A stretch of 33,303 nucleotides of DNA, from positions 1-33,303 of the forward strand of contig NZ_NCQY01000013.1 in assembly GCF_002894645.1 (NCBI RefSeq), in the 5' to 3' direction. The DNA is from Salinibacter altiplanensis (GTDB taxonomy: Bacteria > Bacteroidota > Rhodothermia > Rhodothermales > Salinibacteraceae). Numbering within the stretch: position 1 is the first letter of the stretch; each line of letters opens with the position of its first letter. Under the pieces are notes generated by a model, which worked only from the letters and a program-made list of their open reading frames with translations, did no database searches and had not been told where the DNA came from. The position numbers and the translations under genes were made by a program. Shown piece after piece: positions 1 to 33,303 of the stretch.

Positions 1-89
1 GGGTGCGATTTCGTTACTCGTATCTGGTGTGGTCATATCCGATTGGAGTTATGAGTAGCAATTCAGTGAGGGAAAACTCTATAGATCCA

Positions 90-109
90 TTCCGTGTTGT
101 ATCACGGAA
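90..109. repeat. Perfect inverted repeat, possible operator or RNA hairpin
   Basis: TTCCGTG and CACGGAA form a perfect 7-base inverted repeat around a 6-base spacer (TTGTAT). There is no T-run on either side, so it is not a typical intrinsic terminator. It could be a protein-binding site for a gene lying to the left of the window. Function unknown. Confidence 0.4.
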
Positions 110-191
110 GCGTTCGGCATAACCCATAATTATACGTCGGTCGACGGGTCGTACAGACACCGATTCGCCCTAACCCATTCGCGTGCAAAAC

Positions 192-234
192 GTTGCAAAA
201 TCAAGCAATCCTGTACAGGGAGTGCCGTACAGGA
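192..234 (-). terminator. Probable terminator of the glgC-glgA operon
   Basis: Read on the minus strand, TCCTGTAC and GTACAGGA form a perfect 8-base stem around a 10-base loop. It starts 88 bases after the glgA stop. The sequence that follows is T-rich but interrupted (TTGCTTGATTTT). The imperfect T-run makes the call moderate. Confidence 0.4.
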
Positions 235-322
235 CCGACCGGGCGACGATGAGTCGGGGCCCGAGGACGACGGTCCTCCAACCCCCGACCGGGATGCGAC
301 ACGGGCCGGGGGCGTACGGCCG

Positions 323-1552
323 TCAGGAGCGCCCGTCCTCCACCAGCGACTTGTAGAAGTCCAGCGTCTGCTCCGCGATGGCGGTCCAGCTGAACTGCGC
401 CTCCACGCGCCGCCGCGCCGCGGTGCCCATCCGGTCGCGCCGGTCCGGATCGGCCATGAGGGCATTCACCCCGTCGGCCAGGCCGTGGGCGAAGGCCTCA
501 GGGTCGGCGGGCTCCACGTCGTCGCCGCCCGTCGGGTCCACGTCCACCAGCAGCCCCGTCTCGTCGGGCACCACGATCTCGGGGATGCCGCCGACGCGCG
601 AGGCCACGACCGGCGTTTCGCAGGCCATCGCCTCCAGGTTGATGATGCCGAACGGCTCGTACACGCTGGGGCAGACGAAGACCGACGCGTGCGAGTACAT
701 CGTGATCACGTCCTCGCGCGGTAGCATCTCGGCGAGCCACACGATTCGGTTGTCGGTCTCGGCCCGGGCCGTCTCTACCCGGCGTTCCATCTCGGCCCCG
801 ATCTCGTCGGTGTCCGGGGCGCCCGCGCAGAGGACGACCTGAATGTCGTCGTCGAAGTGGTGGATCGCCTCCACGAGGTGCAGGATGCCCTTCTGCCGCG
901 TGATGCGGCCCACGAACAGGACGAAGGGCCGGTCGGGGTCCACGCCGTAGTCCGCCAGCACGGACCGGTCGGGGCGCGGGCGGTACTGGTCGATGTCGAT
1001 GCCGTTGTGGATGACTTCCGTCTGGGCCCCGCCGACGTCGTACAGGGTCTGCACGTCCTCTTTCATGGCGCCGGAGACGGCCACGACGCCGTCCGCGGTC
1101 TCGTAGGCGGTCTGCTCCACCCAGGAGGAGCCGTCGTAGCCCCGCCCGAGCTGCTCGCGCTTCCAGGGGCGGTGCGGCTCCAGGGAGTGGGTGGTGAGCA
1201 CCAGCCGCCCGCCGGTCAGCTGCTTGGCGAGGCACCCGGCGAGGTGCGAGTACCAGGTGTGGCCGTGGATGATGTCGGCGTCGGCCACGGAGCCGGCCAT
1301 GACCAGGTCGCGCGCCATCGCGTCCATGAACTTGGCGTGCCGCTCGTCCTGGTGGGGCACCTCGACGTCGGGCGCTACGCCCCGCACCCGCAGGTTGTCG
1401 TCCGTCTCGTCCTGGTCCCCGAAGCAGAGCACCTCGATCTCGTGCTTCCGGTCGTCCAGGGCGGCCAGCTCGCGGGTCAGGTACTCCACGTGCACGCCGG
1501 CCCCGCCGTAGACGTTGGGCGGGTATTCGTTGGTGAGGATTACGATTTTCAT
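323..1552 (-). CDS. glgA: GT4-family glycogen synthase (ADP-glucose type) or maltose-1-phosphate synthase
   Basis: This cytoplasmic GT-B fold glycosyltransferase of 409 aa transfers glucose from ADP-glucose. What is seen: an N-terminal strand starting MKIVILTNEYPPN with a glycine-rich loop (YGGAGVHVEYL) that binds the acceptor side, then the donor half with GRITRQKGILHLVEA and the E-x7-E nucleotide-sugar motif in VYEPFGIINLEAMACETPVV. Its length and motifs fit the shorter actinobacterial/archaeal-type glycogen synthases (GT4), not the longer GT5 GlgA of enterobacteria. Members of this GT4 group include GlgM, which makes alpha-maltose-1-phosphate for the GlgE route, so that role is a real alternative. 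The ATG at 1552 is preferred over an in-frame start 33 bases upstream because the protein then begins at the first beta strand. It lies 118 bases downstream of glgC on the same strand, which supports a two-gene storage-glucan operon. The leader is pyrimidine-rich with no Shine-Dalgarno. Confidence 0.9.
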   Translation of the reverse strand: MKIVILTNEYPPNVYGGAGVHVEYLTRELAALDDRKHEIEVLCFGDQDETDDNLRVRGVAPDVEVPHQDERHAKFMDAMARDLVMAGSVADADIIHGHTWYSHLAGCLAKQLTGGRLVLTTHSLEPHRPWKREQLGRGYDGSSWVEQTAYETADGVVAVSGAMKEDVQTLYDVGGAQTEVIHNGIDIDQYRPRPDRSVLADYGVDPDRPFVLFVGRITRQKGILHLVEAIHHFDDDIQVVLCAGAPDTDEIGAEMERRVETARAETDNRIVWLAEMLPREDVITMYSHASVFVCPSVYEPFGIINLEAMACETPVVASRVGGIPEIVVPDETGLLVDVDPTGGDDVEPADPEAFAHGLADGVNALMADPDRRDRMGTAARRRVEAQFSWTAIAEQTLDFYKSLVEDGRS

Positions 1553-1670
1553 AGGTACGAGGGGAGAGGTGCGTGGGAAGAGCAAAGATTATGGGAGGAA
1601 TGGGCTGGCGAGGAAGCGGTTTAGGGGATGGGTTCCCTCTTCCCGCTTTCCCATTTCCCCTTCCCTGCAG

Positions 1671-2954
1671 TCAAATAATGGTGTCGTCCGGAATGTGGGT
1701 GTTTTTCGGGATGACGACGATCCCGTCCCGGATGTGGTAGAGGTCCTCCTCGGCCTCCTGCACGTTGTCCTGGTTCTTGATGATGCAGCGCTTGCCGATC
1801 GAGACGTTTTTGTCGATGATGGCGCCCTCGACGTACGACTCTTCCCCGATCCCGGGATCGGCCGGGCCCTCCACGAAGCCGCGCTCTTCCATCTCGTGCC
1901 ACCGGAAGTGGTCGGCGCCCATCATGACCGTGTTCTTGAGGGTCGTGTCCGGGCCCACGTACGAGCGGATGCCGACGACGGACTGGGACACCTGGCTGTT
2001 CTCGAGGAGGCTCCCCTCGGCGATCAGCGAGTTCTGGACGCTGGAGTTTTGAAGCTTCGCCGGGGGCAGCATGCGGGCGCGGGTGTAGAGGGGGCGGTTC
2101 GGGTCGTAGAGGCTGAAGGGGGGCTCCGGCTCCGCCAGCATCAGGTTGGCCTCGTAGAAGGAGCGGATGGTCCCGATGTCGCTCCAGTAGCCGGAGAACG
2201 GATAGCTCGCCACCCGCATCTTGTCGATGGCCTTCGGAATGATCTGGTTGCCAAAGTCGTGGTCGTCCGGGTTGGCGTCGAGCAGCTCGCGCAGGGGCTC
2301 GCGGTCGAAGATGTACATCCCCATCGAGGCGTGGTACACGCGGCCCTCGTCTTCGAGCGCCGGGCGGACGGGGCTGTCCAGGCCGTCGAGCTCATCGCGG
2401 TCGGGCTTCTCGTGAAACTCGGTGATGATGTGCTCGTCGTCGGTCTTCAGGATGCCGAAGGACGTGGCATCGTCGGCGGTCACCGGAATGGTGCCGAGGG
2501 TGACGTCCGCGTCCGTCTCGCGGTGGTGGGCCAGCATCTTGCGATAGTCCATCGAGTACAGCTGGTCCCCCGACAGGATAAGCACGTGGCGGTGCCGGTG
2601 GCCCTCAATGTGGGGGAGGCTGCGGCGCACCGCGTCGGCGGTGCCCTGGAACCAGTTCTTGGACGACGGGGTCTGCTCGGCCGCCAGGATGGACACGAAG
2701 CCGTTGCTGAAGCGGTCAAACTGGTAGGCGCGGGCCAGGTGGCGGTTGAGGCTGGCCGAGTTGTACTGGGTAAGGACGAAGATGCGGGTGATCCCCGAGT
2801 TGATGCTCGTGGAGACGGGCACGTCGATCAGGCGGTAGCGCCCGGCGAGGGGCACGGCCGGCTTGGCGCGCAGCTTGGTGAGGGGGTAGAGACGGGTGCC
2901 TTTTCCGCCGCCGAGGATGACGGTGAGGATGGAGTTGTCGAGCGACGTGGACAT
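1671..2954 (-). CDS. glgC: Glucose-1-phosphate adenylyltransferase (ADP-glucose pyrophosphorylase)
   Basis: It makes ADP-glucose and pyrophosphate from ATP and glucose-1-phosphate, the committed step of bacterial glycogen synthesis. The 427 aa protein has the nucleotidyltransferase signature [12 protein letters not shown] near residue 15, followed by [51 protein letters not shown] and [17 protein letters not shown]. All of these are hallmarks of GlgC active-site and glucose-1-phosphate contacts. The C-terminal third is a left-handed beta-helix ([19 protein letters not shown] and following), as in the family. Length matches the usual 400-430 aa. It is the first gene of the glgC-glgA pair. The start at 2954 directly precedes the first beta strand. 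The 26 bases before the ATG are almost all C and T and contain no Shine-Dalgarno. The enzyme is usually allosterically controlled by glycolytic intermediates, but effector residues were not checked here. Confidence 0.96.
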
Positions 2955-3396
2955 GGGAAGAAAAAAGGTAGGGGAAGGGCCATGACACCCTGTGTAGGGC
3001 GGGGCTACGTCCTGGGGGCTTCAAGAAAGAAACCCGTCCGGTATGATGCAATGACAGTGAAACAGACCCGTCGCGGGTGAGAGCCTCCCCTGACAGACGC
3101 GGGCGCCGGTACGTCTCGGTGCCGGACAGGGGCCGCTACCGGAGCAGTCGGAGGGGGGACGGCCAACGGTCAGCACGAGACCTGACATTATCATAGTGGC
3201 GATTGGCACACGGCCCCGGTCACGGCCTTGCCCGAGGAGTAGACGAGCGCGATGCCCAGGGCGCCATCTGGTAACCAGAGCGGGCACCTTCTCGTTCGGC
3301 CCCATCGAGGACGAAGAAGGTGTGTCGACAAAACTCTCCCTCGGGCCGTGCGTGAGAGGGCAGCGAACACGATCTGTCCCCATCCGCCTCGCTCCC
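2955..3396. other. Intergenic region between divergent glgC and a membrane-protein gene
   Basis: This 442-base gap separates glgC (minus) from the small membrane protein (plus), so it should hold promoters for both. Open frames cross it, but their translations are Arg/Pro-rich with no family resemblance. I could not find a convincing -35/-10 pair. A local AT-rich patch at about 3183-3200 (ATTATCATAG) is the best candidate for a control element. Confidence 0.4.
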
Positions 3397-3876
3397 ATGA
3401 TCTTCTCCGTTCTCGTCACGCTCCACATCATCACGGCCGCCGCGTGGTTTGGGCTGGGCCTCCGTCTCGCGGGACGGGCCCGCGCAGTGCTCGACCAGGG
3501 CGGGGGGGGCGGAGTTGCGCTCGCAAACGACGGGGCGGCCACCGTGCGCCAGATGAACATCTTCGCGGTGCTGACCCTCCTGTTCTCACTCGGGGCGTTC
3601 GTGGCGGGTGGGCACTTTGCTGCCTACGGGCCGCTCTACCACACGTCCGTCACCCTCATCGTGCTGTTTGCGGCCGATCAGCTTTTCGTCATCCGGCCGG
3701 GCTGGAATACGCTCCGGGCGTTCGTGACCGGGGAGGGCGGTGGGTCGCTCGGCGCCGACGCGGCCGACGCGGCGCGAAAGAAAGTGGCCATCGGGACCGG
3801 CGTGGGCCACCTGCTGTGGGTCGTCATGCTCGTCCTGATGCTCTGGAATCGGTACCTGGGGGTGTACTTCGCGTAG
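3397..3876 (+). CDS. Small integral membrane protein, function unknown
   Basis: The predicted protein has 159 aa with about four membrane-spanning segments. They lie at residues ~1-23 (IFSVLVTLHIITAAAWFGLGL), ~50-70 (after RQMNIFAVLTLLFSLGAFVAG), ~78-95 (HTSVTLIVLFAADQLFVI) and ~135-155 (GVGHLLWVVMLVLMLWN). The opening LHIITAAAWFGLG pattern, a His followed by a Trp-Phe-Gly in the first helix, resembles small DUF2269/CopD-like membrane proteins, but no catalytic motif is recognised. The frame is open further upstream to 3196. The ATG at 3397 is chosen because the upstream residues are Arg/Pro-rich and the first helix begins immediately after it. It is convergent with the nitrilase gene, with only 31 bases between the stops. 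Confidence 0.7.
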   Translation: MIFSVLVTLHIITAAAWFGLGLRLAGRARAVLDQGGGGGVALANDGAATVRQMNIFAVLTLLFSLGAFVAGGHFAAYGPLYHTSVTLIVLFAADQLFVIRPGWNTLRAFVTGEGGGSLGADAADAARKKVAIGTGVGHLLWVVMLVLMLWNRYLGVYFA

Positions 3877-3907
3877 CAGGAGGGCGGCGCGGACGGGGCC
3901 GACGCAT

Positions 3908-4759
3908 TCAGTCCGTCCGGTCCGACGCGACGGCCACGGCGCCCTGCTCGTACTGGTCCGGGCGGCGGTGGCGAAGGAACAGCTGGCGGGCCGGGGCCTC
4001 GGCCGTCCGGGCGAGGTCGACCGAGGCGTGCAGGGTGGTTTCGTCGGCGCCGGGGGCCTGAGCGAGGACCGCCCCGAGCGGGCCCGTCACGAAGGAGCGG
4101 CCGGCAAACTGCATGTTGCCCTCCGTTCCCGTTCGGTTGGCGAGGGCCGTAAAAAACCCGTGCTGGAGCGCGGCCGTCCGAAGCTCGGCCTCGTACATCC
4201 CCTCCGGCCACTCGCCGACGGTTCCGGCCTGGGGCACCACCACGAGGTCGGCGTCCTGCAGGGCCAGGGCCCGCAGGTACTCGGGGTAGTGCCGGTCGTA
4301 GCAGATGGCCACGCCGATTCGTCCGGCGGCCGTGTCGTAGACCGGCGCGCCGGTGTCGCCCGGGGCGTAGTAGCCCTGCTCGTGAAAGCGGTCGTACGCG
4401 GTGATGTGCATCATGCGGGTGCGGCCGAGCAGCGTGCCGTCCGCGTCGAAGACGGGGGAGGTGTCGAACGTACGGTCCCCGGCCCGCTCCATCAGGTTGA
4501 AGACGACGACCACCCCACCGTCGGCGGCGGCTGTGGCCAGGGCCTCCGTGGTGGGGCCCGGCACCGGCTCGGCCAGGTCGAGGGCGCTCTGGTCGCGGTC
4601 CGTCACCGGCACCCGCGGATAGAACGGCGTGAACGAGAGCTCGGGGAAGACGACGAGGTCGGCCCCGGCGTCGGCGGCCGCCCGCACGGCCCGAACTCCC
4701 TGTTCGACCGCGGTCGAGGCCGGAGACGAGACGGCGTGCTGTACGAGGGCGATGTTCAT
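3908..4759 (-). CDS. Nitrilase-superfamily C-N hydrolase, N-carbamoylputrescine-amidase-like, catalytic Lys replaced
   Basis: A 283 aa cytoplasmic carbon-nitrogen hydrolase fold. Members cleave amides or nitriles with a Glu-Lys-Cys triad. Seen here are the glutamate (E40 in VVFPELSF), the nucleophile cysteine (C153 in GVAICYDRHYPEYLRAL) and the usual second glutamate region (E127 in FHEQGYYAPGD). The segment that normally reads R-K-x-H-[IL] reads R-M-M-H-I at 115-119, so the expected catalytic lysine is a methionine (M116). The overall pattern is closest to N-carbamoylputrescine amidase/beta-ureidopropionase relatives; the substrate cannot be assigned. The ATG at 4759 starts directly at the first beta strand (MNIALVQHAV); the long open frame upstream is not protein-like. 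The gene lies downstream of a SPOR lipoprotein gene on the same strand with a 212-base gap, so co-transcription is uncertain. The activity may be altered or lost. Confidence 0.85.
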   Translation of the reverse strand: MNIALVQHAVSSPASTAVEQGVRAVRAAADAGADLVVFPELSFTPFYPRVPVTDRDQSALDLAEPVPGPTTEALATAAADGGVVVVFNLMERAGDRTFDTSPVFDADGTLLGRTRMMHITAYDRFHEQGYYAPGDTGAPVYDTAAGRIGVAICYDRHYPEYLRALALQDADLVVVPQAGTVGEWPEGMYEAELRTAALQHGFFTALANRTGTEGNMQFAGRSFVTGPLGAVLAQAPGADETTLHASVDLARTAEAPARQLFLRHRRPDQYEQGAVAVASDRTD

Positions 4760-4971
4760 CGTTAGCGGTGGAGGGCGTGTGAGCGAGGAGGGTGGAGCGA
4801 GGGGGGGAGTGGGAGTCGGCGTTCTTGGAGTCTGTTTTGCTTTATCGCTCGGGCACCCCAGAGAGTCCTTCCTCCCCCCGATTGGGGCGCTGCGAGCGGC
4901 CTTGACGGGCTGCAAATCGTGCCATCCATTCTCGCCCTCGCGATCCGCCCCAACATCAACACACCAGACTC

Positions 4972-5397
4972 TTAGGGGGCGGCGTCGGGCCGGCTGGGGG
5001 CGACGAAGGCGTCCGGAAATGCCGACCGGGCGGCGTCGAGGACGGCTTCGGCCTGCGCCTCCGTGGCGAAGGGACCGAGCCGCACGCGGTAGAAGGGCGC
5101 CTTCCACGCAATCGTGACGGGCGTCTCGGAAGAGCGGGCCTTCTGGACAAGCGGGGGACGGTCCGCCGAGGATTGCTCGCGCCACCACCGTTCGGCCCGC
5201 CCGAGGGTCTCGGCCGCTCGGGTTTTGTCCTCCGTGAGGCGGAGCTGCACGTGATAGTGGCGAGCGTCCGAGTGGGCCCCCGAAGAGGGGCCGGTCGACT
5301 CCGGAGCAGGGCCGGAACAGGCGCCGATCAGTCCCCCGCCCAGGCACACAAATCCCAGGGTCCACAACGCTCGGAGCATGGAGTCCCGCGTGGGCAT
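4972..5397 (-). CDS. SPOR-domain lipoprotein
   Basis: A 141 aa exported lipoprotein. The N-terminal hydrophobic segment ends in the lipobox LIGAC (cysteine near residue 27), which predicts lipid anchoring in the envelope. A short polar Ser/Pro/Gly linker follows. The remainder (about residues 45-135) has the SPOR pattern: YHVQLRL, a helix rich in Ala/Glu, then FYRVRLGPFATEAQAEAVLDAAR and a closing strand. SPOR domains bind denuded peptidoglycan at division sites. The start may be the ATG at 5397 or the one six codons later at 5379; both keep the signal peptide. It is divergent from the DUF6503-like lipoprotein gene. The domain call is based on sequence pattern only. Confidence 0.75.
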   Translation of the reverse strand: MPTRDSMLRALWTLGFVCLGGGLIGACSGPAPESTGPSSGAHSDARHYHVQLRLTEDKTRAAETLGRAERWWREQSSADRPPLVQKARSSETPVTIAWKAPFYRVRLGPFATEAQAEAVLDAARSAFPDAFVAPSRPDAAP

Positions 5398-5627
5398 GCA
5401 GGCGATGAGAGCCAGGTATGGACCAGGCGCTGTGAATCAAGGACGCGACTCGGCCTTTACGCATCGCCGCGGCGTGCGGTTCAGGGACGGAACGATCGAT
5501 CCTGGCGTTTGCCCCGAGGGGGACGGGCGACGCGGCCCCGGTGCAACTCGACCGGGGGCGGGCGATTAGAGGAGTCCGACGTCCCAGCTCGTCGTCCTGT
5601 CTCCTTTCCCAGTCGCCCCCACTCTGC

Positions 5628-6395
5628 ATGCGTCGTTTCCCACACGCTCTCCCCGCTGTGGTTTTCGTGCTTCTCCTCGGGGCCTGTACTGCTCCGGAGT
5701 CGCCGCCGTCCGCGGCCGTGGTCATCGACAGTGCCCGAGCCGCCCACGGAGCGTCGGTGCTCGACCGGGCCGTCGTTACGCTTGACTTCCGGGGCGACGC
5801 GTATCGCCTCCGGCAGGATGGAGGGGATTTTCACTACCGGCGCGCCTCCACCGACTCGCTGGGCCGGTCCGTGACGGAGGGCCTGACGAACGACGGGCGC
5901 TACCGCGTCGTGGAGGGAGACACCGTGTCGCTCTCTGCGTCCGAGCGAGCCGCCGTGGAGACGACGGTCAACTCGGTGGCCTACTTTGCCCTGCTGCCCG
6001 CGCCGCTCGGGGACCCTGCCGTGCAGCCCACGTACAGCGGCCGTGACACGATCGACGGCGTGCCGTACCATCGGGTGAAGGTAACCTTTCAACAGGAGGA
6101 CGGTGGCCCCGACTGGGAAGACGTATTTGTGTACTGGTTCCGCGTCGACACGTACGACATGGACTACCTGGCGTACGCCTACGGGCAGGGCCCCGAGGAA
6201 GAGGCCGGCACGCGCTTCCGGGAGGCCTACAATGTGCGGCGTCGCGGTGGTGTCCGTGTGGCGGACTACCACAACTACACGGCCGATTCCCTGACCGCAG
6301 ACCAGCTGGCCCGGTATCCGGATCTGTTGGAGAGCGGCGCCCTGGAGCGGGTGTCCGAGATTGAGATTGACAGCGTGCAGGTCCGCCCGCTTTAA
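5628..6395 (+). CDS. DUF6503-like lipoprotein
   Basis: A 255 aa predicted lipoprotein with a signal peptide MRRFPHALPAVVFVLLLGAC, lipobox LLGAC and lipidated Cys at residue 20. The mature part opens with VVIDSARAAHGASVLDRAVVTLDFRGDAYRL and continues with paired beta strands, including DTIDGVPYHRVKVTFQQ and VFVYWFRVDTYDMDYLAY. This resembles the Bacteroidota DUF6503 family, whose fold is related to periplasmic lipoprotein-sorting beta half-barrels. No enzymatic residues are recognised. The frame is open upstream to 5541, but the ATG at 5628 starts exactly at the signal peptide. The pyrimidine-rich leader contains no Shine-Dalgarno. It is upstream of the TonB receptor on the same strand with a 313-base gap that has its own promoter-like signals, so it is probably a separate unit. 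Confidence 0.75.
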   Translation: MRRFPHALPAVVFVLLLGACTAPESPPSAAVVIDSARAAHGASVLDRAVVTLDFRGDAYRLRQDGGDFHYRRASTDSLGRSVTEGLTNDGRYRVVEGDTVSLSASERAAVETTVNSVAYFALLPAPLGDPAVQPTYSGRDTIDGVPYHRVKVTFQQEDGGPDWEDVFVYWFRVDTYDMDYLAYAYGQGPEEEAGTRFREAYNVRRRGGVRVADYHNYTADSLTADQLARYPDLLESGALERVSEIEIDSVQVRPL

Positions 6396-6708
6396 CGGAG
6401 GGGCCCTAAGACGTCCCCGGCGCGATGTTGCGGCAGGAGAGAGTCCAGACGGGACCATGAGCTTTGAAAAACATGTCCCAGGGATGTAACGAGGCATTAC
6501 GAAACCATTATTCTGAAATTAAAGGTGTGCGAGACATAGCATCTTAAAGGAATGAGGGTGGCAAAAGTGAGAGGTGGCCTGTATCGTTTGAGTGGTTATC
6601 ACTCCAAGTCTAGTCTCCTGGTTGTCCTGGGCGATACAGGCAAAAGCCGTTTCGGATCACAGGACTAGCACCCCACTCATCTACGAACCACCAACCATTC
6701 CGTCCATC
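6396..6708. other. AT-richer upstream region of the TonB receptor gene
   Basis: This 313-base gap contains no credible gene. Around 6480-6560 the sequence is unusually A/T-rich for this window. A promoter-like pair and an overlapping palindrome lie at 6588-6616 and are listed separately. A long 5' untranslated leader of roughly 85 bases would result from that promoter. Confidence 0.4.
6588..6616 (+). promoter_or_regulatory. Candidate promoter with overlapping palindrome upstream of TonB receptor
   Basis: TTGAGT (6588-6593) and TAGTCT (6611-6616) are separated by 17 bases, a sigma70-like spacing with moderate matches. A perfect 5-base inverted repeat, GAGTG-GTTAT-CACTC (6590-6604), overlaps the -35 and spacer, where a repressor could sit. 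Whether the main sigma factor of this organism prefers such boxes is not known from the sequence. Confidence 0.3.
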
Positions 6709-9700
6709 ATGAAACGTTGGGCTACAATTTTCCCCTTGCTCTTACTCGTGGGGCTCCTTGCCTGGCCGCCTGCCGCTCACGGCCAAGGGGTCACCTCGGC
6801 CACCATTCGAGGTACCATTCTCGACGAGACAGAAGCCCCGCTCCCGGGTGCGAATGTCGTCGCGGTGCACGAGCCGAGCGGCTCACGCTACGGCTCGTCG
6901 ACTGGTGGAGATGGCCAGTTCACGATCGCGAACGTGCGCGTCGGCGGCCCCTACACCATCACCGCCTCATTCGTCGGCTACCAGTCGAAGCGTGAGACCG
7001 AGGTCCAGCTCGATCTCGGGGAGACGCGGACCTTTCGGTTCCAGCTCCGGCCCCAGACTGAGCAGCTGGACGAGGTGACGGTTGTCGGTGAACAGGGGGC
7101 TGTCTTCGACGAAAGTCGCAAGGGCCTCTCCACGAACATCTCGGAAGAAGAGGTGGAAACCGCCCCCACGATCGACCGGTCCATCGCGGACTTTGCGCGG
7201 TTTACGCCGCAGGCCATCGTTGGAAACGGCGACGATGACGGCTCGTCGATTTCCATTGCTGGCCAGAACAACCGGTACAACTCGATCTTCATCGACGGCG
7301 CGGTGAGCAACGACGTGTTCGGGCTCTCGGCCCAGGGCACCGACGGCGGCCAGACCGGAGCGACGCCGATTAGCACGGACGCCATCAAGAGCTTCAACAT
7401 TGAGGTATCGCCGTACGACGTGACGCAGAGCTACTTCGGCGGCGGTGCGATCAACGCTGTCACGCGGAGCGGGACGAACGAGTATGAGGGCTCGGTGGCC
7501 TTTGAGTACCGCGATCAGAACTTTGCGGAGGACCTGCCGGATGCCCCGTTTCCGGACTTCTCCAACGAGCGGTACGTGGGACGCTTCGGGGGCCCCATCG
7601 TCGAGGATGAGCTCTTCTTCTTTGTCAACTTCGACATCAACCGGGAGTCGTCGCCGCAGCCGTTCCAGAGCACCCTTGGGCCGGACGGTGACTTTCAGGG
7701 AACGGCGATCCAGACGGAGGAGGATGTAAACAACCTCGTCAGCTTTCTGGAGCAGACGGTTGGGGACCGGTACAATCCCGGCGGCTTCCGCGGGCAAGCC
7801 ACCACGCTTGACAGCGACAAGTTTCTGGGGAAGATCGACTGGAACATCAACCAGAATCATCGCCTGAGTGCCCGGTACAGCTACTCGAGCTCCGAGAATA
7901 TCGACGCCTTTGGTGGGGGCAACAGTGCACTGTCCTTCTCCAGCCGGAACGAGGTCTTTCCGAACACGACGCAGATTGGCGCGCTGGAGCTGAACAGCAC
8001 CTTTGGCAATGACTACGCCAACAAGCTGATTCTCAGCTACAAGGACGTCGAGGACGACCGGAATACGAATCTCCGCCAGCCTTTCCCGACCATCGACATC
8101 AACGATGGGGGGGCAGAGATTAGTCTTGGTGGTGAGCCGTTTTCGACGGTGAACTTCCTGAAGCAGGAAGTCTTCACCCTCACCAATGACTTTAACGTCT
8201 TCCTGGGGGACCACACCCTCACAGTCGGGACGCACAACGAGCTCTACGATCTGGCCAACCGGTTCGTCCCCTTCAACTACGGCTGGTACCAGTTCCCGAG
8301 CTTTCTGAATGGGGACAATGGCACCTCGATGGACGAATTTGCGCAAACCCTGTGCGCGTCGTCTGGCGCGCAGGGAATCCCGGGCAGTGAGTTCTTCGAC
8401 TGTAGCCAGTATCCGAATGAGCCTGCGCCCAGCCTCTTTGCACGTGCCTTCTCCCTCGTGGACAATACAGCAGGGTCTGGGCAGTTCGAAGAGATTGTGG
8501 GCGACAACACGAGTGCAGAGGGCGCTTTCCGGGCCCTCAACACCAGCCTCTACGTGCAGGACGAGTGGACGGTGAGCGATCGTCTGACGGTGACCGGAGG
8601 CGTTCGGGTCGACGTGCCGGTCTACCTGGATGATCCGGCGTACGCCAACCGGGGCAACCCGGCCGTTCCGGATGATGCATCCCCGGAGCTGAACCCGCGC
8701 AACACCACGATTCCTGCCATTGAGGACTTCTACTCGATGAACGGAGCGCGACCTGGCGAGACGCCAGATCCAGTGCTGCACTGGGCACCGCGCTTCGGCT
8801 TCAACTTCGACGCATTTGGGGACGAACAGACCCAGATCCGAGGAGGGACCGGGGTCTTCACCAGCCGCCAGCCATTCGTCTGGCCCGGGGGCATGTACCT
8901 CAACAACGGGACCAACACCGGAAGCGTCGACTTCATCGTCGACAATGTCCCGTTTCGGTCGAATCCCGCCGAAAATGGACTGACGGTGGCCGACGTCTCG
9001 GACCGCGATCCGACGGACCTCATTCCGAGTGGGCGCCTGGAGATGTTCGAAGAGGACTACTTCAACCCGCGCTTCTGGCGGACCTCGCTCGGGGTGGACC
9101 AGGAGCTGCCGGGCGGCGTCGTGGGGACGTTTGAGGCACAGTACTCCAATACCCTCAAGAACGTCCTGATCACGAACGTGAACCTGCGTCCGGCCAACGA
9201 AACGCTGGATGGTCCGGACAATCGGCCCATTTGGGTGCCGGAGGAGTACGGTGCGGGGAACAGCGAATTTACGCAGGCCGGAGATCAGCGCATCGACACG
9301 CGGTACTCGAACATCCACCGCGTGGGCAATACGGACCGCGGGTACTCCTACAACGTGACGGCCCGCCTCCGGAAGACCTTTGAGGGCGTCGTGACCGAAA
9401 ACAGCGGCCTTCGAACCGATGTGTCGTACACGTACGGCGATGCGTTCTCCGTGAACGACGGCACCTCCTCTCAGATCAACTCGCTCTGGGACGGCGTGGA
9501 GCACGTGAACGGAGCCAACAACCTTGAGCTGGCCCGGTCGGACTTCTCGACAGGCCACCGGGTGCTGGGGCGATTCTCGTACCGCCAGCAGCTTGGGGAC
9601 CGTTTCGCTCTTACGACGACCCTGATCTACGATGGGCAGTCCGGACGGCCGTTCTCCTACGTTATCGGTGGCAGCGAGAATATGGTGCAGGAACGAGGCG

Positions 9701-10275
9701 AAGAAAACTCCCTGTTCTACGTGCCCCAGACGGCCAGTCGGCTCGAGTTCTCGGAGATTGATCGAGACAACAGCTCGACCATCACCGCTGCGCAACAGGC
9801 CGCGGCGGTCGATCAGTTCATTCGAGAGAATGACTATCTGAGCCAGAAGCGGGGCGAGTACACCTCGCGAAACGCCGACCGGTCGCCATGGGAGGGAGTC
9901 ATGGACCTCAACCTCCGCCTCGAAATCTTCCAGGAGCTACTGGGACGCCAGCAGAGTGTGGAGCTTACGGCGAACGTGTTTAACTTCTCCAGCCTGCTGG
10001 GGGATGTGTTCGGCACGGATTGGGGCGAGCGCTACGCCGGGCTCAATCAGGTGAATCTGACGTCCTTCGATGAGTTTCGGGATCCGGACAACGGCGATTA
10101 CACGCCGGTCTACACGGCGCAAAGCGTGATCGACAGTGCGACGGATACCAACGGCGACGGTGTGGCCGATCAGATCCGCACGCTCGATCAAGACGACATC
10201 TTTGATGAGATCCGGACTGGATCCTCCTACAGCTCACAGTGGCAGATGAAGTTCGGCGTCCGTTACAACTTCTAA
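6709..10275 (+). CDS. Oar-like TonB-dependent outer membrane receptor with carboxypeptidase-regulatory-like N-terminal domain
   Basis: An 1188 aa outer membrane protein. The order is: signal peptide (1-27, MKRWATIFPLLLLVGLL then AHGQ); a CarboxypepD_reg-like beta-sandwich (about 30-115, TIRGTILDETEAPLPGANV and FTIANVRVGGPYTI); a TonB-box/plug region (about 120-260, LDEVTVVGE, SISIAGQNNRYNSIFIDGA, VSPYDVTQSYFGGGAINAVTRSGTNEYEG); and a long 22-strand-type barrel ending in MKFGVRYNF with the C-terminal aromatic residue typical of outer membrane proteins. A pair of cysteines about 17 residues apart (near residues 547-564) could form a disulfide in an extracellular loop. Two calcium-loop-like stretches occur near the end (residues 1018-1029 and 1146-1154). 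The pattern matches Oar/adhesion-type receptors; the ligand is unknown. The ATG at 6709 begins the signal peptide; an in-frame start at 6592 would add an unlikely extension. A strong terminator follows. Confidence 0.9.
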   Translation: MKRWATIFPLLLLVGLLAWPPAAHGQGVTSATIRGTILDETEAPLPGANVVAVHEPSGSRYGSSTGGDGQFTIANVRVGGPYTITASFVGYQSKRETEVQLDLGETRTFRFQLRPQTEQLDEVTVVGEQGAVFDESRKGLSTNISEEEVETAPTIDRSIADFARFTPQAIVGNGDDDGSSISIAGQNNRYNSIFIDGAVSNDVFGLSAQGTDGGQTGATPISTDAIKSFNIEVSPYDVTQSYFGGGAINAVTRSGTNEYEGSVAFEYRDQNFAEDLPDAPFPDFSNERYVGRFGGPIVEDELFFFVNFDINRESSPQPFQSTLGPDGDFQGTAIQTEEDVNNLVSFLEQTVGDRYNPGGFRGQATTLDSDKFLGKIDWNINQNHRLSARYSYSSSENIDAFGGGNSALSFSSRNEVFPNTTQIGALELNSTFGNDYANKLILSYKDVEDDRNTNLRQPFPTIDINDGGAEISLGGEPFSTVNFLKQEVFTLTNDFNVFLGDHTLTVGTHNELYDLANRFVPFNYGWYQFPSFLNGDNGTSMDEFAQTLCASSGAQGIPGSEFFDCSQYPNEPAPSLFARAFSLVDNTAGSGQFEEIVGDNTSAEGAFRALNTSLYVQDEWTVSDRLTVTGGVRVDVPVYLDDPAYANRGNPAVPDDASPELNPRNTTIPAIEDFYSMNGARPGETPDPVLHWAPRFGFNFDAFGDEQTQIRGGTGVFTSRQPFVWPGGMYLNNGTNTGSVDFIVDNVPFRSNPAENGLTVADVSDRDPTDLIPSGRLEMFEEDYFNPRFWRTSLGVDQELPGGVVGTFEAQYSNTLKNVLITNVNLRPANETLDGPDNRPIWVPEEYGAGNSEFTQAGDQRIDTRYSNIHRVGNTDRGYSYNVTARLRKTFEGVVTENSGLRTDVSYTYGDAFSVNDGTSSQINSLWDGVEHVNGANNLELARSDFSTGHRVLGRFSYRQQLGDRFALTTTLIYDGQSGRPFSYVIGGSENMVQERGEENSLFYVPQTASRLEFSEIDRDNSSTITAAQQAAAVDQFIRENDYLSQKRGEYTSRNADRSPWEGVMDLNLRLEIFQELLGRQQSVELTANVFNFSSLLGDVFGTDWGERYAGLNQVNLTSFDEFRDPDNGDYTPVYTAQSVIDSATDTNGDGVADQIRTLDQDDIFDEIRTGSSYSSQWQMKFGVRYNF

Positions 10276-10307
10276 CGGTGCCACAGCCACCGAACCCCTA
10301 GCATCTA

Positions 10308-10345
10308 CGGGCGGTCGTCGCGAGACGGCCGCCCGTTTTTATTTT
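10308..10345 (+). terminator. Strong intrinsic terminator of the TonB receptor gene
   Basis: CGGGCGGTCGTC (10308-10319) pairs with GACGGCCGCCCG (10324-10335) over a GCGA tetraloop, with one G-T wobble. TTTTTATTTT follows immediately. It lies 33 bases after the stop codon. Confidence 0.92.
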
Positions 10346-10516
10346 GTGCCTTCTCCGACCAGTCGTGCAATCTCCATCCAGAATAGCGTGCCTGAAGGAA
10401 AAGCGAACTCTCAGCCCCAATCCGTTGAGGATCTCTCCGGACACGGCACTGTTGGCTTCCGAAAACACCCCTATTGCGTGTGGTCTCTCGTTGTCTCATT
10501 CTCTTCAGCTTCCCTC

Positions 10517-11494
10517 ATGCTTCTTTGGACGTGTCGATTCGTCACCGTCGCTCTTCTCCTCCTGGGTGTGAACCCGATCGGTGCCGTGGCCCAATCGTCG
10601 GGGCTGGTCCCATCGCCAGAACCGTCGCTTGAGCGGGAGGGGCGTGTGGCCCACACTCCGGTGGATGAGATCAGCGGCATTGTCCGGAGCCGGTGGCAAG
10701 AGAACGTCTGGTGGGTCCACAACGACAGCGGCGACGCCCCGCGAATCTTCGCGATTGACAGCACTGGAAGTGTGCACATGGCCCCCTGGCACGCCGGCGA
10801 CCACGCCGTTGGGGCCGGGGCCGATAGCAGTGGGAAGCCGCCGTGGCCGGGCGTGCAGCTTGGGGCCGCCGCCCACATCGACTACGAGGACATCGCGGTA
10901 GAGGACAGCACGCTGTACCTCGGCGACATCGGCAACAACGGGAACGCCCGGCGCGACCTGGGCATCTACGTGCTGCGCGAGCCCTTCTACCACGACCGCC
11001 GAACCCGGCCTGTGAGGCATCTGCCCCTCCGGTACCCGGACCAGGAGACGGTTCCGGCGCAAGAATGGCATTTCGACGCGGAGAGCCTGTTCGTGGACGA
11101 CGGCACGCTCTATGTGCTCACCAAGCACCGAGAGGGACAACAGATCAATAGTCCCGAGCGAGGAACCAAGCTGTACCGGCTTGACACCGAGCACACCGAC
11201 CGCGTCAACACCCTCACGCTCGTGGACCATCATGACACCATCCCGCCGCCCACCGCCGCGGCCCTCAGTCCGAATGGGGAGCGACTGGCGGTGCTCTGCT
11301 TCGGCGGCGTGTGGATCTATGCCCGGCCCGAAGGGGGCGATCGGTGGCTCTCGTCGGAGCCGCGCCGCATCGACCTGCCCGATGAGCGAACGAAGCAGGC
11401 CGAGGCGGTGACGTGGGATGATCCGCACACGCTCCGCATCGCCAACGAGCAGAGAGATGTATTCGTATTGCCCCTCCAGACCGAACAGGAATAA
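10517..11494 (+). CDS. Secreted beta-propeller-like protein, function unknown
   Basis: A 325 aa exported protein. The signal peptide MLLWTCRFVTVALLLLGVNPIGAVAQ occupies residues 1-26. The mature part has repeated beta-blade-like segments: EISGIVRSRWQENVWWVHNDSG, RIFAIDSTGSV, IDYEDIAVEDSTLYLGDIGNN, SLFVDDGTLYVLTKH, KLYRLDTE, AAALSPNGERLAVLCFGGVWIYAR and AVTWDDPHTLRIANEQRDVFVLPL. This is the style of six- or seven-bladed propellers found in esterase-like/phytase-like secreted proteins. The HNDSGD and DYEDIA motifs recur in that group, but I see no proven active site. The long frame continues upstream to 10346, but that start would overlap the TonB-receptor terminator, and the ATG at 10517 begins the signal peptide. 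The leader is C/T-rich without a Shine-Dalgarno. It is probably transcribed separately from the receptor because the strong terminator lies between them. Confidence 0.75.
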   Translation: MLLWTCRFVTVALLLLGVNPIGAVAQSSGLVPSPEPSLEREGRVAHTPVDEISGIVRSRWQENVWWVHNDSGDAPRIFAIDSTGSVHMAPWHAGDHAVGAGADSSGKPPWPGVQLGAAAHIDYEDIAVEDSTLYLGDIGNNGNARRDLGIYVLREPFYHDRRTRPVRHLPLRYPDQETVPAQEWHFDAESLFVDDGTLYVLTKHREGQQINSPERGTKLYRLDTEHTDRVNTLTLVDHHDTIPPPTAAALSPNGERLAVLCFGGVWIYARPEGGDRWLSSEPRRIDLPDERTKQAEAVTWDDPHTLRIANEQRDVFVLPLQTEQE

Positions 11495-11888
11495 CGAGCA
11501 CGCTCCTACTTCAGTCGAAGAGGAGGCACCGGGTCCTCACAGTCCAAAAGAGTCCTTCCGACTCATCTGTGTGGGGGCCTCAATTGCTCTGCGGGCGGGT
11601 CTCCTGCAAGCAATCGGGCCCCTCATTTCTTTCCGCCTTGGCCCGCAACCCTGAATGAGTACGTCCGGCGGGGAGGGCACTCAGCGCGCCCCAGATACTA
11701 CCACTGGCGTTTGTAGGGAGCGGGTAACATCAGCGTTCAGGAGGTTCAAATGCGGATCAGGGACTTTCGCGGTGCCTAAGATCCTTCCGTTCTTGTCGGT
11801 CTGTTGGTGAGTTTCCGAATCCGAAAGCATTGGACCGTGTACAACGGGGTTAAGACACGTCACGCGGCAAGCTACTGCGGTTCTTCCT
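11495..11888. other. Leader region upstream of nadB
   Basis: This 394-base gap lacks a normal-size gene. It contains a nine-codon open frame with an unusually good Shine-Dalgarno (11739-11779) and a tandem TCCGAA repeat at about 11816-11827 upstream of nadB. No NrtR-type or NiaR-type operator was recognised. A small inverted repeat GAGTC-CTTCC-GACTC lies at about 11549-11563, without a T-run. Confidence 0.4.
11739..11779 (+). other. Nine-codon micro-ORF with strong Shine-Dalgarno upstream of nadB
   Basis: AGGAGG (11739-11744) sits five bases before an ATG (11750) that opens a 9-codon frame encoding MRIRDFRGA and ends in TAA (11777-11779). It is 109 bases upstream of nadB. It stands out because nearly every real gene in this window lacks a Shine-Dalgarno. 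It may be a leader peptide or chance; two of its nine codons are identical-class Arg codons plus a third Arg, which is not enough to argue for attenuation. Confidence 0.2.
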
Positions 11889-13388
11889 ATGGACCACTCC
11901 ACAACCGACGTTCTCGTCCTTGGCTCCGGCATCGCGGGCCTCTCCGCTGCTCTCGGGGCCGCCCGTGAGGGGGCCTCGGTCACTGTGGCCACGAAGGCGA
12001 CACAGCCCGAAGGGGCCTCCACGTGGTGGGCCCAGGGGGGCATCGCGGTGGCCCGTACGGCGCCCCGGCGGTTTAAGGAAGACATTCATACCGCGTCGAG
12101 TGGCACCAGCGACCCCGAGGCCCTCGACGTGCTCGTGCAGAACGCCGACGCGGCCGTGCGGGATGTGCTCATCGACACGCTCGAGGTGGACTTCGACACC
12201 GGAGGCGACGGCGCGTCGTTTGACTACGGACGCGAGGCGGCCCACTCCGAAGACCGCATTCTGCACGTTGACGCGTCGACGGGCAAGCACATCCACGAGC
12301 CGTTTCTAAACTGCCTCGCTGCCCACGACCGGGTCGCGATTCGGGGGAACACCGCCGCGATCGATCTGCTGGAGCGGGACGGAGCCGTCCACGGGGCGCT
12401 CCTCAAGTCCGGGGACGAGGTGCGGCGCCTCCACGCGGGGGCAACCGTCCTTGCCACCGGGGGCATCGGGGCCCTCTACGGCCGCTCCACGAATCCTGCG
12501 GGGGCGACGGGGGACGGCATCGCGATGGCGCACCGGGCCGGGGCCACGACGACCGACATGGAGTTCGTCCAGTTTCACCCCACCGTCTGCGTGGCCGATG
12601 GCGACCCATTCCTGGTGAGTGAGGCGGTACGAGGAGAGGGGGCGGTGCTCCGCAATGCCGCGGGCGACCGCTTCATGCCCGCCGTCCACGAGGACGCCGA
12701 GCTGGCGCCCCGCGACGTGGTGGCCCGTGCGGTAGAGCAGGAACACAAACGCACCGGACGGGTCGTGCTCGACGTCTCGTCGTTCGACTTCGCCGAGACC
12801 TTTCCGGACCTCACGGCGATGTGTGCAGAGCATGGGGTGGACCCGTCCGCCGGCATTCCCGTCGTGCCCGCTGAACACTTCCTCTGTGGCGGCGTCGACG
12901 TAGACACCCACGGGCGGGCGTCGCTTGATCGGCTCTACGCGGTGGGCGAGTGTGCCCGAACGGGGGTCCACGGCGCGAACCGGCTGGCCTCCACCTCGCT
13001 CCTGGAAGGGCTGGTGTGGGGCCTGCGGGCGGGAACCGATGCCACGGGGACCACGGTTCCCCCCCAACCCGTTTCGATCTCAACGACTGGTGCCGGATCG
13101 CCCCCGCCCGACGAAGCGCTCCGCGCGGCCTTCGAGCGCCTCCAGCAGGCCATGGACGAGCACGTGGGGCTTCGCCGCACGCCCGATGGCCTGCAACAGG
13201 CCCGCCACGACATCCGTTCGATTAGGGCGGACGTGGACGCCTGGATGGACCCCAGTGCCCGGCGCGGCGTCCACGAGCTCCGATCGGCCTGCACGGGAGC
13301 CCGCCTGATTGCCGAGGCGGCCGCGGCCAATGAGACGTCCGTGGGGTGCCACTACATGGAGCGGCCGGACGCCCCGTCGGCGTCCTGA
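11889..13388 (+). CDS. nadB: L-aspartate oxidase
   Basis: A cytoplasmic FAD flavoprotein of 499 aa that oxidises L-aspartate to iminoaspartate, the first step of de novo NAD synthesis. Seen here are the dinucleotide-binding motif VLVLGSGIAGLSAALGA (residues ~8-24), the family signature STWWAQGGIAVA, the flavin/substrate segment GATGDGIAMAHRAGA followed by MEFVQFHPT, the active-site loop HFLCGGVDVDTHGRAS, and YAVGECARTGVHGANRLASTSLLEGLVWG near the FAD end. The C-terminal helical domain is shorter than in the E. coli enzyme. Length is close to the usual 500-540 aa. Its place immediately before nadC and nadA on the same strand confirms the role against succinate dehydrogenase flavoprotein, its nearest look-alike. 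The ATG at 11889 lies just before the FAD strand and has a pyrimidine-rich leader. Confidence 0.95.
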   Translation: MDHSTTDVLVLGSGIAGLSAALGAAREGASVTVATKATQPEGASTWWAQGGIAVARTAPRRFKEDIHTASSGTSDPEALDVLVQNADAAVRDVLIDTLEVDFDTGGDGASFDYGREAAHSEDRILHVDASTGKHIHEPFLNCLAAHDRVAIRGNTAAIDLLERDGAVHGALLKSGDEVRRLHAGATVLATGGIGALYGRSTNPAGATGDGIAMAHRAGATTTDMEFVQFHPTVCVADGDPFLVSEAVRGEGAVLRNAAGDRFMPAVHEDAELAPRDVVARAVEQEHKRTGRVVLDVSSFDFAETFPDLTAMCAEHGVDPSAGIPVVPAEHFLCGGVDVDTHGRASLDRLYAVGECARTGVHGANRLASTSLLEGLVWGLRAGTDATGTTVPPQPVSISTTGAGSPPPDEALRAAFERLQQAMDEHVGLRRTPDGLQQARHDIRSIRADVDAWMDPSARRGVHELRSACTGARLIAEAAAANETSVGCHYMERPDAPSAS

Positions 13389-13540
13389 TCGCTCCTCCCC
13401 GAAGCTGTTTGGGGCCCGATGCCTGGCCAAACCCTGTAAGGACAAAGGGCCCTGCGCGCAGCAAGGAACCCCCGAGGGGGGCGCGGGCGGGCTGCCCGCT
13501 CGCTTTTCATGCACTGCACGAACGCTCGACCCCGCACACA

Positions 13541-14473
13541 GTGACCGAACCGACGTCCGTTGCGTCGCCCCGAGACCGGGCCCGACGCGCACTGCCAGAG
13601 TTCCTCCGCCGCCCCTCCGTGCTCTCTTTGCTGTCCCTGAGCATCGCAGAGGACGTGGATGCCGACGGGGCATGGCAATCGGGAAAGACGGCGCCGTCTG
13701 ACCGCGACGTCACGAGTGCGGCCACGCTGAAGACCGACGCCCAACTGCACGGCCGGCTCGTGGCGAAAGAAGAAGGCGTGGTTGCGGGCCTGCCGCTGGC
13801 CGACGCACTGTGTCGGCTCGTGGACCCGGAGCTCCGGGTTGCCCCGTCGGTGGAAGAGGGGGAACGGGTCGAGGCCGGACACCTTCTTGCGACGGTGGAG
13901 GGGCCCGGTCGAGCCCTCCTTACCGCCGAGCGTCCGGCGATTAATTTCGTCGGCCGCCTGTCCGGCGTCGCCACCCTCACCCGTCGCTTCGTGGACGCCA
14001 TCTCGCACACGAAGGCCGACATCCTGGACACCCGCAAGACGCTTCCGGGGCACCGTCGCCCCGATAAGTATGCGGTACGGCAGGGCGGCGGCCAGAACCA
14101 CCGGATGGGGCTCTACGACATGATCCTCATCAAAGACAACCACATTGACGGGGCCGGCGGCATTGCCGAGGCGGTGCGGCGTGTCCGGGAAACCCATGGG
14201 GACACGTATCCGATCGAGGTCGAGGTGAAAACCCTCGACGAACTCGAAGAGGCGCTCTCCCTCGCGCCCGACCATCTCCTGCTCGACAACATGTCTCCCG
14301 AAACACTCCGCCGGGCAGTGGATCACACGGACGGACGCGTTCCCTTGGAGGCCTCCGGCGGGGTGACGCTCAAGACGGTTTCAACCGTCGCGGAAACGGG
14401 CGTCGATGCCGTCTCTGTGGGGGCCCTCACGCATTCGCCCAAGACGCTCGACATCAGCATGCGAATCGACTGA
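13541..14473 (+). CDS. nadC: Nicotinate-nucleotide pyrophosphorylase (quinolinate phosphoribosyltransferase)
   Basis: It converts quinolinate and PRPP to nicotinate mononucleotide, CO2 and pyrophosphate. Visible motifs are DRDVTSAATL, EGVVAGLPLA, ERPAINFVGRLSGVATLTRRFV, ILDTRKTLPGHRRPDKYAVRQGGGQNHR (product- and PRPP-contacting residues; written here as pieces of one conserved block), DMILIKDNHI, EVEVKTLDELEEAL, LLLDNMSPE and ASGGV. The start is uncertain. The frame is open from 13346, but a start there would overlap nadB and give 375 aa, too long for the family. The only sensible start between is a GTG at 13541, giving 310 aa, still slightly long at the N-terminus. The nadB-nadC gap holds two GC-rich inverted repeats (about 13469-13480 and 13483-13499), which might be an attenuating or processing structure. 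It is the middle gene of nadB-nadC-nadA. Confidence 0.92.
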   Translation: MTEPTSVASPRDRARRALPEFLRRPSVLSLLSLSIAEDVDADGAWQSGKTAPSDRDVTSAATLKTDAQLHGRLVAKEEGVVAGLPLADALCRLVDPELRVAPSVEEGERVEAGHLLATVEGPGRALLTAERPAINFVGRLSGVATLTRRFVDAISHTKADILDTRKTLPGHRRPDKYAVRQGGGQNHRMGLYDMILIKDNHIDGAGGIAEAVRRVRETHGDTYPIEVEVKTLDELEEALSLAPDHLLLDNMSPETLRRAVDHTDGRVPLEASGGVTLKTVSTVAETGVDAVSVGALTHSPKTLDISMRID

Positions 14474-14529
14474 GACGGGTGCCCGGTGCCCGCGTCCGAG
14501 CCATCAACCAACCACTCTAGCTTGCTGCC

Positions 14530-15627
14530 ATGATCAACGACGCTGCGACCCTGACCGACCCCGATGCGCTCTATGACGTGCTTGCGGAGCGCCTCGAAGA
14601 CCGGCCCAGTGACCGAGAGCTCCGCCACAAGGCCGAGATGGCCGCCGAGATTAACGCGCTCAAGCAGGAGCAAGACGCGGTCATCCTCGGCCACAACTAC
14701 ATGGAGCCGGCGCTCTTCCATACGATCCCGGACTACACCGGGTCGTCGCTGGAGCTGAGCCGGCGTGCCGCCGAGGCGGAGGCGGACACGATTGTATTCT
14801 GTGGGGTGCGGTTCATGGCCGAGACGGCCAAGATCGTGAACCCGAACAAGACGGTGCTCCTGCCCGCGGAGGAGGCGGGCTGTTCGCTCGCCGAGAGCAT
14901 TACGGCGGAGGACGTGCGGCGCCTCAGGGAGCGCTATCCGGGGCTGCCGGTCGTCACGTATGTCAACACCTACGCCGACGTGAAGGCCGAGAGCGACGTC
15001 TGCTGCACCTCCAGCAACGCGGCGCAGGTCGTGGAGTCGCTCGACTCGGACACCGTCATCTTCATCCCGGACGAGTTCCTGGCCCAGAACGTGGCGCAGG
15101 AGACCGGCAAGGATGTGCTCTTTCCCCAGAAGCGAGAGCGGAAGGACGTTGGGGGCGACGGCGCGCCGACGAGCGGCGACGGGGCCCCGGCCGAGGCCGC
15201 CGACGCCGACATGATCGGGTGGGAGGGACGCTGCGTGGTGCACGACATGTTTCAGGTGGAGGATGTGCAGCAGGCCCGCGAGGAGCACCCCGACACGGTG
15301 GTGCTGGCCCACCCCGAGTGCAGCCCGGAGGTCGTGGAAGAGGCCGACCACTCCGGCAGCACCTCCTCGATGATCGACTACGTCGAGAACACCAACGCGG
15401 AGAGCTACCTATTGCTCACGGAGTGCTCGATGGGGGACAACATCATGGGGGCCAATCCAGACAAGAACCTGCTGCGGATGTGCTGGCAGCGGTGCCCGCA
15501 CATGAACCAGATCACGCTGGAGGACACCTACCGAAACCTCGCGAACGACCAGTACCAGATCGAGATTGAGGAAGAGGTGCGCTTGGGGGCCCTGGAGGCC
15601 GTCGAGCGGATGCTCGAAATCGGGTAA
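14530..15627 (+). CDS. nadA: Quinolinate synthase
   Basis: A cytoplasmic [4Fe-4S] enzyme of 365 aa that condenses iminoaspartate with dihydroxyacetone phosphate to give quinolinate. Conserved blocks seen are ILGHNYMEPALFHTIPDYTGSS (shown in part; substrate pocket), IVFCGVRFMAETAKI, PNKTVLLPAEEAGCSLA, VVTYVNTYADVKAESDVCCTSSNA, the active-site HPEC motif (261-264), LLLTECSMGDN and CWQRCPHMNQITLED. By spacing to HPE, the three cluster ligands are C118, C235 and C322. Between about residues 205 and 229, just before the second ligand, there is a Gly/Ala/Asp-rich insertion (KDVGGDGAPTSGDGAP and on) that looks like a flexible loop. The start at ATG 14530 gives a normal N-terminus. It is separated from nadC by 56 bases, and the three genes together form a full aspartate-to-NaMN pathway. 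Confidence 0.95.
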   Translation: MINDAATLTDPDALYDVLAERLEDRPSDRELRHKAEMAAEINALKQEQDAVILGHNYMEPALFHTIPDYTGSSLELSRRAAEAEADTIVFCGVRFMAETAKIVNPNKTVLLPAEEAGCSLAESITAEDVRRLRERYPGLPVVTYVNTYADVKAESDVCCTSSNAAQVVESLDSDTVIFIPDEFLAQNVAQETGKDVLFPQKRERKDVGGDGAPTSGDGAPAEAADADMIGWEGRCVVHDMFQVEDVQQAREEHPDTVVLAHPECSPEVVEEADHSGSTSSMIDYVENTNAESYLLLTECSMGDNIMGANPDKNLLRMCWQRCPHMNQITLEDTYRNLANDQYQIEIEEEVRLGALEAVERMLEIG

Positions 15628-15955
15628 CGCGTTGACGAGTGGCTCGGCTTGTGGGTCCGGGGAAGTTTCGAGACACGTCCCTGGGCGCCGCCCGATCCCC
15701 TGGTCGCTCCGAATGCGACTTACTGCATCAGGCGTCCTCTGGAAGCACCCGTTCTCGCCGGTTGCGGCGCAGCCCGTTGACTACTCGGTCGCCACTGCTC
15801 TCAACACTTCGCGGGTGTGGAACCCATGATCTACACGGCCGGATGGGGGCGGGGCAAGATCTAGAGCGACGTCCTCAGCAGAATTCTCGGTTTGGGTCCA
15901 CCGGGGCCTGATGGCTCAAAGTCTGTCAAACCGGCCCGCTCCCGAACGGTGGGCG
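15628..15955. other. Convergent intergenic region between nadA and amidohydrolase operon
   Basis: No gene could be supported. Two short plus-strand open frames cross it, but they overlap each other and have no family-like features. A 14-base sequence (CGGGTGTGGAACCC, 15812-15825) recurs just upstream of tRNA-Asp. No clear intrinsic terminator was found for nadA or for the amidohydrolase operon. Confidence 0.45.
15812..15825 (+). repeat. 14-base repeat, copy 1
   Basis: CGGGTGTGGAACCC occurs here and again at 32762-32775, with further similarity on the left side (AACA then T/C-rich). GGGT and ACCC could pair as a very short stem. Meaning unknown; chance cannot be excluded. Confidence 0.3.
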
Positions 15956-17299
15956 CTACTTCGTCAGCCCCGGATTCCGGTTTAGGAACTCGTCGTACAG
16001 CTTCGTGGCCCGGTTTTCGAGCGGCAGCTTGTACCCGTCGATGAAGAGGTGCTGCACGTCGGTCGCGGGCTGAAGTGGATCGCCGTTGGCGACGAAGAGG
16101 TTGGCCCGCTTGCCGGCCTCGATGGTCCCTACCTGGTCCGCGACGCCAAAGATGCGCGCCGGGTTTGTGGTAATGGCCCGGAGGGCCTCCGTCTTGCCGA
16201 GGCCGTGGGCGGCGGCGAAGCCCGCGTGAAAGACGAGGTTGCGTACGTTCTCGGTCTTGCCGGAGCGAAGCGCCACGGTGACCCCTGCGTCATGAAGCAG
16301 GGCGGGCGTGCGGTAGGCCTTGTCGTAGCGGTCGCTCTCCCGACTTGGGGGCTGCATGATGGAGCCGACCAGCACCGGCACGTCGGCCGTCGCGATCTCG
16401 TCGGCGACGCGCCATCCTTCGAGGGCCCCACTGAGAATCACCTGGTCGAGCACGCCGCGCTCCTCCGCCCAGTCGAGGGCCGTGGAAATGTCGGCCGCCG
16501 CGTTGGCGGAGATCATGAGGGGCTGCTCCCCCCGGATGACGGGCAGCAGTCCCTCCATGGCGGGCACGAACTCGGGCTGACGCCGCGCCTCCGGCTGCTC
16601 CGCCACCGCCGAATCGATCCGGGCGTACCGCTTGGCCTCTGACCACAATTCATTGAGCTTGCTGAGGGCCTTCTCCGCCTCCGTCTGGATCGTCTCGGGC
16701 GACCGGTCGTCCGAGGGCCCCTGGCGGCCCACGGACGGGAAGTTCAGCTTCGTGAGCGTCACGTCGCCCAGGTGCATCTGCTCAGGGGTGTAGCCGTGGA
16801 GCCCAATGAGGGCGGAGGTCCCGGGCAGAATTCCGTTCTCCGGCTCTGTGATCACGGAGGTGATCCCGTGGACGCGCGTCGTGGGCACGTGCACGGTGCT
16901 GGGGTTCACGGCCGCGAGGGCATTCATGTGGGCCGTGAGGTTGCCAACCTCGTTGAAGTCCTGTGTCTCCGGAAGCGAGCCGATCTCCGCGAGGCCGAGG
17001 TGCGTGCCGCTGTCAATGAACCCCGGATACACCCGCTGGCCCGAAAGGTCGAACGCCTGGGCGTCGGACGGCACCGATACGTCCGGGCCCACGGCGGCGA
17101 TCGAGTCGCCCTGGACAACAACGGTGCCGCGGTCGAGGGTATCACCGGGCGCGACGATCACCTGGGCATTCGTCAGGGCAAACGGCCCCTGGTAGCCGGG
17201 CTGCTTCTGGGCGTGGGCGGGCAGGGTCAACAGGAGGGCAACGAGCAGGGTCAGCCCCGCGGAGACGCTCAGCGGCCGCGGGCGAGAGGGAGAGAGCAT
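15956..17299 (-). CDS. Exported amidohydrolase-family protein, first metal-ligand histidine missing (third gene of triad)
   Basis: A 447 aa protein with a cleavable signal peptide (about 1-30, ending AHAQ) that places it in the periplasm. The fold is the composite beta-sandwich/TIM barrel of imidazolonepropionase-like amidohydrolases: ALTNAQVIVAPGDTLDRGTVVVQGDSIAAVG at the start, PGFIDSGTHLGL where the metal motif belongs, and TTNPARIFGVADQVGTIEAGKRANLFVANGDPL at the end. The usual H-x-H of the first barrel strand reads G-T-H (98-100), so one metal ligand is gone. No clear second pair of histidines is seen either. It may be non-catalytic or use a different mechanism. The ATG at 17299 is chosen over a TTG two codons upstream. 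It is the last gene of a three-gene operon, 46 bases after the middle gene. Confidence 0.82.
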   Translation of the reverse strand: MLSPSRPRPLSVSAGLTLLVALLLTLPAHAQKQPGYQGPFALTNAQVIVAPGDTLDRGTVVVQGDSIAAVGPDVSVPSDAQAFDLSGQRVYPGFIDSGTHLGLAEIGSLPETQDFNEVGNLTAHMNALAAVNPSTVHVPTTRVHGITSVITEPENGILPGTSALIGLHGYTPEQMHLGDVTLTKLNFPSVGRQGPSDDRSPETIQTEAEKALSKLNELWSEAKRYARIDSAVAEQPEARRQPEFVPAMEGLLPVIRGEQPLMISANAAADISTALDWAEERGVLDQVILSGALEGWRVADEIATADVPVLVGSIMQPPSRESDRYDKAYRTPALLHDAGVTVALRSGKTENVRNLVFHAGFAAAHGLGKTEALRAITTNPARIFGVADQVGTIEAGKRANLFVANGDPLQPATDVQHLFIDGYKLPLENRATKLYDEFLNRNPGLTK

Positions 17300-17345
17300 G
17301 AGCAAACGGATTGGTCAGCAGGCGGTCGGAGAGGCAGAGGGGGGC

Positions 17346-18773
17346 TTATCGGCCCGTATTTTCGAGGGTTACGCCGTTTTTGGTGGCGCGCAGCTGGGTG
17401 ACGCCCTTCAGGCAACTGTGGGCGGCGTGGCGACTCCAGCCGTCGCGGGCGAGGGCCACGGTGCCCTCGGGGTCCACGCGGAGCCGCATGTCGTCGGGGT
17501 CCTGTTCGTGGTCGAAGCGCACGACCCCGTCGACGTAGGTCCGTTGCGGTTTGGTGTAGACGGACAGCGGGTGCTCGCTAAAGATCGCGAGGTCGGCGGC
17601 CTTGCCTTCTTCGATCGACCCCACGCGGTCGGCGATGCCGAGTTGGCGGGCGGGATTGAGGGTGATGAGCCTGAGGGCCTGGGTGGCGGAGAGGTCGCCA
17701 TACCGTTGTGTCTTGGCGGCCTGGAGGTAGAGATCCCGCTGCTCCCCCGGAATGTCGGAGTTGATGGACGCGTTGACGCCGTTCTCGGTGAGGACGGCGG
17801 CGTTGTAGGCGGTGGAGTAGTACACCTCAAACTTGTACGACCACCAGTCCGAAAAGACCGTCGCACCGGCGCCGTTGTCCCCGAAGGCGGCCAGTTCAGG
17901 GGCAATCTTGAAGCCCTCGTTCGCGTGGTGGAAGACGAGGTCCTGAATGCCGAAGTCTTCGAAGACGTCCATGAGCATGAGCATCTCGTCGGCGCGGTAG
18001 CCGTGGGTCTGCACGAGAATGTCGCCCCGGAGGACCCCTGCGAGGACCTCCATGCGCTCGCTGTGCGCGGGCGGCCGGGCCCGATCTCCACTTTGGTAGG
18101 CCTGCTTCGCCTCCGTGTAGCGCTGTGCCTTGGTGAGGGCCGTCCGGATGACTTGTTCTACGCCCATCCGGGTGCGGGGCACCTGATCGCGTCCCTGGCC
18201 ATACAGCCCCGTCGGGTTCTCCCCGAGGGCAAACTTGATTGTCCGGGGCGCGTCGTCCATCTGCAGGCGGTCGGGGTTCGTGACGCCGTAGCGCAGCTTG
18301 ATCGTCTCGTTGCGGCCGCCGATGGGGTTGGCCGAGCCGTGCATCACGTGGGCGGTTGTCACACCTCCGGCCAGCGCGCGGTAGATGCCGACGTCGTAGG
18401 GGGTGAGCACATCGCCCACCCCCACTTCGGCGGTGACGGGGTTGGTGGCCTCGTTGACGTTGCTGATGGCCATGTGCTGGTGGGCCTCCACGATGCCCGG
18501 CATCACGTACTCGCCGCTGGCGTCGTACGTCTCGACGCCGCTCGGGGCCGACAGGTCTCGTCCAACCTGGGCGATGTCGCCGTCGCGCACGAGGATGTCG
18601 CCGTTCTCGATGGTGCCGTCCGTGACGGTCAGTACGGTGGCGTCCTGAATAAGCCAGTCATCGGGGGCGTCGCCGCGCAGCTGGTCCTGGGCCTGCAGGG
18701 GCGTGGCGACCAGGAGGGCGGCGGTAAGGACGCCGAGGGCGAAGCAAAAGCGGGAGGGAAAAGCAGAGAGCAT
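17346..18773 (-). CDS. Exported amidohydrolase with intact metal site (second gene of triad)
   Basis: A 475 aa protein with signal peptide MLSAFPSRFCFALGVLTAALLVATPLQAQ (residues 1-29, quoted in part as the hydrophobic core ALGVLTAALLVA). The amidohydrolase core follows: LIQDATVLTVTDGTIENGDILVRDG, MPGIVEAHQHMAI with the H-x-H metal pair (H98, H100), H257 in ILVQTHGY, H282/H283 in LVFHHANEG, and an aspartate (D340) in SINSDIPGE. The end has LITLNPARQLGIADRVGSIEEGKAADLAIFSEHPL. Metal ligands are therefore present, and it is the likely active member of the triad. Such proteins act on cyclic amides or dipeptide-like substrates; the substrate here is unknown. The ATG at 18773 starts the signal peptide; the longer frame upstream is discarded. 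It sits 77 bases after the first gene and 46 before the third. Confidence 0.85.
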   Translation of the reverse strand: MLSAFPSRFCFALGVLTAALLVATPLQAQDQLRGDAPDDWLIQDATVLTVTDGTIENGDILVRDGDIAQVGRDLSAPSGVETYDASGEYVMPGIVEAHQHMAISNVNEATNPVTAEVGVGDVLTPYDVGIYRALAGGVTTAHVMHGSANPIGGRNETIKLRYGVTNPDRLQMDDAPRTIKFALGENPTGLYGQGRDQVPRTRMGVEQVIRTALTKAQRYTEAKQAYQSGDRARPPAHSERMEVLAGVLRGDILVQTHGYRADEMLMLMDVFEDFGIQDLVFHHANEGFKIAPELAAFGDNGAGATVFSDWWSYKFEVYYSTAYNAAVLTENGVNASINSDIPGEQRDLYLQAAKTQRYGDLSATQALRLITLNPARQLGIADRVGSIEEGKAADLAIFSEHPLSVYTKPQRTYVDGVVRFDHEQDPDDMRLRVDPEGTVALARDGWSRHAAHSCLKGVTQLRATKNGVTLENTGR

Positions 18774-18850
18774 AAGGGATTGGGAAGACGGAACGCAAAA
18801 TATCGTCAGAGGGGGCGCGCGGAATTTACCGCGGGGCGTGCGGGTGGACA

Positions 18851-20590
18851 CTACTTCTGAGTCGCATTGGGGCTGCTGGTGCGCTCGCCGGAGATGGGAA
18901 ACGAGCCCCCGGACGTGGAGGCGGACCCGTCGAAGGTGTCGCCCTCGACCGTCACCGAGACGGAGACGGACCCGCCCTGCGGCGAGTCCACGGTGAACGA
19001 GAGGGTCGTGCCGTCGAACGACACCGACCGGAGCGGCTGTTCGTCGCCCTGTGGGCCGGTGAAGGTGCCGTCCAGGCCCGACGGGCCGCCCTCAATCGTG
19101 ACCTCGCCGGAGAGGTCTCCCTGCGGGGTTTCGAGCGTGTACGACCACGTGCCGAGGACCGCGGACACGTCGCCGCTCACCTCGCCTGTGTCGCCGCCGT
19201 CCGAGCTGTAGTCGTAGAGCCGGCCGTCCACGAACACGTGCTGGACGGACGTGCCTTCGCCGAAGTAGGGCCCGTCGGTCACGACGAGATTCGCAATCTT
19301 CCCTTCCTCGACGGTGCCCAAACGGTTGTCCAGACCAAGCTGCGCGGCGGGGCGGGTCGTAAGGGCGGCGAGCGCCGTCTCCTCGGGGAGCCCCTGTTCG
19401 ATCATCGTGCGGAGGGTGCTGCGGACGTCGCCCGGGTCGGCCTCGCGGGTCGTAAAGCCGAACGTGAGGCCGGCCTCATGCAGGGTGGCCGCCGTTTTTA
19501 GGTAGGCCTGCCGCTCCATGGCGTGGCGGAGCTCCAGGTTCGCCTCCTCCTCGGCGACGGTCTCGTAGGACGGCGCCTTGAATTCGGGGCTGTAGTACTG
19601 GGAGGGGGCGCTCGTTGTATCGGCCATCGTGGTGTCCGGACCGCTCGACCGTGTCGGCTCCTCCGGCAGGTCCAGGGTCAGGAAGAAGGGCGCGTCGACC
19701 CCCTGGAGGGTGCTAACGAGTTCGTGGCCCTCCCCCAGTCCGGCCAGAACGAGCGGAAAGTCGAGCTCCTGATGCAGCGCAAGGATGCGGTGGAGGGACA
19801 GGGCCTCGTCGGCGTAGAAGGCGAGGGGCGTCTCGCCGTCCAGCACGGGGAAGAGTGCGCTGTGCTCCGGGTCCTGCGGGGGCTGGGAGCGCCCTGTCGG
19901 GTCGCGCTCGTAGGCGGCGTCGAGCTGCTGGCGGCGCTCCGCCTCGCGGAAGAGTTGCCGCATCTGCGCGATCACGGCCATGTCCGTGGCCGGGTACACG
20001 TAGCCGTTGGCCGTCTGGAGCTGGGCGAAGAGGGTGGGACTGGTCTCCAGCACCATGTCGTCGGCCGTCTCGCCCCCGTAAAAGACGTGGGCGCTGGCAC
20101 CGGGGAGCATCTGTCCCTCGGGGGCGACGTGGCCGAGGGTGAACCCGGCTTCCCGCAGCGACTTCAGGTCCGACTCCTCGGGGGAGAGGAACGGCCGGAC
20201 GGACCGATCCGGTTGAATGCCCGCCGCATCAGGCGGAGGATTGCCGGGGTCCTCGACATCCTCGTCCTCGGTGTCCGGCATCTCGACCCCCGCGTGGGAG
20301 AAGCCGTCGATGAAGCCGGCGTAGACCACGAGGGAGTCGGCCTCGATCGTACGGGCATCGTACGGCACCTCAGCGTCGTCCCCCACGGCCTCGATCACGC
20401 CGTCCCGGACCACGACCGTGGCCGATTCGAGGACCTGCCCGGGGGCCTGCACAACGCGGGCATTCTGAAGGGCATACGTGTCGGTGACCGTCGGCACCTC
20501 GTAGTCTTGGGCACAGAGACGAGACGGCAGAACCAGCAGGACGAGACCAAGAAGGCCAAGTCCGTAGCGGCGAAATGTCGAAGCAGTCAT
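18851..20590 (-). CDS. Exported amidohydrolase-family protein with C-terminal beta-domain, metal motif degenerate (first gene of triad)
   Basis: A 579 aa protein. The signal peptide (about 1-28) is followed by an amidohydrolase core: YALQNARVVQAPGQVLESATVVVRDGVIEAVG, then AGFIDGFSHAGV where the metal H-x-H should be. The first His is Phe (F97-S98-H99). The TIM-barrel end is recognisable as AALTTRPAAQLGLDNRLGTVEEGKIANLVVTDGPY. After a Gly/Asp-rich linker near residue 485, the last ~95 residues form a beta-rich domain with repeated G-W-S-Y-T-L-E-T-P-Q-G and GTFTGPQG-type strands. This domain is commonly fused to exported amidohydrolases in Bacteroidota and resembles a small lipocalin-like barrel. 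The protein carries a large acidic insertion after the metal motif (DTEDEDVEDPGN), as expected for a halophile. The ATG at 20590 begins the signal peptide. Confidence 0.82.
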   Translation of the reverse strand: MTASTFRRYGLGLLGLVLLVLPSRLCAQDYEVPTVTDTYALQNARVVQAPGQVLESATVVVRDGVIEAVGDDAEVPYDARTIEADSLVVYAGFIDGFSHAGVEMPDTEDEDVEDPGNPPPDAAGIQPDRSVRPFLSPEESDLKSLREAGFTLGHVAPEGQMLPGASAHVFYGGETADDMVLETSPTLFAQLQTANGYVYPATDMAVIAQMRQLFREAERRQQLDAAYERDPTGRSQPPQDPEHSALFPVLDGETPLAFYADEALSLHRILALHQELDFPLVLAGLGEGHELVSTLQGVDAPFFLTLDLPEEPTRSSGPDTTMADTTSAPSQYYSPEFKAPSYETVAEEEANLELRHAMERQAYLKTAATLHEAGLTFGFTTREADPGDVRSTLRTMIEQGLPEETALAALTTRPAAQLGLDNRLGTVEEGKIANLVVTDGPYFGEGTSVQHVFVDGRLYDYSSDGGDTGEVSGDVSAVLGTWSYTLETPQGDLSGEVTIEGGPSGLDGTFTGPQGDEQPLRSVSFDGTTLSFTVDSPQGGSVSVSVTVEGDTFDGSASTSGGSFPISGERTSSPNATQK

Positions 20591-20761
20591 GCGGGCGGCG
20601 GACGTCCAATGAGGAGTGGAAACCAGAGCATCTGCAATGTAAAGAGGCCGGTGGATAGTGTCATCCGGGTCGTCGCATTCAGCCGCCCACTCATCGTCTC
20701 GGGATGCAGCTCGTGAAATCAGTGCGACCAAAGGACCAGACCAGACCAGCGGGGGCGAGGG

Positions 20762-22573
20762 CTAATCCACCATGCGCTTCAACTGTTCGAGTCGCTCGAC
20801 GACCTCCTTCCGCTTCATTGTCCGGAAGCGTTCCGGGAGCAGGTCGCGGCTTGTGCACTCCAAAACCGCGGCCATCTGCTGGAGCTCTACCTCTGTGGGG
20901 TAGGTGGGGGGGATGAAGTCGTTTACGGTTGCCTGCAGGAGGTCCGGCGTCACGGCCCCGTCGTTCGCCCCGGCGGCCCGGAAGGTGGCGCGCGTGAGGA
21001 TGGCCTCCATGTCGGCCCCGCTGTAGGTGCGCTCGCCCCCCAACAGCTCGGGGGGCACGTCGTCGATTGGCAGGTCCACCCCGGTTCGGCGCATCATGAC
21101 CCGCAGGAGCTCTTCCCGGTCCGCCCGGGTGTGGGGATAGAATAAGGACAGGTGCTCCTCCGCGCGGCCCTGTCGCTTGAGGTCCACCGGCATCAGGTCC
21201 GGGCGGGCGGTGACGAGGAAGAAGATGACCCGTCCGCGGTGCGCCGGGTCGCTCATGAAGGAGACGATCTGGGAGAAGACGCGCTGGCTCACGCCGCTGT
21301 CGCCCTGCATGTCGCGGTTCCCGAGGGCCGCGTCGGCCTCGTCGATCAGGACGGCCACCGGCGTCATCGCCTCCAGCAGGTTCAGAATCTTCTCCAGGTT
21401 GCCCTCCGTCACGCCCTGCCATTGGGAGCGGAAGTTCTTGAGCTTCACCATCGGGATGCCAATCTCTCCGGCGAAGCAGTTGATGAGGAAGGTCTTGCCG
21501 CAGCCCACCGGTCCGCTCACGAGGTAGCCCATCGGGAGGACGTCGTGCTGGCCGGCCTGCACCGCGTGGGCGGCCTGACGCAGGTGGTGCTTGGCTGCGG
21601 TGTGGCCCGCGATGAGGTCCAGCGAGTTGTCGGTCTCGATGAACTCGAGCATCCCGTACGCCTCAGCCTCGATGAACTCCTTCTTTAGGTCGGAGAGGGT
21701 CCCGGCGGTCAGCCGGTTCTGGTTCTCCAGCACGTCGGCCAGGATGGTCCGCAGCTGGGTGTAGTTGAGGCCCGCGGTGTTTTGGGCAAGCGCGTCCGGG
21801 GATACGTCCGAGTGGTCGCGGAACCGATTGCCCCGCTCCTCCAGCGCCCAGTCGATGTATGCCTGCCGGTCGTCTGTCTCGGGGATCGGGACGTAAATCT
21901 CGGCGGTGTGGGGACTCTGGACCAGCTGCTGGTTCAGGTCCGTCAGGTTTTCAGTGAGGAGGGTGAGGGTAAAGTCGCTCTGCAGAAAGAGCGAGTCGCG
22001 GGACCACTTCTGCAGGTACACGAGCGACTGGCGGTCCTGGGCCGAGTACGTCGACGCCTCGGCCATGGGGGCCACCGTCTCGGCGTAGTCGATCAGGCAG
22101 GCGACACGGGTGCCATTCGAGAGGCGAAGGCGGAAGTACTCTTCGAGGAGCTCGAAGACCTTGTCCGGGGCCTTTGGCAGGTTGTTTTCGTATTCGGTGC
22201 CGGCGAGGCTCGCCTGCCCGGACAGGGCGCGGCTGAAGTCTTCTCGGGACGCCGCGTCCGCGAAGTGAATCCCGGAGCTGCGGTCGTAGAAGACCACCAC
22301 GTCGCGGGCGGCGAACAGGTCGTCGGTCAGGAAGCGACGGAGGGGGGGGTAGATGCGGGTTCCGCCGCGGTCTTCGGTGGGCACCACGTCCCGGATGTCC
22401 CCGTGCAGGATGAAGGTGGAGACGGTCTTCGTGAAGTACTTTCGCGCCAGTTCCTGGGCCCACGACGGGTAGTGGGCGGTGTACGGATCGAGGGGCGGCG
22501 TGTCGGGCGTGCGGTCGGACGTCCCGTCCGCAGGAGAGGCCGCGTTGGGTTCGGGCGAATCGGGCTCGGGCAT
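20762..22573 (-). CDS. AAA-family ATPase with degenerate N-terminal module and active C-terminal module
   Basis: A 603 aa cytoplasmic protein. Residues ~30-270 look like an AAA core that has lost its P-loop: FILHGDIRDVV stands where Walker A should be, but a Walker-B-like ACLIDYAETV and a sensor-like LTLLTENLTDLN remain. Residues ~320-570 are a complete AAA module: Walker A GPVGCGKT (about 354-361), the pore-loop-like WQGVTEGNLEKI, Walker B VAVLIDEADAAL (about 406-417), the second region of homology TARPDLMPVDLKRQGRAEEH with two conserved arginines, and sensor 2 in YSGADMEAIL. It resembles SpoVK/CDC48-type remodelling ATPases; the target is unknown. The ATG at 22573 is chosen over a GTG two codons upstream. 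It is divergent from the sucrase-ferredoxin-like gene and 171 bases upstream of the amidohydrolase triad. Confidence 0.88.
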   Translation of the reverse strand: MPEPDSPEPNAASPADGTSDRTPDTPPLDPYTAHYPSWAQELARKYFTKTVSTFILHGDIRDVVPTEDRGGTRIYPPLRRFLTDDLFAARDVVVFYDRSSGIHFADAASREDFSRALSGQASLAGTEYENNLPKAPDKVFELLEEYFRLRLSNGTRVACLIDYAETVAPMAEASTYSAQDRQSLVYLQKWSRDSLFLQSDFTLTLLTENLTDLNQQLVQSPHTAEIYVPIPETDDRQAYIDWALEERGNRFRDHSDVSPDALAQNTAGLNYTQLRTILADVLENQNRLTAGTLSDLKKEFIEAEAYGMLEFIETDNSLDLIAGHTAAKHHLRQAAHAVQAGQHDVLPMGYLVSGPVGCGKTFLINCFAGEIGIPMVKLKNFRSQWQGVTEGNLEKILNLLEAMTPVAVLIDEADAALGNRDMQGDSGVSQRVFSQIVSFMSDPAHRGRVIFFLVTARPDLMPVDLKRQGRAEEHLSLFYPHTRADREELLRVMMRRTGVDLPIDDVPPELLGGERTYSGADMEAILTRATFRAAGANDGAVTPDLLQATVNDFIPPTYPTEVELQQMAAVLECTSRDLLPERFRTMKRKEVVERLEQLKRMVD

Positions 22574-22855
22574 GGACACGAAAAACTTGGGGGAAAACCG
22601 ACGTGACGGAGCGAACGAGAGGGGGCGGCACGAGATTCAACAGGGCGGTCAGACCGTCCGGCCGTGGAGGGGACACAAAGCCCGACTACAGCCCTCGACC
22701 GTGCGCCGATTTTCGGCTCATCGATGCTCGCTCCCCCCATCCGATCCAAAATCAAAACAGGTTCTACGTGGGGCGATGACAGAAGGAATCCGGGACCGCG
22801 TCCATCCATAGGAATGAATCGATGATTCCCCACCTGCTTGCTCGAAGAGGCTTGT
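22574..22855. other. Divergent promoter region (AAA ATPase / Apd1-like)
   Basis: This 282-base gap must hold start signals for both flanking genes. A perfect inverted repeat GAATC-GAT-GATTC (22816-22828) lies 28 bases before the Apd1-like start, where it could act as an operator. I could not place -35/-10 boxes with confidence. Confidence 0.3.
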
Positions 22856-23761
22856 ATGGCTCCCGCTTTCTGTTCGCGGCTGGCCCGCTCGCATGGCGTA
22901 TCGCCGATGGGCACCGCCACCGAGGCGACCCACTGGCTCCTAATTGAAGACCCCGCGCCGTGGGGCCCAGATGCCGTCGAGGAGGCCGGCTGGGGCCGCA
23001 GTGTGCACGATGCCATTGCGGCGTGGACGGAAACGATGTCTGACCTGCGGGTCCAGCTCATCCGCCGAGGGCTCAACACCTGGGACGCCCCAGGGAGCAT
23101 TCGCTGCATTGCGGTTCGGACCGGTCCTCAGCCAATCGTACGCGAGTGGGCACTCGGGGCCTACGACGACCTTGCCGCCCTCGAGGTGCCCGGTGCACTC
23201 CGAGACTCCTCTTCGACGGCCGACCCGGCGCCGCTCGTGCTCACCTGTGTGAACGGCCGCCGGGATGCCTGTTGCGCCAAGTGGGGACGTCCCGTCGCCC
23301 AGGCTGCGGCCGACGCCGCCCCCGACGCCGCGTGGCAGACGTCGCACCTCGGGGGCCACCGCTTCGCCCCCACTGCCGTGGCGTTGCCCGATGGCACGCA
23401 CTACGGCTGGCTCCGTCCCAGCGATATGGCCGACCTGATGAGGGCCCATCGGCAGGGCCACCTGTATGACCTCGACCGGGTGCGCGGGGCGGTGTCCCAG
23501 CCGCGGCCCGTACAGGCGGCGTGCCTGTCTCTCCGGCGACACCTGGGCACGACCGCCCTGACGGCCGTGCGGGGCGTGGGCCTGGAGAAGAACGACGAGG
23601 GCTGGACGGTGCAGGTACGGGCCGGAGACACGACACGAGCGGCGCACGTGTGGCAGGAACAGTGCGGCCCGCCGTTCCCCCGTAGCTGCGGAAGTCGCGA
23701 GGCGAAGCCGGCGAAGGCGTGGCGCGTGAGATGGAAGGACAATGAGCCAGCCGGCCCCTAA
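22856..23761 (+). CDS. Sucrase/ferredoxin-like (Apd1-type) thioredoxin-fold iron-sulfur protein
   Basis: A 301 aa cytoplasmic protein of the Suc_Fer-like family. The central part reads LVLTCVNGRRDACCAKWGRPVA, then TSHLGGHRFAPTAVALPDG and YGWLRP. In the yeast homologue Apd1 the [2Fe-2S] cluster is held by two cysteines and two histidines, the latter in H-x3-H. Here C131, C139 (or C140), H164 and H168 match that pattern, so a bis-histidine cluster is predicted. The N-terminal segment FCSRLARSHGVSPMGTATEA is also typical of the family. The C-terminal ~90 residues resemble a small accessory domain. The ATG at 22856 is preferred over a TTG six codons earlier because a Shine-Dalgarno-like GAAGAGG stands about six bases before it. 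This is one of very few genes here with such a site. A redox role is likely, but the partner is unknown. Confidence 0.8.
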   Translation: MAPAFCSRLARSHGVSPMGTATEATHWLLIEDPAPWGPDAVEEAGWGRSVHDAIAAWTETMSDLRVQLIRRGLNTWDAPGSIRCIAVRTGPQPIVREWALGAYDDLAALEVPGALRDSSSTADPAPLVLTCVNGRRDACCAKWGRPVAQAAADAAPDAAWQTSHLGGHRFAPTAVALPDGTHYGWLRPSDMADLMRAHRQGHLYDLDRVRGAVSQPRPVQAACLSLRRHLGTTALTAVRGVGLEKNDEGWTVQVRAGDTTRAAHVWQEQCGPPFPRSCGSREAKPAKAWRVRWKDNEPAGP

Positions 23762-23763
23762 AC

Positions 23764-23802
23764 ACGAAAAAGCGTGCCCCCACCGGGTGGTGGAGGCACG
23801 CT
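23764..23802 (-). terminator. Intrinsic terminator of the aldolase gene
   Basis: AGCGTGCCCCCACC (23771-23784) and GGTGGAGGCACGCT (23789-23802) form a 14-base stem with one mismatch over a GGGT loop. On the minus strand it is followed by TTTTTCGTGT. It lies about 88 bases past the aldolase stop and begins right after the stop of the convergent Apd1-like gene, so it may serve both, though only the minus side has the T-run. Confidence 0.85.
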
Positions 23803-23890
23803 GTGATGCTCGGCACGAAATGGTTAGATGGTTAAGGCACGCCCGACGCGGGCGGCAACCGAGGCGGGCCTGCGCCCCGACGATGCGCGG

Positions 23891-24973
23891 TCAGGCAATG
23901 GTGATGTCGTCGTCGAGGTACACGTCTTGGATGGCGTTCAAGACCTCGACGCCGTCCTCCATCGGCTTCTGGAACGACTTGCGGCCGGTGATGAGGCCCA
24001 TCCCGCCGGCGCGCTTGTTGATGACGGCCGTCCGGACGACCTGCTGCAGGTCGTTCTCGCCGCTGGCCCCGCCGGAGTTGATCAGGCCGCAGCGGCCCAT
24101 GTAGTTGTTGGCGACCTGGTAGCGGGTCATGTCGATCGGGTGGTCCGTCAGCAGCGTCTCATCGACGAGCGACGGGTCCTTCGCGTAGCCGTCGTCCTTG
24201 TGGTCCCGCACGGCCTGGTACCCGCCGGTGAGGGTCGGCTGCTTCTGCTTGATGATGTCCGCCTCGATGGTGGCCCCGAGGTGGTTGGCCTGGCCCGTCA
24301 GGTCGGCCGAGCCCTCGTAGTTGGAGCCGTTCAGGACGAATTCCTTGTTGCGCACGTAGCACCAGAGAATGGTGGTCATGCCCAGCTCGTGGGCGCGGGA
24401 GAAGATCTTCGAGATCTCCTGCAGCTGGCGGTTCGACTCTTCGGAGCCCCAGTAGATGGTGGCCCCGACGCCGACGCAGCCCTGCTCGTAGGCGTCCTCC
24501 ACGCGGGCGTAGGGCACCTGGTCGTACCGGTTCGGGTACGAGAGCAGTTCGCTGTGGTTGATCTTGAGGACGAAGGGGATCTTGTGGGCGTAGTCCCGCG
24601 CCACGGAGCCGAGTACGCCGTAGGTGGTGGCCACGGCGTTGCAGCCGCCCTCGATGGCGAGCTTGACGATGTTCTCGGGGTCGAAGTAGATCGGGTTCGG
24701 CGCAAAGGAGACGCCGGCGGCGTGCTCGATGCCCTGGTCGACGGGCAGGATGGAGATGTAGCCGGATCCCCCCAGGCGGCCGTGATTGAAGATCTGCTGC
24801 ATCGACCGGAGAACCTGGGGGCTGCGGTCCGAGCCCTTCCAGACGCGGTCGATGAAGTCCGGGCCGGGAAGGTGGAGCTGGTCTTTTGGAATGGTCTCGC
24901 ACTCGTGGTCGAGCAAATCCTCGGCCTCGTCGCCGAGGTGTTTGGCAATGGGGGTGCGGGTTGCTTGGGCCAT
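23891..24973 (-). CDS. fbaB: Class I fructose-bisphosphate aldolase, archaeal/DhnA type
   Basis: A 360 aa cytoplasmic enzyme that reversibly cleaves fructose-1,6-bisphosphate to dihydroxyacetone phosphate and glyceraldehyde-3-phosphate through a lysine Schiff base. Visible family blocks are [46 protein letters not shown] (in part), [55 protein letters not shown] (probable Schiff-base lysine near residue 242) and [19 protein letters not shown] with the phosphate-binding glycines. The length is like E. coli FbaB (350 aa). The start at ATG 24973 gives [14 protein letters not shown]; the open frame upstream is Arg/Pro-rich and is ignored. It lies downstream of tpiA but has its own promoter-like signal and a long leader, so it is probably separately expressed. 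Related DhnA-family members with other carbon-carbon lyase roles are an alternative, but tpiA next door favours glycolysis. Confidence 0.92.
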
Positions 24974-25119
24974 GGGTCGGTCGGGGAAGAATGTGGGACA
25001 GAACGAGGGGGCAAGGGCCTCGGCCGGGTGTGAGCGACGAGGGGCTACTCCACATGGTAAGAAGGAAGCAGGTCTTCGTCCACGCCGATGACGCAGTGCA
25101 GCGTCCACCCCTAGTGGAG

Positions 25120-25148
25120 AGTATAGGAATCTGGAACGGCGGTGTCCA
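25120..25148 (-). promoter_or_regulatory. Sigma70-like promoter for the aldolase gene
   Basis: On the minus strand TGGACA (25143-25148) and TATACT (25120-25125) are separated by exactly 17 bases, close to the TTGACA/TATAAT consensus. It points at the aldolase start, leaving an untranslated leader of about 140 bases. No riboswitch fold was recognised in the leader. Confidence 0.5.
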
Positions 25149-25227
25149 AATCAACTCCTCCAAGACGCAACAGAGGGTTGTTGTTCGCGTCCCTGGGCCG
25201 AAGCAACACGCCAATGGGAGAAAGGCA

Positions 25228-26010
25228 TCAGCTCCCGGACTCCTCCTGCACCTCCACCGCCTTCTCGGCGATGCCGAGGAAGCTGTCGGCCGCCAGGCTG
25301 GCGCTGCCAATGAGGCCCCCGTCGATGTCGGGCTGGGAGAGGAGGCCGTAGGCGTTGTGCGGCTTCATGCTGCCGCCGTAGAGGAGGGGAATGTCGTCCG
25401 CCACGTTGGCGCCGTATCGCTCCGTGAGGTCGTCCCGGATCACCGCGTGCATCTCCTGGGCCTGTGCAGGAGCGGCCGATTCGCCGGTGCCGATGGCCCA
25501 GATCGGCTCGTAGGCCACGATGAGGGCGTCTCCACTGTCGACCGAGACGCCGGAGAGGGCCCCGTCCACTTGGTCCTGGACGACCGTGTCGGCCTCCCCG
25601 GCCTGCCGCTCCTCCAGCGTCTCGCCGACGCACACGATGGGCACGAGGCCGTGGGCCCGGGCCTGCTTGGCCTTGGCGTTCACGTCCGCGTCCGTCTCGT
25701 CGTAGTATTCGCGCCGCTCGGAGTGGCCGAGAATGACGGCGTCACACCCGATCGAGGCAAGCATGGGGGCGGACACGTCGCCCGTGTAGGCGCCCTCGCC
25801 CTCGGCGTGCATGTCCTGCGCCCCCACCGTAACGGGAACCTCCGCCAGTGCGTCGAGGACGGCCGGCAGGTGAACGTACGGGGGACAGACGAGAACGTCC
25901 ACGTCGCCAAGGTCGGGGGGCGAAGACGAAAGGCCCTCCGCGATGGCGTCGGCCAGCGCCCGGCCCTCCGAGACATCAGTGTTCATCTTCCAGTTGCCAG
26001 CGACCAACAT
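25228..26010 (-). CDS. tpiA: Triosephosphate isomerase
   Basis: It interconverts dihydroxyacetone phosphate and glyceraldehyde-3-phosphate. The 260 aa protein shows all the catalytic pieces: AGNWKMN with the active-site lysine at residue 8, VGAQDMH, the electrophilic histidine in AVILGHSERREYY, the catalytic glutamate in VAYEPIWAIGTG (followed by the flexible loop), and the phosphate-binding LLYGGSMKPHN and GLIGSASL. The only variation is Met in YGGSM where Val is usual. The ATG at 26010 directly precedes the first beta strand, which is normal for TIM, so the longer upstream frame is rejected. The leader is pyrimidine-rich. It is 46 bases downstream of a methyltransferase gene, probably in one transcript, and precedes the aldolase gene that makes its substrate. 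Confidence 0.97.
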   Translation of the reverse strand: MLVAGNWKMNTDVSEGRALADAIAEGLSSSPPDLGDVDVLVCPPYVHLPAVLDALAEVPVTVGAQDMHAEGEGAYTGDVSAPMLASIGCDAVILGHSERREYYDETDADVNAKAKQARAHGLVPIVCVGETLEERQAGEADTVVQDQVDGALSGVSVDSGDALIVAYEPIWAIGTGESAAPAQAQEMHAVIRDDLTERYGANVADDIPLLYGGSMKPHNAYGLLSQPDIDGGLIGSASLAADSFLGIAEKAVEVQEESGS

Positions 26011-26056
26011 AAACGGGGAGAGAATATGGAAAAGTTGAGACCAGCAGGGTGCAGGG

Positions 26057-26629
26057 CTACTTCTGCGCCTCGTAGGCAAACATGGTCGGGGGAATGTTGC
26101 GGGGCTCGTACTCCTTCGTGACCTCCGAAAAGTGTTCGCGGAGCGGCGCCTCCAGGTGGTTGTAGTTCTGGTAGACGAGAAACTTCCCGTTGGCCGCGAG
26201 GACGTCTCGCGTTCGGGCGAGGAGGCCTTCTCGCTCAGTCTCGTCGAGGAAAGAGAAGGGGATGCCGGACACGATGTAGTCGACGGCGTCCACCCCGTGT
26301 GCGTCGAGAATCTCAACGATGCGCTCGGCCCGGTCTTCCACCACCACGGCCCGCGGCTCGTCGGCGGTTCGGTCCTCGAGCATCTCCACGAAGGCGGGGT
26401 TGCTCTCGATCAGAAGAAGGGTCGAGTCTGCCGTCATGCGGTCGAGAATGAACTCGCTGAAGACCCCGTTTCCGGGACCGTACTCGACGATGATCTGATC
26501 CTCCTCGAAGTCGATCCATTTGCAGACACGCCGGACCAGAAATGAGGAGGAGGGGGCGATTGCCGCAACATCCCGGTCTTGAAAGAAGTTTTTGATGTAG
26601 GCGAGGGTTCCGGAGAGAGCAGAGGACAC
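26057..26629 (-). CDS. Class I SAM-dependent methyltransferase, phospholipid N-methyltransferase/KsgA-like
   Basis: A protein of about 190 aa with a Rossmann methyltransferase fold. Motif I is clear (IIVEYGPGNGVFSEFIL), followed by an acidic strand end (LLLIESNPAFVEML), motif IV-like VDYIVSGIPFSFLDE and late-strand GKFLVYQNYNH. The N-terminal segment TLAYIKNFFQ and SSFLVRRV resembles PmtA-type phospholipid N-methyltransferases and rRNA adenine dimethylase relatives. The substrate is unknown; lipid headgroup methylation is one possibility. The start is uncertain: a GTG at 26629 gives a natural N-terminus; a GTG at 26674 would add 15 residues. There is no Shine-Dalgarno for either. It lies between a lipoprotein gene (120-base gap) and tpiA (46-base gap). 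Confidence 0.78.
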   Translation of the reverse strand: MSSALSGTLAYIKNFFQDRDVAAIAPSSSFLVRRVCKWIDFEEDQIIVEYGPGNGVFSEFILDRMTADSTLLLIESNPAFVEMLEDRTADEPRAVVVEDRAERIVEILDAHGVDAVDYIVSGIPFSFLDETEREGLLARTRDVLAANGKFLVYQNYNHLEAPLREHFSEVTKEYEPRNIPPTMFAYEAQK

Positions 26630-26749
26630 GGCGTGGACGGGACAATTTCGGAAAGACCGTTGATGGACTAGCACCAGCCAAGTACGCGGACAATGGAGTG
26701 CGTTTCAAGGTCTTCACGTCCCGACTCCATGAAGGATCGTCGGAAACGG

Positions 26750-28168
26750 TCAGGGAAGAGGTTGCGGGGAGGGCGTCGGGGCCTGGGGGCGGAGAAGCTG
26801 GACGAGGCGTTGCCGGAGGGCGGGAAGGTCGCTCGCCCGATAGCGGTCCACGATTGCCCCCGTGTGGTCGATGAGAATCCAACTGGGGACGTGGGCCGCG
26901 TTGTACGGAGCAACGAGCGGGCCCTGGGGCGCACCGGTGGCGATGGCCCGGTGGCCCGGAAGCCGTCGGTCTTGCAGGAAGGCGTGGTTGATGAGCGTAT
27001 CGGGCTCGGTAGAAATGGAGACAAACGCGACGGAGTCGGCCCGGGTGGCGTCGTAGAGGGCGTTCCGGAGGGGACGTTGTAGCGCGTACAGGTCGAGGCC
27101 GGGCCGGTAGTATTCGAGGACGACGGGCCGACCTCGGAGGGCATGGAGGGAAAGGGTGTCGCCTCGAAGGGTCGGGAGCGTCAGGTTCGGGGCCATCATG
27201 CCCGGCTGCAGGTGGGCCGCCTCGTGCTCGGTGCGCCGAGCCCCCCGGGCCCAGGGCGTGCGTGGAAATCGGGTTCGGAGCTGTTGGGAGGCCGAGAGGG
27301 CCGCCTTCACCTGTGCGCTGTCCAGGAACGCCTGGATGCGGGCGGCCTGCACCCCGGCCCGTTGCCGCGGGCCAGAGGCACGGGCCTCCAGGGTGTCGAG
27401 CAGCGTGAGGGCCGCCCGGTGCCCGTAGAGGCGGGCCTCGGCCCGCCGGGCAATGTGAGCCGCGTCGCCGTAGCGCGGACTGTTGGGGGAGATCTGGCGG
27501 GCGCGGGCCACGATCAACGAGTCGTTCCAACCCTCCAGTAGTGAGAGGGACTCGACGGCGGCAAACTCCGCGGCGTAGGTGCCCGGGTAGCGATCGCGGA
27601 GGCTCCACAGGACACTGCTGGTCAGACGAATGTTTTGGACCTGCACGTTGGCGCTGGGGGAGTCGTCCCGGAGCCGACGCGTGAGCAGGCGCTGGTACAT
27701 GGCCATGGCGTTGCGGTATGCCCGAAGAGCCCGGTTTTCCGGCGACACGGGACGAACCCCTTCTCCTCCGGTCGGGAGGGCAACGTGGAGCGAGGCAGTG
27801 TCGTCGGCGGCCACCACGTACTCCGTACTTGCGAGCTGTGTGCGCCCCCCGCGGCCCCAAATGGACAGGGAATAGATGCCCCGCTCCGGTGCGGAAATCG
27901 GTATTTGGAAGCGGCCGTCGGGGCCGGGCCGGGCGTGGCCCAGGGTGTCGAGGCGGCGTCCGGCCGGACGAAGCACGAGGACCCGAACGTCGCGGTACGG
28001 GTCCGAGGAGTTAGCCGACGGGGCGACGGTAATCCGACCCCTCAGGTGACTTTGAATCGAAGAGGAGGGCGGCTGGCAGGCACTGCCCAGAACGAGGAGG
28101 AAAAGTGCGCCCAGAATGCACCGCCCCAACGAGGCGGTGGGGGCGAGGGCAGACACGTCGAAAATCAT
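26750..28168 (-). CDS. Lipoprotein with C-terminal thioredoxin fold lacking CxxC
   Basis: A 472 aa exported lipoprotein. The signal segment ends in lipobox LGSAC (lipidated C31). Residues ~40-130 form a beta-sandwich like a carboxypeptidase-regulatory or DUF4369-type domain. Residues ~145-320 are mostly helical and TPR-like (repeated Ala/Leu/Arg helices). Residues ~325-455 show a TlpA/AhpC-like thioredoxin fold: MMAPNLTLPTLRGDTLSL, GRPVVLEYYRPG, SVAFVSISTEPD, and the cis-proline region HVPSWILIDHTGAIVDRY. Where TlpA-type proteins have W-C-x-x-C, this one has YYRPGLDLY (353-361), so it cannot do disulfide exchange by the usual mechanism. Related Bacteroidota lipoproteins accompany nutrient or redox systems; here it follows gatB with 9 bases between, so it is co-transcribed with it. 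Its role is unknown. Confidence 0.8.
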   Translation of the reverse strand: MIFDVSALAPTASLGRCILGALFLLVLGSACQPPSSSIQSHLRGRITVAPSANSSDPYRDVRVLVLRPAGRRLDTLGHARPGPDGRFQIPISAPERGIYSLSIWGRGGRTQLASTEYVVAADDTASLHVALPTGGEGVRPVSPENRALRAYRNAMAMYQRLLTRRLRDDSPSANVQVQNIRLTSSVLWSLRDRYPGTYAAEFAAVESLSLLEGWNDSLIVARARQISPNSPRYGDAAHIARRAEARLYGHRAALTLLDTLEARASGPRQRAGVQAARIQAFLDSAQVKAALSASQQLRTRFPRTPWARGARRTEHEAAHLQPGMMAPNLTLPTLRGDTLSLHALRGRPVVLEYYRPGLDLYALQRPLRNALYDATRADSVAFVSISTEPDTLINHAFLQDRRLPGHRAIATGAPQGPLVAPYNAAHVPSWILIDHTGAIVDRYRASDLPALRQRLVQLLRPQAPTPSPQPLP

Positions 28169-28177
28169 GGAGGGCGG

Positions 28178-29701
28178 TTACTCGTCGACATCCGCCGTGT
28201 CCCGCCGCGCGTCGAGTTTTTTCCGGAGCAGCGACCGGACCAGTTCCGGGTCGGGGGAGCCGTCGAAGCGCTGCATCACCTGTCCGATAAAGAACCCAAG
28301 GAGGCCCTCTTTGCCCCCGAGGAAGGTGCGTACCTTGTCCGGATTGTCGTCGAGCACGTCGTCTACCACAGGAGCAATTGCGCCGCGATCCGTGACTTGA
28401 ATCAGGTCCCGCTCGTCGGCAATGCGGCCCGCGCTCTTGTCGGGCTCCTCAAGCATGGCCTCGAAGACCTCTTGGGCGCCGTTGGAGCTGACCTTGTCCT
28501 CCAGGCGCAGAAACACGAGCTGGGCCAGGCGTTCCGGGCCGACTGCCAGCTCGCCGACGGAAAGGCCTCGCTCGTTGAGCACGCGCATTACTTCGGTCAT
28601 GATGACGTTCGACACCGCCTTGGCCTGCGCGTCGGTGTCGCCGCCCTTGGTCCGCTTGTAGAGGTGGCGGAGGGCCTCCTCAAAGTAGTCGGCCACGGCG
28701 CGTTCCTCGGTCAAGACGCCGGCGTCGTATTCGGGCAGCCCAACGTCCTCGACGAATCGTCGGCGGCGGGCCCGTGGGAGCTCGGGAAGGCTCCTGCGGA
28801 CCTCTTCGACCATGGGCTCCTCCACCTGTATCTCTACCAGGTCCGGGTCGGGAAGGTAGCGGTAGTCGTGGGCGTCCTCCTTCGAGCGCATCGGGCGGGT
28901 CGTGCCTGCGTCCGCGTCCCAGAGCAGGGTTTGCTGAGTGATGGACTCGCCCCGTTCCAGGGCGGCGCTTTGGCGGGCAATCTCGTAGTCGAGCGCCCGC
29001 TCCACGTGGCGCATTGAGTTCATGTTCTTCAGCTCGGTGCGGGTCCCGAACGCCTTGCGGCCCTTCGGACGCACGCTCACGTTCGCGTCGCAGCGCAGGG
29101 AGCCCTCCTCCATGTTGCCGTCGCTGATGCCGAGGTACCGCACCAGTTGCCGCAGCCGCTGAAGGAAGAGGGACGCCTCCCGTGGGGAGCGAAGGTCCGG
29201 CTCGGTCACCAATTCCAGCAGCGGCACCCCGCACCGGTTGTAGTCGAGTTGAGTGGTGTGTCCGGACGAGGCGTGCATCGATTTGCCCGCGTCCTCCTCC
29301 ATGTGGATGCGCGTCAGCCCGACGCGGCGGGAGTCGGGGCCGGAGGAGGCGTTTTTCTGCTCGCCCGGCCGGATCTCTACGTATCCATCGTAGCAGATCG
29401 GCGTGTCGTACTGGGAGATCTGATACCCCTTCGGCAGATCCGGGTAGAAGTAGTGCTTCCGCGCGAAGGCCGAGCGGTCCGCGATCGAGCAGTGGGTTGC
29501 CAGGCCGAGTCGCAGGGCATGCTCGACCACCGTTTCGTTGAGCACGGGCAGCGTGCCCGGGTGGCCGAGGCTAATGGGATCGACCTGCGTGTTGGGGGCG
29601 GCCCCGAACGCCGCGGCGTCCGGGCTAAAGATCTTGGCGTTGGTCTGGAGCTGGACATGTACCTCCAGGCCGATGACCGGCTCGTACTTCTCGTGGGCCA
29701 T
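28178..29701 (-). CDS. gatB: Aspartyl/glutamyl-tRNA(Asn/Gln) amidotransferase subunit B
   Basis: The tRNA-binding kinase-like subunit of the GatCAB complex, which converts Asp-tRNA(Asn) and Glu-tRNA(Gln) to the amidated forms. The 507 aa protein starts MAHEKYEPVIGLEVHVQLQT and shows HPGTLPVLNE, RKHYFYPDLPKGYQISQYD, VGLTRIHMEEDAGKSMH, DYNRCGVPLLELVTEPDLRSPREA (in part), DGNMEEGSLRCDANVSVRP, ELKNMNSMRHVERALDYEI, and SKEDAHDYRYLPDPDL. These are the GatB signatures of the phosphorylation and zinc/metal region. The C-terminal YqeY-like tRNA-binding domain is present, ending KEGLLGFFIGQVMQRFDGSPDPELVRSLLRKKL (in part). Slightly longer than typical 476-490 aa proteins. gatA and gatC are not in this window. 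The ATG at 29701 has a C/T-rich leader without a Shine-Dalgarno. Confidence 0.97.
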   Translation of the reverse strand: MAHEKYEPVIGLEVHVQLQTNAKIFSPDAAAFGAAPNTQVDPISLGHPGTLPVLNETVVEHALRLGLATHCSIADRSAFARKHYFYPDLPKGYQISQYDTPICYDGYVEIRPGEQKNASSGPDSRRVGLTRIHMEEDAGKSMHASSGHTTQLDYNRCGVPLLELVTEPDLRSPREASLFLQRLRQLVRYLGISDGNMEEGSLRCDANVSVRPKGRKAFGTRTELKNMNSMRHVERALDYEIARQSAALERGESITQQTLLWDADAGTTRPMRSKEDAHDYRYLPDPDLVEIQVEEPMVEEVRRSLPELPRARRRRFVEDVGLPEYDAGVLTEERAVADYFEEALRHLYKRTKGGDTDAQAKAVSNVIMTEVMRVLNERGLSVGELAVGPERLAQLVFLRLEDKVSSNGAQEVFEAMLEEPDKSAGRIADERDLIQVTDRGAIAPVVDDVLDDNPDKVRTFLGGKEGLLGFFIGQVMQRFDGSPDPELVRSLLRKKLDARRDTADVDE

Positions 29702-29809
29702 GCGCGTCGGACAGGGTTAGAAAGAGAGCAGAGAGGCGGAGGTGCCCCAATCGGGACACAAGAGCAAACAACTCAACGGGCGAAGAAATGTTCGGGTTTG
29801 GCCGGCGGG

Positions 29810-30640
29810 TCACGACTCCGCGGCGACGTCGGGGTCCCCGTCGCCGCGGTTCAGGGAGGGGGCATTCAGGGTCCAGTCGTAGGGCCGATACTGGACCGTG
29901 TACGCCCCTCGCGCGAGAGAGTCCTGTACCGTTCCGTTGAAGTACGGGGCGAGGGCCCGTTGAATCGCGGCCGGGGTGGGGCCGAAGTCGTCCCCATACC
30001 ATTTGAGGATGGGGGACAGAGCAACGGTCCCGTCGCCGTTGGGGACGTGATTTTTGCGGGGCGCGTGGAGGAACCGGTGGGCCTGCGCGTCGAGTTGCGC
30101 GTCGAGGCGGGGGCCCGTGTAGGCCTCCCGACGGAGACGCGGGCAGCTCTTGGCGGCACAGACGAGCGCGAAGTGGATGCGAGGCTCGTCGAACCGTACG
30201 CGGATGATTTCGTGCTCGATTTCGTCGAGCGTACGCACGGTGTCGGCGACGGGCCCGACCGGGCGTTCAAACGGCGTGCCGCCGCCGGGCGGCCCGTCAA
30301 TGTCCCGGATGCTCGTCACCGGGTAGTGGTCGACAATCAGCTGCAGCGTGTAGGCGTTGTACGCGTTGATCCAGAACGCAAGGCGTGCCGTGCGGTCCAG
30401 CGTGGAGGGACGGGCCTCTGCCAGCGTCTGGAGGTAGGGCGCAAGGACAGAGTCGGCCTGACGTTGCAGGGCTGCGTAGTCCACGTCCCCGCGCGCGTCC
30501 ACGAATCGGTCCAGCAGGTGATCAAACGCGCTATGCCGGGTCGAATCCGTCGTGGAAGAGAGGGGCGAAGAGGCCGCGGCGAGAGGAGAAGCGGCCCCTA
30601 CACACAAGAGCAGTACCAACATCCACATGCGCCCAGGCAT
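29810..30640 (-). CDS. Exported DUF547 protein
   Basis: A 276 aa protein. The signal peptide MPGRMWMLVLLLCVGAASPLA ends near residue 22. The DUF547 core is clear: FDHLLDRFVDARGDVDYAAL, TARLAFWINAYNAYTLQLIVDHYPV, SIRDIDG, LDEIEHEIIRVRFDEPRIHFALVCAAKSCPRLRREAY (in part), and LSPILKWYGDDFG. The core contains an invariant-looking Cys in CAAKSCP, and the fold has been linked to papain/transglutaminase-like structures. I make no activity claim beyond the family. It precedes gatB by 108 bases on the same strand and follows idi with a 378-base gap. Confidence 0.88.
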   Translation of the reverse strand: MPGRMWMLVLLLCVGAASPLAAASSPLSSTTDSTRHSAFDHLLDRFVDARGDVDYAALQRQADSVLAPYLQTLAEARPSTLDRTARLAFWINAYNAYTLQLIVDHYPVTSIRDIDGPPGGGTPFERPVGPVADTVRTLDEIEHEIIRVRFDEPRIHFALVCAAKSCPRLRREAYTGPRLDAQLDAQAHRFLHAPRKNHVPNGDGTVALSPILKWYGDDFGPTPAAIQRALAPYFNGTVQDSLARGAYTVQYRPYDWTLNAPSLNRGDGDPDVAAES

Positions 30641-31018
30641 CGAGGGACCTCAGGGTCTGGTGAGACGACACGGGAGAAGGGGACGGAAAACGACGGTGCA
30701 AGATATGTCTAGACGAAGGGCGACGTTCCGGGAGAGAGAGGAAAGCGAAGGCGGTTTCTGCGATGGCGGACCGGGGCTCCACCCGAGACTGCATGGTTTG
30801 GACCTGTACGGAGTCCCTGGGGGAAGGAGAGGATGTGGTCTGCTGCACCGCGCACGACCAGCCAATGATGCCTCCGACGTAGGCCAGGATGACGAGGGCC
30901 AGGCCTGCGTATTGACGATACGGGGGGCGACCGTCGGGCACGAGAAGAGGAGGATGGGACGAGCAGGATCGAAAATCTTGCGCCGCCGAGGGGACCGGGG
31001 CGTTGAGGGGGACGTGTG
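30641..31018. other. Gap between idi and the DUF547 gene, possible small membrane peptide
   Basis: This 378-base gap has no firm gene. On the minus strand one frame carries a convincing membrane helix, YRQYAGLALVILAYVGGIIGW, followed by SCAVQQTTSSPSPRDS. A GTG at 30941 could start it, 77 bases after idi stops. The same frame runs on to 30531, into the DUF547 signal-peptide coding region, with Arg/Pro/Ser-rich content that looks non-coding. A real small gene would need an earlier stop that I do not see, so I leave it uncalled. Confidence 0.3.
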
Positions 31019-31573
31019 CTACGTGGCGGGAGTGGAGGCCGACGGGCCGCCAGAGGGAGAGGGAGCGGCGGCAAGGGCAGGGCGAAGAAGATGCCGAAAC
31101 CACGTCGTGTACCGGTGGGGGCGGGCGGCCACGTCTTCACGCAGGACGGATGGGGAGACCCATGCCCAGTCGTCTACCTCATCGGCGCTAGGGCGAACGG
31201 AGGGCGCGTCTGCCGTGCCGATAAACACGTGGTTGTGCTCGTGCTCCACGAGATTCTCCCCAACGGACAGCTTGTATCGATCCTGGAAGGCCGCCGTCAG
31301 GGACGCTGTGAAGCCGAGTTCTTCGGGGAGCCGGCGACGGGCCCCCTCGATCGGGGGCTCCTCGGGACGAGGATGGCTGCAGCAGGTGTTTGACCAAAGC
31401 CCGCCGGAGTGATACTTGTCCTCGGTGCGCCGTTGGAGGAGGAGCCGACCGGCGGGGTCGAAGATAAACACCGAAAAGGCACGGTGCAGCCACCCCTCCG
31501 CGTGGGCACGGAGTTTGTCGGCGGTCCCGAGCGGCCGGTCGTCCTCGTTGACCAGTACGACAGGGTGAGGCAT
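31019..31573 (-). CDS. idi: Isopentenyl-diphosphate delta-isomerase, type I (Nudix)
   Basis: A 184 aa cytoplasmic metal-dependent enzyme that interconverts isopentenyl and dimethylallyl diphosphate, supplying carotenoid, quinone and retinal pathways. Key blocks: VLVNEDDRPLGTADKLRAH, LHRAFSVFIFDPAGRLLLQRR, YHSGGLWSNTCCSHPRPEE with the catalytic cysteine (C65, in C-S-H-P) and metal-binding H67, the Nudix-like helix GARRRLPEELGF, and VEHEHNHVFIG with the catalytic/metal glutamates (E110, E112). Type I lineage is certain from the SNTCCSHP motif; type II flavin-dependent enzymes look quite different. The ATG at 31573 has the typical C/T-rich leader. It is divergent from the ferredoxin gene. Confidence 0.95.
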   Translation of the reverse strand: MPHPVVLVNEDDRPLGTADKLRAHAEGWLHRAFSVFIFDPAGRLLLQRRTEDKYHSGGLWSNTCCSHPRPEEPPIEGARRRLPEELGFTASLTAAFQDRYKLSVGENLVEHEHNHVFIGTADAPSVRPSADEVDDWAWVSPSVLREDVAARPHRYTTWFRHLLRPALAAAPSPSGGPSASTPAT

Positions 31574-31812
31574 GAGTCAAAGGAAAAGGGGAGACAGCGG
31601 GAAAGTCATCCGCAATATGAGTATGGAGCCGATCCGCGTTGCCCGAAGACTCCACACGTTACGGGTTTATTTCAGCGCATTTTCCGACCGGTCGGCACCG
31701 GGTCCCGGAGACAGAGAAGCGAGGGGGCGCTGTCCGGCCAGTACGGGGTCGGTAGCTCTTTTCGAGAAGGGTCTGCTTTCGTTTGACGTAATCGTCTCCG
31801 ATTTGTCTCTTT

Positions 31813-32229
31813 ATGCATCTGTCTGTGCGCTCCCTCCAAACAGCAGCTCTTTCTGTGCACCAGCTTACGATTGACGGCGTTGGCACCTGTGAGGTCGAGG
31901 AAGGCACACGCCTTGTCCGGGCCATTGAGGACTGTGGAGGCGCGGTGGGGCATCGTTGTGGGGGACGGTGTCGATGCACCACATGCCGGGTACAGTTTGA
32001 GGAAGGAGAACCTCAAGTCATGACCGAGGCCGAGCACGCCAAGCTCACCGACACCGGTCAGTTCGGGGAGGTGCGCCTTGCCTGTCAGATTGTAGTGGAC
32101 CGAGACATGTCGTTGACGCCCCTCATGACGGTGGAGGATCAGGGCTGGGACGATGCGGGTCCAGAGCCGGCCCTCATGGTGGAGCCGGATGCGGAGTGGT
32201 TTTCAATCGAGATGCTGGAGGAGAAGTGA
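31813..32229 (+). CDS. [2Fe-2S] ferredoxin, adrenodoxin-type
   Basis: A 138 aa small soluble electron carrier. The beta-grasp fold is indicated by VHQLTIDGVGTCEVEEGTRLVRAIEDCG, then the cluster motif C49-x5-C55-x2-C58 in HRCGGRCRCTTCRV, and the fourth ligand C91 in RLACQIVV. The spacing C-x5-C-x2-C is that of adrenodoxin/Isc-type ferredoxins, not the plant type C-x4-C-x2-C. An additional cysteine (C53) sits inside the cluster loop. The C-terminal ~40 residues are strongly acidic (EDQGWDDAGPEPALMVEPDAE), as in halophilic ferredoxins. The start could be the ATG at 31813 or the GTG at 31855. It is divergent from idi; possible partners include hydroxylases or iron-sulfur assembly, which cannot be chosen from the window. 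Confidence 0.88.
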   Translation: MHLSVRSLQTAALSVHQLTIDGVGTCEVEEGTRLVRAIEDCGGAVGHRCGGRCRCTTCRVQFEEGEPQVMTEAEHAKLTDTGQFGEVRLACQIVVDRDMSLTPLMTVEDQGWDDAGPEPALMVEPDAEWFSIEMLEEK

Positions 32230-32287
32230 TGGTTGCGGTGGGCCGCGTCGGCGGTCGGGCGAGAATGGCGTCCTGGAGACAGCGGGA

Positions 32288-32312
32288 GACAGGCCCGCCG
32301 GGGCCGCCTGTC
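32288..32312. terminator. Hairpin between convergent ferredoxin and FmdB-like genes
   Basis: GACAGGC (32288-32294) pairs with GCCTGTC (32306-32312) over an 11-base GC-rich loop. It sits 58 bases after the ferredoxin stop and directly after the stop of the FmdB-like gene. There is no T-run on either strand, so any termination would be weak or Rho-assisted. Confidence 0.35.
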
Positions 32313-32558
32313 CTATGATGTTCCCGTCTCGGACCCTCCATCCGCGTCGTTGGAGTCAGCGGCATTGCCCTTGGGGCCATGCTCGTCGTAGTCGTTCACA
32401 TGGAAGCCTTCGCCCTTGAAGATGACGCCAGGGTTGTCGGTGATAATCCGTTCTACGTCCTGTCCCGTGTCCGGGCATGTGTCGAGGGGATCCTCGGTGA
32501 TAGGCTGATCGGCCTCAAAGGTGCTTCCGTCTTCGCGGCGATACGTGTAGGTCGGCAT
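32313..32558 (-). CDS. FmdB-like small protein with lost zinc ribbon
   Basis: An 81 aa protein beginning MPTYTYRREDGSTFEADQ, followed by PITEDPL, DTCPDTGQDVERII, and GVIFKGEGFHVNDYDEHGPKG. This is the exact layout of FmdB/CxxC_CxxC_SSSS-type putative regulatory proteins, in which two C-P-x-C-G-like pairs bind zinc. Here the first pair has become R-R-E-D-G and the second keeps only one Cys (C28), so zinc binding by the usual four cysteines is impossible. The tail is Asp/Ser/Gly-rich. The start at 32558 is fixed by the family's MPTY opening. A TATAAG at 32621-32626 on the minus strand could be its -10 box. Its function is not known even in the intact family. Confidence 0.8.
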   Translation of the reverse strand: MPTYTYRREDGSTFEADQPITEDPLDTCPDTGQDVERIITDNPGVIFKGEGFHVNDYDEHGPKGNAADSNDADGGSETGTS

Positions 32559-32819
32559 TGTCGGGTCTGTCGGCGGTCTGAAAGAATCGGTGTACTGGAA
32601 AACACGGTGCAGGTCCGTCTCTTATACCCGTGGACCACGCCCTGTTACCTTTCTAATTCCGATTGTTTCCGGAGCCGAAAGTAGCCCCGAGAGAAATTCA
32701 AGGAGCGCCGGGGGCTGGAGGCTGGCATGGAGACGTGGGTGGAACCTGTGTGAACATTCCTCGGGTGTGGAACCCGACCGGCTCTCAAACCTAGACTTGT
32801 GTGCACTTTCGAAATGGAC
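32559..32819. other. Upstream region shared by FmdB-like gene and tRNA-Asp
   Basis: This 261-base divergent gap has no gene. It contains the second copy of the 14-base repeat (32762-32775). A TAGACTTG (32792-32799) matches the Bacteroidota-style -7 box TAnnTTTG at 7 of 8 positions and lies about 20 bases before the tRNA 5' end. Confidence 0.35.
32762..32775 (+). repeat. 14-base repeat, copy 2, upstream of tRNA-Asp
   Basis: CGGGTGTGGAACCC is identical to 15812-15825. Here CGGGT and ACCCG form a 5-base inverted repeat. GGAACC falls 17 bases before TAGACT, so it could coincide with a -35 element of the tRNA promoter. Confidence 0.3.
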
Positions 32820-32894
32820 GGTCCGGTAGTTCAGTTGGTTTAGAATGCTGCCCTGTCACGGCAGAGGTCGCGGGTTCGAGTCCCGTCCGGACCG
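32820..32894 (+). tRNA. tRNA-Asp (GTC)
   Basis: The acceptor stem GGTCCGG (32820-32826) pairs perfectly with CCGGACC (32887-32893), with discriminator G at 32894. The D-arm GTTCAGTTGGTTTAGAAT, the anticodon loop C-T-GTC-A-C within CCCTGTCACGG, and the T-arm GCGGG-TTCGAGT-CCCGT are all present. The anticodon GTC reads Asp codons. CCA is not encoded. Confidence 0.97.
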
Positions 32895-32899
32895 CTTGC

Positions 32900-32940
32900 C
32901 CCTCGGCTCCGATTATTCGGAGCCGAGGGTTTTATTGTTT
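32900..32940 (+). terminator. Strong intrinsic terminator after tRNA-Asp
   Basis: CCCTCGGCTCCG (32900-32911) pairs perfectly with CGGAGCCGAGGG (32918-32929) over ATTATT, followed by TTTTATTGTTT. It lies 5 bases after the tRNA. Confidence 0.95.
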
Positions 32941-33069
32941 GGGCCCTGAAGATGCTCTAGAAGATGCGCGTGGTGCTGGGCCGCCTCTTCGCGGCGTTCC
33001 CACCAGGGGGCGCCCGCGGCGGCACGGTTGTCCCGTTCCTTCACTGTCTTTGCCCTGCCTCGGTGCTCA

Positions 33070-33303
33070 ATGTTTTCCTCTTCCTTGTCGTCGCCCGCGC
33101 GCTCGGTTTCGCCGATTGGATGGGTCGGGGCTGGACTTTTCGCCGCTGCGATGGGGCTTGCCGCGGCGGCATCGCTTTGGAAACTGCTGGTGATCGGGGC
33201 GACGGCGTTCGTTGCCATGGCGGGAGGGGCTTGGCTGGGGGCACAGTCCGAGGCCGCGAGCCGGTCCGGGGGGGGACGGCAGGCCCGCCGCCTCGCCTGG
33301 GGG
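33070..33303 (+). CDS. Partial membrane protein running off the right edge, unknown function
   Basis: From an ATG at 33070 the frame is open to the window end (78 codons, no stop). It reads MFSSSLSSPARSVSPIGW, then a hydrophobic run VGAGLFAAAMGLAAAASLW, a second one KLLVIGATAFVAMAGGAWLG, and a polar Arg/Ser/Gly stretch. Two membrane helices in a short N-terminus followed by a basic cytoplasmic part suggest an inner-membrane protein. The leader before the ATG is not strongly informative. The family cannot be recognised from this fragment. Confidence 0.45.
   Translation, partial: MFSSSLSSPARSVSPIGWVGAGLFAAAMGLAAAASLWKLLVIGATAFVAMAGGAWLGAQSEAASRSGGGRQARRLAWG

What the first reader, a model, noticed from the sequence alone, without database searches (positions are those of the whole stretch)
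15956..20590. Operon of three exported amidohydrolases in which only the middle one keeps its metal site
Three adjacent minus-strand genes encode signal-peptide-bearing imidazolonepropionase-like proteins. The middle has H-Q-H, two more His sites and the Asp. The outer two have G-T-H and F-S-H in place of H-x-H. The same loss in both flanking paralogues suggests functional specialisation, such as a complex of one catalytic and two structural or binding subunits, not random decay.
Basis: partly seen in the sequence, partly recalled or inferred. Interest (0 to 1): 0.55.

Follow-up and report, generated by a model that had tools for sequence, protein, structure and literature searches.

The report
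One working enzyme, two disabled partners
Many bacteria carry a trio of related exported enzyme-like proteins of which only one kept its metal-binding catalytic site, and the way the three are inherited, fused and kept together suggests that they form one multi-part enzyme whose two disabled copies are permanent partners.

Summary
Genes A (18851-20590), B (17346-18773) and C (15956-17299) encode three paralogues of one amidohydrolase family whose closest solved relative is 3OOQ. B keeps all six metal ligands (HxH, Lys, His, His, Asp); A of the window keeps one of these letters and C two. Over 130 related loci B keeps 6 of 6 in 130; A (125) and C (122) never keep more than 2. Separate genes in the order A-B-C stand in 62 of 80 named loci; elsewhere they are fused as A-B, B-C or A-B-C. 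Among 118 genomes of the phylum, B and C occur in the same 65, including some where C lies at another locus. A second pair (D active, E inactive) shows the same split in the same 30 of 118. Against one near relative A and C are under purifying selection. Best reading: an exported heteromeric metallo-hydrolase with one catalytic and two pseudoenzyme subunits, in arrangement like metformin hydrolase. The loss in A and C was probably inherited from one inactive ancestor (support 84-87), not made twice. Physical assembly and substrate are untested; the predicted A-B fusion model does not fix how its domains pack.

The parts
18851..20590 (-). gene A: exported pseudo-amidohydrolase, 579 aa, with a beta-rich C-terminal extension; F-S-H in place of H-x-H, 1 of 6 ligand letters kept
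17346..18773 (-). gene B: exported catalytic subunit, 475 aa from the ATG; full ligand set H124, H126, K206, H283, H309, D366 (numbers of the 501-aa frame that starts at 18851)
15956..17299 (-). gene C: exported pseudo-amidohydrolase, 447 aa; G-T-H in place of H-x-H, 2 of 6 ligand letters kept; intact fold predicted (pLDDT 91, pTM 0.88; Z 46.8 to 3OOQ)
18474..18482 (-). codons of H124-Q125-H126 in B (H-x-H motif)
18234..18236 (-). codon of K206 in B (IKFALGEN motif; candidate carboxylated bridging lysine, role recalled)
18003..18005 (-). codon of H283 in B
17925..17927 (-). codon of H309 in B
17754..17756 (-). codon of D366 in B
18854..19192 (-). C-terminal extension of A; no Pfam family above its cut-off; a beta-rich stretch stands between the A and B barrels in the modelled A-B fusion of L153

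Best explanation
A, B and C are the three subunits of one exported (periplasmic or surface) heteromeric metallo-hydrolase. B is the only catalytic subunit: a two-metal site made of HxH, a (probably carboxylated) lysine, two further histidines and an aspartate hydrolyses an amide or peptide bond (roles of these residues recalled from the superfamily). A and C are pseudoenzymes of the same fold that lost the site long ago and serve as obligate partners of B, holding its quaternary structure and probably shaping the entrance or specificity of its active site. Shown here: ligand pattern, gene order, fusions, co-occurrence, low dN/dS against one relative, intact predicted fold of C. Inferred: export (N-termini read by eye), physical association, about 1:1:1 stoichiometry (from the all-in-one fusions), role of the inactive subunits. 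Weakly inferred: substrate class (small peptides or N-acyl amino acids).
For: Ligands: B 130 of 130 keep 6 of 6; A of 125 keep 0 (93), 1 (26) or 2 (6); C of 122 keep 0 (90), 1 (28) or 2 (4); H-x-H check without the joint alignment. Separate genes A, B, C in that order in 62 of 80 named loci, all 62 on one strand, median gaps 2 and 10 bases on longest-frame starts. Fusions: A-B in 10 of 80, B-C in 4, A-B-C in 2; A-B also in 19 of 50 loci of the phylum sample. B and C in the same 65 of 118 genomes; C present but unlinked in 8 of the 21 A-B genomes and in both Armatimonadota genomes. D and E in the same 30 of 118. dN/dS against L097: A 0.155, B 0.089, C 0.093. Structure: C model Z 46.8 to 3OOQ; the A-B fusion model also finds 3OOQ first, aligned at 21% and, for another chain, 34% identity.
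Against: No direct evidence of contact: the A-B fusion model has pTM 0.65 from 10 sequences and pLDDT under 50 in loops next to B's ligands. Correlated divergence (B-C 0.93, A-B 0.84) is expected from shared ancestry alone, and genomes of one phylum are not independent. One genome, G007, has a frame of about 2530 aa with A-like and partial B-like parts and no C. C is unlinked in 8 genomes (2 on the same contig far away, 6 on other contigs of draft assemblies), so co-transcription is not required. No gene neighbour is general enough to name a pathway. Export was not confirmed by the crude test over the loci.
Confidence: 0.77

Rival explanations
1. A and C are substrate- or ligand-binding proteins that work with B in the same compartment without forming a stable complex (the pseudo-active pocket binds, B cuts).
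For: C has its own strongly conserved polar residues (E107 98%, D116 99%, E119 95%, R144 100%, R355 95%, numbers of the 449-aa frame), more than pure scaffolding strictly needs. C is unlinked from A-B in 8 genomes.
Against: Covalent fusion in three arrangements, including all three in one chain, is easier to explain by a complex. A has few conserved polar residues, which does not fit a binding pocket.
Confidence: 0.13
2. A and C are still enzymes with another, metal-poor or rebuilt active site (for example an acidic cation site in the E107/D116/E119 loop of C).
For: Conserved acidic loop and Arg in C; E has a similar conserved loop. C of this window still has H126 and a Lys in the K206 column.
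Against: No His or Cys conserved at 90% or more in A or C; A has no Asp or Glu at that level either. The Lys of the window's C is shared by only 2 of 122 C proteins. B's N133-E134 lie in the same loop, so its conservation may be ancestral and structural.
Confidence: 0.07
3. A and C act as exported folding helpers or temporary inhibitors of B and not as permanent subunits.
For: They are paralogues made together with B; no call tests this directly.
Against: Permanent fusions A-B, B-C and A-B-C fit a temporary role poorly.
Confidence: 0.02
4. A and C are decaying duplicates kept only by chance linkage.
For: Faster divergence than B (median pairwise identity over 117 loci: A 0.29, C 0.38, B 0.49).
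Against: Long open frames at great distance, dN/dS 0.09-0.16 against L097, 11 phylum labels, B-C co-occurrence even when unlinked.
Confidence: 0.01

Closest known systems
3OOQ, amidohydrolase from Thermotoga maritima (no paper holding the code 3OOQ in the library searched)
   Same: Best solved match for all three proteins (E 9e-62 B, 3e-32 C, 3.5e-11 A); C model Z 46.8 over 378 residues; keeps the B-type ligands in the alignment.
   Different: Solved as ten chains of one sequence; whether its genome has inactive partners was not tested here.
Metformin hydrolase MefH (ureohydrolase family; PMC11399263, abstract and passages seen)
   Same: Tandem paralogous genes; only the alpha subunit keeps the metal ligands; activity only as a heteromer; each heterotrimer holds one active and two inactive subunits.
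   Different: Another superfamily; the inactive chains are one gene used twice; recently evolved by its title; nickel enzyme. Here there are two different inactive paralogues, apparently exported, old and widespread, and fused in three ways.
Pseudomonas aeruginosa ATCase-pseudo-dihydroorotase complex (PMC7053772, abstract and section list seen)
   Same: An inactive dihydroorotase homologue (amidohydrolase superfamily, recalled) is a necessary subunit of an enzyme.
   Different: There the inactive chain supports an unrelated enzyme (ATCase); here it accompanies its own active paralogue.
Prolidases and arginine/lysine carboxypeptidases of the amidohydrolase superfamily (3N2C, 3FEQ, 3MTW, 3MKV, 3BE7)
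   Same: Among the next structural neighbours of the C model (Z 24-26) and of the A-B fusion model.
   Different: Far behind 3OOQ and tied within about one Z unit with other amidohydrolases, such as an isopropylammelide hydrolase (6NBO) and adenosine deaminases; no evidence that B has their specificity.

Membership tests
Amidohydrolase superfamily (Pfam PF01979) | Whole-protein score above the curated cut-off (25 bits) | tested here: met
   A 48.4, B 63.2, C 44.5 bits
Amidohydrolase superfamily, catalytic member, applied to B | Complete metal ligand set HxH, Lys, His, His, Asp (role of these residues recalled) | tested here: met
   130 of 130 B
Amidohydrolase superfamily, catalytic member, applied to A and C | The same complete ligand set | tested here: not met
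   0 of 125 A and 0 of 122 C keep more than 2 of 6; A of the window keeps 1, C keeps 2
Imidazolonepropionase HutI (TIGR01224) | Score above the curated cut-off of 298.15 bits | tested here: not met
   A 35.0, B 52.1, C 48.8 bits
Xaa-Pro dipeptidase (NF051886) | Score above the curated cut-off of 500 bits | tested here: not met
   A 36.5, B 46.5, C 55.8 bits
Enzymes built of active and inactive paralogous subunits (MefH-like arrangement) | Adjacent paralogous genes of which only one keeps the metal ligands | tested here: met
Enzymes built of active and inactive paralogous subunits (MefH-like arrangement) | Physical heteromer required for activity | not testable with these tools
   Only indirect: fusions and co-occurrence
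3OOQ-like family | Sequence closest to 3OOQ among solved chains, and fold far closer to 3OOQ than to the next chain (tested on C of the window) | tested here: met
   Sequence for A, B and C. Fold of C: Z 46.8 against 26.1 for the next entry. A and B halves of the L153 fusion: 3OOQ first

The most novel reading that the evidence does not exclude
A pseudo-symmetric exported enzyme of three different barrels, old and spread over records of 11 phylum labels, in which one barrel cuts and the two disabled barrels bind or measure the substrate. The active/inactive pairing would predate the split between the B-C and D-E systems, and the inactive gene would later have duplicated to A and C, so that an enzyme built on a dead copy of itself has been inherited as a unit and fused repeatedly.
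Probability: 0.3. Interest if true: 0.75.

Novelty: new variant of a known kind. Interest (0 to 1): 0.6.

Why it matters
The cases that I know of in which an enzyme needs an inactive twin are single systems, such as metformin hydrolase. Here is an old, widespread exported system, not described in the papers that I could search, with two different inactive paralogues per active enzyme, a sister system with one, and natural fusions that join each inactive partner to the active one. It offers a natural series for asking why a cell keeps dead copies of an enzyme. It also warns that a family search labels all three proteins as amidohydrolases although two of them lack the site.

Tried and rejected
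Random decay of A and C: rejected (dN/dS, open frames, co-occurrence).

HutI or Xaa-Pro dipeptidase identity: rejected by curated cut-offs.

A pathway from gene neighbours: led nowhere general. One cluster, an M28-like exported peptidase (my reading of its sequence; no family search was run on it), stood near 15 loci, on the same strand in 15 of 15 and downstream in 14; of the 14 loci printed, 10 carry Cyclobacteriaceae-type names. An AAA ATPase gene lies upstream on the same strand in 11 loci, the window among them. Clusters there are single-linkage and some are mixed.

Folding natural fusions to see the interface: the A-B fusion of L153 (10 rows) gave pLDDT 74 and pTM 0.65, not enough to fix domain packing. 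A B-C fusion job was not run: when single C genes were added, their low identity to the first row (24-28%) indicated that they had aligned to the B half, and the six-row set looked too thin, so the second job went to C of the window.

A crude signal-peptide test over the loci was not decisive because frames were taken from the first possible start: A 48 of 67, B 44 of 64, C 46 of 71, against 162 of 395 other frames. That the three are exported rests on reading the window's N-termini.

Promoter and terminator scan: one promoter-like match upstream of A (20664-20636; 1 found against 0.4 expected), no terminator on the operon strand; not used.

Papers: the ten searches run (open-licence PMC only) listed no paper on this trio by title or abstract start; most listings were read as listings only. 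One BAM paper listed was searched for the word amidohydrolase and does not hold it.

Fold searches: no family is excluded.

Full report
WHAT IS THERE. The window is G000:C7:1-33303 of a 3.6-Mb assembly. Three minus-strand genes follow one another: A, ATG at 20590, stop at 18851 (579 aa); B, ATG at 18773 to 17346 (475 aa; a GTG frame of 501 aa starts at 18851 and its numbers are used for residues); C, ATG at 17299 to 15956 (447 aa; residue numbers below are those of the 449-aa frame from the TTG at 17305). The gaps are 77 and 46 bases. Each N-terminus reads as a signal peptide by eye. All three exceed the Pfam cut-off for PF01979 (A 48.4, B 63.2, C 44.5 against 25 bits) and are paralogues of each other: A-C 28%, B-C 29%, A-B 24% identity. 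The best solved relative of all three is 3OOQ, an amidohydrolase of Thermotoga maritima: E 9e-62 for B, 3e-32 for C, 3.5e-11 for A. They are not imidazolonepropionases by the curated model (35-52 bits against 298).

THE METAL SITE. Aligned with B, the ligand columns are H124, H126, K206, H283, H309 and D366. Their role as ligands is recalled knowledge of the superfamily; their conservation is measured. In the window, A reads F, H, F, Y, G, R and C reads G, H, K, S, G, G in these columns. In 130 loci B keeps all six in 130 of 130. Of 125 A proteins, 93 keep none, 26 one and 6 two. Of 122 C proteins, 90 keep none, 28 one and 4 two, the window's C among the four (50 loci from the phylum search and 80 from the named collection). 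A and C are only 24-29% identical to B, so single columns depend on the alignment. A check without it, looking for H-x-H close behind the first barrel strand, finds it in 125 of 130 B (4 had no strand match), 10 of 10 D, 0 of 125 A, 1 of 122 C and 0 of 10 E. The 80 named loci were found with patterns that include the KFALGEN and HGSAN motifs of B, so conservation of K206, E211 and N212 is favoured there; in the 50 phylum loci, found by plain homology, it is also 50 of 50. H309 has become Gly in 115 of 122 C and 83 of 125 A. B has 113 columns conserved at 90% or more, C 46 and A 21. Neither A nor C has a His or Cys at that level. C has its own conserved polar set (E107, D116, E119, R144, R355), for which I have no tested role.

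ORDER, FUSION, CO-OCCURRENCE. Of the 50 loci of the phylum sample, 31 have A, B and C as separate adjacent genes, and 19 have A and B fused in one frame of about 1000 aa, A half first; C is adjacent in 15 of the 19. The split does not follow kinship strictly: some genomes of the window's class are fused and some of other classes are not. In 80 named loci (the best 80 of at least 590, so not a full census): 62 A|B|C, 8 A-B|C, 2 A-B with C not nearby, 2 A|B-C, 2 B-C|A, 2 A-B-C in one chain, and 2 cut by contig ends (L099, L108). The 62 separate trios, some with A cut by a contig end, are all on one strand. The named loci bear 11 phylum labels: Bacteroidota, Balneolota, Ignavibacteriota, Acidobacteriota, Gemmatimonadota, Planctomycetota, Armatimonadota, Pseudomonadota (Idiomarina, Pseudidiomarina), Krumholzibacteriota, Zixiibacteriota and one MAG labelled Actinomycetota; two records have no phylum (labels of metagenome bins are not checked). 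In 118 genomes of the phylum, B (best E below 1e-80) is in 65 and C (E below 1e-90) in 65; compared by hand they are the same 65. The thresholds were set after seeing the gap between true B or C and cross-matches. Where C is not next to A-B it is still present: of 21 genomes with A-B matches tested, 20 have C, in 8 of them unlinked (G043 and G059 far away on one contig; G023, G027, G086, G101, G105 and G113 on other contigs of draft assemblies), and the two Armatimonadota genomes of L160 and L168 have it too. The exception is G007, with a frame of about 2530 aa holding an A-like part and a partial B-like part, and no C. Within one genus code (g30 of family f19) G057, G068 and G084 have both B and C, and G021 and G025 neither. 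Genomes of one phylum are related, so the counts are not independent events.

A SISTER SYSTEM. The same genome has a second pair at C29:569396-571964. D keeps all six ligands in 10 of 10 loci; its adjacent partner E keeps none (2) or one (8) of six. D and E occur in the same 30 of 118 genomes, five of which lack B and C (G001, G031, G066, G070, G079).

EVOLUTION. A, B, C, D and E each form one clade (SH-aLRT 99-100), and the unrooted tree separates B+D from A+C+E with 98. With three distant outgroup proteins the tree is ((B,D),(E,(A,C))), with 84 for B+D and 87 for A+C+E. The outgroup branches are very long, so the root is suggestive only. Against the near relative L097, dN/dS is 0.155 (A, 73% identical), 0.089 (B, 89%) and 0.093 (C, 85%) (one pair of genomes, simple Nei-Gojobori counts, dS 0.7-1.25, so rough). 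Over 117 loci pairwise identities correlate (B-C 0.93, A-B 0.84, A-C 0.83), which shared descent alone would also give.

STRUCTURE. C of the window, with 54 sequences in the alignment, folds with pLDDT 91 and pTM 0.88. Its best structural match is 3OOQ (Z 46.8, 378 residues, 2.9 A); the next entries lie at Z 24-26 and are mostly prolidases and arginine/lysine carboxypeptidases, nearly tied with other amidohydrolases. C is thus predicted to be an intact barrel without the site. The natural A-B fusion of L153 gave pLDDT 74 and pTM 0.65; Foldseek puts 3OOQ chains first, two aligned at 21% and one at 34% identity, as expected if the two halves match separately. The relative placement of A and B is not established, and no heteromer was modelled.

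HOW IT PROBABLY WORKS. Inferred: B hydrolyses an amide or peptide bond outside the cytoplasm with two metals; A and C are permanent partner barrels. Fusion of each partner to B, and of all three in one chain, points to physical association and to about 1:1:1. Precedents show that such arrangements exist. In metformin hydrolase only the alpha subunits hold metal, each heterotrimer has two inactive subunits, and only the heteromer is active (PMC11399263, abstract and passages). In P. aeruginosa an inactive dihydroorotase homologue is necessary for ATCase activity (PMC7053772, abstract). The substrate is unknown; the peptide guess rests on structural neighbours and on an M28-like peptidase gene near some loci, and is weak.

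NOVELTY. The kind (active plus inactive paralogous subunits) is known. This trio, its fusions, its spread and its sister pair did not appear in the listings of the ten searches of open-licence papers; subscription papers were not searched. I file it as a new variant of a known kind.

Noticed in passing
G000:C29:569396-571964 (L037: 8394-11061, minus strand): A second active/inactive amidohydrolase pair (D, E) with the same split; D and E occur in the same 30 of 118 phylum genomes.
   Followed up: yes
L085:5977-13548 (G007): A single 2523-aa frame with an A-like part and a partial B-like part, in a genome without C; beyond the amidohydrolase matches Pfam finds nothing in it at E up to 1.
   Followed up: partly
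window 16874-16987, minus strand (C residues 107-144 of the 449-aa frame): A conserved acidic loop (E107, D116, E119) and an invariant Arg 144 in C, a protein without the metal site.
   Followed up: partly
window 18854-19192, minus strand: C-terminal extension of A with no Pfam family above cut-off; a beta-rich stretch lies between the A and B barrels in the modelled A-B fusion.
   Followed up: partly
window 11889-15627, plus strand: NAD synthesis cluster next to the trio: FAD-binding oxidoreductase (position suggests NadB), quinolinate phosphoribosyltransferase, NadA.
   Followed up: no
window 6592-11494, plus strand: Large outer-membrane beta-barrel protein with a carboxypeptidase-regulatory-like domain, followed by a frame with a phytase-like esterase match just below its cut-off.
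   Followed up: no
G121 (genome of L141, Planctomycetota), contigs C87 and C121: Besides the trio's own contig C71, six further matches of the C profile (E below 1e-30) lie on two other contigs, so more members of the family seem to be present; which subfamilies they are was not determined.
   Followed up: no
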